Source: Sideroxydans sp. (GTDB taxonomy: Bacteria > Pseudomonadota > Gammaproteobacteria > Burkholderiales > Gallionellaceae). Taken from it: DNA of 64,000 nt. Below are positions 1 through 64,000 of this stretch, piece by piece. How positions within the stretch are numbered: position 1 is the first letter of the stretch; each line of letters starts with the position of its first letter. The notes under the pieces are model-generated. The model made no database searches and was not told the origin of the DNA. It saw nothing but the letters and a program-made list of their open reading frames with translations. The translations under genes and the position numbers were made by a program. Where the stretch lies: contig JAQTTU010000010.1 of NCBI GenBank assembly GCA_028710605.1, forward strand, positions 62,001-126,000, written 5' to 3'.

Positions 1-99
1 GAAATGCGGAATGGTGATACCGGCCTGATGCGCGGCCTCGATCACGGTCGCCCCGTTTTGAGTCTGTATCTTTATGCCGTCGATTTCGATGTTAATCAT
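1..99 (-). CDS. nuoG: NADH-quinone oxidoreductase subunit G, N-terminal fragment
   Basis: The 33 codons read from an ATG at position 99 to the window edge. They begin MINIEIDGIKIQTQNGATVI, the usual start of NuoG, the large iron-sulfur subunit of complex I, where a [2Fe-2S] ferredoxin-like domain opens the protein. The gene lies 19 bases downstream of nuoF in the same direction, as expected in a nuo operon. The rest of the gene is outside the window. Confidence 0.9.
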   Translation of the reverse strand, partial: MINIEIDGIKIQTQNGATVIEAAHQAGITIPHF

Positions 100-118
100 T
101 GCTCACCTGTCCGTCTGA

Positions 119-1381
119 CTACACCAAGCAGCGCTTGTGTTCGATGTGATATTCGAATTCCTTGCGGAAGTGTTTAAGCATGCCTTGCACCGGCCATGCA
201 GCCGCATCGCCCAAAGCGCAGACCGTGCGTCCGGCGATGTTGTTGCACAGGTCGAGCAGCAGATCCAGATCTTCGGGCTTGCCCTCGCCGTGTTCGATAC
301 GGTGGATGATGCGGTACAGCCAGCCCGTGCCTTCGCGGCAAGGCGTGCATTGACCGCAGGATTCTTCGTAATAGAAATAGGACAGACGCTCCAGCGCCTT
401 CACCATGCAGGTGGTATCGTCCATCACGATCACCGCGCCGGAACCGAGATAGGAACCGGCTTTTTGCAAGGAATCGTAGTCCAGATTCACGTCCATCATG
501 ATCTCGGCGGGCAATACCGGCATGGAAGAACCGCCGGGAATCACCGCCTTCAGCTTGTGGCCTTTGCGCACGCCGCCCGCCAGTTCCAGCAATTTCTTGA
601 ACGGCGTACCCATGGGCAGCTCGAAATTGCCCGGATTGTTCACGTGACCGGAAATCGAGAACAGCTTGATACCGCCGCTGTTGGGCACGCCCAGGTCGGC
701 AAATTTCTGTCCGCCTTCGCGGATGATGCAGGGAATGCTGGCGAATGTTTCGGTGTTATTAATGGTGGTCGGCTTGCCGTACAAACCGAAGCTGGCGGGG
801 AACGGCGGCTTGTAGCGTGGCTGGCCTTTTTTTCCTTCGATAGATTCGAGCAATGCGGTCTCTTCGCCGCACACATACGCGCCATAGCCCATGTGGTTGT
901 GCAGGTCGAATTCGAAATCTAAGCCGAGGATGTTCTTGCCCAAATAGCCCGCTTTGCGCGCTTCTTCGCAAGCCGCCTCCATGACTTCGTAAGCCTCGAA
1001 TATCTCGCCGTGCACGTAGTTGTAGCCGGTCTTCACGCCCATGGTGTAGGCGGCGATGGCCATGCCTTCGATCAACAGATGCGGGTTGTAGCGCAGGATG
1101 TCGCGGTCTTTGCAAGTGCCCGGCTCGCCTTCGTCCGAGTTGCAAACCAGATATTTCACGCCGTCGTAATTGCGCGGCATGAAGCTCCATTTCAAGCCGG
1201 TGGGAAAACCCGCGCCGCCGCGACCGCGCAGGCCGGAAGCTTTCACTTCGGCGATGATCGCCTCGGGGGAAATTTTTTCGGTCAGTACCTTGCGCAATGC
1301 CTGATAACCGCCCGCCTTGATATAGTTATCCAGCTTTGCCAGCCCGTCATTGGCTGTTGCCAAAATGATTTGCGCGCTCAT
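119..1381 (-). CDS. nuoF: NADH-quinone oxidoreductase subunit F (51 kDa, NADH/FMN site)
   Basis: This 420-residue protein is full length for NuoF, the peripheral-arm subunit that oxidises NADH through FMN and passes electrons to cluster N3. The glycine-rich nucleotide motif GRGGAGFP lies at residues 53-60 and [10 protein letters not shown] at 81-90. The N3 [4Fe-4S] ligands are visible as SCGQCTPC (Cys342, 345, 348) with the fourth at Cys388. Its start overlaps the nuoE stop by four bases, suggesting translational coupling. Confidence 0.97.
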
Positions 1382-1857
1382 TGCTTATCCAGTTCTGCCA
1401 GAATCTGGTCGATTTTTTCGTTGGTCAAACGACCGCACAATTGTTTGTTGTTGATGGAAAACATCGGCGCATCCACGCAAGCGCCCATGCACTCGCCTTC
1501 GCGTATGCCGTATTTACCGTCCACCGTGACTTCGCCCAAACTGATACCCAGTTTTTTGTGCAAGTGCTCCAGCGTGTCGCCCGAACCGCACAGTTGGCAC
1601 GACAGGTTGGTGCACACGGTCAGTGTGTATTTGCCCATCGGTTTGAGGTTGTACATGTGGTAGAAAGTCGCCACCTCGAACACGGCCATCTGCGGCATGC
1701 CGAGATAGACGGCGATGTCGGCCATGTCTTCGGGGGCGATCCAGCCCTTCTCGTCTTGCACGAAACGCAACGCCGCCATCACGGCAGACTGGCGCTGATC
1801 GGCAGGATATTTTTTCAGCTCTTTTTCGATGAGCGTAATGATTTGTTGGGATAGCAT
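1378..1857 (-). CDS. nuoE: NADH-quinone oxidoreductase subunit E (24 kDa)
   Basis: This 159-residue thioredoxin-fold subunit binds the [2Fe-2S] cluster N1a next to NuoF. The four ligands are visible as Cys82, Cys87 (Cx4C) and Cys123, Cys127 (CMGAC). It overlaps nuoD by one base and nuoF by four, so the three genes are tightly packed in one transcript. Confidence 0.97.
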
Positions 1858-3110
1858 CAGCGGTCAATCTCCCCGAAAACAATGTCCTGCGTACCGATGA
1901 TCGCCACCACGTCGGCAATCATGTGGCCTTTCGCCATCTCGTCCAGACTGGCCAGATGCGCGAAACCCGGTGCGCGAATTTTCATACGGTAAGGTTTGTT
2001 TGCCCCATCCGACACCAGATAGATGCCGAATTCACCCTTGGGGTGCTCGACGGCGGAATACACTTCGCCTGCGGGCAGATGAAAGCCTTCGGAAAATAGC
2101 TTGAAGTGATGGATCAGTTCTTCCATGTTCTGCTTCATGGATTCGCGTTTTGGCGGCGCGAATTTGAGGTCGTCCGACATCACCGGCCCCGGATTTTTGC
2201 GCAGCCAGTCTATGCACTGTTTGATGATGCGGTTGGATTGGCGCATCTCTTCCACGCGCACCAGATAACGATCGTAGCAATCGCCTTCCGTACCGACCGG
2301 AATATCGAAATCCAGATGATCGTAAACCTCATACGGCTGTTTCTTGCGCAGATCCCAAACCACACCCGAACCGCGCAGCATAGGCCCGGTGAAACCCAGC
2401 GCCATCGCGCGTTCCGGCGACACCACGCCAATCCCCACCGTGCGCTGTTTGAAGATACGGTTGTCGGTCAAAAGCGTTTCGTACTCATCTACGTACTTTG
2501 GAAAACTATTGGTAAAATCTTCCAGATAATCGAGCAGGGAACCCTGGCGGTTCTCATTCAGCTTCTTCACCGCAGCTGCATTGTGGATCTTGCTCGCCTG
2601 GTATTGCGGCATCGAATCCGGCAAATCGCGATACACGCCGCCCGGACGGTAGTAGGCCGCATGCATGCGTGCGCCTGAAACTGCCTCGTAAGCATCCATC
2701 AAAGCTTCGCGTTCGCGGAACGTGTAAAACATCGGCGACATCGCGCCAACGTCCATGGCTGAAGCGCCAAGCCACAGCAGATGATTCAAGATGCGCGTGA
2801 CCTCGTCGAACATGACGCGGATGTATTGCGCGCGAAGCGGCACTTCAATGCCCGCCAGCTTTTCTATCGCCATCACATAGGCATGTTCGTTCATCATCAT
2901 GGACACGTAGTCCAGACGATCCATGTAGGGAACGGATTGCAGATAGGTTTTGTGTTCGGCCAGCTTCTCGGTCGCGCGATGCAATAGGCCGATGTGCGGG
3001 TCGGCACGAACAATCACTTCGCCATCCAGCTCCAGCACCAGGCGCAACACGCCGTGCGCAGCCGGATGCTGCGGGCCGAAGTTCATGGTGTAATTTTTTA
3101 TTTCCGCCAT
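1857..3110 (-). CDS. nuoD: NADH-quinone oxidoreductase subunit D (49 kDa)
   Basis: This 417-residue subunit is related to the large subunit of NiFe hydrogenases and forms part of the quinone pocket of complex I. The opening [20 protein letters not shown] near residue 9 is the family signature, and the C-terminal EIDR ending is typical. It is separate from nuoC here, not fused to it as in E. coli. It lies 21 bases after nuoC. Confidence 0.97.
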
Positions 3111-3131
3111 AACGTTGCCTTCTCTATTCGC

Positions 3132-3761
3132 TTAGGAACGACCGTAATTTTCTTCGCGCAGGGTGCGAGGCGTGATCTCGCGCGGCTCAATGGTGACCGG
3201 CTCGTAAATCACGCGCTTCTGCGCAGCGTCGTAACGCATTTCGACATGACCGGACAGCGGGAAGTCTTTGCGGAACGGATTGCCGACAAAGCCGTAATCG
3301 GTAAGCAGGCGGCGCAGATCGGGATGCCCGATAAAGATAATGCCGTACAGATCGAACGCCTCGCGCTCGTACCAGTTGGCCGAAGACCATATTTCCGCGA
3401 CAGAATTCAATACGGGATTTTCATCATCTTGCGCGAACACGCGCACGCGCAAACGCATGTTATGCGACACCGAAAGCAGATGATAGACGACGGCAAAGCG
3501 CGCGCCTTCGCGCGGCGCATCGGGCAAATACTTGCCGTCCTCACTCGTTTCGCTGCCGTAAGTGGAGTAGTCGATGCCGCAGACATCAATCAGCTCTTCA
3601 AAACGCAAATCGGCATCGTCGCGCAGGCGGGTAAAGACGGAGAGCATGTCGCTCGCGTTCACCACCAGCGTCAGTTCACCCAAGCGTTCTTCCAGGCTCA
3701 CCACTTTGCCTGAAAGAGCTTTACTCAAATTTGCGGACAGTATGTTCAGGTTGGTCGTCAT
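3132..3761 (-). CDS. nuoC: NADH-quinone oxidoreductase subunit C (30 kDa)
   Basis: This 209-residue subunit of the peripheral arm contains the family block ERExxDxxGIxFxGHPDLRR at about residues 131-151. It sits between nuoB and nuoD in the conserved A-B-C-D order. The last residues ([13 protein letters not shown]) run past the core domain, as is common in betaproteobacteria. Confidence 0.96.
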
Positions 3762-3768
3762 GGTCGGC

Positions 3769-4248
3769 CTATCGCGCGATGGTGTTGGTACGCTTGATCT
3801 TGTTCTGCAACTGGATGATGCCGTATATCAACGCCTCGGCGGTCGGCGGGCAACCGGGCACGTAAATATCGACTGGAACAATGCGGTCGCAGCCGCGTAC
3901 CACCGAATAGGAATAATGGTAATAGCCGCCGCCGTTCGCGCAGGAACCCATGGAAATCACAAAACGCGGCTCGGCCATCTGGTCATAAACCTTGCGCAAG
4001 GCCGGTGCCATCTTGTTGCACAATGTTCCCGCTACAATCATCAAATCCGATTGCCTTGGACTCGGGCGAAAAACCTCCGCTCCAAATCGGGACAAGTCGT
4101 AACGAGGTGTCACCGCATGTATCATCTCGACCGCGCAGCAAGCCAGACCGAAGGTCATGGGCCACAGCGAACCGGTACGCACATAGTTGATTACCGTGTC
4201 GGCAGAAGTGGTGACAAACCCCTTCTCCAGAATGCCTTCTATTCCCAT
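3769..4248 (-). CDS. nuoB: NADH-quinone oxidoreductase subunit B (20 kDa, cluster N2)
   Basis: NuoB carries the terminal [4Fe-4S] cluster N2, which reduces quinone. The ligands are visible at Cys37-Cys38 (tandem), Cys103 and Cys133. The open frame extends upstream, but the start at [10 protein letters not shown] (4248) gives the standard 159 residues and overlaps the nuoA end by ten bases. An earlier ATG would place 37 extra residues inside the nuoA sequence. Confidence 0.96.
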
Positions 4249-4595
4249 TCCAAAGCCCCCTTCATCCATTCGTAGATAAAGCCCACCACAAGGATGGCCA
4301 GAAAGACCATCATGGAAACAAAACCGAAGGTACCTATCTCTTTGAGAACGATCGCCCAAGGGAAAAGGAAGGCGATCTCAAGATCGAACAGGATAAACAG
4401 GATGGCGACCAGATAGAAACGCACATCGAACTTCATGCGCGCATCTTCGAACGCTTCGAAGCCGCATTCGTAAGGAGAGAGTTTTTTGTCGTCGGGGCGG
4501 TTAGGCGCAATCAGCTTGCCCAACACCAAAGGCAATACGCCAATCACAAGTGCGATGGCAATAAATATCAGCACTGGAAAATAATTTTCCAACAT
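4239..4595 (-). CDS. nuoA: NADH-quinone oxidoreductase subunit A (membrane)
   Basis: This 118-residue inner-membrane subunit is first in the nuo operon. Three hydrophobic segments are visible near residues 5-28, 60-82 and 90-112, with the acidic [12 protein letters not shown] loop between the first two. The 174 bases upstream, back to the tRNA gene, are A+T rich and should hold the operon promoter. No convincing -35/-10 pair could be assigned there. Confidence 0.96.
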
Positions 4596-4769
4596 CTTGA
4601 GTCCCCCTCATCTTAAGGCCCCCGAAGTTTCGGAGCAGTGGATGCTACTCTAGTTTTTTTTGACTGCATTTTGACCTGAGGCTTGCACCCCGGTCTTCTG
4701 ATATTCTAATTCTTATTATTTAATTTTGTAATTCTTAATTCTGAATTTTTTTGTTTTTTTATTTTAATT

Positions 4770-4856
4770 TGGTGCGGGGCAAGGGACTCGAACCCTCACG
4801 TCCTTACGGACACAGCCACCTCAAGGCTGCGCGTCTACCAATTCCGCCAACTCCGC
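4770..4856 (-). tRNA. tRNA-Leu, anticodon GAG
   Basis: The minus strand folds as a class II tRNA with encoded CCA. The anticodon stem CAGCC/GGCTG closes the loop TTGAGGT (anticodon GAG). There is a variable arm TGTCC-GTAA-GGACG and a T arm with TTCGAGT. It starts GCGGAGTTGGCGGAATTGG and ends CCCCGCACCA. Pair 5:68 of the acceptor stem is A-C and 7:66 is U-G. The position between secG and nuoA is conserved in many betaproteobacteria. Confidence 0.95.
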
Positions 4857-4866
4857 ATATTTCTTA

Positions 4867-5214
4867 TTATTTTGGTATTTGTTGCGACTTGGAGTCGCTT
4901 GTTTCATTCGCCGCAGGAGCGGGAGCAGCTTGCGGTTGCAACGTCTGCACATCCACTTTATCCAGCACGCCCTGCACTTTCGCGGGACGCGAATACAAAT
5001 AGGTCAGCGAAAGACTGGTGACAAAAAATACTGTCGCCACCACTGCCGTGCTACGGCTCAGAAAATTTGCCGATCCGCTGGAACCGAACAGACTGCCGGC
5101 AGAACCGGAACCGAACGCAGCGCCCATATCCGCACCTTTGCCGTGCTGGATCAGAACCAAACCGATCAGCACCACCGCAGCCACCACATGTACCACCCAA
5201 ACTATATTTTCCAC
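4867..5214 (-). CDS. secG: Preprotein translocase subunit SecG
   Basis: This 115-residue small membrane subunit of the Sec translocon helps SecYE-SecA export. Two hydrophobic segments (about residues 4-22 and 52-72) flank the conserved cytoplasmic loop with [20 protein letters not shown] Pro/Ala/Gln-rich tail of about 35 residues follows. It lies 34 bases downstream of tpiA in the same direction and ten bases upstream of the tRNA-Leu gene. Confidence 0.95.
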
Positions 5215-5248
5215 ACGCCGCTCCGAAACAAAATCAAATCACTGCCGT

Positions 5249-6010
5249 TTACTTACCCGATTGACCCGCGCGGCAGATCGCGACAAACTCATCCGCAACC
5301 AAAGCTGCCCCACCGATCAAACCGCCATCAATATCCGGCTTGGCGAACAACTCGGCAGCATTCGCCGCCTTCACGCTGCCACCATACAAAATTACCAGAT
5401 TCTCCGCCACCTGCGCATCATGTCCCGCCACGCGCTGGCGAATAAACGCATGTACCGCCTGTGCCTGCTCCGGCGATGCCGTCTTGCCGGTACCTATCGC
5501 CCAGACCGGCTCGTAAGCCAGTACCGCCTGGCGCAATGCCTGCACTCCGGCCAAAGCGATCACCGCATCCAACTGTTCGGCAACCACCATCTCGGTTGCC
5601 CCGCTCTCGCGCTGCTCCAATGTCTCGCCCACACACAGCACGGGAACCAATCCCGCCTTCTGCGCTGCGGCATATTTCTCTGCCACTAAATGACTGTCCT
5701 CGCCGTAAATACTGCGCCGTTCGGAATGACCCACGAGCACATACTTACAACCAAAATCTGCCAACATGGAAGCAGACACCTCACCGGTGTATGCCCCTTT
5801 GTCGAGTTGGTGCACATCCTGTGCGCCCCACTTTACTGCCGAAGCCGACAATTCCTGCTCAAGTTGCGCGAGGTAAGGAAAAGGCGCGCAAACCGCGACA
5901 TCCACAGCGGCCAGTTGCGCCACGCCATTCTTTACTGCCTCCAGCAACAACTCGTTCTGAGCCAGCGAGCCATGCATTTTCCAATTTCCAATTACCAGCT
6001 TGCGACGCAT
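5249..6010 (-). CDS. tpiA: Triosephosphate isomerase
   Basis: This 253-residue TIM-barrel enzyme interconverts dihydroxyacetone phosphate and glyceraldehyde 3-phosphate in glycolysis and gluconeogenesis. Catalytic residues are visible: Lys11 in GNWKMHG, His95 in VGHSERRS and Glu167 in AYEPVWAIGTG. The phosphate-binding end YGGSVKAANA is also present. It is the first gene of a likely tpiA-secG-tRNA-nuo transcription run and diverges from rsuA, sharing a 100-base spacer. Confidence 0.97.
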   Translation of the reverse strand: MRRKLVIGNWKMHGSLAQNELLLEAVKNGVAQLAAVDVAVCAPFPYLAQLEQELSASAVKWGAQDVHQLDKGAYTGEVSASMLADFGCKYVLVGHSERRSIYGEDSHLVAEKYAAAQKAGLVPVLCVGETLEQRESGATEMVVAEQLDAVIALAGVQALRQAVLAYEPVWAIGTGKTASPEQAQAVHAFIRQRVAGHDAQVAENLVILYGGSVKAANAAELFAKPDIDGGLIGGAALVADEFVAICRAGQSGK

Positions 6011-6110
6011 CAGGATTTGTTTCCGACGTTTCAGAAGGCGGCGATACTACCCATGAAAATCCAAATGGTCAATCAAACCGCCAACCGCCTGATTCTGTTA
6101 CAGTCCCGCC

Positions 6111-6827
6111 ATGAGCAAGCAAACATTAGAGCGCATTTTGCAGTCGCAGGGATTCGGTACTCGCAAATGGTGCAGCCAGATAATTGCGGATGGAGAAGTC
6201 GGAATAAACGGCGAAATCGTCACCGATAGCCGCTTAATTCTGGAAACCAGCGGCCTAGAATTCAGCGTGTATGGAGAGCCTTGGCAATATCGCGAGCATG
6301 TATATATCGCGCTGAACAAACCCGCCGACTACGAATGTTCGCGCAAACCCAGCCACCATCCCGGCGTGCTTTCCCTGTTGCCGGAACAGTTTTCCTTGCG
6401 CGATGTGCAGCCCGTTGGACGGCTCGACCACGATACCACCGGACTATTGCTGATGTCCGACGACGGCGCATTCATTCACGCGCAATCCTCGCCCAAGCGC
6501 CACATCCCCAAGGTTTATGTCGCCACCACGCACGATGCGGTCACGCCGCAGCTGGTCGCGCAATTATTGAAAGGCGTGAAGTTGCACGACGAACCCGCGC
6601 CGCTGGCGGCGGTCGTGTGCAACAGGCTGGATGAGCACCAACTGGAGATCGTGCTGGAACAGGGCAAATATCATCAGGTGAAACGCATGCTCGCCGCCGC
6701 AGGCAACCACTGCACGGCGTTGCGCCGCACCGAGATTGGCGGATTAAAGCTGGCTGCGCTGAACCTGGCCGAAGGCGAGTGGCGCTATCTGGATGAGGCG
6801 CAACGGGCGCTATTAACAGCGCCCTGA
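6111..6827 (+). CDS. rsuA: RsuA-family 16S rRNA pseudouridine synthase
   Basis: This 238-residue protein has an N-terminal S4-like RNA-binding region (about 1-60) and a pseudouridine synthase domain. The catalytic aspartate is Asp106 in VGRLDHDTTGLLL. The length and the ALNKPADYECSRKP block match RsuA, which modifies U516 of 16S rRNA, better than RluB/E/F. The stop codon at 6825-6827 is immediately followed by the first base of a palindromic element. Confidence 0.88.
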   Translation: MSKQTLERILQSQGFGTRKWCSQIIADGEVGINGEIVTDSRLILETSGLEFSVYGEPWQYREHVYIALNKPADYECSRKPSHHPGVLSLLPEQFSLRDVQPVGRLDHDTTGLLLMSDDGAFIHAQSSPKRHIPKVYVATTHDAVTPQLVAQLLKGVKLHDEPAPLAAVVCNRLDEHQLEIVLEQGKYHQVKRMLAAAGNHCTALRRTEIGGLKLAALNLAEGEWRYLDEAQRALLTAP

Positions 6828-7010
6828 AGGCCACCTCTAAAAATCCAAATTTGCGAGCATCCGCTGCGCGGATTGCCTGCTTACCCCACTTCGTCGCAAT
6901 ACTGCGTTGCTCGCAAAAAATTGCTCCTTACATATTCAAATATATGCTGCGTCGCAATTTTTTGTTCGCGCCTTGTCTTGCTTAGAACTTTGAATTTTTA
7001 GAGGCAGCCT
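6828..7010. repeat. MITE-like element with terminal inverted repeats
   Basis: The ends 6828-6849 (AGGCCACCTCTAAAAATCCAAA) and 6989-7010 are inverted repeats of 22 bases with three mismatches. The interior has further self-complementary stretches around GCGAGCA, CGTCGCAATACTGCG and AAAAAATTG. There is no coding capacity. It fills almost the whole gap between two convergent genes, so it may serve as their transcription end. Confidence 0.75.
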
Positions 7011-7019
7011 AAAGTTTCA

Positions 7020-7313
7020 TCACACGCAACCGGTCGGCTTGGGCATGCCGCCGTATTTGGTGATCGGCTTCATCGGCCCGGTCATCCACAGATCGAACAC
7101 CTCTTTCTGGTCTTCTTCGATGTATTTGGCAAACTTGCGGATAGGCGGCACCGCGCCATACTGCTCGTAAAACTCGCGCGCCTTCTCAATCTGCTGCCAT
7201 TTCTTCTCGTTCAATTCGTAGCCATCCACCTCGGCCATGGCACGACCGATTTCCGGCGACCAATCACTCATATCAACGAGATACCCATCACCATCACGAT
7301 TTGGAATTTGCAT
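7020..7313 (-). CDS. TusE/DsrC-family sulfur-carrier protein (single C-terminal Cys)
   Basis: This 97-residue protein ends in GGMPKPTGCV, with the near-terminal cysteine (Cys96) that carries persulfide sulfur in the DsrC/TusE/DsvC family. The second cysteine found about ten residues earlier in true dissimilatory DsrC is absent, so a TusE-like or DsrC-related sulfur-relay role is more likely. The start at 7313 is chosen because AAAGGG lies eight bases before that ATG; an in-frame GTG three codons earlier is too close to it. No tus or dsr genes are nearby. Confidence 0.85.
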   Translation of the reverse strand: MQIPNRDGDGYLVDMSDWSPEIGRAMAEVDGYELNEKKWQQIEKAREFYEQYGAVPPIRKFAKYIEEDQKEVFDLWMTGPMKPITKYGGMPKPTGCV

Positions 7314-7396
7314 GATTAACACCCTTTCTTGTCTGAAGAACTGGTGTACATTTAACCCCTGCCGAGCGTTTTAGTCAACTATTAAAAGTATTTTAG

Positions 7397-8701
7397 TCAA
7401 CTTATTTTTACAGCGCCATTTTGGCGGCAATACGTCTCGCGAATGAACAGCGTGGCAACCAATCCCAGCAACGAAAAACCCAGCATAATGGCGATGCCAG
7501 CGCGATAGTCGCTCAATCCGAGCGGCGCATTGCCGGAGGCTGCATGCGCACGGTCTATCGCCCAACCAACCAGCGGCTGCATGATCGCCGTGCCGAGAAA
7601 AGCGCCGACATTCACCACGCTGGTCGCCATGCCGGACAGTGCGGGCGGATTCACTTCTTTGGCGCACGACCAACTCAACGTAAAGCTGGGCGCAGACAAG
7701 CCCATCAGCAGAAACAGCGCGTAACCCGCAACACCATCCAGCGACCAACCGAACGCCATCGGCAACCAGCACAGGCAATAACCCAGCGCGCCCGCGATCA
7801 TCACCGGTTTGCGCCGCCCGAGGCGATCCGACAGCGCACCGATGAACAACGCGCCGACCGCGAATCCCGCCAGCAACAAGGTGGTGTGATTGGTGGCGGC
7901 AGCTCTATCCATGCCGTAACCATCGCGCAAAAACGGCACCGCCCACAAACCGCCGAAGGCAAACAGCGAACCGGCAATGCCCATATTCACCCACAGCCCC
8001 GGCCACGTGGCGCGGTTCTTCATCACGATCAACAGTCCGTCGTACCAATGCCCCTGATGCGGCGGATGCGCCGCTTTGCCATCCAACTCGCGCAAACTGG
8101 GCAAATCCACCTCGCCCGGATGATTGCGGACCAGCCACCATGAAAGCGCCGCCAATAGCAAAGAGAACAAGCCCACCGCCACGAATACCGTGCGCCACGA
8201 AACAAAGCCCAGCGCCCAAGCCAAGGGTGCAGCCGCCAGCAGCGAACCCGCATTGCCGATCAAAATCGTGATGCCGGTCACCGTGGCGAAATGCCGATCA
8301 TGAAACCAACTCGCATTCAGCTTGAGCATCGAAATGAACATCACCGACACCCCCAGCCCGACCAACAAGCGACCAACCGACGCGACGGCCAGCGTATCGG
8401 CCACGCCGAACAACAGCGAACCAATACCGCCGACCACCCCGCCAATCGCCACCACCCGCCGCGCGCCCAGCGTATCCACCAGCACCCCGGTGGGAATCTG
8501 CATCACCGTGTAAACGTAGAAATACGTCGCCGCCAACCCGCCCAATGCCGCCGCGCTGGCATGAAATGTCTGCTGCAAATCGGACGAAATCGCCGCCGGG
8601 GCGAAGCGATGGAAGAATGACAACACGTAAGCCAGACCGACAATGACGAAGGCCGTCCAGCGCAGGCGGAGGAGTTGATTGGATTGATGGGTGTTCAGCA
8701 T
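7397..8701 (-). CDS. Major facilitator superfamily transporter
   Basis: This 434-residue protein has about twelve hydrophobic segments and the MFS loop motif in the form GVLVDTLGARR after helix 2, with GALSDRLGRRKP in the second half. It is an inner-membrane secondary transporter; the substrate cannot be read from the sequence. The start at 8701 gives a normal cytoplasmic N-terminus. The open frame runs 25 codons further upstream, but that part lacks membrane character. It ends just beyond the TusE-like gene's 5' side and shares no operon partner. Confidence 0.85.
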   Translation of the reverse strand: MLNTHQSNQLLRLRWTAFVIVGLAYVLSFFHRFAPAAISSDLQQTFHASAAALGGLAATYFYVYTVMQIPTGVLVDTLGARRVVAIGGVVGGIGSLLFGVADTLAVASVGRLLVGLGVSVMFISMLKLNASWFHDRHFATVTGITILIGNAGSLLAAAPLAWALGFVSWRTVFVAVGLFSLLLAALSWWLVRNHPGEVDLPSLRELDGKAAHPPHQGHWYDGLLIVMKNRATWPGLWVNMGIAGSLFAFGGLWAVPFLRDGYGMDRAAATNHTTLLLAGFAVGALFIGALSDRLGRRKPVMIAGALGYCLCWLPMAFGWSLDGVAGYALFLLMGLSAPSFTLSWSCAKEVNPPALSGMATSVVNVGAFLGTAIMQPLVGWAIDRAHAASGNAPLGLSDYRAGIAIMLGFSLLGLVATLFIRETYCRQNGAVKIS

Positions 8702-8835
8702 GGATAAATCGTTTCGAGCGGGATAAATGTGCTCCGCATTATCGCATCCAGAACACGTTGGACTGCCAATCCTCAATGCCCATCATCCGAAACAAATTCC
8801 TTTCCCTTGCATTTATTGTTGCTACAATAATGCGC

Positions 8836-9105
8836 ATGGAAATCGCCTATGACTCCGCCAAAGACATTGCCAACCAAGCCAAGCACGGCGTTTCGCTGGC
8901 ATTGGCTGCTGAGCTGGAATGGGACACACTGTGGGCGAAACCGGATGCTCGCCGCAACTACGGCGAAGAACGCTGGATCGGCTACGTCATATTGGAGAGA
9001 CGGTTGTACTGTGTGGTTTTCACGGACCGCGACGAACAGCGCCGCATCATCAGCCTGCGCAAGGCCAACACAAGAGAGGTGAATAACTATGCCGCAAACA
9101 ATTAA
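8836..9105 (+). CDS. brnT: BrnT-family toxin
   Basis: This 89-residue RelE-fold ribonuclease-type toxin has the family pattern: MEIAYDSAKDIANQAKHGVS at the start, then WIGYVILERRLYCVVFTDRD and a final RRIISLRKANTRE. It overlaps the following brnA by 17 bases, the usual toxin-first order of type II BrnTA modules. An ATG six bases earlier (8830) is an alternative start. TACAAT at 8823-8828 may be a -10 element, in which case the leader is very short. Confidence 0.88.
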   Translation: MEIAYDSAKDIANQAKHGVSLALAAELEWDTLWAKPDARRNYGEERWIGYVILERRLYCVVFTDRDEQRRIISLRKANTREVNNYAANN

Positions 9106-9391
9106 ATCTCACACCGGGCGCACCCTCATCCTGCCGACCCCGGAAGAAGATGTAGCGATCAGCGCCGGGATTGCCGCCGATCCCGACACGCATGAGCTGA
9201 CAGTTGCTGAATTCGCGCAACTGAAACCCATCCCCCAACGCGGCCGCCCCGCATCCGCCAATCCCAAAGTGCATACCGGATTGCGTCTGGACGCGGAAGT
9301 ACTGGATGCATTCAAGGCAGGTGGTCGTGGCTGGCAAACGCGCATCAACGAAGCGCTGAAAGAATGGCTGAAGAACCACCACACCGCTTGA
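9089..9391 (+). CDS. brnA: BrnA-family antitoxin
   Basis: This 100-residue antitoxin has an N-terminal toxin-binding region and a C-terminal ribbon-helix-helix-like DNA-binding region: GRPASANPKVHTGLRLDAEV near residues 51-70, then GWQTRINEALKEWL. This is the BrnA signature; BrnA neutralises BrnT and represses the operon. It overlaps brnT. Confidence 0.88.
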   Translation: MPQTIKSHTGRTLILPTPEEDVAISAGIAADPDTHELTVAEFAQLKPIPQRGRPASANPKVHTGLRLDAEVLDAFKAGGRGWQTRINEALKEWLKNHHTA

Positions 9392-9453
9392 TTCCGGCCA
9401 GCGTTCGATAAGCCGTCATCAACCGAAATGATCCTGCCGTATCAGACTCCTAC

Positions 9454-9524
9454 CTGAAGATGCCCGTCAATAGGCGATCTGCATCATGCGTCGCGTGGAG
9501 AATGAGTATTGACGGGCATCTACA
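9454..9524. repeat. Dispersed repeat, GATGCCCGTCAATAGGCGATC type
   Basis: GAAGATGCCCGTCAATAGGC begins one arm, and TATTGACGGGCATCTACAG at 9506-9524 is its imperfect inverted partner. A second partial copy (GGAGATGCCCGTCAATACTC) lies at 9653-9672. About ten relatives occur elsewhere in the window. The stretch 9392-9686 holds no gene. Confidence 0.75.
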
Positions 9525-9540
9525 GACAGGCGGGTAATCA

Positions 9541-9620
9541 ATGTAGGGCGCAATCGTTATTGCGCCGGATGTTTTGAACTCGCACATGCGGCGCAATGCC
9601 CGTTGGTTATTGCGCCCTAC
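9541..9620. repeat. Dispersed repeat, TGTAGGGCGCAATCGTTATTGC type
   Basis: TGTAGGGCGCAATCG at the left and GTTGGTTATTGCGCCCTAC at the right form inverted arms around GGATGTTTTGAACTCGCACA. A half copy occurs at 10531-10566, and related copies lie at 30177-30211 and 62263-62346. There is no coding capacity. Confidence 0.7.
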
Positions 9621-9686
9621 GCGGGCTTCCAAAACAAAACGTTACATGCCCGGAGATGCCCGTCAATACTCACTCCCCATGCAGTC

Positions 9687-9740
9687 TTGATATTGCACAC
9701 CCATCGGAATAGACTAGTCATCTGACTAGTTATAAAGAGG
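9687..9740 (+). promoter_or_regulatory. Promoter and palindromic operator of the phd/PIN toxin-antitoxin operon
   Basis: TTGATA (9687-9692), a 17-base spacer and TAGACT (9710-9715) make a plausible sigma-70 promoter. The perfect inverted repeat ACTAGTCA-TC-TGACTAGT (9713-9730) overlaps the -10. This is the position expected for autorepression by the Phd/YefM antitoxin with its toxin. A ribosome-binding AAGAGG follows at 9735-9740, seven bases before the ATG. Confidence 0.7.
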
Positions 9741-9747
9741 TGAAATC

Positions 9748-10002
9748 ATGAACGCATGGCCTGTACAAGATGCAAAATCCCGTTTCAGTGAATTGCTGGA
9801 AGCCTGCATCAACGGCGGGCCGCAACTAGTCACGCGGCGCGGCGCGGAAACTGCCGTGCTTGTACCCATCGCAGAATGGAAGCGAATGAACAACGCCGCG
9901 CGACCTTCGCTGAAGTCATTGCTGCTAACAGATTCCGGGCGGGTCGATTTTGAAATTCCACCGCGCGGTGCGGCCAAGCGTCGTTCGGCAATTACCGGCT
10001 AA
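9748..10002 (+). CDS. Phd/YefM-family antitoxin
   Basis: This 84-residue protein starts MNAWPVQDAKSRFSELLEAC and continues VTRRGAETAVLVPIAEWKRM, the Phd/YefM fold: an N-terminal DNA-binding dimer and a C-terminal toxin-binding tail. It precedes a PIN-domain gene by eight bases, forming a type II toxin-antitoxin operon preceded by a palindromic operator. Confidence 0.9.
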   Translation: MNAWPVQDAKSRFSELLEACINGGPQLVTRRGAETAVLVPIAEWKRMNNAARPSLKSLLLTDSGRVDFEIPPRGAAKRRSAITG

Positions 10003-10010
10003 GGCGCAAC

Positions 10011-10415
10011 ATGTATCTACTCGACACCAATGTCGTCTCCGAACTGCGCAAAATTCGCCCCCACGGCGCAGTGGTTGCGTGGCTTGAAACACTCGCCGAT
10101 GAAGATATTCACCTCAGCGCCGTAACGCTGGGCGAAATACAGGCTGGCATCGAATTAACGCGAGAACAGGATGCCGTCAAAGCGGCTGAAATTGAAGCCT
10201 GGGCAGATCAGGTCGCCGCCACCTACAACATGCTCTCCATGGATGCGACGACCTTTCGTATTTGGGCAAAACTGATGCACAGGCAATCAGACACCGTGTA
10301 TGAAGACGCGATGATAGCCGCCACCGCAATCGTCCATCACCTGACCGTCGTCACCCGAAATGTCCGGGATTTTGAACGCTTCAACGTACCGCTGTTCAAT
10401 CCGTTCGGCGACTAG
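10011..10415 (+). CDS. PIN-domain toxin (VapC/FitB-like ribonuclease)
   Basis: This 134-residue PIN nuclease has conserved acidic residues: Asp5 in LLDTNVVSEL, Glu in TLGEIQAG, Asp in YEDAMIAATA and the final VTRNVRDFERFNVPLFNPF. That ending resembles the FitB/VapC subgroup that pairs with Phd-type antitoxins. It would cleave RNA when released from the antitoxin encoded eight bases upstream. A 31-base perfect hairpin starts 25 bases after the stop. Confidence 0.9.
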   Translation: MYLLDTNVVSELRKIRPHGAVVAWLETLADEDIHLSAVTLGEIQAGIELTREQDAVKAAEIEAWADQVAATYNMLSMDATTFRIWAKLMHRQSDTVYEDAMIAATAIVHHLTVVTRNVRDFERFNVPLFNPFGD

Positions 10416-10439
10416 TTTTTTCGAATTCCGGTAAAGCCA

Positions 10440-10519
10440 CTGCCTGTAGATGCCCGCCAATAGGCGATCTACACGCGGCGCATGATGCAGATCGCCTATT
10501 GGCGGGCATCTACAGGCAG
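10440..10519. repeat. 31-bp perfect inverted repeat (same family as the CCCGTCAATAGG repeat)
   Basis: Bases 10440-10470 and 10489-10519 are perfect reverse complements separated by 18 bases. The arm begins CTGCCTGTAGATGCCCGCCA. It is the most symmetrical member of the dispersed family. It could end transcription of the toxin operon, although no T-run follows. Confidence 0.85.
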
Positions 10520-10574
10520 GTGGATAAATATGTAGGGCGCAATCGTTATTGCGCCGGATGTTTTGAATGAAGAG

Positions 10575-11051
10575 TTAATCTTCTCCGTCAAGAAGCGGAT
10601 ACAAAAGCAAGAGAAGTTGAGAATGAACATCGCCGAGAGCGAGCGTTACTGGATGGCCATTCAACACGGAGCGCAGGCCTGGAGTCTTGTCTCTGTGTTC
10701 ATTAACAAATTCATTAAAATCCGCAACCTTGTGCTCAAACCCAACAGGATTTAAGTTGTGAGCAAGCTTATTTCGAATACTGTTTAACTTTTTCAGCGCG
10801 TCCCACAGCCAAGATGGTACGCGGTCGTAAAACATTGCCTCAGCCAAACAAATGCATTGGTGCGTTTCTAGCCGCGCGTCTTTGAGAGCCATTGGCTTAA
10901 TCAAGGCCTGATCCACAAGCTGCCGCAATAACTCCTCAATCAATAAGTGTCCTTTGAGAATGAGCAACGTCAAATCGTCTGCGGGCGGCAAATGCTCAAA
11001 GTACCTTTCCACGGCCTCAAAAAACATCGGGTTTATTCGTAAAGTAGCCAT
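10575..11051 (-). CDS. HEPN-like domain protein, uncharacterised
   Basis: This 158-residue helical protein contains IRNKLAHNL near residue 92, an Arg-x4-His motif of the kind that forms the ribonuclease site of HEPN domains. The opening (about 1-50) is rich in Leu and Glu (LLILKGHLLIEELLRQLV). HEPN proteins often act in toxin-antitoxin or defence systems, and two toxin-antitoxin pairs lie just upstream, but no nucleotidyltransferase (MNT) partner is present. Base composition is more A+T rich than its neighbours, suggesting acquisition. Confidence 0.6.
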   Translation of the reverse strand: MATLRINPMFFEAVERYFEHLPPADDLTLLILKGHLLIEELLRQLVDQALIKPMALKDARLETHQCICLAEAMFYDRVPSWLWDALKKLNSIRNKLAHNLNPVGFEHKVADFNEFVNEHRDKTPGLRSVLNGHPVTLALGDVHSQLLLLLYPLLDGED

Positions 11052-11165
11052 GGCTGCTAATTCCTTATGTCTGAGTTAAAGGGCTGCGCACTTTCGCGCT
11101 GCTATGCTTGAGCGCTGAGCTATGCGCCGTGAAATTGGGGCGCAAGCGCACCCTACCAAACCAAC

Positions 11166-11246
11166 ACCACATGAAGATGCCTGTCAATAGCCAATCTACA
11201 GGGCATGCCATGACGCAAGTCGGGTTGAAACCCGACCTACTTTACA
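11166..11246. repeat. Repeat remnants
   Basis: A degenerate copy of the CCCGTCAATAGG family (GATGCCTGTCAATAGCCAATCTAC) is followed by AGTCGGGTTGAAACCCGACCTAC at 11219-11241, a short palindrome related to the one at 25136. The latter ends on the 3' end of cydX. Confidence 0.6.
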
Positions 11247-11335
11247 TCGCCTTCCCGCGTCTCAAACCTCATCGCACTCATCACCACCAGCCAAACCGCA
11301 GCAGAAACTCCAAATATCCAGACGAAATACCACAT
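11237..11335 (-). CDS. cydX: Cytochrome bd oxidase small subunit CydX
   Basis: This 32-residue single-pass membrane peptide begins MWYFVWIFGVSAAVWLVV, the CydX/CbdX pattern. CydX stabilises the haem groups of cytochrome bd. Its ATG at 11335 is 15 bases downstream of the cydB stop, with AAAGGA as ribosome-binding site. A much longer overlapping frame runs into it from the cydB antiparallel frames but is not a real gene. Confidence 0.9.
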   Translation of the reverse strand: MWYFVWIFGVSAAVWLVVMSAMRFETREGDVK

Positions 11336-11349
11336 GATGTTTTCCTTTC

Positions 11350-12486
11350 TCAATAGACCGAGTGGTCGTTGGCTTCGATGTGGGCGGTGGTGATTTTGCC
11401 GCGCATGAGGCGGTAGGCCCAGCCGGTGTAGGCGACGACGATGGGGGTCATGACCAGCGCAACCCACAGCATGACTTCCAGCGTGCGTGCGCTGGAGACG
11501 CAATCCCACAGCGTCAGACTGTGGTTGGGCATGGCACTGGAGGGCAGCACGAAGGGGAACATGGCGACTCCGGTGGTGAAGATCACGCCTAGCATGGCGA
11601 CCGAACTGGCGACGAAAGCCAGCACACCTTTCAACTTGGCGGCGAACACGATGCCGAGCAATGCACCGAGGAAGCCGAGCGCGGGGAATATCCACAGCAG
11701 CGGCAGTTTGTGGAAGTTGCCCAGCCATGCACCGGTTTGCATCGCCACCACTTTGTCCAGCGGGCTTTGCACTGCGCCCGCTTCGGGCGCAGAGAGCAAG
11801 GTGTAGCCGTGCATGCCCGCCACCAGCACGCCGCACAACGCCAACAGCAGCAGCATCAGCGCGCCGAAGATCAGCGCGGCGCGGCGGGCGCGGGTTTGCA
11901 GTACGCCTTCGGTGCGCACGATCAAATAATTCGCGCCGTGAAAGACAATCATGGACAGACTGAGTACGCCCGCCAGCAAGGCGAACGGATTGAGTAACGC
12001 CCAGAACGTGCCGCTGTAAACCGAGCGCATGTCGCCCTCGTAATGGAACGGCACGCCCTGCAACACGTTGCCGAAGGCCACGCCGAACAGCAGCGCGGGC
12101 ACGGCGGAACCGACGAAGATGCCCCAGTCCCATGCGCTGCGCCAACGCGGATCGGCCACTTTGCTGCGGAAGTCGAAACCGACCGGACGCAGGAACATCG
12201 CCCACAACACCGCCATCAGCGCGAAATACAAACCGGAGAACGCCGTGGCATACACCAGCGGCCACGCGGCGAAAATCGCGCCACCGGCGGTGATGAACCA
12301 CACCTGATTGCCATCCCAGTGCGGCGCAACGCTGTTGATTAGCGCGCGGCGTTCGCTATCGGTTTTGGCGACGAAAGGCAGCAGCGCGCCCATGCCCATG
12401 TCATGCCCGTCCATCACGGCGAAGCCGACCAGCAATACACCCACCAGTAGCCACCAGATCAGCTTGAGCGTTTCGTAATCAAACAT
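11350..12486 (-). CDS. cydB: Cytochrome bd ubiquinol oxidase subunit II
   Basis: This 378-residue integral membrane protein with about nine hydrophobic segments forms the heterodimer with CydA. The N-terminal [19 protein letters not shown] and the following [19 protein letters not shown] are characteristic. The start at 12486 is preceded by AAGGAG at a seven-base spacing; the seven extra codons upstream are ignored. It is followed by cydX. Confidence 0.96.
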
Positions 12487-12574
12487 ATCATGCTCCTTTA
12501 AAATCAAAACCTAAAATCAAGTCACAGAGTTCACAGAGAACACAGAGAATGAAGTGCCATCCCTTCATCCACAG

Positions 12575-12705
12575 CCTCACAGTCCCCTCTCCCGCAGGCG
12601 GGAGAGGGTTAGGGTGAGGGTCTTCGAGAACCAAAAAGTTTAGTTCCATAGCATAGCCCCTCATCCCCAGCCCTTCTCCCGCCTGCGGGAGAAGGGAGTA
12701 AAACG
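12575..12705. repeat. Paired CTCTCCCGCxxGCGGGAGAG palindromes
   Basis: CCCTCTCCCGCAGGCGGGAGAGGGT (about 12590-12614) and CTTCTCCCGCCTGCGGGAGAAGG (about 12674-12697) are two palindromes linked by GTGAGGGTCTTCGAG and CCCTCATCCCCAGCC. The same composite occurs in frame within mutL. It lies between cydA and cydB, so a transcript of the operon would contain both hairpins. Confidence 0.75.
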
Positions 12706-12723
12706 GTTGCAGCCATACTGTGG

Positions 12724-14289
12724 CTAATTGTTTTTTGTTCGTACCGTCTCAAAGTGATACCCGCCCGTGCCCAGACTCGACGGTCCCAGCCGCGCGTACT
12801 TGAACATCAAGTACAACTCGGCGATCAGCAGCAAGGTGTAGAACACGAAAAATCCCGCCAGCGACAGCAGCACTTCGCTGGCCGACAAGCTGGAGACCGA
12901 CAAGTGCGTGGGCAGCACGCCATATACCGTCCACGGTTGCCGCCCGACCTCGGCCACGATCCAGCCCAGTTGCGTGGCGAGCCACGGCAAGGGAATGAAC
13001 CACAGCGCACAGCGCAACAACCACGGCTTGCGCTCAAAATTATTTTTCAGCGAAGCCCAGAAAGCGACGACGAACAAGGCGATGAAAGCGAAGCCCAGCA
13101 ACATCATCAAGCGAAAACTCCAGAACAGCGGCGCGACCGGCGGGATCGCATCATCCACCGCATTCGCCAACATTTCCGGCGTGGCTTGCAACACATCGTC
13201 GGTGTATTTTTTCAGCAGCAGGCCGTAGCCGAGATCGGCCTGGTGTGCGGCGAATTGGCTGACTGCTTCGGCATCGTTTTTATCTTTGCGCATGCGTCCC
13301 AGCGCACTCACGGCAAGCGCGCCGCTCTCGATGCGCCGCTTGATGGTGACTTCCAATTGGTCGATGCCGGGCAACACCTTGTCCGTGCTGCGCGTGGCGA
13401 TCAGCCCCAGCACGTAGGGAATTTTCACCTCGGCGTGGTTGCTGCGCGCGGCCTCATCGGGAATGCCGAACAGAACCAGCCCCGCCGGTGCGGCTTCGGT
13501 CTGCCATATTCCTTCCATCGCAGCCAACTTGGTCTGCTGGCGTTCGGCGAGCGCGAAACCGGATTCGTCGCCCAGCACCACCACCGACAACGCCGAGATC
13601 AAACCGAACGCGGCGGCGATGCGGAACGAGCGGCGCGCGAACGCCATATCGCGGCCTTTGAGCAGATACCACGAGGAAATGCCCAGCACGAATATCGCGG
13701 AAGTCACATAGCCGGACGACACGGTATGCAAGAACTCGGTCTGCGCCGCCGGATTGAAAACCAGTTCGCTGAAGCTGCTCAGCTCCATGCGCATGGTGAG
13801 CGGATTGAATGCCGCGCCCACCGGATTCTGCATCCAACCGTTGGCGATCAGGATCAGCACCGCCGACAGATTGGAGCCGATAGCCACCAGATAGGTGACG
13901 GTCAAATGCCCCATCTTGGACAACCTGTCCCAGCCAAAAAAGAACAGGCCGACAAACGTGGATTCCAGGAAGAACGCCAGTAGCCCCTCGATGGCCAGCG
14001 GCGCGCCGAAAATGTCGCCGACGTAATGCGAGTAGTACGACCAGTTGGTGCCGAACTGGAATTCCAGCGTGAGGCCGGTGGTCACGCCCAGCGCGAAATT
14101 GATGCCGAACAGCTTGCCCCAGAACTTGGTCATGTCGCGGTAAATGGGGTTGCCTGTTTTCACATACACCGTCTCCATGATCGCCAGCATGAACGTCATG
14201 CCCAGCGTCAGCGGCACGAACAGGAAGTGATAAAGCGCGGTCACGGCGAACTGCAAACGCGCGAGGTCAACGGCGGCGGGATCAATCAT
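12724..14289 (-). CDS. cydA: Cytochrome bd ubiquinol oxidase subunit I
   Basis: This 521-residue haem-binding subunit oxidises ubiquinol and reduces oxygen with high affinity. The opening MIDPAAVDLARLQFAVTALYHFLFVPLTL contains the conserved first haem-ligand histidine. The total length and the long periplasmic stretch around residues 255-370 match the long Q-loop group. The start at 14289 has GGAG nine bases upstream and overlaps the cydP end by eight bases. High-affinity oxidases suit microaerobic life. Confidence 0.96.
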   Translation of the reverse strand: MIDPAAVDLARLQFAVTALYHFLFVPLTLGMTFMLAIMETVYVKTGNPIYRDMTKFWGKLFGINFALGVTTGLTLEFQFGTNWSYYSHYVGDIFGAPLAIEGLLAFFLESTFVGLFFFGWDRLSKMGHLTVTYLVAIGSNLSAVLILIANGWMQNPVGAAFNPLTMRMELSSFSELVFNPAAQTEFLHTVSSGYVTSAIFVLGISSWYLLKGRDMAFARRSFRIAAAFGLISALSVVVLGDESGFALAERQQTKLAAMEGIWQTEAAPAGLVLFGIPDEAARSNHAEVKIPYVLGLIATRSTDKVLPGIDQLEVTIKRRIESGALAVSALGRMRKDKNDAEAVSQFAAHQADLGYGLLLKKYTDDVLQATPEMLANAVDDAIPPVAPLFWSFRLMMLLGFAFIALFVVAFWASLKNNFERKPWLLRCALWFIPLPWLATQLGWIVAEVGRQPWTVYGVLPTHLSVSSLSASEVLLSLAGFFVFYTLLLIAELYLMFKYARLGPSSLGTGGYHFETVRTKNN

Positions 14290-14497
14290 GGCGGATGCTC
14301 CGGGAAGTGGAAGAAGAATCTGGTGCAGTGCCGGAGATGCGCTCGGCGACTGCGTTGGCAATTGATTGCTTGTCGGGCGCATGCGAGAAAAACGCCCACC
14401 ACAGGATGAACAGCAAAAAGATTTTCAGCGACAACGTCGCGAGGATTTCCCATCTGAGGGGTTGTTGCTTAAAAGAAAACCATTTCTTGTTCGGCAT
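14282..14497 (-). CDS. cydP: CydP-type small membrane protein of the cyd operon
   Basis: This 71-residue protein, MPNKKWFSFKQQPLRWEILA then a single hydrophobic helix (residues 23-39) and a polar tail, matches the short subunit called CydP found before cydA in many betaproteobacteria and pseudomonads. It overlaps cydA by eight bases, so they are translationally linked. The longer frame upstream reads through a palindromic repeat and is not used. Confidence 0.75.
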   Translation of the reverse strand: MPNKKWFSFKQQPLRWEILATLSLKIFLLFILWWAFFSHAPDKQSIANAVAERISGTAPDSSSTSRSIRHD

Positions 14498-14535
14498 TTT
14501 GCGCTCGGAGTGTATGCAGCAAAAATTCGTTACAT

Positions 14536-14647
14536 CGTCATTCCGGCGTAGGCCGGAATCCAGCTGAAACAATGAATCCGCGTAGCGGACAAAACCCAAC
14601 TGCATGTTGAATAACTGCGCTGGATTCCGGCCTGCGCCGGAATGACG
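14536..14647. repeat. CGTCATTCCGGCGCAGGCCGG paired repeat
   Basis: Arms CGTCATTCCGGCGTAGGCCG...AATCCAGC (14536-14564) and GCTGGATTCCGG...GGAATGACG (14619-14647) are inverted. The spacer contains GCGTAGCGGACAAAACCCAACTGCA. The same composite, with a similar spacer, occurs at 20623-20748 and 31739-31853. It lies upstream of cydP. Confidence 0.85.
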
Positions 14648-14691
14648 GCACAAATGGATGCTACTCCAAAAATATCCGCCTAGGCATCCGC

Positions 14692-14899
14692 TATACATAG
14701 CGACAGAAATCGTAGCGAGCGAGCCGACATCGGGGGAGCCCGGAGCGCAGGCACCGGAATGTACGTTAAGTATATGAGGATGCCGAGCACCGCGCGACCC
14801 CGATGCCGGTTCGCGCATAACCAGCCACTTAGCGCGGGCTTTTTCGCGCTTAGTGGAATGGCTAGTAGCTTCATCAGTAGATTTATGTCGCTATGTATA
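14692..14899. repeat. 208-bp structured element with 20-bp inverted ends
   Basis: TATACATAGCGACAGAAATC (14692-14711) is matched in inverse at 14880-14899 with one mismatch. Nested pairs include CCGACATCGGGG with CCCCGATGCCGG (about 14728/14802), CCACTTAGCGCG with CGCGCTTAGTGG (14825/14848), and GGCATCC (14683) with GGATGCC (14783). It is non-coding, ends nine bases before TATAAT/mutL, and may be a MITE or a structured RNA gene. It occupies most of the 414-base gap 14498-14911, together with the repeat at 14536. Confidence 0.7.
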
Positions 14900-14911
14900 T
14901 AATCCGCCGCC

Positions 14912-16855
14912 ATGTCAGCCATCCAACTCCTCCCCGACCTGCTTATCAACCAGATCGCCGCTGGCGAGGTGATCGAGCGCCCGGCTTCGGCCTTGAAAGA
15001 ATTGCTGGAAAACAGCCTGGATGCGGGAGCATCGGACATTGCGGTGCAGTTGGAAATGGGCGGCGTGAAGCTGCTGCGCGTGCGCGACAACGGCGGCGGC
15101 ATCGCGCAGGAACAACTGCCGCTGGCCTTGATGCGCCACGCCACCAGCAAGATCGCCTCGCTCGACGACTTGCAGCGCGTATCCAGCATGGGCTTTCGCG
15201 GCGAGGCGCTGGCGAGCATGGCAGCGGTGGCGCATGTCACGCTCACCAGCCGCAATGCACAGGCGGCACACGCGTGGAAGATCGAAGCATCGGATGGCAC
15301 ACAGGGAAACGCCGCACCTGCCGCGCACGCGCATGGCACCAGTGTGGAAATGCGCGAGCTGTATTTCAACACGCCCGCGCGGCGCAAATTCCTGAAGACA
15401 GAAAACACCGAGTTCGCCTGGTGCGAAGAAACATTCAAACGCATCGCGCTGTCGCGACCGGATGTGGCGTTTTCGTTGCAGCATAACGGGCGGATGGTGT
15501 GGCAACTGGCGGCTTCACCGAACAGCCCTCACCCTCAATCCCTCTCCCGCCTGCGGGAGAGGGAAGCAAATTCCCCTCGCCCGCCCCTCACCCCATACCC
15601 TCTCCCAAAGGGAGAGGGGGGGGGCACGGGGCTAGGGGTGAGGGTCTCGGCAATCCTCGGCACCGAATTCGGCCAGCACGCCGTCGCCGTCGAAAAACAA
15701 ATAGGTAACCTGCATTTGTACGGCATCGCCGCCCTGCCCGCCTATTCGCGTTCATCCCGCGACGAACAATATTTTTTCGTCAATGGCCGCTTCGTGCGCG
15801 ACAAAGTGTTGATGCACGCGGTGCGCCAAGCCTATCAAGACATCCTGCACCACCAGCGCCATCCCGCCTTCGTGCTGTTCCTCGAACTGCCGCCGGAACA
15901 GGTGGACGTGAACGTGCATCCAGCCAAGAGCGAGGTGCGCTTCCGCGAGAGTCAGGGCATACACCAGTTCGTGTTCCACGCGTTGCAGGATGCGTTGGGC
16001 GGGACGATGGAAGCCGCCACCACGCAAGATGTAGGAGCGAGCCCTTCGACTGGGCTCAGGACAGGCTTGCTCGCGAATGATGTTCGCGAGCAAGCTCGCT
16101 CCTACAACACCAGCCAGCAACGCATGGCGTTCGGAGCAGAACAGCGCGAAGCGAGTTATCGCTTGTGGGAAACACAGACGGAGAAGGGGGAAGGGGGAAG
16201 GGAGAAGGGTCAAACCTCGCCCGCCTTTGACGTTCCCCTTCCCCCTTCCCCCTTATCCCTTCCCGCCCAAGAACACCCCCTCGGCTTCGCCCTCGGCCAG
16301 CTCTCCGGCATCTACATCCTCGCGCAGAACCAGCAAGGCTTGATCGTGGTCGATATGCACGCCGCGCACGAGCGCATCGTGTATGAAAAACTCAAAACCG
16401 CGTTCGACCAGCAGCAGATGCCGACGCAACCGTTGCTGATCCCGGTGACGTTTCCCGCCGACACACTGGACATCGCCACCGTCGAAGACGAACAGGAGGC
16501 GTTGCACCAACTCGGCTTCGACCTCGCGCCCATCTCCACCCACACCCTCGCCGTGCGCGCCATGCCCGCCATGCTCAAACAAGCCCACGCCGAAACCGCC
16601 GCACGCGAGGTGTTGCACGAGCTGCGCGAATTCGGCGCTTCCCGCGCGCTCACCGAGCGCCGCAACGAACTGCTCGCCACGCTGGCCTGCCATTCCGCCG
16701 TGCGCGCCAACCAGCAACTGAGCCTGCCCGAGATGAACTCCATCCTGCGCGAGATGGAGCAGACCGAACGCGCCGACCAGTGCAACCACGGCCGCCCGAC
16801 CTGGTTCCAGCTCACGCTGGCGGAACTGGATGCGATGTTCATGCGCGGAAAATAA
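14912..16855 (+). CDS. mutL: DNA mismatch repair protein MutL with three repeat-derived insertions
   Basis: This 647-residue MutL has the N-terminal GHKL ATPase: ELLENSLDAGASDI (about 30-43), RDNGGGI, RHATSKI and GFRGEALASM. The C-terminal dimerisation domain contains DMHAAHERIVYE, matching the DMHA(x)2E(x)4E endonuclease form known in Neisseria. Three in-frame insertions derived from palindromic DNA are visible at about residues 206-246 (inside the N-terminal half), 373-399 and 424-452 (linker). The frame stays open through all of them. TATAAT at 14898-14903 lies very close to the ATG, so a leaderless or very short leader is possible. Confidence 0.95.
   Translation: MSAIQLLPDLLINQIAAGEVIERPASALKELLENSLDAGASDIAVQLEMGGVKLLRVRDNGGGIAQEQLPLALMRHATSKIASLDDLQRVSSMGFRGEALASMAAVAHVTLTSRNAQAAHAWKIEASDGTQGNAAPAAHAHGTSVEMRELYFNTPARRKFLKTENTEFAWCEETFKRIALSRPDVAFSLQHNGRMVWQLAASPNSPHPQSLSRLREREANSPRPPLTPYPLPKGEGGGTGLGVRVSAILGTEFGQHAVAVEKQIGNLHLYGIAALPAYSRSSRDEQYFFVNGRFVRDKVLMHAVRQAYQDILHHQRHPAFVLFLELPPEQVDVNVHPAKSEVRFRESQGIHQFVFHALQDALGGTMEAATTQDVGASPSTGLRTGLLANDVREQARSYNTSQQRMAFGAEQREASYRLWETQTEKGEGGREKGQTSPAFDVPLPPSPLSLPAQEHPLGFALGQLSGIYILAQNQQGLIVVDMHAAHERIVYEKLKTAFDQQQMPTQPLLIPVTFPADTLDIATVEDEQEALHQLGFDLAPISTHTLAVRAMPAMLKQAHAETAAREVLHELREFGASRALTERRNELLATLACHSAVRANQQLSLPEMNSILREMEQTERADQCNHGRPTWFQLTLAELDAMFMRGK
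15530..15650. repeat. In-frame palindromic repeat inside mutL (first)
   Basis: CCCTCTCCCGCCTGCGGGAGAGGG lies next to CCCTCTCCCAAAGGGAGAGGG and GGGTGAGGGTCTCGG, the same composite as in the cydA-cydB gap. It is translated within MutL as a Pro/Arg/Glu-rich stretch beginning PHPQSLSRLREREANSPRPP. The flanks QLAAS and VSAILGTEFG are normal MutL sequence. Confidence 0.85.
16029..16108. repeat. In-frame palindromic repeat inside mutL (second)
   Basis: GTAGGAGCGAGCCCTTCGAC at the left and CGAGCAAGCTCGCTCCTAC at the right are inverted, with TTGCTCGCGAATGATGTTCGCGAGCAA in the centre. It encodes VGASPSTGLRTGLLANDVRE in the MutL linker. The frame is kept open. Confidence 0.85.
16178..16266. repeat. In-frame purine/pyrimidine palindrome inside mutL (third)
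   Basis: GAGAAGGGGGAAGGGGGAAG on the left and CTTCCCCCTTCCCCCTTATC on the right form inverted arms around AGGGTCAAACCTCGCCCGCC. It encodes a Gly/Lys/Arg/Pro-rich stretch in the variable linker, where extra length is tolerated. Confidence 0.75.
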
Positions 16856-16965
16856 TCGGCCAATGAGACACGCCGGAATCGAATGTCTGGCCGGGAACAG
16901 GCATAATGACGCACTTTTTTCAGGTTTTTCCTTTTAACGTAACTTAACAAGTTTGGATTTTTTAA

Positions 16966-18033
16966 ATGAAACATATCGTTGACGATGTCCGCATCAAAGA
17001 AATCAAGGAACTCTCCCCCCCCGGCCACCTCGTGCGCGAATTCCCGGTGACCGAACGGGCCGCCGAAACCACGTTCAACGCCCGCACGGCGCTGCACCGC
17101 ATCCTGCATGGCGCGGACGACAGGCTGGTGGTCGTGGTCGGCCCCTGCTCCATTCACGATGTCGATTCGGCGATGGAATACGCGGCCAGGCTGAATAAGG
17201 AAGCCCAGCGCCTGCAAGCCGACCTGCAAATCCTGATGCGCGTCTATTTTGAAAAACCGCGCACCACTGTCGGCTGGAAAGGCCTCATCAACGACCCCGA
17301 ACTCGACGGCAGCTTCAAGATCAACGAAGGCCTGCGCATCGCGCGCAAACTGCTTTGGGAAATCAACGAAATGGGACTGCCCTGCGGCACGGAATTCCTC
17401 GATGTCATCACGCCGCAATACACCGCCGACCTGATCTCCTGGGGTGCCATCGGCGCACGCACCACCGAATCCCAGATTCACCGCGAACTCGCCTCCGGCA
17501 TCTCCTGCCCCATCGGCTTCAAGAACGGCACCGACGGCAACATCCGCATCGCCGTGGACGCGATCAAGGCCGCAGCCAGCCCGCACCACTTCCTGTCCGT
17601 CACCAAGGCCGGCCACTCCGCCATCGTTTCCACGCACGGCAACGAAGACTGCCACCTCATCCTGCGCGGCGGCAAACAGCCCAACTTTGACGCATCCGCC
17701 GTCGATGCCGTCAGTAAGGAACTGGCCAACGCAGGCCTCCCGGCGCGCGTCATGATCGACTTCTCCCACGCCAACAGCCGCAAGGAATTCAAGCGCCAGA
17801 TCGAAGTGGCGCAGGACTGCGCCGCACAGCTCGCCAACGGCGAAGAGCGCATCTTCGGTGTCATGATCGAATCCAACATCAAGGAAGGCCGCCAGGACAT
17901 CCTCCCCGGCAAACCCCTGCACAAAGGCGTATCCGTCACCGACGCCTGCATTGGCTGGGAAGACACCGTCCACGTCCTCGACATGCTCGCCGACGGAGTC
18001 AGAAAACGCCGCCTCAAGCTGGCGGAACGCTGA
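16966..18033 (+). CDS. aroG: 3-deoxy-7-phosphoheptulonate (DAHP) synthase, class I
   Basis: This 355-residue enzyme condenses phosphoenolpyruvate and erythrose 4-phosphate, the first step of aromatic amino acid synthesis. VVVGPCSIHD (about 57-66), KPRTTVGWKGLINDP, GARTTESQIHRELASG and KAGHSAIVSTHGN are class I AroF/G/H signatures. Which feedback type it is (Phe, Tyr or Trp) cannot be told from the sequence alone, so the symbol is provisional. There is no strong Shine-Dalgarno before the ATG. Confidence 0.93.
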   Translation: MKHIVDDVRIKEIKELSPPGHLVREFPVTERAAETTFNARTALHRILHGADDRLVVVVGPCSIHDVDSAMEYAARLNKEAQRLQADLQILMRVYFEKPRTTVGWKGLINDPELDGSFKINEGLRIARKLLWEINEMGLPCGTEFLDVITPQYTADLISWGAIGARTTESQIHRELASGISCPIGFKNGTDGNIRIAVDAIKAAASPHHFLSVTKAGHSAIVSTHGNEDCHLILRGGKQPNFDASAVDAVSKELANAGLPARVMIDFSHANSRKEFKRQIEVAQDCAAQLANGEERIFGVMIESNIKEGRQDILPGKPLHKGVSVTDACIGWEDTVHVLDMLADGVRKRRLKLAER

Positions 18034-18041
18034 AGCGTTGC

Positions 18042-18064
18042 GGGGCGGCAGGTGTGGCCGCCCC
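18042..18064 (+). terminator. G+C-rich hairpin after the DAHP synthase gene
   Basis: GGGGCGGC (18042-18049) and GCCGCCCC (18057-18064) pair across a seven-base loop, nine bases after the stop codon. No T-run follows, so intrinsic termination is uncertain. Confidence 0.4.
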
Positions 18065-18126
18065 TCGCACATACCCAAATTGGGTGGCCGGATACCCGAT
18101 TTTGGCATGCTCTGAAATCAGCGATC

Positions 18127-18157
18127 GTAGGTCCGATTAGCGCAGCGTAATCGGACG
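18127..18157 (+). repeat. REP left of the RAYT gene
   Basis: GTAGGTCCGATTAGCGCAGC with TAATCGGACG forms a small hairpin (TCCGATTA/TAATCGGA). Its reverse complement, with one mismatch, lies at 18743-18773 on the other side of the transposase gene. Confidence 0.85.
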
Positions 18158-18184
18158 CATGAATCACAAGACAGGAACACGAGC

Positions 18185-18715
18185 ATGCCCAATTACCGGC
18201 GCGCATTCATTCCAGGCGGCACCTGGTTCTTTACGGTGAACCTGCTGCAACGTTACGGCAATGACTTGCTCGTACGCGAAATCAATCTGCTGCGCGACAC
18301 GGTACGGCAGGTACGCAACCAGCACCCCTTTCGCATTGACGCATGGGTGGTATTGCCGGAGCATTTGCATTGCGTGATGACCCTGCCTCCGGGCGACAGC
18401 GATTTCAGCCTGCGCTGGCGACTGATCAAAAGCGGATTTTCGCGCGCACTGCCCAAAACCGAGCACCGCTCGGAAGTACGCAAGGCAGCGGGCGAACGCG
18501 GAATATGGCAAAGGCATTATTGGGAACATCTCATACGCGATGATGCCGACTACCAGCGGCATGTGGATTACGTGCATGTGAACCCGTTGAAACACGGGCT
18601 TGTAAGACGCGTGCGGGATTGGCCGTATTCCACGTTCCATCAATATGTGGAAGCGGGGGTCTATCCCGAGGATTGGTGTGGCGTTGTAGAGGCGGTCGTG
18701 CGGGGGGATGAATGA
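18185..18715 (+). mobile_element. REP-associated tyrosine transposase (RAYT, Y1/HUH family)
   Basis: The gene encodes 176 residues. The HUH motif is visible in VVLPEHLHCVM (about 56-66), and the C-terminal block has HYWEHLIRDDADYQRHVDYV then HVNPLKHGLV, the family signature. RAYTs are IS200/IS605-related single-strand nucleases associated with REP sequences. Inverted REPs flank the gene at 18127 and 18743, so it looks intact and paired with its own repeat type. The start MPNYRRAFIPGGTWFFTVNL is typical. Confidence 0.93.
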
Positions 18716-18742
18716 TGCGCGTGCAATGTGCCATACAAAATA

Positions 18743-18773
18743 CGTCCGATTACGCTTCGCTAATCGGACCTAC
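18743..18773 (-). repeat. REP right of the RAYT gene
   Basis: CGTCCGATTACGCTTCGCTA continuing ATCGGACCTAC is the inverted partner of 18127-18157 (30 of 31 bases). The two copies frame a 647-bp unit. Confidence 0.85.
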
Positions 18774-18814
18774 GCGGGCTTAAATAAATCATGCGCGGCA
18801 AGTGAGGCCCAAGA

Positions 18815-19231
18815 ATGACTGTCAAATATTTCCAAATTCTGTCAGGCTCCGAACCACCTGACATTTCAGCACTCAAGCCTTTTCGAACAGTAGTCATTGT
18901 CGAAGATGAATTCACTCCTGAGTGGCAAAGCACGATTGCCACATGGCTCGTGAAGTCTGGTTGTCTTTATATGATGGCATGGGGAAAAGACTGTAGCAGT
19001 TGGGATGACGCTGTAGATTTCGCCAATTTGGAAGAATTTAATTTCGGTGAAATTCCTGAAGACAAAGATGCGATGACTACGTGGCATGAGAATGAGCCAC
19101 TAAACGAGGTCTTCTGGTTTGCAAAGAATAGCGCACACCACCCTTCCATTGATCTACCAAATACAATCCTTTTAGACATTTCAAGGGATAATCGTGAAAC
19201 TGAATTACTCACTAGATTTGCTGAAGCCTAG
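18815..19231 (+). CDS. Uncharacterised 138-residue protein
   Basis: A soluble, acidic protein beginning MTVKYFQILSGSEPPDISAL. The conserved-looking block TTWHENEPLNEVFWFAKNSA lies near residues 88-107. It has no signal peptide or membrane segment. It lies just after the REP/RAYT unit and has lower G+C than its neighbours, suggesting acquired DNA. I do not recognise a function. Confidence 0.7.
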   Translation: MTVKYFQILSGSEPPDISALKPFRTVVIVEDEFTPEWQSTIATWLVKSGCLYMMAWGKDCSSWDDAVDFANLEEFNFGEIPEDKDAMTTWHENEPLNEVFWFAKNSAHHPSIDLPNTILLDISRDNRETELLTRFAEA

Positions 19232-19249
19232 CCTCATGCAAATTCATTA

Positions 19250-20611
19250 ATGAAGCGGAAGCAAATCTTGACTACTTCCATCTCCACCACCCGCATCGCC
19301 TTCGCCAGCTTCATCGGCACCGCCATCGAGTTCTACGATTTCTACATCTACGGCCTCGCGGTGGCGATGGTGATCGGGCCGGTGTTCTTCCCCAACAGCG
19401 ATCCCGCAGTGCAGGCGTTGAATGCGTTCCTCACTTTCGGCATCGCGTTCATCGCGCGACCGTTCGGCGCGTTGTTGTTCGGACATTTCGGCGACAGGAT
19501 CGGGCGCAAGGCGACGCTGGTCGCCTCTCTTTTGGTGATGGGCATTTCCACCACGCTGATCGGCGTGTTGCCCGGTTACGAAATGGTCGGCTGGACTGCG
19601 CCGCTGCTGCTGTGCCTGCTGCGTTTCGGACAGGGCATCGGCCTTGGCGGCGAATGGGGCGGTGCGGCGTTGCTGGCGGCGGAATATGCGCCCAAGGGGA
19701 AGCGCGGCTGGTTCGGCATGTTCCCGCAGTTGGGTCCCCCGGTCGGTTTCCTGTTCGCGGTCGGCGGCTTCATGTTGCTGGCGAACGTGCTGGACGATGC
19801 GCAGTTCCGCGCATGGGGCTGGCGCGTGCCGTTCCTGGCCAGTTCGGTGCTGGTAGTGGTTGGGCTTTATGTGCGGCTGAAGCTGGCGGAGACACCGGTG
19901 TTTCTTAAAGCTCAACAAGAACAACAAACTCAAGCCGTTCGCCCTGAGCTTGTCGAAGGGCATGTCGTTCATGCTTCGACAAGCTCAGCACGAACGGATT
20001 TTGGAAAAATGCCGTTGACTGAAATGTTTGCGCACCACGCCAAACCGCTGATCCTGGGCGCGTTGCTGATGGTGGTGTGTTACGCGCTGTTCTACATCAC
20101 CACGGTTTTTTCGTTGAGTTACGGCGTGAGCAAACTCGGCATTCCGCGTCCGCAATTTCTCGGCATGCTGTGCATCGCGATCATTTTCATGGCGCTGGCC
20201 ACGCCGCTGGCGGCATGGGCGGGCGACCGTTTTGGCCGCCGTCCGGTGTTGATCGTGGCGGGTATTACCGCGTTGCTGTCCGGCTTTTTGATGGAGCCGA
20301 TGCTGGGCAGCGGCTCGCCGTTGCTGATCACGATTTTCCTCTGCCTCGAATTATTCTTGATGGGCGCGACCTTTGCGCCTATGGGCGCGTTGCTGCCGGA
20401 ACTGTTTCCCACGTCGGTGCGCTATACCGGCGCGGGCACGGCCTACAATTTGGGCGGCATCCTCGGCGCATCGCTCGCGCCCTACATCGCGCAGCAACTG
20501 GTGCTGCACGGCGGGTTGAGCTGGGTGGGCGGCTATATTTCTGTCGCGGCGGCAATAAGCGTGACGGCGGCGTGGTTGGTGCATGAGACGCGGGATAGTG
20601 AGTTGGCATGA
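19250..20611 (+). CDS. MHS-family (metabolite:H+ symporter) MFS transporter with repeat insertion
   Basis: This 453-residue twelve-helix transporter resembles the ProP/ShiA group. IEFYDFYIYGLA is in helix 1, GHFGDRIGRKATL is the loop 2-3 motif, RFGQGIGLGGEWGGAAL is in helix 4, and ELFPTSVRYTGAG is in the second half. The central cytoplasmic loop (about residues 228-249) contains a translated palindromic repeat, PELVEGHVVHASTSSARTD. The substrate cannot be inferred; carboxylates or compatible solutes are typical of the family. Confidence 0.9.
   Translation: MKRKQILTTSISTTRIAFASFIGTAIEFYDFYIYGLAVAMVIGPVFFPNSDPAVQALNAFLTFGIAFIARPFGALLFGHFGDRIGRKATLVASLLVMGISTTLIGVLPGYEMVGWTAPLLLCLLRFGQGIGLGGEWGGAALLAAEYAPKGKRGWFGMFPQLGPPVGFLFAVGGFMLLANVLDDAQFRAWGWRVPFLASSVLVVVGLYVRLKLAETPVFLKAQQEQQTQAVRPELVEGHVVHASTSSARTDFGKMPLTEMFAHHAKPLILGALLMVVCYALFYITTVFSLSYGVSKLGIPRPQFLGMLCIAIIFMALATPLAAWAGDRFGRRPVLIVAGITALLSGFLMEPMLGSGSPLLITIFLCLELFLMGATFAPMGALLPELFPTSVRYTGAGTAYNLGGILGASLAPYIAQQLVLHGGLSWVGGYISVAAAISVTAAWLVHETRDSELA
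19935..19997. repeat. In-frame palindromic repeat inside the MHS transporter gene
   Basis: CCGTTCGCCCTGAGCTTGTCGAAGG at the left is inverted at GCTTCGACAAGCTCAGCACGAACGG. The frame reads it as VRPELVEGHVVHASTSSART. It falls between helices 6 and 7, where the cytoplasmic loop is long and variable. Confidence 0.88.
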
Positions 20612-20622
20612 ATTCAAAATTT

Positions 20623-20748
20623 CGTCATTCCGGCGCAGGCCGGAATCCAGCAGAAACAAAAAGCCCGCGAAGCGGACAAAGCTGCAATGTTGACTCGCTT
20701 GCGCGAGGCATTTTTATTGTCTGGATTCCGGCCTGCGCCGGAATGACG
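20623..20748. repeat. CGTCATTCCGGCGCAGGCCGG paired repeat
   Basis: Arms of about 28 bases at 20623-20650 and 20721-20748 are inverted. The spacer includes AGCCCGCGAAGCGGACAAAG, similar to the copies at 14536 and 31739. It fills the gap between the MHS transporter gene and miaA. Confidence 0.88.
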
Positions 20749-20758
20749 TTGCTTTAAC

Positions 20759-21691
20759 ATGACATTGTTGCCTCCCGCCATCTTCCTCATGGGCCCCACC
20801 GCCAGCGGCAAGACCGGTGTCGCGGTGGAGCTGGTACAGCGCATGCCGGTGGAACTCATCAGCGTCGATTCCGCGCTGGTGTTTCGCGACATGGATATCG
20901 GCACGGCCAAACCGGATGCGGCCACGCTGGCGCGTGCGCCGCATCACCTGATCGACATCATTGACCCCACCGAGGCTTATTCCGCCGCCGCCTTTCGCCA
21001 CGACGCGCTGCGCCTGATGGCGGACATCACCGCACGCGGCAAGATTCCGTTGCTGGTCGGCGGCACCATGCTGTACTTCAAGGCGCTGCGCGAAGGCTTG
21101 AGTCCGCTGCCGCAAGCCGATGCCGCGCTGCGCGCGCAACTGGATGCCGACATCGCGCAGCACGGCATTGAGCATCTGCACGCCATGCTGGCCACCGTCG
21201 ATGCCGAAACCGCCGCGCGCTTGCATGCCACCGACACGCAACGCATCCAGCGCGCAATGGAGATTTATTTGCTGACCGGAAAACCGATGTCGGAGCTCAT
21301 AAAACAGCAGGAGCAAGACGAGCCTCCCTATCGCATCCTCTCCATCGCGCTCATCCCCTCCGACCGCGCCGTGCTGCACCGGCGCATCGCCACGCGCTTT
21401 GTGCAAATGCTGCAACAAGGATTGGTGGATGAACTGCGCGGACTGCGCGAGAAATATTCGCTGCATCGCGATATGACTGCGATGCGCTGCGTCGGCTACC
21501 GGCAGGCGTGGGAATTCATGGAAAGCGAAATCAGCGCAGCGGAGTTGCACGAGAAAGGCCTCGCTGCCACGCGCCAGTTGGCGAAACGCCAGCTCACCTG
21601 GTTGCGTTCCACGCCGGAGGTGATTGAACTGGATTGTTTGCAACAAAACCTGCCCGAACTTGCGGGCAAGGTGATTGCAGAAAACTTGTAA
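20759..21691 (+). CDS. miaA: tRNA dimethylallyltransferase
   Basis: This 310-residue enzyme transfers dimethylallyl to A37 of tRNAs reading UNN codons. It has the P-loop [14 protein letters not shown] at residues 11-24, the substrate-binding [17 protein letters not shown] and the [13 protein letters not shown] block. The [13 protein letters not shown] and KRQLTWLR motifs at the end are also conserved. It starts ten bases after a palindromic repeat with no clear Shine-Dalgarno. mutL lies six kilobases upstream rather than adjacent, unlike in enterobacteria. Confidence 0.96.
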
Positions 21692-21712
21692 GCCACCTTG
21701 CCCGCAAGGCAG

Positions 21713-21773
21713 GAAATACGGGCATCTCCATCAAGTGCATGATGCGGATCGCCGATTGACGGGCGTTGCGGGG
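21713..21773. repeat. Dispersed repeat, CCCGTCAATAGG type (divergent)
   Basis: GGAAATACGGGCATCTCCATCAAGTGCATGATGCGGATCGCCGATTGACGGGCGTTG is a degenerate, inverted relative of the repeat at 35465 and very close to the one at 63685. Confidence 0.65.
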
Positions 21774-21843
21774 CAACTGCCTGCGAATACAATCCTGCAA
21801 TGCGGCTAAAATCCGTTCCTGTCCAACCGTAAAGGAGAACTAC

Positions 21844-22230
21844 ATGACCATCAATTTCAAACGCGAAATCGCCGACACGTTGGATCATGCCATCGAGCGC
21901 GCCACCAAAGCGCTGTCTGCTGAGGGCTTCGGCATCCTCACCCGTATCGACATGCACAGCAAGATCAAGGAGAAGACCGGCAAGGATGTTATACCCACAG
22001 TGATCCTCGGCGCGTGCAATCCCAATCTGGCGTATGAGGCCTACACGGCGAACAGCGATGTGGCGAGTTTATTGCCTTGCAACGCGGTGTTGCGCGAAGT
22101 TGCACCGGGGAAAGTGTCGGTCGAGTTCATCAAACCGACCAGCATGATGAAGGTGTTGGACGATGCGAAGCTGACTGCGCTGGCTGCCGAGGCGGACGGC
22201 AAGATAGCACGCGCGTTGGCGCTGGTCTGA
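21844..22230 (+). CDS. DUF302 domain protein
   Basis: This 128-residue cytosolic protein matches the DUF302 fold: EGFGILTRIDMHSKIKEKTG, then ILGACNPNLAYEAYTANSDV, LLPCNAVLRE and a final VEFIKPTSMM. The LLPCN cysteine is conserved in the family. The function is unknown; members are often near redox or metal genes. The start at 21844 has AAAGGAG eight bases upstream; the longer open frame begins inside a repeat. Confidence 0.88.
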   Translation: MTINFKREIADTLDHAIERATKALSAEGFGILTRIDMHSKIKEKTGKDVIPTVILGACNPNLAYEAYTANSDVASLLPCNAVLREVAPGKVSVEFIKPTSMMKVLDDAKLTALAAEADGKIARALALV

Positions 22231-22311
22231 CGCGACACAGAAATTTCGACAGCCGGAAAATATTGCCGGGTTGGGCGGAAAGGCGCGTCAATGAAAATGC
22301 CCGCAAAGCAG

Positions 22312-22444
22312 CAAACACGGCTATCTCCATCAAGCACAGATGCGGATCGCCTATTGACGGACATCTTCACGATGTTAGGTTTGTAGGGGCGAATTCATTC
22401 GCCCGGTTTTTCCATAATTTTGGGCGAATGAATTCGCCCCTACA
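22312..22444. repeat. Two adjacent palindromic repeats between convergent genes
   Basis: A divergent CCCGTCAATAGG-family copy spans about 22312-22370. It is followed by a perfect 23-bp inverted repeat: TGTAGGGGCGAATTCATTCG...CCC at 22382-22404 and its complement at 22422-22444. The second is a natural candidate for a two-way transcription end and finishes five bases before the hemerythrin stop. Confidence 0.85.
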
Positions 22445-22448
22445 CAAT

Positions 22449-22880
22449 TCATTTACCTAGTGTGCGGCAGTAGTCGCGGTATTTCATGTCTTCGGCCAGC
22501 ATGTGTTCTATCAATGCCTGTTTGACCTGCAACCCCGCCTCTATCCACTCGTAATCCAGGCCGTTCTTATCGAAGCCGTGCATGATTTCGTGCAGCGCCT
22601 GCAACACTTCAGCGTGTCGCTGCGCGTGCTGTTCCGCATCGGGGTAGTTCCACTCTTTGAACAAGGTTTCTTCGTGGGCGAAATGCGCAGTTGCATCTTC
22701 CAGAATGGCTTGCATGCGTTGTTGGATTGCCCGCACTTCCATGCGCGCGACGATGGCTTCGTTCAGCGCGTTGACGAGCTGGATAAAATGCTGGTGTTCG
22801 GCATCGATCTCCGGGATGGACACGCTCAAGTCGTCGCTCCATTCCAGCTTCCACGGCGACGAATTATTTGGGGATGACAT
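22449..22880 (-). CDS. Bacteriohemerythrin
   Basis: This 143-residue four-helix protein keeps the di-iron ligand set: EIDAEHQHF (first His), HFAHEETLF (His and Glu), the HAQRH pair, and HMLAED near the end (His and Asp). Such proteins bind oxygen reversibly or report oxygen or iron. Its first 17 bases overlap the end of the HD-GYP gene, so the two are probably co-translated. Confidence 0.94.
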   Translation of the reverse strand: MSSPNNSSPWKLEWSDDLSVSIPEIDAEHQHFIQLVNALNEAIVARMEVRAIQQRMQAILEDATAHFAHEETLFKEWNYPDAEQHAQRHAEVLQALHEIMHGFDKNGLDYEWIEAGLQVKQALIEHMLAEDMKYRDYCRTLGK

Positions 22881-24885
22881 AGTTTTGCTCCTTGAACAAC
22901 GCCACGCAGGCATCGATCACCTGCGCGTCGTAATGTATGCCGCGCTTGCGGATAATTTCTTCCAATGCCGCGTCCAGCCCCAGTCCCGGACGATACGGCC
23001 GATGCGAGGACATCGCTTCGACCACGTCGGCCACGCTCAGAATACGCGCCCCCATCAATATTTCCTCTCCTTTCAATCCTTGCGGATAGCCGCTGCCGTC
23101 CATGCGTTCGTGGTGCTGCAACACCATCTGCGCGATCGGCCACGGAAAATCCACGCCTTTCAAAATATCGAAACCGGATTGCGGATGCATTTGAATCAGG
23201 CTGTACTCAACTTCATTCAGCCGTCCCGGCTTGCTCAAAATTTCCGCCGGGATACTGATCTTGCCCAAGTCGTGCAGCAGCCCGGCCAGATAGATGGCTT
23301 GCACCTGATCTTCCGGCAAATCCATCTGGCGGGAGATTTCGCGCGCCACTTCGGCCACCCGCGCCTGATGCCCGGATGTATAAGGATCGCGCATCTCGAC
23401 GATGCCCGCGATGGCCTTCACGGTTTGCAGCATGATCGACTGCAAACGCTGTTCGTGTTCGCGGTGCGATTTTTTGACCCGAGTGGTGAGAATGCCGAAG
23501 GCGAGATCGCCCGCCATTTCTTCCAGCAAGCTCACTTCGTCCGCGTCGAATACGTTCGCCTTGTCGTCGAACAGCACCAGTGCGCCGAACGCGCGTTCGC
23601 CCTCAAATAACGGCAATGCGATGTAAGAGGCAAATCCGCACTGCATCACATTTTCGCGCCAGGGATTGGCCTCGGAGCTGGACGATATATCCTGCACCAC
23701 CCGGCGCTCGCCGCTGATAATGGCGCGCCCGGCAGGGCAAATTTCTCGTTTGGTTTCATCCCAGGTCAGCGGCCTCAACATCGGGCAATGCGTTTTCAGG
23801 CAAGCCTGTGCCATTTGCTGCACCGTCTTGTCGGCATCGTCACGAGCATAGCCTATCCACGCCATCTGGTAGCCGCCAACCTGCACGGCGACATCGCACA
23901 TTTCCTGCAACAACTGCACCTCATCATGCGCGTGTATCAACACCTGGTTGCCCGCGCTGATCGTGCGCAGCGCGCGGTTGGCGCGCTGCATGGCGAGTTC
24001 GTGCTGTTTGCGTTCGGTGATGTCGCGCACAATATCCACCAGGAACGGCTTGTCGAGTTCGAGCGCTTTCAAACTGATTTCCACGGGGAATGTCGAGCCG
24101 TCTTTGCGGCGGCGCATACCTTCGAAGCGCGCGTATCCCGCTTGCCTTATTTGCGCCGTGATCTTTTCCCGCAAATCCTCGCCGAAAGTCGGATCAAGGT
24201 CGGCAACGCACATGGACAGCAGCTCCTCCCTGCTGTAGCCCCAATCGCGGCACGCCGTTTCGTTGATGTCCAGAAAGCGCAAGGTGACCGGATCGAGCAC
24301 TTCGATGGCATCGCTGGAATTGTCGAGCAAAGTGCGGAACAGCCGCATCTGCGCCTCGGCCTGTTTGCGTTCGGTGACATCTTCCAGACTGTGCACGCTC
24401 AGCAGATATGTGCCTTGCTCGTCGTACACCGGGCTGGAACGCCCGCTGTATATCCGGTCGCCCTGAACAATTTCGTCCGAAGCCCATTCGCCTTTTTCCA
24501 GCGCATGCAGACAGCCCGCCAGAGGACCGTTCAATTTGGGAAAGACTTCGAAATACGGCTTGCCGATGATCTCTTTAAACGGGATTCCGGCGCATTGCTG
24601 GTAGGCGCGATTGGCGCGCAGGATGCGAAACTGTTTATCGTGCAGAAAAATCGGATTCTCGATGGCATCCAGCGCCGTTACCCATTGCAGGTGCCCCTGC
24701 TCGATTTGTTTATGCGCACTTTCCAAATCTTCCCGCATGAACAGCATGACATCGCGATTCTCATCCAGCTCATCTGCGCTTTGTTGCTTCCGGTTCTCGC
24801 GTTCCGCAAGCTGCGCCCGCAATTCCGCAACGGTGCGGTGCGCAGCTTCCAACTCGATGCGAAGCTGATCTACAGAGTCGTTCAT
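22864..24885 (-). CDS. PAS-PAS-GAF-HD-GYP cyclic di-GMP phosphodiesterase
   Basis: This 673-residue cytosolic protein has a coiled-coil N-terminus (about 1-58), PAS at about 62-180, a second PAS with PAC at about 185-300, GAF at about 315-470 and HD-GYP at 490-670. HDLGKI has the catalytic His538-Asp539, and HHERMDGSGYPQGLKG is the GYP block, so the phosphodiesterase site looks intact. The gene is followed by bacteriohemerythrin with a 17-base overlap, linking oxygen or iron status with c-di-GMP turnover. Confidence 0.93.
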   Translation of the reverse strand: MNDSVDQLRIELEAAHRTVAELRAQLAERENRKQQSADELDENRDVMLFMREDLESAHKQIEQGHLQWVTALDAIENPIFLHDKQFRILRANRAYQQCAGIPFKEIIGKPYFEVFPKLNGPLAGCLHALEKGEWASDEIVQGDRIYSGRSSPVYDEQGTYLLSVHSLEDVTERKQAEAQMRLFRTLLDNSSDAIEVLDPVTLRFLDINETACRDWGYSREELLSMCVADLDPTFGEDLREKITAQIRQAGYARFEGMRRRKDGSTFPVEISLKALELDKPFLVDIVRDITERKQHELAMQRANRALRTISAGNQVLIHAHDEVQLLQEMCDVAVQVGGYQMAWIGYARDDADKTVQQMAQACLKTHCPMLRPLTWDETKREICPAGRAIISGERRVVQDISSSSEANPWRENVMQCGFASYIALPLFEGERAFGALVLFDDKANVFDADEVSLLEEMAGDLAFGILTTRVKKSHREHEQRLQSIMLQTVKAIAGIVEMRDPYTSGHQARVAEVAREISRQMDLPEDQVQAIYLAGLLHDLGKISIPAEILSKPGRLNEVEYSLIQMHPQSGFDILKGVDFPWPIAQMVLQHHERMDGSGYPQGLKGEEILMGARILSVADVVEAMSSHRPYRPGLGLDAALEEIIRKRGIHYDAQVIDACVALFKEQNYVIPK

Positions 24886-25198
24886 GGAATCACCCCGCGC
24901 ACGTCAAATGGCAAGACTGTTGAGTCAAAAATCCGGGATTGTTTTTCATCGCATCCAATCTCCCGCAGCGGGTCGCCGCAAGATGTCCAACTTGTTATAC
25001 CGATGCGGCGGTTCGGCAAAAATCGTGATGCAGGTCGGACGCTGATTGGCACATTAACCGGAACGGCGGACGCGCGCAATGACTCTGAATGACCAGTTGC
25101 GTCAAGGAGAAAATGTTGCTGTGATGAACCCGGATTGTAGGTCGGGTTTTAACCCGACAGTCGGGCTGAAGCCCGACCTACAAAGATTTGGAGATGCC
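24886..25198. other. Intergenic region with one palindrome
   Basis: No gene is supported. It should hold the promoter of the HD-GYP gene. TGTAGGTCGGGTTTTAACCCGACA and TCGGGCTGAAGCCCGACCTACA at 25136-25182 form a repeat of two small palindromes with complementary ends, just downstream of arnD. Confidence 0.6.
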
Positions 25199-26095
25199 TC
25201 AGCCCTGCACCGCCAGCGTGCCGCTGCGGCCTTCGACTGTGCCTGATTTGACTTCGTTGATGGGCAGGTCGGCGGTCTTGAAGCCTTGCAGGTATTGGTG
25301 CATGGAGACCATTTCGTAACCTTGCTCGTGCCAGCCTTGCAGCAGTTGTTCGAAGATGGGCATCCACTTCTGGCCTTCGAGTTCGGCATGCAGGGTATAG
25401 ACGTGCCCGCTCGCGCTTTCCTGCTCGGTCAGCTTCAGCAAATGCTGCGCCACGTTTTCGGTGGTGATGCCGTCGCGGCCGATGAGTTCGTCCAGCGTGG
25501 GCAGCGTGGTGGGCAGTTGCGGGCAGGCGATGATTTCGGCATCCCAGGTCGGGATGAACGGCTGCGTGCCGCGCGTATCGGCGCTGTATGCAAATCCCAG
25601 ATGCTGGGTCTGGCGCAAGGCGTAGCGGTTGGTCTGCCAGCCCGCCGCCGCATGGGCTTTGGGTTGCACGCCGAAAATATCCACGAAACGATCTACCGCG
25701 CGCTGCATCTCGCGTTTGGTCCATGCCGCGTCCTTGCCCGCCACGTGATCCTGCCAGCGGATATGGTCGTAGCAATGGATGCCCACTTCAAAACCTTCGT
25801 CGCGCACGTTGCGCATGATGTCGGCGCAATTGCGCCCGATGTCGGGTGCGGGCAACAGCGTGCCGTACAGCAATGTTTTGAGGCCGTAATGTTCCAGCAC
25901 CGACGTGCGCGACACTTTTTTCATGAAGCCGGGACGGAACACGCGCTTGATAGCGCGTCCGGTGTGGTCGCTACCGAGCGAGAAAAAAAAGGTCGCTTGC
26001 GCCTTGTGGCGCTTGAGCGTTTCCACCAGACGCGGCACCCCTTCGCGCGTGCCGCGATAGGTGTCAACGTCGATTTTGAGGGCGATTTTTTTCAT
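25199..26095 (-). CDS. arnD: ArnD: 4-deoxy-4-formamido-L-arabinose-phosphoundecaprenol deformylase
   Basis: This 298-residue NodB-type polysaccharide deacetylase begins MKKIALKIDVDTYRGTREGV, with the metal-binding aspartates. It also contains QATFFFSLGSDHTGRAI, EVGIHCYDHIRWQDHV (zinc His) and GWQTN, all typical of ArnD. It removes the formyl group from the undecaprenyl-linked sugar in L-Ara4N synthesis. It is the last gene of the arn cluster. Confidence 0.94.
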   Translation of the reverse strand: MKKIALKIDVDTYRGTREGVPRLVETLKRHKAQATFFFSLGSDHTGRAIKRVFRPGFMKKVSRTSVLEHYGLKTLLYGTLLPAPDIGRNCADIMRNVRDEGFEVGIHCYDHIRWQDHVAGKDAAWTKREMQRAVDRFVDIFGVQPKAHAAAGWQTNRYALRQTQHLGFAYSADTRGTQPFIPTWDAEIIACPQLPTTLPTLDELIGRDGITTENVAQHLLKLTEQESASGHVYTLHAELEGQKWMPIFEQLLQGWHEQGYEMVSMHQYLQGFKTADLPINEVKSGTVEGRSGTLAVQG

Positions 26096-26133
26096 TGCAG
26101 GATTGTGGAAAAAGGATTGAGGAATGAGAAAAA

Positions 26134-26214
26134 CCTAACCCCTCCCAACCTCCCTTTGTCAGGAGAGGAGCCGTTCGCTCTCCCCCTGATAAGGGGGAGC
26201 TGGAGGGGGTTGCT
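26134..26214. repeat. Palindromic repeat, CCCCTCCxxxCTCCCCCTGAT type
   Basis: CCTAACCCCTCCCAACCTCCCTTTGTCAGGAGAGG is inverted in CTCCCCCTGATAAGGGGGAGCTGGAGGGGGTTGC. It lies between arnA and arnD and would be present in the operon transcript. Confidence 0.75.
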
Positions 26215-26247
26215 TTTGACTCACTCCTCAATCCCCAATCCTGTTTT

Positions 26248-27291
26248 TCAGTCCACCAAGCCGCGCGCTTCGGCGATCTGGTTGCGGTATGCGTCGAAAA
26301 TCTTGCGCAGGGTATCGGCCATGGTGGTGGTCGGTTTCCAGCCCAGCTCTTCGCAGGTGTTGGTGATCTTGGGCACGCGGTTTTGCACGTCCTGATAGCC
26401 TTTGCCGTAATAGGCATCGGAGGTGGTTTCGACGATCTTCACGCTCTTGGCGGACTCGCGGTATTCGGGATACTCGTTCGCCAGCTTCAACATCATGTCG
26501 GCCAGATCGCGGATGGCAAAGTTATTGGTCGGGTTGCCGATGTTGTAAATCTTGCCGGTAGCCACGCCGCCCTTGTTTTCGATGATCTTCATCAATGCGG
26601 CTATGCCGTCGTCGATGTAAGTGAAGGCGCGTTTCTGATGGCCGCCGTCAACCAGGCTGATGTTGTTGCCGCGAATGATGTGGCCGAGGAACTGGGTGAC
26701 CACGCGCGAGCTGCCTTCCTTAGGTGTATTGATCGAATCCAGACCGGCACCGATCCAGTTGAACGGACGGAACAGGGTGAAGTTCAGGTTATCCTGCATG
26801 CCGTAACCCCAGATCACGCGATCCATCAGTTGCTTGGAGTTGGAGTAAATCCAGCGAGGCTTGTTGATCGGGCCGCAGATCAGTTCGGAATTTTCAGGAT
26901 CGAATTCCTCGTCGTGGCACATGCCGTAAACTTCGGAAGTCGAAGGGAACACCAGATGTTTGTTGTACTTCACGCAGGCACGCACGATGGGCAGGTTGGC
27001 CTCGAAGTCCAGCTCGAACACGCGCAGCGGCTGCTTGACGTAAGTGGCCGGAGTCGCAATCGCCACCAGCGGCAGGATCACGTCGCACTTCTTCACGTGG
27101 TACTCGACCCATTCCTTGTTGATGGTGATGTCGCCTTCAAAAAAGTGGAAGCGCGGCTGGCCGATCAAATCGGAGATGCGGTCGGTGCTCATGTCCATGC
27201 CATAGACTTCCCAGTCGGTGGTGGCCAGAATGCGGTTGGATAAATGGTGGCCGATGAAACCGTTCACACCCAGGATCAATACTTTTTTCAT
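26248..27291 (-). CDS. arnA: ArnA dehydrogenase domain as a separate protein (UDP-glucuronate decarboxylase)
   Basis: This 347-residue short-chain dehydrogenase with an N-terminal Rossmann motif (LILGVNGFIGHHLSNRIL) matches the C-terminal half of E. coli ArnA, which oxidatively decarboxylates UDP-glucuronate to the 4-keto-pentose. FPSTSEVYGMC and RWIYSNSKQLMDRVIW supply the Ser/Tyr-x3-Lys catalytic set. It is encoded separately from the formyltransferase, with a 118-base gap containing a palindrome. Confidence 0.93.
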   Translation of the reverse strand: MKKVLILGVNGFIGHHLSNRILATTDWEVYGMDMSTDRISDLIGQPRFHFFEGDITINKEWVEYHVKKCDVILPLVAIATPATYVKQPLRVFELDFEANLPIVRACVKYNKHLVFPSTSEVYGMCHDEEFDPENSELICGPINKPRWIYSNSKQLMDRVIWGYGMQDNLNFTLFRPFNWIGAGLDSINTPKEGSSRVVTQFLGHIIRGNNISLVDGGHQKRAFTYIDDGIAALMKIIENKGGVATGKIYNIGNPTNNFAIRDLADMMLKLANEYPEYRESAKSVKIVETTSDAYYGKGYQDVQNRVPKITNTCEELGWKPTTTMADTLRKIFDAYRNQIAEARGLVD

Positions 27292-27334
27292 TTCATTTTC
27301 CTTAACAATTAAATTCTAAAAACTTCACAAATTC

Positions 27335-27394
27335 TGTAGGTGCGAATTTATTCGCACATTGCCTTTTGTGTGTGCGAATAAATTCGCACCTACA
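27335..27394. repeat. 24-bp perfect inverted repeat TGTAGGTGCGAATTTATTCG
   Basis: Bases 27335-27358 and 27371-27394 are perfect reverse complements with a 12-base loop. A close relative lies at 33971-34030, and a G-variant at 22382-22444. It sits between the two halves of the split ArnA. Confidence 0.9.
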
Positions 27395-27409
27395 CCACCA
27401 ACCACTTTC

Positions 27410-28324
27410 CTAGCAAAACTCAAATCTTCCCATGCCGTACTTCGCCGCAAACTCCGCCGCGCTCATTTCTTTTTCATCCAACTCGAAGCGCACTACGCGC
27501 AACACGCCGCTGCCGCAGGTCGCAAACGCCTTGCCATCTTGCACAAAGAAGGCCGGTGATTCTTTGCCTTCTGCCGATGCCACCAGTGTCTGCAAGATAC
27601 GCATCGGTTTGCCCATCACCTGCGTCATCGCACCCGGATACGGCGGCGCAACCGCGCGCACCAGATTGTGAATCTCCAGCGCCGATTGCGCCCAGTTGAT
27701 GATGCCGTCTTCCGCTTTGCGTCCGCCGAAATACGCGCCCAGCGACAAGTCCTGTTTCACTGCCTGCGCCTTGCCTGCCAGCAGCGCGGGCAGCACGTTG
27801 TTCAACGCCATCTCCGCCGCCACCGTCACTTTTTGGAACACGTCATGCGCGGTGTCGTTAGGCAAAATCGGCACGGCCTGTTGCGCCACGATGTCGCCGT
27901 TGTCCGGCTTCTCGGTCATGTAATGCAGCGTCGCGCCGGTTTCTTTTTCGTCGCGGATTATCGCCCAATTCACCGGCACACGTCCCCGGTATTTCGGCAG
28001 CAGCGAGCCGTGCATATTCAGCGCACCGCGAGCAGGGATCGCCAGCAGCGGCGCTTTCAGCATCTCGCGGTAATAGAAGGAAAAGTAGAAATCAGGTTGC
28101 AACGCGGCAATTTGTTCTACCACTTCCGGCGTGTTCGGATTGTCCGGCGTGATGGTGGGAATGCCGTACAACTCCGCCAGCTTCTGCACACTTTCAAACC
28201 AGATGGTCTCTTTCGGATTGTCGCGGTGGGTCACCACCAGTTTGACATCGACACCGTGCGCCAGCAGAACCGACAAACAGCGGAAGCCGACGTTGTGGTA
28301 GGCAAAAACGACGGCACTACTCAT
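27410..28324 (-). CDS. arnA: ArnA formyltransferase domain as a separate protein
   Basis: This 304-residue enzyme formylates UDP-L-Ara4N using 10-formyl-tetrahydrofolate. The formyltransferase core is visible in ALNMHGSLLPKYRGRVPVNW (Asn/His) and the later PDNGDIVAQ (Asp). It corresponds to the N-terminal half of E. coli ArnA. The start MSSAVVFAYHNVGF at 28324 overlaps the arnC stop by eight bases; the longer frame lies within arnC. Confidence 0.93.
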   Translation of the reverse strand: MSSAVVFAYHNVGFRCLSVLLAHGVDVKLVVTHRDNPKETIWFESVQKLAELYGIPTITPDNPNTPEVVEQIAALQPDFYFSFYYREMLKAPLLAIPARGALNMHGSLLPKYRGRVPVNWAIIRDEKETGATLHYMTEKPDNGDIVAQQAVPILPNDTAHDVFQKVTVAAEMALNNVLPALLAGKAQAVKQDLSLGAYFGGRKAEDGIINWAQSALEIHNLVRAVAPPYPGAMTQVMGKPMRILQTLVASAEGKESPAFFVQDGKAFATCGSGVLRVVRFELDEKEMSAAEFAAKYGMGRFEFC

Positions 28325-29258
28325 CGCGTTTTTCCAAAATCGCCTCCACCAGATAACGCGGCCTGTGGCGCACTTGCTGGTAGATACGCCCGACATATTC
28401 GCCCAACAGACCGATGCCGAACAGCGCGATGCCGATCAGGAAGAACATCAGCGCGAACAAGGTAAACATCCCTTCCGCTTCCGGGCCGATGATCAAACGG
28501 CGCACGACGAGGAACACGAAGAAAAACGCCGAGAACACCGAGATCAGCATGCCCATCATGGAAAACATCTGCAACGGTACCAGCGAGAAGCTGGTCATCA
28601 AATCGAAGTTGAGGCGGATCAGGCTGTACATCGAATACTTGGATTCGCCTGCTGCGCGCTCTTCGTGCCCCACCACCACTTCGGCGGGATTGCGCGCGAA
28701 GCTGTAGGCCAGCGCGGGAATGAAGGTGTTCACTTCGTGGCAGGAATTGATCGCGTCAATGATGTTGCGGTCGTAGGAGCGGAACATGCAGCCCTGGTCG
28801 GTCATCTTGATGCGCGTGATTTTTTCGCGCAGACCGTTCATGGCGCGTGACGCGACATGCCGCCACCAACTGTCGTTGCGCTGACGGCGGATGGAGCCGA
28901 CGTAATCGTGCCCCTCGTCCATCTTCGCCAGCAGCAGATGCGTGTCTTCCGGCGGATTTTGCAAGTCCGCATCCAGCGTCACGATGCGTTGCCCACGACA
29001 CTGCTCGAAGCCCGCCATGATCGCCATGTGCTGGCCGAAATTGCCGTTGAACAACACCACGCGCGTCACATCGGGACGTTTCTGGAACTGCTCGCGCAAG
29101 ATGGCGGCGGAACGGTCGCGGCTGCCATCGTTGACGAACACAACCTCGTAAGCGATAGCCAGCTTGTCCAGCGCGGGATACAAACGGTCGAACAAGGACT
29201 GCAAACCTTGCTCTTCGTTATAGACGGGAATGACGACGGAAAGTTGGGGGGTATTCAT
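28317..29258 (-). CDS. arnC: ArnC: undecaprenyl-phosphate 4-deoxy-4-formamido-L-arabinose transferase
   Basis: This 313-residue family 2 glycosyltransferase has VVIPVYNEEQGLQSL at the start, VTLDADLQNPPED with the DxD-type acid cluster, and two membrane helices at about 232-290. It transfers the formylated sugar to undecaprenyl phosphate at the inner membrane. The arnB-arnC order is broken upstream by a toxin-antitoxin pair and a hypothetical gene. Confidence 0.93.
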   Translation of the reverse strand: MNTPQLSVVIPVYNEEQGLQSLFDRLYPALDKLAIAYEVVFVNDGSRDRSAAILREQFQKRPDVTRVVLFNGNFGQHMAIMAGFEQCRGQRIVTLDADLQNPPEDTHLLLAKMDEGHDYVGSIRRQRNDSWWRHVASRAMNGLREKITRIKMTDQGCMFRSYDRNIIDAINSCHEVNTFIPALAYSFARNPAEVVVGHEERAAGESKYSMYSLIRLNFDLMTSFSLVPLQMFSMMGMLISVFSAFFFVFLVVRRLIIGPEAEGMFTLFALMFFLIGIALFGIGLLGEYVGRIYQQVRHRPRYLVEAILEKRDE

Positions 29259-29369
29259 AGGGGCGGCATTTTAGCGCAGACGGGCGGGATAACGAAATGC
29301 GGGGTTTTAATGCTCATCATTCGATTGCCAAACATAAATACTCCAGCGAATGAACTTTTTGAAATACCA

Positions 29370-29455
29370 ACCTCGTGGAGAAGCGCATGGATAGGGCATC
29401 TACGTCACGCACTCTATGCAGATCGCCTATTGGCGCGCGTTTCAGAGGAATTGGT
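29370..29455. repeat. Dispersed repeat, CCCGTCAATAGG type
   Basis: ACCTCGTGGAGAAGCGCATGGATAGGGCATCTACGTCACGCACTCTATGCAGATCGCCTATTGGCGCGCG is a diverged copy. The full gap 29259-29486 has no gene. Confidence 0.65.
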
Positions 29456-29486
29456 ATTGCAGGATTTTACCAACCAGAAAAAATTA

Positions 29487-29867
29487 TCAGCCTTCGACCA
29501 CCTCATCCAGCCCCAGCGCCAGAATCGCCGCATCGCGCGTCAACAGCGCCAGCTTCTCATCGCGTGCCTGCGCGATAAGCAAACGATCAAACGGATCGGC
29601 ATGCAAGCAAGTCAAGCTGCGTGCCGCCTCGATGTGGCGCGGAAGGATGGGCAGCAGCACGAAACCTTGCGCTTCCAGTTGCTCCGCCAGCGAACCTTGC
29701 GGCAAAGGTAATTTGCCCTTGCCATTCTTCAGCACCATCTCCCACAGACTGGCCGTACTCACCAAAATTTCGGAGCGGGCGATGATGTCTTGCGTCACCT
29801 TGCCCAAACGCGCATCCCCCGTCATCCACCAATAGACCAAATGGGTGTCGAGCAAATAGCGCTTCAC
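29487..29867 (-). CDS. PIN-domain toxin (VapC-like), inside the arn cluster
   Basis: This 126-residue PIN ribonuclease has LLDTHLVYWWM (Asp6), TASLWEMVLK (Glu), DPFDRLLIAQA (Asp) and LLTRDAAI (Asp), giving a complete acidic site. It overlaps the antitoxin gene by four bases. The pair interrupts the arn genes and runs in the same direction as them. Confidence 0.9.
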   Translation of the reverse strand: MKRYLLDTHLVYWWMTGDARLGKVTQDIIARSEILVSTASLWEMVLKNGKGKLPLPQGSLAEQLEAQGFVLLPILPRHIEAARSLTCLHADPFDRLLIAQARDEKLALLTRDAAILALGLDEVVEG

Positions 29868-30109
29868 GGCAATTTATCTCCGACAAGCGTATCGGCAACA
29901 GCAGCATTCGTCGCAGGAGAATCCCAATCCGCATCGGCCTTGGGCAGCCCCGCCCACGCCCCCGGTTTACGCGCAAAATCCCGCGCCCCAACCTTCACCA
30001 AACGCACCACCGGAACACCCTTGTTGGCGATCACCACATCCTCGCCCGCCAACGCCGCCTGCACCAACTTGGAAAGCTGGCTCTTCGCTTCAAGCATATT
30101 GCATTGCAT
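29864..30109 (-). CDS. Phd/YefM-family antitoxin, inside the arn cluster
   Basis: This 81-residue protein begins MQCNMLEAKSQLSKLVQAAL and continues GEDVVIANKGVPVVRLVKV, the Phd fold. The C-terminal part (about 48-81) would wrap around the PIN toxin encoded next, with a four-base overlap. Confidence 0.9.
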   Translation of the reverse strand: MQCNMLEAKSQLSKLVQAALAGEDVVIANKGVPVVRLVKVGARDFARKPGAWAGLPKADADWDSPATNAAVADTLVGDKLP

Positions 30110-30176
30110 ATTGAACCCCTGTGATTGTTTGACTTGATGCGGGAAGTGTAGTGTATCTAGCTAGGTTAGCCAAGCA

Positions 30177-30212
30177 TTCGGCACAATGCCCGTTGGTTAT
30201 TGCGCGCTACCG
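30177..30212. repeat. Half copy of the TGTAGGGCGCAAT repeat
   Basis: TCGGCACAATGCCCGTTGGTTATTGCGCGCTACC matches the right arm of the repeat at 9541 and ends on the 3' end of the gene at 30207. Confidence 0.6.
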
Positions 30213-30563
30213 CTGGATCGGCAGTTTTTCTTTTACCCATTTTTCACCGACCTTTGTTCGCCACGCAGACCAACCAGGCGGCAAATTCGCAAGCTCAAGG
30301 ATCGACGGATCAAGCTTCACAATTTGCTCTAAGCTTACTACGCTGGCGTTAGACTCGATGACCTCGATGTTTGGGTTTAAGAATTGCCACCCATGATCGT
30401 TGGCATCGTGAGTGACCCGCAAAATTTGCGCCTTTCCAACAACAATTTGTTTTAGTGTGATAACCGCAGAATTCTTGGGTTGGTCGAACGGCCAATTGTT
30501 CTCAGCAGCTCCAGAGAACAGAGAAACACTCATGACGATGGGAGCAACAAGCCAGCGTTTCAT
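30207..30563 (-). CDS. Secreted protein of unknown function
   Basis: This 118-residue protein has a signal peptide (MKRWLVAPIVMSVSLFSGAA) and a polar mature part with VGKAQILRVTHDANDHGWQF and a final LANLPPGWSAWRTKVGEKWV. The start at 30563 is chosen to begin at the basic signal; the open frame extends 11 codons upstream into the arnB region. It is A+T richer than the arn genes and lies next to a toxin-antitoxin pair, so it may be part of the same insertion. I do not recognise a function. Confidence 0.75.
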   Translation of the reverse strand: MKRWLVAPIVMSVSLFSGAAENNWPFDQPKNSAVITLKQIVVGKAQILRVTHDANDHGWQFLNPNIEVIESNASVVSLEQIVKLDPSILELANLPPGWSAWRTKVGEKWVKEKLPIQR

Positions 30564-30573
30564 TGGTGAGACC

Positions 30574-31710
30574 TCAACGTAAATTCGACGACACAACCAA
30601 CACTTCCCTCACCGCCACCACCACCCGCTCCACATCCGCCTCACTCATCTTCGGAAACATCGGCAGACTAACAATGCGTTTCCCCACGCTCTCTGCAACA
30701 GGGAACATGCCTTCCTTGAAGCCGCGCGCGCGGTACATCTGGAACAGGTGTATCGGCGGGTAATGTACGCCGCAACCGATGTTGCGGGCTTTCATTTTTT
30801 CCATGAACTCGGCGCGCACCACGTTTTGCGGCAACACAATCTGGAACATGTGCCAGTTGGTGTTCTCGAAATTTGCAAGCGGCAGTTGCACGCCGGTCTG
30901 CTTTTCGAAATCCGCGCCAAAGGTGGCGAAGTAATGTTTGGCCAGCGCATGGCGGCGTGCGGTGATGGCGGGCAGTTGCGGCAACTGGTTGAGACCTATC
31001 GCGGCGGCGACATCGGTCATGTTGTATTTGCCGCCCAGCACATCCACGTCCATACCGTCGAAGCCGCTGCGCGTTACGCCTTGCAGGCGATATTTTTCCG
31101 CGAGGCGCGCTTCGTCGGCGTTGTTCAGCACCAGACAGCCGCCTTCGGTGGTGGTGAGGTTTTTGTTGGCCTGAAAACTGAACGAGACGAAATCGCCGAA
31201 GCTGCCGATGCGCTGGCCGTTCCACAACGAGCCGATGGACTGCGCCGCGTCTTCCACCACGCGCAGGTTGTGGCGCTTGGCGATGGCGTACAGCCGGTCT
31301 CTATCCACCGGCAAGCCGGAAAGATCGACCGGAATAATCGCTTTGGTGCGCGGCGTGATTGCGGCTTCGACTTTATCCAGGTCAATGTTGCGCGTGACCG
31401 GGTCGATGTCGGCGAACACCGGAGTCGCGCCGACTTCGATGATGACGTTGGAAGTCGCCACCCACGAGATAGGCGTGGTGATGACTTCGTCGCCCGCGCC
31501 AATGCCCGCGATGCGCAGGGCGATTTCCATGGTGCAGGTGCCGGAGTTGAAGGTGCGCACCGGACGACCGCCGAAATATTCCGACAGTTGTTTCTCGAAC
31601 TCGGCGACTTTGGGGCCGCTGGTGATCCAGCCGGAACGCAGCACGTCGCCGACGGCGGCGATGGCGGCTTCGTCGATGTGGGGTTTGGTGAAGGGGAGAA
31701 AGTCGCTCAT
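30574..31710 (-). CDS. arnB: ArnB: UDP-4-amino-4-deoxy-L-arabinose aminotransferase
   Basis: This 378-residue PLP-dependent DegT/DnrJ/EryC1 enzyme shows the Schiff-base lysine in SFQANKNLTTTEGGCLV near residue 185. FNSGTCTMEIALRIAGIGAG and VEDAAQSIGS are also conserved. It makes UDP-L-Ara4N from the 4-keto-pentose. The start at 31710 (MSDFLPFTKPHIDE) is preferred to one four codons earlier. Confidence 0.93.
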   Translation of the reverse strand: MSDFLPFTKPHIDEAAIAAVGDVLRSGWITSGPKVAEFEKQLSEYFGGRPVRTFNSGTCTMEIALRIAGIGAGDEVITTPISWVATSNVIIEVGATPVFADIDPVTRNIDLDKVEAAITPRTKAIIPVDLSGLPVDRDRLYAIAKRHNLRVVEDAAQSIGSLWNGQRIGSFGDFVSFSFQANKNLTTTEGGCLVLNNADEARLAEKYRLQGVTRSGFDGMDVDVLGGKYNMTDVAAAIGLNQLPQLPAITARRHALAKHYFATFGADFEKQTGVQLPLANFENTNWHMFQIVLPQNVVRAEFMEKMKARNIGCGVHYPPIHLFQMYRARGFKEGMFPVAESVGKRIVSLPMFPKMSEADVERVVVAVREVLVVSSNLR

Positions 31711-31738
31711 ATTATTTTCCAATCCAATTCTTCAAACT

Positions 31739-31853
31739 CGTCATTCCGGCGCAGGCCGGAATCCAGTCAAAATAAAAATCCCTTGCGCAGCAAGGTCAAC
31801 ACCAAAGGCATATTGAATAAACCCGCTGGATTCCGGCCTGCGCCGGAATGACG
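31739..31853. repeat. CGTCATTCCGGCGCAGGCCGG paired repeat
   Basis: Inverted arms at 31739-31766 and 31826-31853 frame a spacer with CCTTGCGCAGCAAGGTCAAC. It is the third copy of this composite in the window and lies between arnB and the arnE-like gene. Confidence 0.88.
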
Positions 31854-31861
31854 GTAATTTT

Positions 31862-32233
31862 TCAAGCTCTCGAAATCACCACCACACCCAAAATAATGAT
31901 GCCCATGCCCACCAGCTTGGTGGAACTGAACGGTTCACCCAGCAGGTAATACGCGGCGATGGCGTTGACCACGTAAGCCATGGACAGCATGGGAAAGGCG
32001 ATGCTGACCGGCACGCGCGACAGCGCGAGTATCCACACCACGACGCTGATGCCGTAGCAGAACAAGGCGGTGACAATGTGCCATTCGGTCGCTAGTTTCC
32101 AGCCTATGGGCAGCACGTTGGCCGCGCTGAACTCGAACTGGCCGATGGCGTTGGTGCCGGCCTTCATCAAAATTTGCGCGGCGGCGTTGAGCATCACGCC
32201 GGTGAAGATCAAACCGAAGCTGACGAAGTTCAT
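31862..32233 (-). CDS. ArnE/ArnF-like small flippase subunit
   Basis: This 123-residue protein of the small multidrug resistance type has four hydrophobic segments, including LIFTGVMLNAAAQILMKAG at the start and GMGIIILGVVVI at the end. In the arn pathway ArnE and ArnF form the flippase for undecaprenyl-P-L-Ara4N. Only one such gene is visible here, so it may act as a homodimer or its partner may be elsewhere. It overlaps arnT by four bases. Confidence 0.85.
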   Translation of the reverse strand: MNFVSFGLIFTGVMLNAAAQILMKAGTNAIGQFEFSAANVLPIGWKLATEWHIVTALFCYGISVVVWILALSRVPVSIAFPMLSMAYVVNAIAAYYLLGEPFSSTKLVGMGIIILGVVVISRA

Positions 32234-33876
32234 GGTTTGATCACCACCACGTGCTGCGCGTCACGATAAATTTCTTTCATGGCCAATCCCTTCTCTTGCA
32301 AAACATAAAACTGCGGCGCGGTGACGATGGCGTAGGCTTCTTTGTCGGTTGCCCAGCGTTTCGCCATTTCATCCACGGTCGGTATCCAGCGCTGCGGCTC
32401 TTGCTTGATACCGAAATCCATTTCATCCTGATAATCCACCAGCGTGAACGTGCGATTGAGATAGAACGGCAGCGTCTGTTCGTAAGTGAGCACGGAATAA
32501 AACGGCACATCCGGCTTGATATACGGCTTGATCGCTTGCGCGATGATAAAGCCGGAACGTTCGCGCGCGATGGTGTTGTAGCCGGACAGGCCGACTTGCT
32601 GCGCGAGCAGCGAGGACAGCGCCAGCACGATGACCGCAGACGTTTTTTTATCGCCCCACAACAGCTTCAACGCGAACGCCATACCGCTCACCCAGATCAG
32701 CATCGCCACGATCAGCCACACCACATACTCGCCGTACATTTCCACTTGCACCGGCGTATCGGCCAGTTTGTCGGCGAAGGGTGCGAGCCCCAGCAACAGC
32801 AGCAGCACCAGCGCCACCGGCGCGATCAGCCAGAACAAGCGGCGCGCTTGCATATCGGCGATTTGTTTGCCCATCAACAGCGCCAGCGCGGGAAACATCG
32901 GCAACAAATACGAAGGCAGTTTGGAGCCGGAAATCGAGAAGAACACGTAAATGAATATCGCCCATACCAGCAGGAAACGCTCGGCGCTGAATTCTTTCGC
33001 TTTCTGCACGCTGCCGCGCCAGGCGCGCAACATGCTGTCCAGCATCAGCAGCGTCCACGGCAGCATGCCCAACAGCAGCACCGGAATGAAGTAATGCCAA
33101 GGGTGGTAGCGATCGTGAACCGTGGAGGTGAAGCGTTCGTAGTGTTCGTAAATGAAAAAGCGCTGAAAGAATTCCGGGTTGGCTTGCATGACCAGCACGA
33201 ACCAAGGTGCGGCCACCAGCATGAACACCGCCAGCCCTGAGAACCAGTGCATGCGTTTCCACACGGTGATGTCGCGATTGAACAGCGAGTAAAAAAACAA
33301 GGCCGCGCCCGGCAGGATCAAGCCCATCAAGCCCTTGCTCAACACCGCCAGCGCCATCGCCGCCCACGCCAGCATCATCCAGTTGCGGCGCTGCGCGGCC
33401 TGTTTTTCCTGCTGTCCCAGCAGCAGCGAAAAGATGCCCAGCGAAATGAAAAACGTCACGCCCATGTCCAGCGTGTTGACGTGCGCCATCAGCACATACA
33501 ACACGCTGCTGCCCAACAGCAGCGCCGCATACAGCCCCGCTTCGCGCCCGAACAAACGCATGCCGACGAACCACACCAGCAGCACACCGAGGAAGCCGGT
33601 CAGCGCCGTCCACAAGCGCGAAGTCCATTGATGCTCGCCGAACACCTCGTAAGCCACGGCGGTCGCCCAGTATTGCAGCGGCGGCTTCTCGAAATATTTG
33701 AGTTCGTTCAAGCGCGGAGTCGTCCAGTCTCCCGTCACCACCATCTCGCGCGGAATCTCGGCGTAGCGGCCTTCGTCGGGTTTGATGAGTTTGCGGTATT
33801 CGATATTGCCGAACCAGATGAGCACGAGGGACAGCAACAGCAGCAACAAGGCGCGGCGGGAAATAGGTGAATTCAT
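32230..33876 (-). CDS. arnT: ArnT: lipid A 4-amino-4-deoxy-L-arabinose transferase
   Basis: This 548-residue membrane glycosyltransferase of the PMT/GT83 group has about twelve hydrophobic segments. PDEGRYAEIPREMV, near residue 33, is the periplasmic catalytic signature, and WTTPRLNELKYFEKPPLQYW follows. It transfers L-Ara4N from undecaprenyl phosphate to lipid A, lowering negative surface charge. It is the first gene of the cluster (arnT-arnE-arnB...). Confidence 0.93.
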   Translation of the reverse strand: MNSPISRRALLLLLLSLVLIWFGNIEYRKLIKPDEGRYAEIPREMVVTGDWTTPRLNELKYFEKPPLQYWATAVAYEVFGEHQWTSRLWTALTGFLGVLLVWFVGMRLFGREAGLYAALLLGSSVLYVLMAHVNTLDMGVTFFISLGIFSLLLGQQEKQAAQRRNWMMLAWAAMALAVLSKGLMGLILPGAALFFYSLFNRDITVWKRMHWFSGLAVFMLVAAPWFVLVMQANPEFFQRFFIYEHYERFTSTVHDRYHPWHYFIPVLLLGMLPWTLLMLDSMLRAWRGSVQKAKEFSAERFLLVWAIFIYVFFSISGSKLPSYLLPMFPALALLMGKQIADMQARRLFWLIAPVALVLLLLLGLAPFADKLADTPVQVEMYGEYVVWLIVAMLIWVSGMAFALKLLWGDKKTSAVIVLALSSLLAQQVGLSGYNTIARERSGFIIAQAIKPYIKPDVPFYSVLTYEQTLPFYLNRTFTLVDYQDEMDFGIKQEPQRWIPTVDEMAKRWATDKEAYAIVTAPQFYVLQEKGLAMKEIYRDAQHVVVIKP

Positions 33877-33970
33877 CGGAGCAAAATAGGGGAGAAGAAA
33901 CAGGCGCGGATTTTAACCCAGATAAGCCGAAACACGATGCATGGCCGCTTGCTATGGATTACGTTGCTTG

Positions 33971-34030
33971 TGTAGGTGCGAATTCATTCGCACATAACTC
34001 ATTATTCGTGCGAATGAATTCGCACCTACA
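33971..34030. repeat. 23-bp perfect inverted repeat TGTAGGTGCGAATTCATTCG
   Basis: Bases 33971-33993 and 34008-34030 pair perfectly around a 14-base loop. The right arm contains the stop codon of xseA (34026-34028), so this gene ends inside the repeat. Confidence 0.9.
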
Positions 34031-35357
34031 AAAGCTTTTTCTCTTGCACCACCGCCCCCACCCCGCCCTGGGCGAACGTGATATCCAACTTCTCGCCCAA
34101 CGCAACGCGCTCGCTGTTCACCACGATGTTCCCCTGCGCATCGCGCACCAGGCTGTAACCGCGCGCCAGCACTTGTTGCGGGTCCAAGTGTTGCAGATGC
34201 TGCTGCAACGCGGTCAGCCGCGCGTCGTGTTTATCCAGCGTGAGGTGCATGGCCGCATTCAAGCGGCGCGCCTGATTGGCTTGCTGCTCTTGCAGCCGCG
34301 CCACATTCGGACGCAAGCCGCGCACGCGCTGCGCCAATGCATCGCTGCGCCATTGCCGCTGTTGCGCAGCATTGGAATATGACAAGCGCAAACGTTGTTG
34401 CAGCGCAGTCAGCCTTTCCGCTTGTTGTTGAATGCGCTGCGCCGGATGCACCAAGCGCCGCTGCATGAAATCCATTTGCTGCATGCGCTGCTCGAACGCG
34501 CGCGAGATGGCACGCGCCAGACGCTGATGCTGCTGCGCAAAACGCTGGCGCAATTCCTGCCTGTCCGGCACCACCGCTTGCGCCGCCGCCGTGGGCGTGG
34601 CCGCGCGCAGGTCGGCCACAAAATCGGCGATGGTGAAATCGGTCTCGTGCCCCACACCACTCACCACCGGCAGATGGCTGGCCGCGATGGCGCGCGCCAC
34701 CACCTCTTCGTTGAACGCCCACAAATCCTCGATGCTGCCGCCGCCTCTACACATGATCAGCACATCGCATTCGGCGCGCTCGTTGGCCGCTCGAATCGCC
34801 TGCGCGATTTTCTGCGCCGCACCCTCGCCCTGCACCGGCGTGGGATACAGCACCACCGGCACGCCCGGCATGCGGTTCGCCAGCGTGCGCAACACATCGC
34901 GCAACGCCGCCGCCTGCGGCGAAGTCACGATGCCGATCTGGCGCGGCAACAGCGGCAAGTCGCGCTTGCGTTCCGCATCGAACAAGCCCTCGCCTTCCAG
35001 CTTGGATTTCAAGCGCTCGAACGCCTCATACAACGCGCCCAATCCGGCGGGACGCATCTTCTCCAGCGTCAACTGAAAATCGCCGCGCGCCTCGTACAGC
35101 GTGGCCAGCGCCAGCACTTCGATCTGCATGCCATTGCCCGGTTTGAAATCCAGATATTGGCTCTTGTGGCGGAACATCACGCAGCGCACCTGCGCCGCCT
35201 CGTCCTTTAACGAAAAATACCAATGCCCCGAAGCCGCGCTGACAAAATTGGAAACCTCGCCGCGCACCCACAACAAAGGCAAACCGCCCTCGATCAGCCG
35301 CTTCGCCGCCAGATTCAACTCGCGCACACTCAACACCTGATTCTTGTCAAAACTCAT
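34026..35357 (-). CDS. xseA: Exodeoxyribonuclease VII large subunit
   Basis: This 443-residue protein has an N-terminal OB-fold ([20 protein letters not shown] then [20 protein letters not shown]), the catalytic core ([51 protein letters not shown]) and a long coiled-coil tail (about 275-400). It degrades single-stranded DNA with XseB. A start five codons upstream (35372) is possible. The stop codon lies in a palindromic repeat. Confidence 0.95.
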
Positions 35358-35450
35358 TTCAATTTCCGTCACATTGATATTGCGATTGAAAGGCGAAACC
35401 GGAGCGGCATTTTAACCTGACGCACCGCAAGCAACTCATGATTTCAAAAC

Positions 35451-35545
35451 ACAACCTCGTGGAGATGCCCGTCAATAGGCGATCTGCATGATGTGATTGC
35501 TGGAGATGCGCGTATTTCCCGAATCGCGGGCAAGTTGCAATACGA
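35451..35545. repeat. Dispersed repeat, CCCGTCAATAGGCGATCTGCAT type
   Basis: AACCTCGTGGAGATGCCCGTCAATAGGCGATCTGCATGATG is the clearest full copy of this family. It is followed by GGAGATGCGCGTATTTCCCG and CGGGCAAGTTGCAATACGAG. Confidence 0.8.
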
Positions 35546-35562
35546 GTATTCTTCCGACAGGT

Positions 35563-35602
35563 CCAACAAAAATGGCACGCCCTGTTCGGACGTGCCATCT
35601 TT
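35563..35602 (-). terminator. Intrinsic terminator of the OmpA-like gene
   Basis: On the minus strand ATGGCACG (35598-35591) pairs with CGTGCCAT (35579-35572) around an eleven-base loop and runs into TTTTTGTTG. It starts 20 bases after the stop of the gene transcribed toward it. Confidence 0.85.
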
Positions 35603-35621
35603 TCACGAATACAACCGGCTC

Positions 35622-36182
35622 TTAGAAACGAACTCGCACTTCGTAGCGGCGGTTCTTGGCTTTCTTGGCAGCGGTGTCGTCTTTCTTGACCAGCGGTTGC
35701 TCGGAGCCCATGCCGACGGCTTCGATGTCGCCCGCATCCACGCCTTGCGCGACCAACTCTTTGACCATGACTTGGGCGCGGCGTGCCGACAGGTCTTTGT
35801 TCTTGGCGGCATCGCCGGAAGAATCGGTGTGGCCGGAGACGATGAATTTGAATCCGGTTTGGCCTTCGTCTTGCAGTTTCTTTTTCACGGCGATGATTTT
35901 GTTGGCGAGTTTTTTGGATTTGTTGCCGCAACCGGCTTCCAGCTGGTCCGATCCGCTTTTGAATGAGCATTGGTTCTTGCGGGCTTCGGCCAGCAGTTGC
36001 TTGTTCACTTGCGCGGCAATTTGTTCGTTGCCTTTGGCGCGGGCTTTTTCCCGCGCTTGATCGGCGGCTTTGCTTTGCAGGTCGGCGGCGCTCGGGGCTT
36101 TCAGTTTGTCCAGATTGAGCCCGGCATGGGCAAAGGTAGAGGCGACGGACAACAACAGTATGGATAAGATTTTTTTCTTCAT
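35622..36182 (-). CDS. OmpA-family peptidoglycan-associated protein
   Basis: This 186-residue exported protein has a signal peptide (MKKKILSILLLSVASTFAHA), a helical lysine/alanine-rich stretch (about 30-70) and an OmpA C-terminal domain. FIVSGHTDSSGDAAKNKDLS and ARRAQVMVKELVAQGV are the peptidoglycan-binding signature. Cys residues at about 72 and 85 flank the domain entrance. It is expressed alone, with a terminator behind it. Confidence 0.9.
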   Translation of the reverse strand: MKKKILSILLLSVASTFAHAGLNLDKLKAPSAADLQSKAADQAREKARAKGNEQIAAQVNKQLLAEARKNQCSFKSGSDQLEAGCGNKSKKLANKIIAVKKKLQDEGQTGFKFIVSGHTDSSGDAAKNKDLSARRAQVMVKELVAQGVDAGDIEAVGMGSEQPLVKKDDTAAKKAKNRRYEVRVRF

Positions 36183-36691
36183 GGCATGACCCCTTAGACT
36201 TTGGATGAAACAGAAAATGGCGCTGAGAATTTGCAGCTCGCGCATGCTCTGCGAATCGGGGTTTTTGGTCAACTATTTTCGCTAAGACCCTGAGCTACCT
36301 ATGGTTTTCAAGAAACGAAAAAAATTTGTGAAAATAGTCTTAACGGCATATTGACAAACGCGCATTACCCACAACCACCAACAAACACGCCATTCCCCGG
36401 GCTACACCCCTCTCGAAAAAACAGCAACTTACAGCATCACATTGTTTTTAAAGTATTTTATAGCGGCACAAATTTTAGGCTACCGATCAAAAAGCCAGTG
36501 ATTATCGGCCTTGCGATAGCCATTGAACCTACTCATCCACAAAGTTATCCACAGCTTTTGTGCATAAGAATTTTTTTTCCTTATGCAACGCCAAGTTAGC
36601 GCAAACCCTTAGAGTTGTCTTGCCCAAAGCAGGGCGAACACGATACAGTTCGCGCCTTGGAATTACAGTAATTTTCATTGGAGACGCAAGC
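36183..36691. other. 509-base intergenic region, A+T rich, with DnaA boxes
   Basis: No gene is supported. The region holds the divergent promoters of the OmpA-like gene and exbB. It includes an A+T-rich stretch at about 36438-36480 and a tight cluster of DnaA-box sequences at 36533-36567. Confidence 0.6.
36533..36567. promoter_or_regulatory. Cluster of three DnaA-box sequences
   Basis: TTATCCACA (36545-36553) is a perfect box. TCATCCACA (36533-36541) has one mismatch, three bases before it. TGTGCATAA (36559-36567) reads TTATGCACA on the other strand, also a consensus fit. Function is inferred only; no dnaA, dnaN or gidA gene lies nearby. Confidence 0.6.
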
Positions 36692-37300
36692 GTGTTCACT
36701 CTCATCGAAGCCGCCGGTTGGCCTATCTGGTTACTCATCATCGCATCGCTGGTCGCCGTTACGCTCATCACCGAGCGTTTCATTTTCCTGCGCCGCAAAA
36801 ATATCGTCCCGCCCAAGCTGTTGAATGAAGTGGTGGCGGAGCTCAAACAAAGCGGCGTTAGCGCGACGATGCTGAACAAGCTGAATGCCGGTTCGCCGCT
36901 GGGCAAAGTGTTCGCCGCCGGGTTGAAAAACATCAAGAGCCCGGCATCTGTAATGAAAGAATCCATAGAGGAAGCCGGACGTGCCGCCACGCACGATATG
37001 GAACGCTTTCTTACCACGCTGGGCACGATTGCCTCCATCAGCCCGTTGCTCGGGCTGTTCGGTACGGTGGTGGGCATGATCGAGATTTTCGGCGCGCAGA
37101 ATGCGGGCGGTGCAGCCCCGGCAGAGTTGGCGCACGGCATCTCGGTGGCGCTGTACAACACGGCGTTCGGCCTGATCGTGGCCGTTCCCAGCATGATCGC
37201 TTACCGCCATTTCCGCTCCTCGGTGGATTCGTTCACTATCGAAATGGAACAGCAAGCCATCAAGCTGGTCGAGATCGTGCACGGAGATCGCAGCAAATGA
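36692..37300 (+). CDS. exbB: ExbB/TolQ-family proton channel protein
   Basis: This 202-residue inner-membrane protein has hydrophobic segments near residues 8-28, 111-135 and 151-173. The conserved GTIASISPLLGLFGTVVGMI and ALYNTAFGLIVAVPSMIAY blocks are present. With ExbD it uses the proton gradient to drive TonB-like transport. The start is GTG at 36692, with GGAG nine bases upstream; an in-frame ATG much earlier has no supporting homology. It overlaps exbD by four bases. Confidence 0.92.
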   Translation: MFTLIEAAGWPIWLLIIASLVAVTLITERFIFLRRKNIVPPKLLNEVVAELKQSGVSATMLNKLNAGSPLGKVFAAGLKNIKSPASVMKESIEEAGRAATHDMERFLTTLGTIASISPLLGLFGTVVGMIEIFGAQNAGGAAPAELAHGISVALYNTAFGLIVAVPSMIAYRHFRSSVDSFTIEMEQQAIKLVEIVHGDRSK

Positions 37301-37719
37301 ATTTTCGACGCGGACGCAACCGTGAAGAGCCGGAAATCAATTTGATCCCGATGATCGACGTGTTGCTGGTGGTGTTGATCTTCTTGATGGTCACCACCAG
37401 TTACGGAAAATTTTCCGAATTGCAAATCAATCTGCCGCAGGCCTCCGGCGATGACAGCAAAGTGCCGATGAGCAAGCCCATCACGGTGGCGGTGGATGCC
37501 TCGGAACATTTTGCCATCAACGGCACGCATGCCGCGTTCAACGACGTGAATGATTTTGCGCAAGCGTTGCGCAAAGCCGCTGGCGATCAAACCGACCCCA
37601 CCATTGTCATCAATGCCGATGCCAAGGCGCTGCACCAGTCGGTGGTCAACATCATGGAAGCGGCGCGCATCGCAGGCTACGGTCGCATTACCTTCACCAC
37701 CCAGAATCAAATCAAGTAA
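37297..37719 (+). CDS. exbD: ExbD/TolR-family protein
   Basis: This 140-residue single-pass membrane protein has EPEINLIPMIDVLLVVLIFL with the proton-carrying Asp in the helix (near residue 26), followed by a periplasmic domain. It partners with ExbB. Being upstream of lpxK in this block is common in betaproteobacteria. Confidence 0.95.
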   Translation: MNFRRGRNREEPEINLIPMIDVLLVVLIFLMVTTSYGKFSELQINLPQASGDDSKVPMSKPITVAVDASEHFAINGTHAAFNDVNDFAQALRKAAGDQTDPTIVINADAKALHQSVVNIMEAARIAGYGRITFTTQNQIK

Positions 37720-37729
37720 GCCTCCCATC

Positions 37730-38713
37730 ATGCAGCGGCTGCAACAGCACTGGTATCGCCTCACGCCGCTGCATCTCTTGCTCTTCCCTGTCAGCCTGAT
37801 CTTTCGCGCGCTCGCCACATTGCGTCGCGGGTTGTTTCGCGGCGGCGTGCTGGCCTCGGTCAAGCTGCCGGTTCCGGTAATTGTTGTCGGCAACATCAGC
37901 GTGGGCGGCACGGGAAAAACACCGCTCACGCTGTGGCTGGCGCAACAGTTGATAGACGCGGGCTGGCATCCGGGCATCATCAGTCGCGGTTACCGCAAAT
38001 CGAATGGCGATCTCTGTGCGCCGCGCGAAGTATCCGTTGATGACACGCCGGATGAGGTCGGCGACGAGCCGCTGCTGATGGCGCAACGCGGGCTCTGTCC
38101 GGTGTGGATCGGGCGCGACCGCCCCGCTGCCGCACAACGTTTGCTGCAAGCGCACCCCGAATGCGACATCATTCTGAGCGATGACGGCTTGCAACATTAC
38201 CGCTTGCAGCGCGATGTGGAAATTGTGGTGGTGGATGGCGCGCGACGTTTCGGCAACGGATTGCTGCTGCCCGCCGGACCGTTGCGCGAGCCGGTCTCGC
38301 GTTTGCGGCAAGCGGATGCGGTGGTGGTTAATGGCGGCGCGGCGCAGGATGGAGAATTCGCCATGCGGCTGCTGGGCACGCATTTCTATAACCTGCTCAA
38401 CCCCGCCGCAATCAAAACAGCCAAAGATTTCACGGGACAGCACTTGCATGCCATCGCGGGTATCGGCCATCCGCAACGTTTTTTCACCCACCTGCAACAA
38501 CTCGGCCTGCACTGCACCGCGCACGCTTTTCCCGACCACCACCGTTATACCCCGACAGAGTTATCCTTCAGCGAAGCCGATGTGATACTAATGACGGAAA
38601 AAGATGCGGTAAAATGCGCCCCGTTCGCCACTGAGCAGCATTGGGTGTTACGTGTGGATGCAGAAGTCAACCCGGCTCTCGCTCAACTCATCATCAAAAA
38701 GGTCTCGCCATAA
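37730..38713 (+). CDS. lpxK: Tetraacyldisaccharide 4'-kinase
   Basis: This 327-residue inner-membrane kinase phosphorylates the lipid A disaccharide. An N-terminal membrane helix (about 11-30) is followed by the P-loop [20 protein letters not shown] and [20 protein letters not shown]. The start at 37730 gives the normal N-terminus; the longer open frame lies within exbD. It overlaps the next gene by one base. Confidence 0.94.
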
Positions 38714-38897
38714 TGGATGCCAAACTGCTCGACATACTGGTTTGCCCGCTGTGCAAATCTCCGCTGATCTACCGCAAGGCCGAACAGGAGCTGATCTGCA
38801 AGGCAGACCGGCTGGCCTATCCCGTCAAGGACGACATTCCGGTGATGCTGGTTGACGAGGCGCGCGCCATGTCGGCCGAGGAAGTCGCAAAGCTCTG

Positions 38898-38898
<1 letters not shown>
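38713..38898 (+). CDS. Trm112/YcaR-family small protein
   Basis: This 61-residue protein with [14 protein letters not shown] and [20 protein letters not shown] is a member of the Trm112-like family commonly found between lpxK and kdsB. It has one CxxC plus a single later Cys, so a full zinc site is not assured. It overlaps both neighbours by one base. Confidence 0.9.
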
Positions 38899-40392
<1,494 letters not shown>

Positions 40393-40394
40393 AA

Positions 40395-40793
40395 ATGGCG
40401 ACCAAACCCATCCTGACTCTGGAAGATGCCAAGCGCATTTCCGCCGCTGCGGAGGCTGAAGCAATCAAGAACGGATGGCGCGTGGTCGTTGCGGTAGTGG
40501 ATGACGGCGGGCATCTGCTGTATTTGCAACGCAGCCATGAAACACAGTTCGGCAGCGTGGAAACCGCGATTGCCAAGGCGCATTCTGCAGTGGCTTTCCA
40601 GCGCCCCACCAAAGCCTCTGAAGATGCCGTGTTAAGCGGCAGACTGATTCATCTGGCGCTGCCCGGCGTGATTCCGGCCGAAGGCGGTGTACCGCTGGTG
40701 CGCGATGATGTCGTTATCGGCGGATTGGGTATCAGCGGCGTACGCTCGGTGCAGGATGGCCAAGTTGCCGCAGCGGGGGTTGCTGCGCTGTAA
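40395..40793 (+). CDS. GlcG/HbpS-family protein
   Basis: This 132-residue protein of the HbpS/GlcG (DUF336) fold has LTLEDAKRISAAAEAEAIKN, VVAVVDDGGHLLYLQR, IAKAHSAVAFQRPT and a final GGLGISGVRSVQDGQVAAAG. Members bind haem or small ligands; the exact role is not known here. It starts two bases after the adk stop and is followed by a two-way terminator. Confidence 0.88.
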   Translation: MATKPILTLEDAKRISAAAEAEAIKNGWRVVVAVVDDGGHLLYLQRSHETQFGSVETAIAKAHSAVAFQRPTKASEDAVLSGRLIHLALPGVIPAEGGVPLVRDDVVIGGLGISGVRSVQDGQVAAAGVAAL

Positions 40794-40814
40794 ATATTTT
40801 CGATGCTGTACAAA

Positions 40815-40853
40815 AACAAAAAACCACGCAGAAAACTCTGCGTGGCTTTTTTG
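40815..40853. terminator. Two-way intrinsic terminator between convergent genes
   Basis: CCACGCAGA (40824-40832) and TCTGCGTGG (40837-40845) pair around AAAC. CTTTTTT follows on the plus strand, and the complement of CAAAAACAAAAAA gives a T-run on the minus strand. It can end the adk operon and the gene that faces it. Confidence 0.9.
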
Positions 40854-40868
40854 TGCGGCTGTTTCGTA

Positions 40869-41642
40869 TCAGTTCGGAACTTTGTAATTATCCTGCGTCA
40901 TCAGATCCACGCCGCAAGGCAGGGTCTCAATCCAGTTCAGGAATTCATTCACCATTTTCTTGCCCTTGAACATGCGCCCGTGTTGCGGCACAAGCATTTC
41001 CACATCCATAGTGCGCACCATATTGACCCAGAAGCGGCAGACCTTGTTCGAGATCATGTAACGCCTGTGGAAGCCCTCCATAAACTGGATGTGCGACTTG
41101 AAATCTTCAACGGGCTCTTCAATGGCTTCATGCGGCACGAGAGACACACCCATGTCGCCGGAAAACAATATTTTGCTCACCGGGTCATAGAACTGGAAAC
41201 AGCCTTCCGAGTGCATGAAGTGCGCGGGAATCGCCTTGATAACCGTTTGCCCCAACGGCAAAACCATGCCTGCATCGGGAATGCCATCCACTCTGCCCGC
41301 CGAATTGCCGATACTGCAAAAGTGCGGCACGAAGCGCGTCCACAAGCTGGAAATCATCACTTTGCAATCGGAGTGGATCATCCACTTGTTAACCGAAGCA
41401 ATGATGTCTGGATCGGCGTGAGTAGCCAAAATGTAGGTCAACCTTTTGGGCGGAAAATAATTGTGCATTTCCATCAGCAGACCGTTGTAGGTCATGTTGC
41501 CACCCGGGTCAAGCAACGCACCGTTACCGTTGTCCACAATAAGGAACTGATTCGCTTGTACAGCTTCACCCATGGAATCGTCCACCAGATCATTAAACAT
41601 CAAACACTGATGCTTGCCGTTGTTGAATAGTTCTATAGCCAT
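40869..41642 (-). CDS. Metallo-beta-lactamase-fold ODP-like di-iron protein
   Basis: This 257-residue cytosolic protein resembles the oxygen-binding di-iron protein/flavodiiron lactamase domain. It starts MAIELFNNGKHQCLMF, has ATHADPDIIASVN with the metal-binding HxDxD in place of HxExD, then AHFMHSEGCFQFY, LFSGDMGVSL (Asp) and LVPQHGRMF (His). No flavodoxin domain is present. It would bind two irons and sense or reduce oxygen or nitric oxide; that role is inferred. Confidence 0.85.
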   Translation of the reverse strand: MAIELFNNGKHQCLMFNDLVDDSMGEAVQANQFLIVDNGNGALLDPGGNMTYNGLLMEMHNYFPPKRLTYILATHADPDIIASVNKWMIHSDCKVMISSLWTRFVPHFCSIGNSAGRVDGIPDAGMVLPLGQTVIKAIPAHFMHSEGCFQFYDPVSKILFSGDMGVSLVPHEAIEEPVEDFKSHIQFMEGFHRRYMISNKVCRFWVNMVRTMDVEMLVPQHGRMFKGKKMVNEFLNWIETLPCGVDLMTQDNYKVPN

Positions 41643-41883
41643 TTGTGTAGTCCCCTAAAGAATGTGCTTTGATGTTGTATTTTTCTGGAACCCGATTCTA
41701 ACCGCTACTCGAATTTAGCACATTCTACTTGAGTCCGCCCCAAGCGGACAGTGCATCTTTTCATCCATAACCCGGAACCACCCAAAACGGGTAATACACC
41801 ACTCTCCGTAAAAAGGGTAATATGGCCTCGCATCGCTTCTGGCAATTTGTACATCGTAACAATCACAGATGGGAGAGCAGGGA

Positions 41884-43137
41884 ATGGTGAAAAGAAACGC
41901 GTTCTACGCACAATCCGGCGGCGTAACCGCCGTCATCAATGCTTCAGCCTGCGGGGTCATCGAGACCGCGCGCAAACACAAAGATAAAATCGGCAAAGTC
42001 TTTGCCGGACGCAACGGCATCATAGGTGCACTGACCGAAGACTTGATCGACACCTCAAAAGAATCCGCCAAAGCCATCGCTTCGCTGCGCCACACCCCTT
42101 CCGGCGCATTCGGCTCATGCCGCTTCAAACTCAAGTCGCTGGATCATAACCAGCGCGAATACGCGCGTTTGATCGAAGTTTTCAAAGCACACAACATCGG
42201 CTACTTTTTCTACAACGGCGGCGGCGATTCAGCCGACACCTGTTACAAAGTCTCGCAGCTTTCCGAAAAAATGGGCTATCCGGTACAGGCCATCCATGTG
42301 CCTAAAACAGTGGATAACGATTTGCCGATCACCGATTGCTGCCCCGGCTTCGGCTCGGTCGCCAAATACATCGCCGTCTCCCTGCTCGAAGCCAGCTTCG
42401 ATGTGCGCTCCATGGCCAAGACCTCGACCAAGGTATTTGTGCTGGAAGTCATGGGACGACATGCGGGCTGGATCGCCGCTGCGGGCGGCCTAGTAGAAGA
42501 GCAAGGCATCCCGGTGGTCATCCTGTTCCCCGAGATTGAGTTCGACCAGAAAAAATTCCTCGCCAAAGTCGATGCCATGGTCAAGAAACACGGCTATTGC
42601 AGCGTGGTGGTATCGGAAGGCTGCCACCACCCGGATGGCAAATTCCTCGCCGAACAGGGCACGCGCGATGCTTTCGGTCATGCCCAGTTGGGCGGCGCTG
42701 CGCCGGTGGTCGCCAACATGGTGAAGGAAGCCTTCGGTTACAAATTCCATTGGGCGGTGGCCGATTATCTGCAACGCGCCGCGCGCCATATCGCCTCCAA
42801 AACCGATGTCGAGCAAGCCTACGCGCTGGGCAAAGCCGCCGTCGATCTGGCGCTCAAAGGCCAGAACGCGGTGATGCCCACCGTGCAGCGCGTTTCCGAC
42901 AAACCGTACAAATGGAAAGTCGGCGTAGCGCCGCTGTCCAAAGTCGCCAACGTGGAGAAATTCATGCCGCGCAATTTCATCACGGCTGACGGATACGGCA
43001 TTACCGCCAAGTGCCGCACTTATCTCGCACCGCTCATCAAGGGTGAAGACTACCCGCCTTTCAAAGACGGGCTGCCACAATATGTACAGTTGAAAAATGT
43101 AGCCGTTGCAAAGAAGTTGGAGGAGTTCAAGATTTAA
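41884..43137 (+). CDS. pfp: Pyrophosphate-dependent 6-phosphofructokinase
   Basis: This 417-residue enzyme uses pyrophosphate instead of ATP and works reversibly in glycolysis or gluconeogenesis. [20 protein letters not shown] opens the protein, [14 protein letters not shown] matches the PPi-PFK GGDD-type loop, and [19 protein letters not shown] and [14 protein letters not shown] are also typical. The start at 41884 has GGGAG-type sequence upstream. The next gene is a proton-pumping pyrophosphatase, 58 bases away. Confidence 0.94.
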
Positions 43138-43195
43138 ATTTATTTTTTATAACATGCCGCTCCGTGAGGGGCGGTTTTTACTTGAGGAGAAGAAC

Positions 43196-45241
43196 ATGGC
43201 AGGTGGCTTGGGGTTTGCACTCTTATGTGCGATTGCAGCAATACTGTATGGCGTAATTTCGAGTAAGTGGATATTGGGTTTATCGACCGGCAGCGAAAAG
43301 ATGCAACAAATTGCTGCCGCAGTTCAGGAAGGCGCTTCCGCCTATTTGAAACGACAATATACCGCCATCGCTTGGGTCGGCGCTGCCTTGTTCGTGGCAA
43401 TCTTTATCGCGCTCGGCTGGCAGACCGCCATCGGTTTTGCCATCGGCGCTTTGCTCTCCGGCCTGACAGGTTTCATCGGCATGAATGTCTCGGTTCGCGC
43501 CAACGTGCGCACCGCTGAAGCCGCCAAGCAAGGCCTCAATGCGGCACTGAATGTCGCGTTCAAGGGCGGCGCGATCACCGGTATGTTGGTGGTTGGTTTG
43601 GGTCTGCTGGGTGTCGCGGGTTATTACCTCATCCTCACCGGCATGGGCGAAACCACAACACAAGCCACGCACGCCCTGGTGGGATTGGGCTTCGGCGGCT
43701 CGCTGATCTCCATCTTCGCCCGTCTCGGCGGCGGCATTTTCACCAAGGGTGCTGACGTGGGTGCCGACCTTGTCGGTAAAGTCGAAGCCGGTATCCCCGA
43801 GGATGACCCGCGCAATCCGGCGGTGATCGCCGACAACGTGGGCGACAACGTCGGTGACTGCGCAGGTATGGCGGCCGACTTGTTCGAAACCTACGCGGTG
43901 ACCATCATCGCCACCATGGTGCTGGGCGGCTTGATGATCTCGGGCGACTCGCCCAATGCGGTAATTTATCCGCTCGTGCTGGGAGGCGTTTCCATCATCG
44001 CCTCCATCGTCGGCACATATTTCGTGAACGCTCGCGAAGGCGGCAAGATCATGAATGCCCTGTATCGCGGCCTGACTGTTTCTGCCGTTCTGGCGCTTGT
44101 CGCGTTCTATCCGGTGACCAAGTGGGTGCTCGGCGATGGCGTAATGATTGGCGGAGCGCTGGTATCGTCGATGAATCTGTATCTGGCCTCCCTGATCGGC
44201 CTCGCGCTGACCGCTGCCATGGTGTGGATCACCGAGTACTACACCGCCACCGAGTTTTCTCCAGTGCGCCACATCGCACAAGCCTCCACCACCGGTCACG
44301 GCACCAACGTCATCGCCGGTCTGGGCGTGTCGATGAAAGCCACGGCCGCACCGGTACTCGCAGTGTGTCTGGCGATTTATGCCGCTTACGCATTGGGCGG
44401 CGCACACGGCGGTTTGTACACCATCGCCATTGCTGCAACCTCCATGCTGTCCATGGCGGGCATCATCGTGGCGCTCGACGCTTACGGCCCGATCACCGAC
44501 AACGCGGGCGGTATCGCCGAAATGGCCGGTCTGGATGAATCCATCCGCAACATCACCGACCCGCTGGATGCCGTGGGCAACACCACCAAAGCCGTCACCA
44601 AAGGCTACGCCATCGGCTCCGCCGGTCTGGCCGCACTGGTGCTGTTCGCCGACTACACCCACGCGCTGTCCACCAACCACCCCGGCATGTTGTTCGACTT
44701 GTCCGACCACATGGTCATCATCGGCCTGTTCATCGGCGGCATGGTGCCCTACCTGTTCGCCGCAATGGGCATGGAAGCCGTTGGCCGTGCTGCGGGTAGC
44801 GTGGTGGTTGAAGTGCGCCGCCAGTTCAAGGAAATCCCCGGCATCATGGAAGGCACAGGCAAACCGGAATACGGCACTTGCGTCGATATGCTGACCAAAG
44901 CCGCGATCAAGGAAATGATCGTTCCGTCGCTGTTGCCCGTTGCCGTACCCGTGATCGTCGGCCTAATCCTCGGCCCGGTCGCGCTGGGCGGCGTGCTGGT
45001 CGGCACTATCGTGACCGGCATCTTCGTCGCCATCTCCATGACCACCGGCGGCGGTGCATGGGATAACGCGAAGAAATACATCGAAGAAGGCAACTTCGGC
45101 GGCAAAGGTTCGGAAGCCCACAAGGCCGCCGTCACTGGCGACACCGTAGGCGACCCCTACAAGGACACCGCCGGTCCCGCCGTGAACCCGCTGATCAAGA
45201 TCATCAACATCGTCGCGCTGATGATTGTGCCGTTGCTGTAA
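43196..45241 (+). CDS. hppA: Proton-translocating pyrophosphatase, K+-independent type
   Basis: This 681-residue membrane pump with about 16 hydrophobic segments couples pyrophosphate hydrolysis (or synthesis) to proton movement. The active site is visible in [20 protein letters not shown] followed by [19 protein letters not shown] and the C-terminal [20 protein letters not shown]. Lys465 in [17 protein letters not shown] marks the potassium-independent class. The start at 43196 follows GAGGAG at seven to eight bases. It is probably co-transcribed with pfp. Confidence 0.96.
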
Positions 45242-45263
45242 TTTTTTAGAACATTGCAGTATC

Positions 45264-45296
45264 AAAAGGCCGACTTAACCGTCGGCCTTTTTGTTT
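45264..45296 (+). terminator. Intrinsic terminator after hppA
   Basis: AAAAGGCCGAC (45264-45274) pairs with GTCGGCCTTTTT (45281-45292) around a six-base loop, followed by G and TTTT, 23 bases after the stop. Confidence 0.92.
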
Positions 45297-45302
45297 TGTG
45301 AA

Positions 45303-45377
45303 ACATACCTCACGGAGATGCCCGTCAATAGGTAATCTGCATAAGATGTGCTAGGTAGCCTATTGACGGGGCTTGTA
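45303..45377. repeat. Dispersed repeat, CCCGTCAATAGG type
   Basis: TACCTCACGGAGATGCCCGTCAATAGGTAATCTGCATAAGA and TAGCCTATTGACGGGGCTTGTAGA are the two inverted arms. It lies at the left border of the A+T-rich island. Confidence 0.75.
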
Positions 45378-45383
45378 GATCAT

Positions 45384-45547
45384 ATGCGCAAGCATCCACT
45401 TCTATTGAGGGTTATGGATATGACAGAAGAAAGCCGGAAAACGAGTGATGACAAACAGAACTGATAGCTTATCGTATGCTGGCTAATATAGATTGGCAGA
45501 CCACTTACGAATATCTACGTCTTGGACGTTGGTGGCTAGGAAATTAA
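45384..45547 (+). other. Two short open frames that may be one disrupted small gene or peptide
   Basis: ATG at 45384 opens a 26-residue frame (MRKHPLLLRVMDMTEESRKT..., stop at 45464). A shifted frame then gives a 23-residue peptide from ATG 45476 beginning MLANIDWQTTYEYLRLGRWW (stop at 45547). Read with a one-base slip near 45458, the two would join as one protein. No convincing ribosome-binding site is seen. The rest of 45548-45852 is A+T rich and non-coding, with TATATATC and ATATATACATATATA runs. Confidence 0.3.
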
Positions 45548-45852
45548 TTTCAAAAATTCTCTTGATCAAATCGAATCAAGCGCCCCTTGATTTGGAGGAT
45601 AGAGAACAGACATAGATCGATATATATCTGAATCTTAAAGACATATATACATATATAGGCTGAATTAAATATTGACGCATCAAGGATACTCACATAGATT
45701 GCTGTCCGAGCATTGGCAGAAATTGCAAATTTATAATCCTGATTGCGGCCTTAGGTGACTGCGGATGTGATCTTTGCTCACGATGAAAATTGTTCGAACT
45801 GTACTTCCGTTTTTCTGACGAAGTTGTTACTCATTATCGAAAGGGAGGCATG

Positions 45853-46467
45853 ATGCAACAAGAACTCTATATCCGTAGCGAAGGAATTTTTTTTGCCGAA
45901 GTTGGAGCTGATGTGTACATGACTTTGGAAGCGCGCGATACTGTCATGTGTATAAATCGAGCAGCGTTTGCACTAATCGAAAACTTGGATGGTTTTACAA
46001 ACCACGATGACGTATGCGCTGAACTTGCTCGTGTCGGGGAAATAAAAACTCCGAATGCATTGAAAGCAGGGAATGCAGTAATCAAGAGTCTCGTGGAAAA
46101 TAGATTCGTTAAGGCCGTTAAAACAAACACGACCAAAGGTGTTGTTTGCCTTGGTTCTCTGAGTGGCTACATTGCCGCAAAGCAGACATTAAACCGCCAA
46201 CCAGAACCAGCTGATTTTACGCCGGGCATTCGAAATATTTGGACCAACATAAGCGCCACGGGGGGATTGTTTATTAACTCGGGCGATATTAGCGTGATTG
46301 TTCCCAATGTTACGGATGGTCCCATCAAGACATGCCCCGCACATACTTGCACAATCCCTGCGGGACTTTTTACTCCAGATACTATTATTCGCTGGTTCGA
46401 CAAATCTTGGGAGAAGAACTTCAAGAACTTCCGAAAATTCTCTGTTGGCAAAGTAACTAAAGGTTAA
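45853..46467 (+). CDS. PqqD-like (RRE) domain protein of a radical-SAM cassette
   Basis: A 204-residue soluble protein. The first 90 residues resemble PqqD-type peptide-recognition domains: YIRSEGIFFAEVGADVYMTL, then CINRAAFALIENLDGFTNHD and AVIKSLVENRFVKAV. The remaining 110 residues are unrecognised and include GDISVIVPNVTD and a KTCPAHTC cysteine pair. AAGGGAGG precedes the ATG (ATG at 45850 is an alternative). Codon use is A+T rich compared with the neighbours. It ends eight bases before a radical SAM gene. A role in peptide or substrate delivery is inferred only. Confidence 0.65.
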   Translation: MQQELYIRSEGIFFAEVGADVYMTLEARDTVMCINRAAFALIENLDGFTNHDDVCAELARVGEIKTPNALKAGNAVIKSLVENRFVKAVKTNTTKGVVCLGSLSGYIAAKQTLNRQPEPADFTPGIRNIWTNISATGGLFINSGDISVIVPNVTDGPIKTCPAHTCTIPAGLFTPDTIIRWFDKSWEKNFKNFRKFSVGKVTKG

Positions 46468-46475
46468 TTCACACC

Positions 46476-47555
46476 ATGGCTGAAAATGCAATTTTCGGCT
46501 TCACCTGTTTGGGAATTTCTGTGACGATGCAGTGCCCATTACAATGCCGGCACTGCATTACAGAATCAGGACCAGAAGTTTCTCGACAGATGACGGAAGA
46601 CGAAGCTCTACACTACATCCGCACTGCGCATCATGCAATTAATCACATCAGTTTTACCGGTGGCGAGCCTCTTCTTGACCAGAAAAGGTTACTTCATCTG
46701 ATCGAGGCAGCAAAAGCCGAGGGTTATGTAGTTTCAGTAATGACAAGCGGACATTGGGCTAGCCATCATTCTCATGCTCACGAAATACTGAATCGCTTAA
46801 AAACTGCCGGTCTTGACATGCTGGGGGTCAGCCTTGATCGATACCATCTTGACTTTATCGATGTTTCTCGATGCCGAAATATCGCGGAAGCTTGCGAGAA
46901 ATTGGAGATTCCGATTGCAGTTCGTGTGATCGCTAAGCCTGATGATAATTTTGCGGATGAAGTGAAGGAACTACTCGCTCATACCAAGGCTAAAGTGCAC
47001 GCTCATTTTCCTGTTAAACTCGGGCGCGCCGAGGAACTTGAGATGTCTTCATTCCGCCACTCAAAAATGCCAACCGACAAATGTGAAACCGTTACTGCAT
47101 TGGATATTGAGCCTGGAGGAAATATATATGCATGTTGCGGCCCGGGTCCCTACATGAAGAAAGGAAACCCGCTTATTCTTGGAAATGCTCTCAGTGAAAA
47201 TTTGTTCGACATTCTTCAGGAAGCACTTTCCAATCCATTCATGAAGGTCATCAACACATTGGGGCCCAAAGGATTACTGGATGCCTTACAGGCAAACGGT
47301 TTTGGATATCTTGTGCCTATCCGTGAGTCTTACACTGACACGTGCCAATTATGCTTGGACATTTGCAACAACACTCAAGCGATTTCAGCTTTACAAACTA
47401 TCTTTGAAAATCCAGAAGTACAGCGAACGCAGAACGCAATGCAATTCGCCAAGATGGTTGGTGAGTTCCTAGAGATTCGCCGCTTTCGGCAAGTATCGGA
47501 TTGCCAAGATGCAGATAAACTGGCGGATAAATTAGAGAAGTGTCCAGCAGATTAG
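46476..47555 (+). CDS. Radical SAM protein with SPASM-like C-terminus
   Basis: This 359-residue protein has the radical SAM cluster motif CxxxCxxC at Cys20, Cys24 and Cys27 (MQCPLQCRHC), then ISFTGGEPLLD. Further cysteines occur in DKCETVTALDIEPGGNIYAC and CGPGP and in DTCQLCLDIC near residues 290-298, consistent with auxiliary iron-sulfur clusters of SPASM/Twitch enzymes that modify peptides. It follows a PqqD-like gene, the usual pairing in peptide-modification operons, but no precursor, protease or exporter is obvious. A+T-rich composition suggests transfer. Confidence 0.8.
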   Translation: MAENAIFGFTCLGISVTMQCPLQCRHCITESGPEVSRQMTEDEALHYIRTAHHAINHISFTGGEPLLDQKRLLHLIEAAKAEGYVVSVMTSGHWASHHSHAHEILNRLKTAGLDMLGVSLDRYHLDFIDVSRCRNIAEACEKLEIPIAVRVIAKPDDNFADEVKELLAHTKAKVHAHFPVKLGRAEELEMSSFRHSKMPTDKCETVTALDIEPGGNIYACCGPGPYMKKGNPLILGNALSENLFDILQEALSNPFMKVINTLGPKGLLDALQANGFGYLVPIRESYTDTCQLCLDICNNTQAISALQTIFENPEVQRTQNAMQFAKMVGEFLEIRRFRQVSDCQDADKLADKLEKCPAD

Positions 47556-47718
47556 TGCATCAGCATGGTCAATCCGCATGAGAAAACTATGAGAGGACTC
47601 CTGCGCAATACAACTTAGGGTCAAGTTACTACTTACTACGATTACCCTCCCCTCTTTTTTTGTGACCTCTCAGTGATACAATCCGCGCCTTTCATTTTTC
47701 ACCTAAAGGCAGCGCACC

Positions 47719-48267
47719 ATGAGTTTGAACAAAGTCCCCTCCGGCAAAGACCTCCCCCACGACTTCAACGTCATCATCGAAATCCCGATGCACGGCGAGC
47801 CGGTCAAGTACGAAGTGGATAAGGAATCCGGCGCGATTTTCGTGGATCGCTTCATGAACACCGCGATGCACTATCCCTGCAACTACGGCTATATCCCGCA
47901 CACTTTGTCAGACGACGGCGATCCGGTGGATGTGCTGGTGATTACCCCGGTGCCGCTGAACAGCGGCGTGGTGGTGCGTTGCCGTCCGCTGTGCGTGTTG
48001 AAGATGGAAGATGAATCCGGTTTCGATGCCAAGGTGCTGGCCGTGCCGGTAGACAAGCTCTCCACGCTGTATCGCGGACTGAAGAGCCACACCGAATTGC
48101 CGGAAATCGTGCTGAAACAAATCGAACATTTCTTCGCGCATTACAAAGATCTGGAACCCAACAAGTGGGTGAAGATCGGCGGCTGGGAAGGCATCGAATC
48201 GGCCTGCAAGGAAATTATGGCCGGCGTGGAAAATTACCAGAACAGCAGCGACAAACCGCAGTTTTAG
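47719..48267 (+). CDS. ppa: Inorganic pyrophosphatase (soluble, family I)
   Basis: This 182-residue cytosolic enzyme hydrolyses pyrophosphate to phosphate. [40 protein letters not shown] with the metal-binding DxxDPxD set, and KVLAVPVDK are family I signatures. It has its own start region with a possible -10 (TACAAT near 47677) and lies beyond the A+T-rich island from hppA and pfp. Confidence 0.96.
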
Positions 48268-48301
48268 GCGCTGGAGAGAGCGAAAAACCCGCAAGCCTTA
48301 A

Positions 48302-48366
48302 AATTCGGCCATCCGCATCGGGCGCAAGGTGCGGATGACCGATTGACGGGCGTTTCCGTGGGCTTG
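48302..48366. repeat. Dispersed repeat, CCCGTCAATCGG type (divergent)
   Basis: GGCCATCCGCATCGGGCGCAAGGTGCGGATGACCGATTGACGGGCGTTTCC carries the ATTGACGGGC end of the family in inverted orientation and a GCATCGG/CGGATG hairpin. It separates convergent ppa and the GGDEF-EAL gene. Confidence 0.6.
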
Positions 48367-48402
48367 GGTATTCAAGAAGACAGGCCGACCACCGCCCGGG
48401 TT

Positions 48403-50871
48403 TCAAACATAGTATTCGCCGCTGTTCATCCGCGCTTTGAACAGGATATCGAATTCGTCGCGCGGCACGGGTCTGCCGAACAGATAACCCTGATACATCA
48501 CACAACCGTTGGCCTCAAGGAAATCGCGTTGCTGCGGCGTTTCCACGCCTTCGGCGATGACTTCCATGCCCAGATTGTTGGCCATGCCGATGATGGTTTG
48601 AATGATGGTCGCATCAGACGCTTTGATGCCGATGTGGTGCACGAATGACTGGTCGATCTTGAGCTGGTTGAGCGGCAGTTGCGTGAGGTAGGCCAGCGAT
48701 GAATAGCCGGTGCCGAAATCATCCAGCGAGAAACTCACGCCGAGCTGGCGCAGTGCATGCATCTTCTCGATGGTGTCGGCGACATCGTCCAGTACAATGC
48801 TTTCGGTCAATTCAAGCTTGATGCGCGATGGGTCAATGTTTATCCGCTCCAGAATTTCGCGCACTTGTTCCACGAAATCCGCCTGCCGGAACTGCCGCCC
48901 GCTGACGTTGACCGCGAGCTGCAAGTTGCGTTTGCGCGGGTCGGCTTCCCATATCTTGATCTGGTAACAGGCCTGCTCCAGCACCCAGCGACCGATAGGC
49001 AAAATAAGCGCCGATTCTTCCGCGAGCGGAATGAAATGTAGCGGCGAGACCAGACCGCGCGTCGGATGTACCCAGCGCAGCAACACCTCAGCGCCCAGAA
49101 TGTGCCCTTCCTGGTTGACCTGCATCTGGTAATACAACTCCAGTTCCTGTTTGCGCAAAGCTTCGCGCAAACCAACCTCGGTCTGCGCGCGCACTTCCAG
49201 CTCATCCTGCATCACCGGATCGAAGAAGCGCAAGGTATTGCGGCCCGATTTCTTCGCCTCGTACATGGCGGTATCGGCCTGCTTCAACAATTCGTCCAGA
49301 TGATGTTTGTAACTGATAAACAGAGTAATGCCCATGCTGGACGAACTGTGGAATTCGTTACCGTCAAGCTGGTAGGGCTGACTGAGTGCTTCCAGCACTT
49401 TCTCGCCGACGACTCGCGCCTGCACGGCGGCCTGCGCGCTTTCCTCGCCCAGACCTTCCAGCAGCAACACGAATTCATCGCCGCCGAAACGCGCCACGGT
49501 GTCGCTCTCGCGCACGCATTCTTTCAGCCGCTTGGCCACCTCGATCAGCAGCAAATCGCCGACCCCGTGCCCCTTGGTGTCGTTGAGCGTTTTGAAATTA
49601 TCGAGGTCGATGAACAGCAATGCGCCGCCCGTCTGGCCGCGCGTGCCGTTGGCGATGGCCTGGCGCAAACGGTCCAGCAACAAACGCCGGTTGGGCAGTT
49701 GCGTGAGCGGATCGAAAAACGCGAGCTGGTGAATTTCGCTTTCGGCTTTTTTGCGTTCGGTGAAGTCGATAAACGCGCCCACGTAATTGGTGACCTTGCC
49801 GTCTTTGCCGACCACCGCAGTGATGTTCAGCCATTCGGGATAAATCTCGCCGTTCTTGCGCCGGTTCCAGATTTCGCCCTGCCAGCTATTGTATTGGCGC
49901 AGGCTTTCCCACATGTTCTGGAAGAACGCCGGACTCTGCCGGTCAGATTTGAGCATGGACGGATTCTTGCCGATCGCCTCCTCGGCGCTGTATCCGGTGA
50001 GCCGGGTGAATGCCTGATTGACGCGGATAATCATCGCATTCTCATCCGTCACCAGCATGCCTTCCTCGGTCTCGAAGGCGATGGCGGCAACGCGCAAGGC
50101 CGCCTCGCGCTCTTCCTGCACCGCCATCATGCTGTTGAAGGCATGCGCCATTACGGCAATATCCTTCGGCCCGCTGGGCTCGGCACGCACTTGCGATTCG
50201 CCCCGTTGGGCGCGCCCCATGCTCGCCGATAATTGATCGAGCGGCCGCGCCATGTTGAGAGTAAGCGAGCGGATCAAAAACAGGAACAACAAGGCAAAGG
50301 AGAACGAAGTGGCCAGATTGGTGATGAAAATATCCGAGGTCATCCGCGTCAATGCCACTTTGCTCATCACCACCGAAACGTGGCCCAGCAACTCCGGTTG
50401 CGCCGTTTCATTGAACGGCGATTCCGCCGAAGGTTGCGAATAAACCGGTGCGGCAAAATGCCACGCGGCAAGGCTTTCTGCATCCAGCATGGCGGCGGCT
50501 TGCAGTCCTTCAACTGCAACGGTCTGATCGAACAGTTTGGTCGAGTTGTTGTCGCCGCGCGCCAACAAAATATTTCCGTTGTTATGGCGAATTTCCACAC
50601 CGATCACACCGGGGAAGGCCATGGTGGCATTCACCGCCTCGGCGGCATTTTCGGGAGAGGAATAGATCAGCGCCAGCGAACTTTGTCGCGCCAGATTCTC
50701 GGTAATGCGTTGCCCCTGCTCGATCAACCCGTGCCGCACACGCTCGTTAACCTGCCACGAGCCGACGATGGAAGAAAGCAGCGCCAGAAAAAGCATACCG
50801 AGCGCAACCGTAATACCTAGCTGGCGCTGGAATGTGATTTTCTGGAAAAATGCCGCGAGCAGTTTATTCAT
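48403..50871 (-). CDS. Membrane PAS-GGDEF-EAL cyclic di-GMP protein
   Basis: An 822-residue protein. A membrane helix (about 18-38), a periplasmic sensor region (about 40-185) and a second helix (about 187-207) are followed by HAMP (about 208-260), PAS/PAC (about 263-380), GGDEF (about 385-550) and EAL (about 565-815). FGGDEF at 462-467 is intact. The phosphodiesterase signature is EVL (Glu595) in place of EAL, a common working variant. It lies 12 bases after a periplasmic binding protein gene, which may feed it a signal. Confidence 0.93.
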   Translation of the reverse strand: MNKLLAAFFQKITFQRQLGITVALGMLFLALLSSIVGSWQVNERVRHGLIEQGQRITENLARQSSLALIYSSPENAAEAVNATMAFPGVIGVEIRHNNGNILLARGDNNSTKLFDQTVAVEGLQAAAMLDAESLAAWHFAAPVYSQPSAESPFNETAQPELLGHVSVVMSKVALTRMTSDIFITNLATSFSFALLFLFLIRSLTLNMARPLDQLSASMGRAQRGESQVRAEPSGPKDIAVMAHAFNSMMAVQEEREAALRVAAIAFETEEGMLVTDENAMIIRVNQAFTRLTGYSAEEAIGKNPSMLKSDRQSPAFFQNMWESLRQYNSWQGEIWNRRKNGEIYPEWLNITAVVGKDGKVTNYVGAFIDFTERKKAESEIHQLAFFDPLTQLPNRRLLLDRLRQAIANGTRGQTGGALLFIDLDNFKTLNDTKGHGVGDLLLIEVAKRLKECVRESDTVARFGGDEFVLLLEGLGEESAQAAVQARVVGEKVLEALSQPYQLDGNEFHSSSSMGITLFISYKHHLDELLKQADTAMYEAKKSGRNTLRFFDPVMQDELEVRAQTEVGLREALRKQELELYYQMQVNQEGHILGAEVLLRWVHPTRGLVSPLHFIPLAEESALILPIGRWVLEQACYQIKIWEADPRKRNLQLAVNVSGRQFRQADFVEQVREILERINIDPSRIKLELTESIVLDDVADTIEKMHALRQLGVSFSLDDFGTGYSSLAYLTQLPLNQLKIDQSFVHHIGIKASDATIIQTIIGMANNLGMEVIAEGVETPQQRDFLEANGCVMYQGYLFGRPVPRDEFDILFKARMNSGEYYV

Positions 50872-50883
50872 GTCCGGCGCGCC

Positions 50884-52122
50884 TTATTGTTCTGGAAACG
50901 CCATATCGAAACTTTGCAGACGGCTGGTATTCATGCCGAGATGTTTTGCGGTGCGCAGGTTGATCGCCATCAACACTTCGCGCAGCGGCGACATGCCCGA
51001 AGCATCGTTCTCCCCGGAGGCCAGCATGCCCAGCGCCGAACCCGCGAGATGGCGGCCCAACTCCACATTGTCGGGATACAGCGAAAACAGCACGCCGCGT
51101 TTGACGTGAGAAAAACTGCTGGAGAACACGGTCAGGTTGTTGGACCATGATTGTTGCAACACCAGCGGCAACACCGCACTTTCTTCGACCGTGGTGGAAT
51201 CCTGCGGCAGCCACAGCGCATCCAGTCGGCTGTCGGAATTCGCGATTATTTCCTGATAGGCGCGCATGGCTCCGCGCAAATCCTGTACCGGATATGCCAC
51301 CAACTCCAATCCTTGCGCCAGCGCACCTTCTTTCGCCAGTTGAATCAGCCACTCGTTCTGGCGCGGATCGTAAACAGTAAACACGCGCTTCGCTCTGGGC
51401 ATCATCCCTTTAAGACGGGTAAACAGCAACGCCGGATCCGGCGACAGGCTGTTCACTTGCAGGTTGCGCGCCTCGTTTTCGGGAGCCATCAATACCCCGC
51501 CGACCACCACGCCAATATCGCTATCCAGCGCCGAAGCCACTTTCACGCCCTGCCTGCCCAGCGCGATCACCACCTTGGTGTCTTGACGATGCAACGAACT
51601 GTTCAATTCGCCGACATCCACGTTCGCGCCCACGGCAAAATTGGTCACGCGCCCTTTGGCCTTTTCCTCGATACCGTCGATGATCTGCATAAACACGCTG
51701 CGAAATGGTTCGCCGATGTCCGGGTAGATCACCGCAATGCCGCCGACTCCATTTGCCTGCGCCACCTTGTTGGACAACCTCCTGCTGGCAGCCGTGGTTA
51801 CCGGCCCCGCAACCCAGATGGGAAAAACCAGAACATCCGGGTTCGAGTCGATAGTGTGGATCATGTCGGAATCCGATTCCGACACCAGCGGAGCCGTAGC
51901 GGGCGCATACAAGAACGGATCGATGGCTCCGATCACCACCGAACAATCCTGCTGTAACGGGATGCTTTTATCGGGAAAATCAGCAGGATCACTCGGGGTG
52001 GCCCAAACCGGAAGCACCGCCAGCATCAACGTTGATGCCGCCAGCAAACAAGTCAACATGCCACAACACCGGCTTGCAACCGGTGCGTTATATGACTTGG
52101 AAATCAATGAAAAACTACCCAT
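50884..52122 (-). CDS. Periplasmic ABC-type substrate-binding protein (PF04392-like)
   Basis: This 412-residue exported protein has a signal region ending near LAVLPVWA and a two-lobed binding fold. Conserved blocks include KVVIALGRQGVKVASALDSD, FTVYDPRQNEWLIQLAKEGA, LDALWLPQDSTTVEESAVLP and LFSLYPDNVELG. It has no ABC permease or ATPase neighbour and is followed by a GGDEF-EAL gene, suggesting a sensing rather than import role. AAGGG lies six bases before the ATG at 52122. Confidence 0.85.
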   Translation of the reverse strand: MGSFSLISKSYNAPVASRCCGMLTCLLAASTLMLAVLPVWATPSDPADFPDKSIPLQQDCSVVIGAIDPFLYAPATAPLVSESDSDMIHTIDSNPDVLVFPIWVAGPVTTAASRRLSNKVAQANGVGGIAVIYPDIGEPFRSVFMQIIDGIEEKAKGRVTNFAVGANVDVGELNSSLHRQDTKVVIALGRQGVKVASALDSDIGVVVGGVLMAPENEARNLQVNSLSPDPALLFTRLKGMMPRAKRVFTVYDPRQNEWLIQLAKEGALAQGLELVAYPVQDLRGAMRAYQEIIANSDSRLDALWLPQDSTTVEESAVLPLVLQQSWSNNLTVFSSSFSHVKRGVLFSLYPDNVELGRHLAGSALGMLASGENDASGMSPLREVLMAINLRTAKHLGMNTSRLQSFDMAFPEQ

Positions 52123-52370
52123 GTTCGCCCTTTTATTGTCCCTGCCTGATGAACCCGCACAACGAATCAATACTTTGAACCGTCACCCGCTTTTTATTTG
52201 CGCCGAATAATATCAAGCTTTACCCTGACCTCATACCTTCTGTGGGTAATAAATACCTATGGGCATCCCATAATATTGCGGTAGCATCGCCCCACAAAAA
52301 ATAATTGCCAATAAATAAATTGGCATACGTCGTTCAGGAAGCCGGTTAGTTCACCGGGAGGAGCATCGCT

Positions 52371-54488
52371 GTGTCCATAGCAAAACAACATTTTTCCTGC
52401 TTTCTTTTCGCCTTGGCATGGGCAGGTGTCGCGTTCGCGCAGTCCTTTGAGGACGAAGACCTTGCGCTGGCCTACGGCGACAAATCCACCATCAGCATTG
52501 CCACCGGCAGCCACCAGGCTATCAGCCGCGCGCCGTCTGCTGCCACCGTCATCACATCGCGCGACATCGAAGCCATGGGCGCGACCGATCTGGATCAAGC
52601 GCTGGAAAGCGTGCCGGGGCTGCATGTTTCGAAAAACAATGTCGCCACGAATCCGATCTACGGTTTTCGCGGCATCGCCACCAAATTCAATCCGCAAGTG
52701 TTGATGCTGGTCAACGGTATCCCCGTCACCAATGTATTCTGGGGCGACCGCAGCCAGATCTGGGGCGGCATGCCGCTGGAAAATGTGGCGCGCATCGAAG
52801 TGATTCGCGGGCCGGGTTCGGCGCTGTATGGCGCGGATGCTTTCTCCGGGGTCATCAATGTCATCACCAAAACGGCGGATGACATCAACGGCACGGAAAC
52901 CGGTGCGCGCATCGGCAGCGCCAACAGCCGCGATGCGTGGATACAGCACGGCGGCAAGTTGGGCAAGCTGGATGCCGCGTTCTATCTGCGCGCCGGGAAC
53001 GCTGATGGCGAAAGAGGATTCATCCAGCAGGATGCTCAATCGACTTGGGATACGTGCGCCACCATCGGTGGCTGTCCGGGAATGCCCCTCCCCACACCCG
53101 GCTATACCCCCGTGTCATTCGCTCCCGGCCATCTCAACACGCAGCGCAAAGCGATTGATGCGCGCGCCGATCTGGCCTATCAGGCATGGCGTTTGCGCGT
53201 GGCTTTTCAAAACCGGGACGTGGCGGTTGGCGCTTTGGCGGGCAGTCTCGATCCCAACGGGGTCGGGCATTCGTCCCGGCTGTATATGGATCTGAGTTAT
53301 GAGCAAGCCAACTGGATGCCGAACTGGGATATGTCTGCAATCGTTGGTTTTTACGATGTGCATGACAAGCCGGGCGATCCGGCTTACACGCTTTTTCCCG
53401 CCGGAAGCGTATTGCCTTTCGGCACTTTCCCCAACGGCATGATAGGCAACCCCGGGCATTACGAGCAACACGACCACGCCAGCGTTTCCGCGTTCTATAC
53501 CGGCTTTGAACAGCATCGGGTGCGCGTAGGCACGGGATTCAGAATTGAAGACATGTATAAAGTGGTGGAGACAAAAAACTACGATGCCGCATTCGCCCCG
53601 TTGCCTTCCGTGGTAGATGCAACCGGCAACCCGGCTCTGGCATTCATGCTGCCGCACAAGCGCAATCTGACTTACCTGTTCGTGCAGGACGAATGGAGTC
53701 TCGCCAAGGACTGGGCGCTGACCGCCGGTGTGCGTTATGACCGCTATTCCGACTTCGGCGAAACCACCAATCCGCGCCTCGCGCTGGTATGGGATGCCGC
53801 CTACAACGTGGTGGTCAAAGCCATGCATGGCACGGCTTTCCGCGCGCCGTCTTTTGCCGAGCAATATTCCATCAATAATCCGGTGGCTATCGGCAGTCCC
53901 AACATCAAACCGGAGACCATCACCACAGATGAGCTGGCATTCTCCTGGCAGGCCACATCCAGACTGCAAACCAATCTGAATTTTTTCCGCTATCACATGC
54001 GCGACATAATTTTGGCTGACACCACGACAAACTATATCTATCAAAATTCCGGCAACCAGCATGGCAACGGCCTAGAACTGGAAGCCACGCTGGATGCCAG
54101 CACCAACCTGCGGCTGACGGGCAATCTTTCCCTGCAACACTCCACCGACGAAGCGACCGGCAAAGATGCAGGCATGGCACCACAGCGCCGCCTGTTCGGT
54201 CGCGCCGACTGGCGTTTCGCGTCGCTCTGGCAACTCGGTGCCACAGTCAATCATGTGGCAAGACGCATGCGCGAACCGGGCGACACCCGGGCTGCAATTC
54301 CAGATTACACCACGGTGGATTTGACGCTGCGCCGCGAGAGAATTGCCTACGGCTGGGATGCGCGCGCCGTGGTCACCAACCTGTTCGACAGCGATGCCAA
54401 GGAACCGACCTATATGTCATCAGGCATGCCTTCCGATTTGCCGCTGGCGGGACGCACCATTTACATCCAGCTTCAGCTTCACCTCTAA
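52371..54488 (+). CDS. TonB-dependent outer membrane receptor
   Basis: This 705-residue protein has a GTG start (GGGAGGAG upstream) and a signal peptide ending ...GVAFAQ. It has a plug domain with APSAATVITSRDIEAMGATD and RIEVIRGPGSALYGADAFSG, a beta-barrel, and an aromatic-poor C-terminal YIQLQLHL end. It imports an unknown ligand using ExbBD energy. It diverges from the binding-protein/GGDEF-EAL pair, sharing about 250 bases of promoter region. Confidence 0.92.
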   Translation: MSIAKQHFSCFLFALAWAGVAFAQSFEDEDLALAYGDKSTISIATGSHQAISRAPSAATVITSRDIEAMGATDLDQALESVPGLHVSKNNVATNPIYGFRGIATKFNPQVLMLVNGIPVTNVFWGDRSQIWGGMPLENVARIEVIRGPGSALYGADAFSGVINVITKTADDINGTETGARIGSANSRDAWIQHGGKLGKLDAAFYLRAGNADGERGFIQQDAQSTWDTCATIGGCPGMPLPTPGYTPVSFAPGHLNTQRKAIDARADLAYQAWRLRVAFQNRDVAVGALAGSLDPNGVGHSSRLYMDLSYEQANWMPNWDMSAIVGFYDVHDKPGDPAYTLFPAGSVLPFGTFPNGMIGNPGHYEQHDHASVSAFYTGFEQHRVRVGTGFRIEDMYKVVETKNYDAAFAPLPSVVDATGNPALAFMLPHKRNLTYLFVQDEWSLAKDWALTAGVRYDRYSDFGETTNPRLALVWDAAYNVVVKAMHGTAFRAPSFAEQYSINNPVAIGSPNIKPETITTDELAFSWQATSRLQTNLNFFRYHMRDIILADTTTNYIYQNSGNQHGNGLELEATLDASTNLRLTGNLSLQHSTDEATGKDAGMAPQRRLFGRADWRFASLWQLGATVNHVARRMREPGDTRAAIPDYTTVDLTLRRERIAYGWDARAVVTNLFDSDAKEPTYMSSGMPSDLPLAGRTIYIQLQLHL

Positions 54489-54490
54489 AT

Positions 54491-54877
54491 TTACCCCTTC
54501 TTGCCGATCAGCTCGATCTTGTAATCGTCTGGATCGCTGACGAAAGCAATGATGGTCTTGCCGCCATGCATGGGCCCGGCTTCGCGTATCACCGTTCCAC
54601 CCAGCCGTTTTACCTCGTCGCAGGCGGCATACACATCATCGACCTCGATGGCAATATGTCCGAAGCCGTTCCCCATCTCGTAAGATTCGACACCCCAGTT
54701 ATAAGTCAGCTCGATTACGGCCTGTTCGCGCTCGTCGCCATAACCGACAAAAGCCAGCGTGAATTTTCCCTCGGGATAATCGTTGCGACGCAGCAGCTGC
54801 ATGCCCAGCACCTTGGTATAGAAATCGATGGCGCGATCCAGATTGCCGGTTCGTATCATCGTGTGAAGAATTCGCAT
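54491..54877 (-). CDS. gloA: Lactoylglutathione lyase (glyoxalase I)
   Basis: This 128-residue enzyme converts the methylglyoxal-glutathione adduct to lactoylglutathione. It has [20 protein letters not shown] (metal His), [20 protein letters not shown] (Glu), [13 protein letters not shown] (His) and the final IELI Glu. The length matches the nickel-type short form. It is convergent with the TonB receptor gene, ending two bases from it. Confidence 0.96.
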
Positions 54878-54904
54878 CGTGTTACTCCAGAGTTGTAGAG
54901 AAGT

Positions 54905-55177
54905 TCAAAATTTTTGGCTGCACACCATATTGCCGAACGGGTCGATTCCGCAACGCTCCTTTTTTTTCGCATCGTCACGTCCCGGCTCGGGTCCGGCTGC
55001 CGATACGCCGGAAGCGCCGCTCCCTGCCGCCGCCTTTGGCACACCGGTCAACCTGCCGTCTTTATCCAGACACACTTCATTGCCGAACGCATCTGTGCCG
55101 CAACGCGGCACGAACTCGGCTGAGACCGTAGAGGAAAATACAAACGCGAGTAAGAAAAAATATTTTTTCATGGCCAT
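54905..55177 (-). CDS. Secreted protein with two CGxDxFGNxVC repeats
   Basis: This 90-residue protein has a signal peptide (MKKYFFLLAFVFSSTVSAEF). The short mature part begins PRCGTDAFGNEVCLDKDGR and ends ERCGIDPFGNMVCSQKF, two copies of a motif with paired cysteines, linked by a Gly/Ala/Ser-rich spacer. The function is not known. It lies between gloA and a DMT transporter gene on the same strand. Confidence 0.75.
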   Translation of the reverse strand: MAMKKYFFLLAFVFSSTVSAEFVPRCGTDAFGNEVCLDKDGRLTGVPKAAAGSGASGVSAAGPEPGRDDAKKKERCGIDPFGNMVCSQKF

Positions 55178-55189
55178 ACAGTATCAAAG

Positions 55190-56227
55190 TTATGAATTTG
55201 CCGGTCGGGTTTCACGCTGGCTGTTCAAGCTGATGACAAGCACCCCGCACAACACCAGCGACGAGCCCGCGATCTGCAACAGCGAGATGCTCTCGCCCAG
55301 AATCATATACGCCATGTAGATAGTGCTGACCGGGCCGATAGTGCCGATCAGCGAAGCGCTGCCGGAGCCGATGCGGCGGATGGCGAAGGACAGCAGGAAC
55401 ACCGGCAACACCGTGGAGAATAGCGCCATGGCAATCGAGAGTTCATACACGCGAATTGGCAAGTCGAGCGCGCTCAGCGGGCGCATCACCGCGAACTGCA
55501 ACAGACTGGCGGAGCACGCCACCACCATCGCATACGCGGTGAAGCGCATCGCACCGATGCGCGCGATGGCATGCCCTGCCCCCACCAGATAAATCGAATA
55601 AGACAAAGTGCTGCCAAACACCAGCGCTGACCCGAGCGCGATGCTGCCTTCTTTCACGCCGATGTCGTGCATAAACACCAGCGCGATGCCCGCGTAGCAC
55701 AAAACCAGCGCCGCAATAACTTTGCGCCCGATGACGCGTTTGTTGCTGCCATGACACGGTGCGCGTAAGCGTCCGGTGCGGGAATGGCAGCAAGCGGCTG
55801 CTCCCGCAAACGGCTGGCTTTGCCAGCAACGTGTCGCAGCCGCTACCAACGCGGTGAGCAGCACCGTCATCGTCGGATAGAGAAACAGGATCAGCCGCTC
55901 CAATCCGGCGGAGATGTATTGCAGCCCGAGAAAATCGAGATAGCTGGCCAGATAATAGCCAATCAGCCCCAAGCCCAGCACCAGCAAGCGATCATGCGTA
56001 TTCAGCGGCGCTGCATGTTGCCGCCTGACCCACAGCGCCACGCCGATAAAAAACGGCACGGAGAACACCATACGCAACGCCAGCAGCGTCACCGCATCCA
56101 CGTGACCGAGATACGCCAGCTTCACCAGAATCGCCTTGGCCGAAAACCCGACCGCCGCCAGCAGCGCGAAAATAACGCCGAGAAAAACATCCCGATGAAC
56201 GAAGGTGCTGCGAGGATGACTTGCCAT
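55190..56227 (-). CDS. EamA/DMT-family transporter with repeat insertion
   Basis: This 345-residue inner-membrane permease has about ten hydrophobic segments and two EamA repeats, beginning LGVIFALLAAVGFSAKAILV. The cytoplasmic stretch around residues 133-161 contains a poorly conserved, Cys/Arg-rich insert matching a palindromic DNA repeat. The start at 56227 (MASHPRSTF) is favoured over one 16 codons earlier. The substrate is unknown. Confidence 0.85.
   Translation of the reverse strand: MASHPRSTFVHRDVFLGVIFALLAAVGFSAKAILVKLAYLGHVDAVTLLALRMVFSVPFFIGVALWVRRQHAAPLNTHDRLLVLGLGLIGYYLASYLDFLGLQYISAGLERLILFLYPTMTVLLTALVAAATRCWQSQPFAGAAACCHSRTGRLRAPCHGSNKRVIGRKVIAALVLCYAGIALVFMHDIGVKEGSIALGSALVFGSTLSYSIYLVGAGHAIARIGAMRFTAYAMVVACSASLLQFAVMRPLSALDLPIRVYELSIAMALFSTVLPVFLLSFAIRRIGSGSASLIGTIGPVSTIYMAYMILGESISLLQIAGSSLVLCGVLVISLNSQRETRPANS
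55745..55832. repeat. In-frame palindromic repeat inside the DMT transporter gene
   Basis: GCGTCCGGTGCGGGAATGGCAGCAAGCGGCTGCTCCCGCAAACGGC resembles the common TGTAGGAGCGGCTTGCCGCG-type repeat, with TTGCTGCCATGACACG and TTGCCAGCAACGTGTCG as outer arms. It is read as a Cys/Arg/Ala-rich insert. Confidence 0.6.
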
Positions 56228-56508
56228 GATGTTAAGACCCTTGTGTATCGGCTTGCGCGGGTCTCTGAAAAACAACTGCGGAAGACCCGCAGTTGCCCAG
56301 TTAAAAAATGAAACGTTAAATCAGGAGCGCGCTGCGGCAGTAAGCTGGCAGAACCAGCCACAGTCGCTTGGCGATAATTGATCGGGCAGAGATATTTTGG
56401 TGCGTGGGCATGGGACGAAATATACGGGGACGCGCTTGCAGCGTCAATGCAGGCCTCTCTCGCGCCCAGCATTAATGCTGCAACGCGAATACATTTGCAA
56501 GTTTGGCG
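56228..56508. other. Intergenic region without recognised content
   Basis: No gene is supported in these 281 bases. It lies upstream of the DMT transporter gene and downstream of the response regulator, so it should contain the promoter of the former. Confidence 0.5.
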
Positions 56509-57117
56509 CTAAGCAACTTGATGCGAAGTGATACGGGCCAGTTCCAACACGTTAGTTGTGCCCGTTTTGTGCATGATGTGGGCACGGTGGATTTCTACCG
56601 TGCGGTAGCTGATGTCCAGGCGCTGCGCAATTTCCTTGCTGGTAAAGCCTTCGAGAGTCAACACCATCACCTCGCGCTCACGTTCGGTCAGCATCGCCAG
56701 CCGTGCCGAAATGGATTTATCCTTCACGGCCTGATTCTGTATGACGGCGCTGTATTCCAATGCCGCCTTAACGCTGGCTAGCAATACCGCCCCCTTCACC
56801 GGCTTGGTCAAAAAATCCATCGCGCCCGACTTGATGGTGCGCACGGTCAACGGTATGGTGCCTTGCCCGGAAAGAAAAATAATCGGCAATTGCAGGCCGC
56901 GACGCGCCAATTCTTCCTGCAACGCGGGGCCGTCCATCCCCGGCATATTCACATCAAGGATGATGCAGCCCTGCAAGGAAGAATTGCAGATATTCAAAAA
57001 GTCGGTGGCACTGGCAAAGGTTGCCACGTCGTAGCCGGCAGCTTCCAACAGCATGGAAGTCGAGTCCAGCACCGACTCGTCGTCATCCACCACGAACACT
57101 TTTACATTGCTGCTCAT
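56509..57117 (-). CDS. FixJ-family response regulator
   Basis: This 202-residue protein has a receiver domain (about 5-118) with the acidic VVDDDES, phosphoacceptor Asp55 in IILDVNMPGMDG and Lys105 in DFLTKPVKGA. A LuxR-type helix-turn-helix (about 138-198, LTEREREVMVLTLEGFTSKE) follows. It overlaps the kinase gene by four bases. Targets are unknown. Confidence 0.94.
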   Translation of the reverse strand: MSSNVKVFVVDDDESVLDSTSMLLEAAGYDVATFASATDFLNICNSSLQGCIILDVNMPGMDGPALQEELARRGLQLPIIFLSGQGTIPLTVRTIKSGAMDFLTKPVKGAVLLASVKAALEYSAVIQNQAVKDKSISARLAMLTEREREVMVLTLEGFTSKEIAQRLDISYRTVEIHRAHIMHKTGTTNVLELARITSHQVA

Positions 57118-58397
57118 GATGCGAGAGGCAACGTAAAATGAAACGCGGCACCGGAACCCGCCTGCGGATCAACCCATAGTTTGCCGCCATTCTCTTCGAT
57201 CAGCGAACGGCTGATCGCCAGCCCCATACCGATACCCTTGTCTCTAGTCGTGAAAAACGGCTCGAACAGCCGCAGCGAATCTTCCGCCTTTATACCCGGC
57301 CCGTTGTCCTGAATGGTCACGCGGGCTACGCTTTCGTCTTTTTGCGCACGCACGGCAACGGAGATCGCAGGACGCGGCACGTCGGCGACCTGCATGGCCT
57401 CGACACAATTGTGCAATAGATTGAACAACACTTTTTGCACGTGAGCGCGGCTGGCTTTTACCACTGCGTGCCCCTCATCTTCGTGAAACACGAAATCGAA
57501 TTTCAATTCGTGTTCCAGTTTTGCCACCTGCAGCACATCAAAAATTTCCCGGTTGAGGTCAAAGGGCTCACTCTTGAATTCCTGGGCGTTCAAAAATTCA
57601 AACAAGTCGCGGATGGATTGCCCGGCCCGCAGAGCTTGCCGTTCGCAACCGTCGAGGGCTTTGTGGATTTTTCCATAATCGGGTTTGCCGCTCTTCATCA
57701 GCATGAGCGCGGCCTCGCTGTATGAGGCGATGGACAACAGCGGCTGGTTCAATTCGCGGGCGATGGCGGCAGCGGTCTGTGCGGCGACATGCAGCGTGTG
57801 CAACTCGGCCATTTCCTTGCGCTGCTCCTGAATTTCCATTTCCAGACGCTTGTGTTCGGAGATGTCGGAAAGCGCAATGCGTACCGCTGGTGTTCTGCCT
57901 TCAATCCGCTGACCGTCCAGCCGGGCGTGCATTATCGAACCGTCGTTGCGCTGAAGAACAAGTTCACAGCTTTGTTTCTCGCCGCTCTGTTTTGCGCGCA
58001 TGAAGTACTGATGCCATGCATCTTTGTCTTCGCTGGCTACAAATGGGGCGAAACCGCGACTAATTAGCTTCCCGCGCTCTATCCCCAACAGCGCGGCACC
58101 GGTAAGGTTGATTTCTTCTATCACGCCATTGCTGTTGAGCCCGAGATAGCCGATGGGCGCAAACTCGTACAGTTCAACATAACGGTCGCGCGATTCTTCC
58201 AGAGCAAGCTGCACCCGGCGCAATTCGTCATTCTGCATTTCCAGTTCGATTTGATGCACTTGAAGCTCGTGCATAAGTTCCGCAGCAGAACGCGGACATG
58301 CGCCTGTAGAAAGCGAATGGGTAGCATTATTTTTGGCTTCAAAGCGCGGCAAGAATTGATCGTCACTGCAAATCAACTTTCGTTGTGGAGGTATCAA
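57114..58397 (-). CDS. PAS sensor kinase of FixL type lacking the usual phosphoacceptor His
   Basis: This 427-residue cytosolic protein has a helical N-terminus, a PAS domain (about 72-190) and a kinase core. The dimerisation motif reads AAAIARELNQPLLSI, where the FixL family normally has a His before ELNQPL; here it is Arg214 (codon CGC). The ATPase boxes NLLHNCVEAM, IQDNGPGI and FFTTRDKGIGMGLAISRSL look complete. The start is TTG at 58397, with AGGGGA five bases upstream. It is coupled to the FixJ-like regulator. Confidence 0.9.
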   Translation of the reverse strand: MIPPQRKLICSDDQFLPRFEAKNNATHSLSTGACPRSAAELMHELQVHQIELEMQNDELRRVQLALEESRDRYVELYEFAPIGYLGLNSNGVIEEINLTGAALLGIERGKLISRGFAPFVASEDKDAWHQYFMRAKQSGEKQSCELVLQRNDGSIMHARLDGQRIEGRTPAVRIALSDISEHKRLEMEIQEQRKEMAELHTLHVAAQTAAAIARELNQPLLSIASYSEAALMLMKSGKPDYGKIHKALDGCERQALRAGQSIRDLFEFLNAQEFKSEPFDLNREIFDVLQVAKLEHELKFDFVFHEDEGHAVVKASRAHVQKVLFNLLHNCVEAMQVADVPRPAISVAVRAQKDESVARVTIQDNGPGIKAEDSLRLFEPFFTTRDKGIGMGLAISRSLIEENGGKLWVDPQAGSGAAFHFTLPLAS

Positions 58398-58723
58398 AAC
58401 TGTCCCCTTGTTTTATCCAAAGATTTCTAAAGATGGTGACAAAAATAACATCCATAGGAAATTCCGAACCGCATCGAACTGTCAATCCTTGGCCGCGAAT
58501 TTTTGGCATTCGCATTTCCAAGCCATTTCGCGCGCACCGACCTCCCCGCACGCAACTTTTATACAATGTTCGAGTGGCTCTGTATAGAGGTGAAATTCCC
58601 CCTTCTATGCCAAATGCATATTTCGTATAAGTATTCACACGTATTTATTCAAACTCAACGTTGCAGTATTTTTCTACCCCCTGCAATTGTTGGTGCTTCA
58701 AACATATCCCAAGGAGTGTGGAA
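58398..58723. other. Intergenic region, 326 bases
   Basis: This is the divergent promoter region of the kinase pair (minus) and the PAS-like gene (plus). TATACAAT near 58560 may be a -10 sequence. No gene is supported; short open frames here have no recognisable features. Confidence 0.5.
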
Positions 58724-59161
58724 ATGAATTTGCATAGAAAAGGAAATGCATCTTCCCACGCCGGGCATCATACATTCGCCGATGCGCAACTCTTAATACG
58801 CTATGACCCGCCTGCGCTGTCGCTGGACGAACGCGGCATGATTCTGGATTGCAGCAAATCCTTTGAGCAACAGTTTGGTTTCCGCAGAATAGATTTGGTT
58901 TGGAAACATGTATCGAGACTGCTCCCCCAACTCAAGGATGTCGATTTAATACAGGAGGGAAAAATCAACCGGCTGCTCAATTTCCTTTGCCATTGCGGCC
59001 TTCTCTTTCAGGCGCAAACCCCGCAAGGGGACTACCTCACTGCCCGCTTGAGTATTGTCCATATTGAAACACAAGGGCGGCGTTCATTAAGGCTGATTGT
59101 GCAGCCTTCGAATGAGTGCAGACATGATTCATTTATTGACGATGCGCTGTTCAGCGCCTAA
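58724..59161 (+). CDS. Single PAS-like domain protein
   Basis: This 145-residue protein carries a stretch resembling a PAS fold: LIRYDPPALSLDERGMILDC then FEQQFGFRRIDLVWKHVSRL, and a beta-rich end GRRSLRLIVQPSNE. No effector domain is attached. AAGGAG lies eight bases before the ATG at 58724. It diverges from the FixL-like kinase and could share a signal with it; this is inference. Confidence 0.65.
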   Translation: MNLHRKGNASSHAGHHTFADAQLLIRYDPPALSLDERGMILDCSKSFEQQFGFRRIDLVWKHVSRLLPQLKDVDLIQEGKINRLLNFLCHCGLLFQAQTPQGDYLTARLSIVHIETQGRRSLRLIVQPSNECRHDSFIDDALFSA

Positions 59162-59190
59162 CTATGACTTCCGACTTGAAAGGAAATATC

Positions 59191-59382
59191 ATGAATCAAC
59201 ATCTCACCCAACCGGAAGAAATTGATCTTGTTCTGAAAGAAATGGAGAAAGACGAGATGACGGAACAGCGGCAAAGTTCCGACAACAGGCTGCTGTCAAA
59301 AACCGTTCCAAGAAATTGGAATACCGGCTACGTCTCCCCCTACCGCGCCGCTTATATGCGAGATCACAATCTGGACTTGTAG
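59191..59382 (+). CDS. Small hypothetical protein
   Basis: This 63-residue protein has a charged N-terminus (MNQHLTQPEEIDLVLKEMEK) and the end RNWNTGYVSPYRAAYMRDHN. AAAGGA lies seven bases before the ATG at 59191. It belongs to a run of small genes leading to hsp20. I do not recognise the function. Confidence 0.65.
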   Translation: MNQHLTQPEEIDLVLKEMEKDEMTEQRQSSDNRLLSKTVPRNWNTGYVSPYRAAYMRDHNLDL

Positions 59383-59470
59383 CGACAAGACGCTACCCGG
59401 AAATTTGCCGCTGCCGAAAAGTATTGGGAAGTACTCAGCAGAAGCATCACAAGAATAGAGGGCTATCTAC

Positions 59471-59584
59471 ATGCCACGCATATTTGCCAACATCACCCGC
59501 TTCCTCGGCAATTACCGCTACTACCGCCGGAACGGTTTTAATCCCAAAGCGGCATGGCATCTGGCCGGACTCACCCTGCCGTAA
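59471..59584 (+). CDS. 37-residue basic small protein
   Basis: ATG at 59471 opens a 37-codon frame that starts MPRIFANITRFLGNYRYYRR and ends AAWHLAGLTLP. Short proteins of this kind (basic, Tyr/Arg-rich, with a hydrophobic LP end) are common in betaproteobacteria, but the role is unknown. GAGGG lies about ten bases upstream. It lies between other small genes in the same direction. Confidence 0.6.
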   Translation: MPRIFANITRFLGNYRYYRRNGFNPKAAWHLAGLTLP

Positions 59585-59629
59585 CCGGTGGCACTTTCAA
59601 GTTAATTGCATCCATTTAGGAGAACCGCC

Positions 59630-59836
59630 ATGAAGCTCGCCGAAGTCGCCGCCATTGCCAAAGCGCATCACATCAATCCCGGCAAACTTTCAAAAACAAA
59701 ATTGATTAAAGCCATCCAATCACACGAAGGAAACTTCGACTGTTTTGCCTCGGCCGCAAACGGCGAATGCGATCAAGTTGGCTGTAGCTGGCGCGAGGAC
59801 TGTTTTGAGGCCAATAAAAAAGGAGAACTATCATGA
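59630..59836 (+). CDS. Small SAP/Rho-N-like domain protein
   Basis: This 68-residue protein starts MKLAEVAAIAKAHHINPGKL and continues SKTKLIKAIQSHEGNFDCF, a helix-turn-helix pattern like SAP or Rho N-terminal domains. Four cysteines (DCFASAANGECDQVGCSWRE DC pattern) follow in the second half and could bind metal. It overlaps hsp20 by four bases, so it may be co-expressed under stress. Confidence 0.7.
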   Translation: MKLAEVAAIAKAHHINPGKLSKTKLIKAIQSHEGNFDCFASAANGECDQVGCSWREDCFEANKKGELS

Positions 59837-60276
59837 ATCTGATCAAATGGGATCCCTTCAGGGAATTGGAAGATATGTCCAGCCGCTTGAACCGTATCTT
59901 TGCCCGAAATCCTGCGGGCGCGGATAGCGAAATGATGGCGGTGGCGAACTGGATGCCTTCCGTTGACATCAGCGAAACGGATGATGCTTATCTGATTAAG
60001 GGTGAAATACCCGGCGTGAAAAAAGAGGATGTCAAAGTCACCATCCAAAACGGCATGCTCACCATTCAGGGCGAACGCAAGCAGGAGAAGGAAGAAAAAA
60101 ACAAAAAATTCCACCGCGTCGAATGCTCCTACGGCAGTTTCGCCAGAAGTTTTCGCGTGCCCGACGATGCCGATGAATCGGCGGTAAAAGCTGAATTCAA
60201 AGACGGCATGCTCAACGTCTCACTGCCAAAATCCGCCAAGGCAAAACCCAAGTCGATCAACGTCGCAGTGTCGTAA
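59833..60276 (+). CDS. Hsp20/alpha-crystallin family small heat-shock protein
   Basis: This 147-residue holdase chaperone starts MNLIKWDPFRELEDMSSRLN and has the alpha-crystallin domain (WMPSVDISETDDAYLIKGEI to ADESAVKAEFKDGMLNVSLP). The C-terminal KSINVAVS contains an I-x-V motif for oligomerisation. AAAAGGAG precedes the ATG. It is convergent with the DUF4139 gene. Confidence 0.95.
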   Translation: MNLIKWDPFRELEDMSSRLNRIFARNPAGADSEMMAVANWMPSVDISETDDAYLIKGEIPGVKKEDVKVTIQNGMLTIQGERKQEKEEKNKKFHRVECSYGSFARSFRVPDDADESAVKAEFKDGMLNVSLPKSAKAKPKSINVAVS

Positions 60277-60304
60277 AAAAACATCCCCCGGCCAAGCCGG
60301 GGGA
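60276..60304 (-). terminator. Terminator of the DUF4139 gene
   Basis: CCCCCGGC (60285-60292) and GCCGGGGG (60296-60303) pair with a three-base loop. On the minus strand ATGTTTTTTT follows, so it ends transcription of the gene at 60312-61757. No T-run follows on the plus strand. Confidence 0.85.
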
Positions 60305-60311
60305 CGAGTTC

Positions 60312-61757
60312 TCAATACCGCACCAGCACCCGATAACTCAACGTCGTGCTGCCTTCCGCCGGAACGGTGACGCGCCAGACAGCCGTGTTACTGGTCGCCT
60401 TCTCGTGCAGATGCGTTTCTTTCAGCATCTTCCAGTCTCCCGGTATCGGCTCTTGCACGGTGACGCTGGTCGCTTCCTTCTTGGCATTTTTCAGCACGAT
60501 CTCGAACGCGCATTCATACGCGTAGTTGTAGCTCGACCAACCATTCACCTTCTTGAAATCGGTTTGCTTTTTATCCGCCATCACATCGAAAGCCTCGCCC
60601 AACTTGATGCGCACTTTCTCGTTCTTCGGCGTGTGGTCTATGCGGTCTTCGCCGACGAATTGCGCGTTGCCTGCGCCGTCTTTTTTATACACGCGGATCA
60701 CGCCTTTGGGCAGCGGCATGCCGAGGTGCGCGGCTTCCTTGTTGTCGAATTCGACGAACACGCCGACTTTCATTTTTTGCCCCAGATCGCCGTAGCTGGA
60801 TTGGTAATAATAATCCGCGCCGCGCAACAACAATTCCTTGCGCGCCGGAATAGCGCTGGCGGAAAGTAGCGACACCTGCTTGGTCTGGCTCTCGGCAATT
60901 GTCGTCGGCCTATCCAGCGTGTAGAGGTGATACTCAAGCAATGATTCTTCCGCCATGCGCGGCGCGGCAGCGCGGGCTTCCAACATCTGCTCGCCTCTAA
61001 ACTGGCGACCGAGTTGCATCTCGTCACGCACTTGATTCACATCGCCAGCCACCAGTTGCAGTCTGGCGTTGTTGTAACTCGCGCCGCTGGTATTGGTCAG
61101 CGTCACCCAGCCGGACAAATCCAGCTTGTCGTCCGCCGCATTCAACTCCGCCACGTAATCCGCCTTCCACGCCAGACCGCCCGTCAAATAAGAAAGCTCC
61201 ACCTCCTGCTGCGCCGCGCCGTCGTTGTCCAGCGCCATCACCAGCGTAGGCCGGTCACGCAAGTTGGCGGGCACATCGGAATACACAATGCGTCCCGGCA
61301 TGCCCGTCTCGATGCGGTCGCCAATCTTTAGCACCACACCGTTATTTGCCGACAACACCTGCGCCTGCTCGGAGGTTTCCGCGCCCGTAGCCGGATTGGT
61401 GCGAATCACCTTCACATTCCTGCCCACATATTTTTCCAGCAGCTTCTCCGGTGTGAGCAAATCGAAATCGAAATTCTGCTCCATCACAGCCAGCTTGCCC
61501 GGACTGCTCAAACTGCGCAGCAACGCGGTCTCCGGCCGCATCTGCCCGCTCACATCGCGGAACGCCAACACGCTTTGCCCGCCGCCGATTTGAATCCTGC
61601 GCTGGTCTTTCACCAGCGCCAGATTCTCGTTGTAAATCGTCACCGCCACACTGCGCTGGTCTTGCAAGGTGCTGCGCAGTTCTTCGGCGTGCACCGCGAC
61701 GCAAGGCAAAGCGGCCAGCAGACAAACGATCAAGGTTCGGCGATGAAAGAACGGCAT
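60312..61757 (-). CDS. DUF4139 domain exported protein
   Basis: This 481-residue protein has a signal peptide (FHRRTLIVCLLAALPCVAVH) and beta-rich sequence with VTIYNENLALVKDQRRIQI and ...ELSYLTGGLAWKADYVAEL, the DUF4139 signature. The end SNTAVWRVTVPAEGSTTLSY is also typical. Family members are surface or periplasmic proteins without a fixed role. A terminator lies just behind it. Confidence 0.9.
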   Translation of the reverse strand: MPFFHRRTLIVCLLAALPCVAVHAEELRSTLQDQRSVAVTIYNENLALVKDQRRIQIGGGQSVLAFRDVSGQMRPETALLRSLSSPGKLAVMEQNFDFDLLTPEKLLEKYVGRNVKVIRTNPATGAETSEQAQVLSANNGVVLKIGDRIETGMPGRIVYSDVPANLRDRPTLVMALDNDGAAQQEVELSYLTGGLAWKADYVAELNAADDKLDLSGWVTLTNTSGASYNNARLQLVAGDVNQVRDEMQLGRQFRGEQMLEARAAAPRMAEESLLEYHLYTLDRPTTIAESQTKQVSLLSASAIPARKELLLRGADYYYQSSYGDLGQKMKVGVFVEFDNKEAAHLGMPLPKGVIRVYKKDGAGNAQFVGEDRIDHTPKNEKVRIKLGEAFDVMADKKQTDFKKVNGWSSYNYAYECAFEIVLKNAKKEATSVTVQEPIPGDWKMLKETHLHEKATSNTAVWRVTVPAEGSTTLSYRVLVRY

Positions 61758-61795
61758 GATGACCTCCGGTTGGTTGGGTGCAGATGCAACGAATA

Positions 61796-62131
61796 CTATT
61801 TGCTCTTGTTATTCCGATAAATGAACTTCCAGTAGTACCACAGGTAGTAACCGCCGAGCAGCGTGCCCAGCGGAATGTAAAACAGCAACACCACCGAAAA
61901 CGGCAAACAAACCCAAGTCGAATTCCGGTAATCGAGCAGTAAAGTCAGAGCCACCGCGCAGAACATCAGCGCGACAACCACCGCGTATCCGACGACGTAT
62001 TGCGTGTGCGCAGTGGCATCCGCGCCGAACGCTTTCTTCCAGGTGAAAACCAGAAACACGGTCAGCAACATCGCCACCGCAGCAAACAACCAACCGATGA
62101 TTACCCGATGTTTTTGCATATCAGAAAACAT
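61796..62131 (-). CDS. Small membrane protein of unknown function
   Basis: This 111-residue protein has three hydrophobic segments (about 10-30, 45-66 and 75-97) and a basic tail (KFIYRNNKSK). No family is recognised. An ATG four codons later (62119) is an alternative start; AGGA is placed between the two options. It lies upstream of the DUF4139 gene in the same direction. Confidence 0.75.
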   Translation of the reverse strand: MFSDMQKHRVIIGWLFAAVAMLLTVFLVFTWKKAFGADATAHTQYVVGYAVVVALMFCAVALTLLLDYRNSTWVCLPFSVVLLFYIPLGTLLGGYYLWYYWKFIYRNNKSK

Positions 62132-62187
62132 ATCCTAAAAAAATTGGAGAAGAAGAATTACTTGCACCACCCTCGTCGCAAGCCACG

Positions 62188-62346
62188 CCAATAGGCGATC
62201 TGCACAATGTGATGGGCGGAGATGGCCGTGTTTATTGGCTTGCGCGCAAGATAAGAAATTTGTAGGGTGCAATAAGCGAAGCGCATTGCACCGGATGTTT
62301 AGTTGTCACACATACGGCGCAATGCCCATTGGTTATTGCGCCCTAC
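62188..62346. repeat. Two repeat types next to each other
   Basis: CCAATAGGCGATCTGCACAATGTG with GGAGATGGCCGTGTTTATTGG (62188-62240) is a CCCGTCAATAGG-family copy. TGTAGGGTGCAATAAGCGAA to TTGGTTATTGCGCCCTACC (62263-62346) is a full copy of the type at 9541. Confidence 0.75.
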
Positions 62347-62353
62347 CGCGCTC

Positions 62354-62746
62354 TTAGTCAACATCGGTGTAATATCCAACACCGTTAAATGTGCGCCGAA
62401 GCGCTGACCGAAGCTCTGCAAATTGCGCTTCATGCAGATGGAAATGAACCTCAATAATGCCGTCGTTTTGCATGTGCTGTGCCGCATCAGTGTCCATGTG
62501 AACTTTAATTACGTTTCGCTCCAATTGAACTTTGAGCATGTGTCCATACCAAGACCACCCTTGTCCACAGAACTCAATGTAAGGCTTGTCCATGCCAAAT
62601 TTTGCGTCGCTCTCTGAAAACTCACTTTTGTGCTGAAACATCAGATAAATGTCATCATCCTCGGTCGACGGGGCACCCAGTGCGACAACCAGCACGTCAT
62701 TTTCAAAACTGACGGAAAACTGTGAGGCTTCAAATCCTACAGGCAT
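62354..62746 (-). CDS. Imm10-like immunity protein
   Basis: This 130-residue protein resembles the Imm10 immunity family: YLMFQHKSEFSESDAKFGMD, then YIEFCGQGWSWYGHMLKVQL, ...DGIIEVHFHLHEAQF and ELRSALRRTF. Imm10 proteins protect against polymorphic toxins, yet no toxin gene is adjacent here. Low G+C compared with neighbours and flanking repeats suggest acquired or stranded DNA. Assignment is by recall of the family pattern only. Confidence 0.6.
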   Translation of the reverse strand: MPVGFEASQFSVSFENDVLVVALGAPSTEDDDIYLMFQHKSEFSESDAKFGMDKPYIEFCGQGWSWYGHMLKVQLERNVIKVHMDTDAAQHMQNDGIIEVHFHLHEAQFAELRSALRRTFNGVGYYTDVD

Positions 62747-62822
62747 GCGCTATCCCTTTTTATTGCTAAATACCAAATTGGAGGACACCTGCGTCCGTCC
62801 GGTTTTGTGCCGTTTGCCGCCC

Positions 62823-63527
62823 CTACCCCGCCAACCCCACATAAACATTCTGCACGTCATCATCCTCGTCAATCGCTTCGAGGAAAGCTTGCACTTCTTC
62901 GAGTTCAACTTCGTTCGAGATGGTGACCGGGTTCTTCGGGCGATAGCCTAGCTGGGCGGAGACGACGGTGAAGCCTTGCGCGGGTAGCGCTTTGCACACG
63001 GCATCGAGGTCGGTGACTTCGGTGATGAACAGGGTTGCGCCGTCTTCGGCGGGTTCGAGGTCTTGCGCGCCAGCTTCGATGGCAGCGACTTCGGCATCCG
63101 CGTCTTTGCTGTTGGGTGTGGCTTCTATCATGCCGACGTAGCTGAAGTCCCACGACACGGAGCCTTCCGCGCCGAGCTGGCCTTTGCGGAACAGTACGTT
63201 CATGCTGGACTTGGTGCGGTTGATGTTGTCGGACAGGCATTCGACGATGACCGGCACGCGGTGCGGGGCGAAGCCTTCGTACACCAGGCGTTCGAGGTGC
63301 GCGCCGCCGTCGAGCAGGCCCGCGCCTTTTTTGATGGCTCTATCCAGCGTCTCTTTGGGCATGGAAACTTTTTTGGCTTGTTCGACCACGAGGCGCAAGC
63401 GCGAGTTGGTGCTGGGGTCTGCTCCGCCTTTGGCGGCGACCATGATTTCCTTGGCGAGCTTGCCGAAAATTTTACCTTTTGCGTTCGCTGCAACTTCTTT
63501 GTGTCTGGCTTTCCACTGTGCGCCCAT
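62823..63527 (-). CDS. YebC/PmpR-family protein
   Basis: This 234-residue protein starts [20 protein letters not shown] and has [20 protein letters not shown] and [15 protein letters not shown], the family signature. Members act as transcription regulators or, as shown for some, as translation factors for proline-rich stretches. Which role applies here cannot be told. A promoter should lie in 63528-63660, which has no gene. Confidence 0.92.
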
Positions 63528-63664
63528 GATTGTTCTCTTGTGTTGGTTTATACGAATATTGCCGAAGGCGCATCTTGCCTCAAGCGCAGTGCGGCTTCAA
63601 TCTCGAAGCACGATAATTGCTGGAAAACTATTTGTTAGAAAACTTCATCAACAGGCATTTTTTA

Positions 63665-63757
63665 AAACTCCACCTTGCCCGCAAGCCAATAAATACGGCC
63701 ATCTCCATCAAGTGCACGAGGTAGATCGCCTATTGACGGGCGTTCCCGGGCAGTTGG
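63665..63757. repeat. Dispersed repeat, CCCGTCAATAGG type
   Basis: CTTGCCCGCAAGCCAATAAATACGGCCATCTCCATCAAGTGCACGAGGTAGATCGCCTATTGACGGGCGTTCC is an inverted full copy. It ends 11 bases before the recQ stop codon. Confidence 0.75.
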
Positions 63758-63767
63758 CTGTTTGCCA

Positions 63768-64000
63768 CTAACTGCCCACCCCATTCGCCACGTCTTCCAC
63801 CACCCGCAAAAACTCGTCGCCGTACTTCGCCAGCTTGGCCTGTCCCACACCGCTGATCTGCCCCATCTCGTGCAGCGTCTGCGGTTTGCGGTTGAGGATT
63901 TCCAGCAAGGTGCTGTCATGGAAAATCACATAAGGCGGCACGCCTTGTTCGCGCGCAAGCTCGGTGCGCTTGGCTTTGAGCGCTTGCCACAGCGGCTCTT
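63768..64000 (-). CDS. recQ: ATP-dependent DNA helicase RecQ, C-terminal part
   Basis: The last 77 codons of a gene that enters from the right. They encode an HRDC domain: PPYVIFHDSTLLEILNRKPQ then HEMGQISGVGQAKLAKYGDE. This is the C-terminal nucleic-acid binding module of RecQ. HRDC also occurs in RNase D, but the PPYVIFHDSTLLEI form is that of RecQ. Confidence 0.85.
   Translation of the reverse strand, partial: EPLWQALKAKRTELAREQGVPPYVIFHDSTLLEILNRKPQTLHEMGQISGVGQAKLAKYGDEFLRVVEDVANGVGS

Follow-up and report, generated by a model that had tools for sequence, protein, structure and literature searches.

A rare two-gene cassette in Sideroxydans encodes a predicted EpeE-like radical SAM enzyme and an RRE-like partner with a conserved tail

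Results

A two-gene insert between pyrophosphatase genes

The window, by which we mean the whole stretch of DNA analysed (64,000 nucleotides of Sideroxydans sp. contig JAQTTU010000010.1), carries an A+T-rich insert of ~2.4 kb that holds two genes, P0001 and P0002. Its neighbours we take to be hppA on the left and ppa on the right; the names come from an earlier note on this DNA. The features discussed here are:

43106..45241, plus strand: hppA (membrane pyrophosphatase), left neighbour (ORF; context only)
45264..45291, plus strand: hppA terminator hairpin (stem)
45302..45375, no strand assigned: REP-like palindrome, a dispersed repeat, at the insert's left edge (hairpin z −3.92)
45853..46467, plus strand: P0001, 204 aa, RRE-like (PqqD-like) domain and conserved C-terminal tail (ORF; 71% identical homologue in locus L012)
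45898..46113, plus strand: PqqD/RRE-like region, residues 16–87 (hhalign to PqqD sequences)
46282..46428, plus strand: invariant block, residues 144–192, proposed substrate segment (49-residue run identical between the window and L012)
46333..46350, plus strand: CPAHTC, residues 161–166, inside the invariant block
46384..46437, plus strand: possible cationic amphipathic helix, residues 178–195 (highest 18-residue hydrophobic moment in P0001)
46476..47555, plus strand: P0002, 359 aa, EpeE/YydG-like radical SAM enzyme (ORF; Pfam, NCBIfam, PDB and fold matches)
46533..46556, plus strand: CxxxCxxC (C20, C24, C27), motif for the SAM-binding 4Fe-4S cluster (sequence)
47133..47138, plus strand: C220-C221, C221 matching EpeE Cys223 in the alignment (replaced by Ala in the C223A structure)
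47343..47354, plus strand: C290xxC293, probable auxiliary-cluster ligands (invariant in the 10 sequences compared)
47719..48267, plus strand: ppa (soluble pyrophosphatase), right neighbour (ORF; context only)

The two plus-strand genes are coupled, with 8 bases between them, and P0001 starts at an ATG at 45853 that follows GGAGG, with a second ATG at 45850. The A+T-richer segment that the earlier note had described between the hppA terminator and ppa is clearly visible in composition: GC is 0.39–0.47 in the insert (500-base segments, starts 45250–47250), against 0.50–0.63 in hppA and 0.52–0.60 from ppa onward. Upstream of P0001 (45300–45850), the longest other ORF is one of 47 aa on the minus strand, and the gap between P0002 and ppa holds just one 30-aa minus-strand ORF and frames overlapping ppa; by ORF inspection, no precursor, protease or exporter is encoded inside the hppA–ppa insert.

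Of 31 genomes from the genus, 26 contained a match to the end of hppA. Apart from the window's own, the 25 loci retrieved gave 24 (L018–L041) for comparison. The last 100 aa of hppA are 94–99% identical in 23 genus relatives, two truncated matches standing at 90% and 89%. The similarity to these relatives stops near 45296–45302 on the left and resumes at 47673 on the right. In four of the 24 loci (L024, L028, L031, L036), ppa starts ~100 bases after hppA; on the stretches available for the other 20, several of them short, ppa was not found. The next genes differ among the nine of those 20 loci that were inspected, and the neighbourhood downstream of hppA is therefore variable. Judged from these alignments, the stretch with P0001 and P0002 is an insertion between hppA and ppa. 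The REP-like palindrome at its left edge has 46 further matches in the same genome (40 of 221 candidates scored, some matches being both strands of one palindrome) and may be unrelated to the two-gene cassette. The right side of the insert showed no repeated copy of the hppA end, in contrast to the aceA repeat described below for L012, and Rfam at E up to 1 gave two chance matches and nothing else.

P0002 resembles the peptide epimerase EpeE

P0002 matches the Pfam Radical_SAM family (E 1e-15), and the best of its 76 NCBIfam matches is TIGR04078, the YydG peptide epimerase (E 1.2e-32, residues 12–307); the score of 113.6 bits lies under the curated cut-off of 300. Among the best 25 of the 76, TIGR04078 alone spans nearly the whole protein. 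Searching the PDB by sequence with a limit of E 0.001 gave EpeE/YydG alone (E 2e-18, residues 12–305). The fold points the same way: a structure model built from seven sequences (pLDDT 74.9, pTM 0.76) has EpeE chains as its top nine matches (E 2.9e-17 to 6.6e-16, TM 0.64–0.67 by query), with an identity of 20–22% in the fold alignments, followed by BlsE at 4e-8 and then viperins. PADLOC matched P0002 to three viperin-type models, all confined to its radical SAM core, and PHROGs to seven families annotated as radical SAM or similar, one of them with function not assigned. The pairing that the earlier note had called typical of peptide-modifying (RiPP) systems is thus borne out on the enzyme side, as the TIGR04078 and EpeE matches place P0002 with peptide-modifying radical SAM enzymes.

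The cysteines tell a similar story. Besides the CxxxCxxC motif, the extra cysteines noticed earlier are C203, the C220-C221 pair and C290xxC293. C221 is the second Cys of the P0002 string 'YACCGP'; the aligned residue is Cys in structures 8ai1 and 8ai6 and Ala in 8ai3, which is titled 'C223A mutant'. In a review, EpeE Cys223 is put forward as the hydrogen donor (PMC8326336). Both the auxiliary-cluster cysteines of EpeE/YydG and its hydrogen-donor Cys beside a cluster ligand thus appear to be matched in P0002. Across 18 family sequences, the window and L012 included, the CC pair and the later CxxC are kept in all 18 and CxxxCxxC in 17, the sequence of L086 as annotated beginning downstream of the motif; because the sequences were found by similarity, motifs common to them are partly expected. 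The counterpart of EpeE Asp210, mutated in 8ai6, would be A208 in an ungapped alignment and D210 with a two-residue gap. P0002 thus appears to have no clear equivalent of Asp210, which counts against a plain transfer of the mechanism. Overall, we predict that P0002 is probably a distant peptide epimerase of the EpeE/YydG type, and by analogy we consider it fairly likely that its chemistry is epimerisation.

P0001 joins an RRE-like domain to a conserved tail

The N-terminus of P0001 was described in the earlier note as PqqD-like, and the likeness is found by profile comparison and missed by family models. A profile of the two P0001 sequences, compared by hhalign with 27 PqqD fragments (30 loci fetched), aligns over residues 16–87 in 72 gapless, colinear columns with E 2.2e-5 for a single comparison, a score reached by none of 200 column shuffles; the tail gives no signal against the PqqD profile. 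Whole P0001 scores 30.2 against PqqD and 13.9 against the lasso B2 profile. On the other side, the whole protein has no family match in Pfam, NCBIfam, PADLOC or PHROGs, and the Pfam PqqD model PF05402, run on the excised N-termini (first 96 residues), reaches only E 0.071 for the window and 0.065 for the L012 homologue, the 13.9 and 14.0 bits lying below the cut-off of 23.4; for the L012 N-terminus, the winged-helix model PF21782 (E 0.015) outscores PqqD. Searched against the PDB with a limit of E 10, the P0001 profile hit no PqqD chain (best E 0.92), BLASTP found no alignment between P0001 and the PqqD protein of locus L088, and a structure model from two sequences had pLDDT 31 and was not used. 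We regard the N-terminus as a divergent RRE-like domain of apparent PqqD kinship. The outcome that the earlier note had named as refuting, an N-terminus unlike PqqD/RRE folds, did not arise in the profile comparison, although the PDB profile search hit no PqqD chain.

The domain is followed by a tail of 109 residues without a family match; a PDB search with the tail gave nothing better than E 2.3. CPAHTC lies in the tail at residues 161–166, as pointed out before. The tail also contains the cationic amphipathic stretch; the hydrophobic moment of residues 177–194 is reached by 75 of 10,000 shuffles in what was a post hoc test. Matches to the tail in IMG/VR (L080) and in plasmids (H15) were out-of-frame chance and were discarded.

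A second copy at an unrelated site

When 84,980 species genomes were scanned with exact 8-residue patterns from P0001, 46 stretches came up, which yielded one relative, L012, in a Rhodocyclales MAG; the scans have thus given two P0001 sequences only. In L012, both genes are inserted after a gene presumed to be aceA, a site unrelated to hppA–ppa. On the other side of the two genes, the 3' end of aceA recurs together with its terminator (247 bases, 97%), and an IS66 fragment lies within the stretch bounded by the repeats. When window positions 45101–47900 were compared by blastn with L012 (5301–8300), similarity was confined to 45852–47493, that is, to the two genes, besides a 33-base chance match at E 0.30. 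Since the similarity covers just P0001 and P0002, the unit that moved consists of the two genes, and no separate precursor, protease or exporter is common to both copies; the earlier remark that the system lacks these three components thus extends from the insert to the second copy, with which no further gene is shared. Taken together, the two unrelated sites suggest that P0001 and P0002 form a mobile two-gene cassette.

The cassette is rare among the genomes scanned. P0001 was found in 399 genomes of the order only in the window's own, a match in G398 (E 8.7e-4) being dropped for two internal stops, and it had no match in plasmids and phages. Close copies of P0002 beyond the window and L012 were absent from overlapping samples of 399 (order), 398 (phylum), 200 (MAG relatives), 150 (family) and 270 (class) genomes, and distant relatives were present in four genomes of the phylum sample, one of the family sample and three of the class sample. 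IMG/VR scans with P0002, A1 and A2 (two patterns each for A1 and A2) gave no confirmed match.

Between the two copies, 142 of 200 aligned residues agree in P0001 and 259 of 347 in P0002, and the identities are distributed very differently. The 49-residue identical run in P0001, covering CPAHTC and most of the amphipathic stretch, was reached by none of 20,000 shuffles; the longest run in P0002, of 24 residues, was reached by 1,220 of 20,000. At the DNA level the block is far from identical: 28 of the 48 codons for residues 145–192 differ synonymously, and of the fourfold sites 16 of 21 are changed there, as are 33 of 45 in the rest of P0001 and 82 of 124 in the enzyme. As synonymous sites are as diverged as elsewhere, the block appears to be held by selection on the protein and not by recent exchange. 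In P0002, 148 of the 259 codons for identical residues differ synonymously, a sign of strong purifying selection. A conserved C-terminus next to a drifting remainder would fit a bioactive core, and also a binding surface.

Neighbours of EpeE-like relatives

We surveyed 16 further EpeE-like loci, judging 'precursor-like' by eye except for annotated YydF; outside these 16 lie the relatives H2 and H6 (two of 10 plasmid records) and H11–H14 (all four Listeria phage records). A precursor-like gene lies directly upstream of the enzyme in 10 of the 16 (L005–L009, L082–L086). The upstream proteins have Ala/Ser-rich repeats in L005, L006 and L008 and Asn-rich repeats in L085 (Thermus) and L086 (Collinsella); that of L007 is 76 aa long, further cases are L009 (Halocatena) and L084 (Streptomyces), and the upstream genes of L082 and L083 are annotated YydF epipeptides. 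Two Macrococcus records hold a YydF-type precursor, a membrane peptidase and an ABC exporter. The P0001 tail is unlike the repetitive or hydrophobic cores of these relatives, a point against its being a substrate. In L090, a precursor-like protein lies directly downstream of the enzyme, and none was recognised by eye in L010, L011, L016 and L089. No non-peptide pathway, which the earlier note had named as a finding that would speak against a peptide-modifying role, was seen by eye to recur beside the relatives.

The remaining locus, L088/L091, has the make-up of a lasso cluster: a 57-aa precursor-like ORF, placed two genes ahead of the enzyme, is accompanied by a cyclase, a B2 protein, a discrete PqqD protein and an ABC exporter. 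At 33% identity, its enzyme is the nearest relative of P0002 outside L012. An 18-sequence tree joins the window enzyme and L012 with support of 100/100 and then L088 with 93/93, the latter under the program's 95/80 mark; L088 is flagged as a long branch, and several deep forks are weak.

Two side observations belong to this survey. In proteobacteria, a haloarchaeon, Thermus, Collinsella and Streptomyces, EpeE-like enzymes have precursor-like genes as neighbours, and one such enzyme lies within a lasso cluster. Only in L007/L094 do the left neighbours look like cobalamin genes.

Discussion

Our preferred reading, to which we give a probability of roughly 45%, is a mobile two-gene RiPP-like cassette in which P0002 is an epimerase and P0001 its partner and most likely substrate. 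P0002 would cleave SAM and take the alpha-hydrogen from an L-residue, and C221 would return a hydrogen from the other face, leaving a D-residue. The RRE-like domain of P0001 would dock the protein at P0002, and the invariant C-terminal segment (residues 144–192) would be modified; the 'leader', an RRE fold, and the 'core' would thus be fused in one P0001 chain, and release or action of the product would use host functions. The docking domain need not be required, since EpeE and proteusin epimerases are reported to act without a leader (PMC8326336).

The leader-domain/core fusion was suggested in the earlier note, and as a possibility it gains from the invariant 49 residues and from the precursor slot in 10 of 16 relatives. 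P0001 alone accompanies the enzyme in both copies, in what is frequently the substrate slot, and the tail is the best-kept part of P0001. For these reasons we read the tail as a candidate substrate of P0002, a point on which we judge the odds to be about even. For the whole proposition, a self-recognising substrate with an N-terminal RRE and a C-terminal core, epimerised in the EpeE manner with nothing else in the cluster, we incline slightly to the negative.

Known systems offer partial parallels. The epipeptide system (epeXEPAB) shares the EpeE/YydG fold, CxxxCxxC, the CC pair with the hydrogen-donor position, the C-terminal CxxC and a partner gene directly upstream of the enzyme; the cassette lacks its YydF-type 50-aa precursor, membrane peptidase and ABC exporter, and here the partner protein carries an RRE-like domain. 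The likeness to PqqD and lasso B1 is the colinear, ungapped profile match of P0001 residues 16–87. RREs are described as discrete proteins or as fused to enzymes or other domains (PMC12710340, PMC7470986, PMC8326336, PMC8429565, PMC9266682), whereas the domain of P0001 is neither standalone nor enzyme-borne and is fused to a 109-residue tail. Unlike a canonical RRE-dependent RiPP cluster, the cassette has no separate short precursor gene, and the open-licence literature searched gave no case of an RRE fused to its own core. Borosins of types I–III likewise carry their C-terminal core on the same chain as a large folded N-terminal domain (PMC8429565), but their fused domain is the enzyme, a methyltransferase; in P0001 it would be a recognition domain, and the enzyme is separate. 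The lasso cluster L091 (G1229) is similar in its embedded EpeE-like enzyme and PqqD-type protein and different in being a full cluster, with cyclase, B2 peptidase, kinase-like gene, exporter and a separate precursor-like ORF. The open-licence literature searched also gave no lasso cluster containing a radical SAM epimerase; MslH, the lasso epimerase, is described as a metallophosphatase-family protein (PMC9266682).

The strongest competitor makes P0001 an adaptor, whose RRE recognises a precursor or a host protein from another locus, with P0002 acting in trans; the tail would then fold into a domain that grips P0002 or coordinates a metal (through CxxHxC) or a cluster. PqqD/RRE proteins normally act on a separate precursor (PMC7470986), and MslH, the lasso epimerase, is reportedly enhanced by the B1 protein MslB1 (PMC9266682). 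In L091, moreover, the related enzyme adjoins a discrete PqqD protein; the invariant 49-residue block would suit an interaction surface too, and C161, H164 and C166 are conserved. The two cassettes nevertheless have no third gene or flanking DNA in common, and the slot directly upstream of the enzyme holds a precursor-like protein in most of the relatives surveyed. We consider the adaptor, tail role included, credible and on balance doubtful.

It is less probable that the pair is self-contained and performs another chemistry, a thioether at Cys161 or Cys166 in the manner of sactipeptides or ranthipeptides. The placing of CPAHTC inside the invariant block suits such a link, as do a thioether-forming radical SAM enzyme among the weaker fold matches (5wgg, E 8.5e-8) and weak NCBIfam matches of the relatives to sactipeptide maturases; against it, the EpeE chains lie eight to nine orders of magnitude ahead of 5wgg, and all 18 family sequences compared retain the EpeE-type CC pair. 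The earlier note's stress on CPAHTC suggests cysteine cross-links; epimerisation is instead the nearest chemistry so far characterised. The cassette could also be a decaying or selfish remnant without function, as its great rarity, its A+T-richness and the IS66 fragment beside the second copy might suggest; this is very unlikely, both genes being open in both copies and under strong purifying selection. Finally, a divergent lasso-type B protein, an RRE with a transglutaminase-like leader peptidase (B2), is brought to mind by the AH of CPAHTC, by the nearest enzyme relative in a lasso cluster and by the overall length of fused lasso B proteins, which is like that of P0001, but it scarcely merits belief and the tail was rejected as a B2 peptidase, because its residues 96–204 score 9.7 against a 9-sequence B2 profile (equalled by 76 of 100 shuffles), the whole protein's score is reached by 27 of 100, residues 118–204 score 13.4 (19 of 100), and Transglut_core3 has no match at E up to 10.

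If the RRE of P0001 is indeed fused to its own substrate, the usual order would be reversed, and a minimal epimerase system would consist of two genes, one docking handle and one target. Such a fusion would also offer a means of introducing D-residues into a protein tail of choice, and it could explain RRE/radical SAM pairs that seemingly have no precursor. Should P0001 be a self-recognising substrate and undergo no cleavage, the result would be an uncut intracellular protein with D-residues, spread by a two-gene mobile cassette.

Insertion of the two-gene cassette

In the Rhodocyclales MAG locus carrying the second copy of the cassette (L012), the 3' end of aceA and its terminator are present on both flanks, at 5527-5773 and 7914-8160 with 97% identity. 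Because of this duplication and an accompanying IS66 fragment, the sequence suggests that the cassette was inserted through recombination of a circle or of transferred DNA. At the left edge of the Sideroxydans insert lies a REP-like repeat, perhaps unrelated to the cassette, with 47 matches in its own genome, itself counted (40 of 221 candidates scored).

L012 about 7700-7880: IS66 transposase fragment
window 45302-45375: the REP-like repeat, a palindrome (CCCGTCAATAGG...CCTATTGACGGG)

Neighbors of distant EpeE-like enzymes

Among the distant relatives of the radical SAM enzyme, all four loci of one subgroup (L005, L006, L008 and L011) have, judged by eye, a protein of ~290-300 aa with a few C-terminal cysteines downstream of the enzyme; a Pfam search with the L005 protein gave no match.

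L005 2523-3422: ~290-300-aa protein
L006 578-1468: ~290-300-aa protein
L008, ending at 3526: corresponding protein, ORF listed as longer than ~290-300 aa
L011 4999-5859: ~290-300-aa protein

In two other loci, the enzyme gene immediately follows one for a long precursor-like protein, with a methyltransferase gene a short way further on. The alternating, Asn-rich tails of these proteins (NVNANVHYNVNTNLNV...) recall polytheonamide-type cores.

L085 2045-2950: long precursor-like protein, Thermus aquaticus plasmid pTA14
L086 2231-2956: long precursor-like protein, Collinsella

Elsewhere, the enzymes adjoin large ATPase-type genes, and a regulatory or defense link is possible.

L009 5193-8441: large ATPase-type gene, annotated TPR protein, Halocatena plasmid
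L095 1256-2917: large ATPase-type gene, ATPase with LuxR-like start by eye, genome G1096

The nearest relative outside L012, an EpeE-like radical SAM enzyme, lies within a lasso peptide cluster, for which a radical-epimerized lasso peptide is a possible product.

L091 (G1229:C1:2384000-2398000) 3321-10849: B2, cyclase, precursor-like ORF, HPr-kinase-like, PqqD, nucleotidyltransferase and ABC exporter genes
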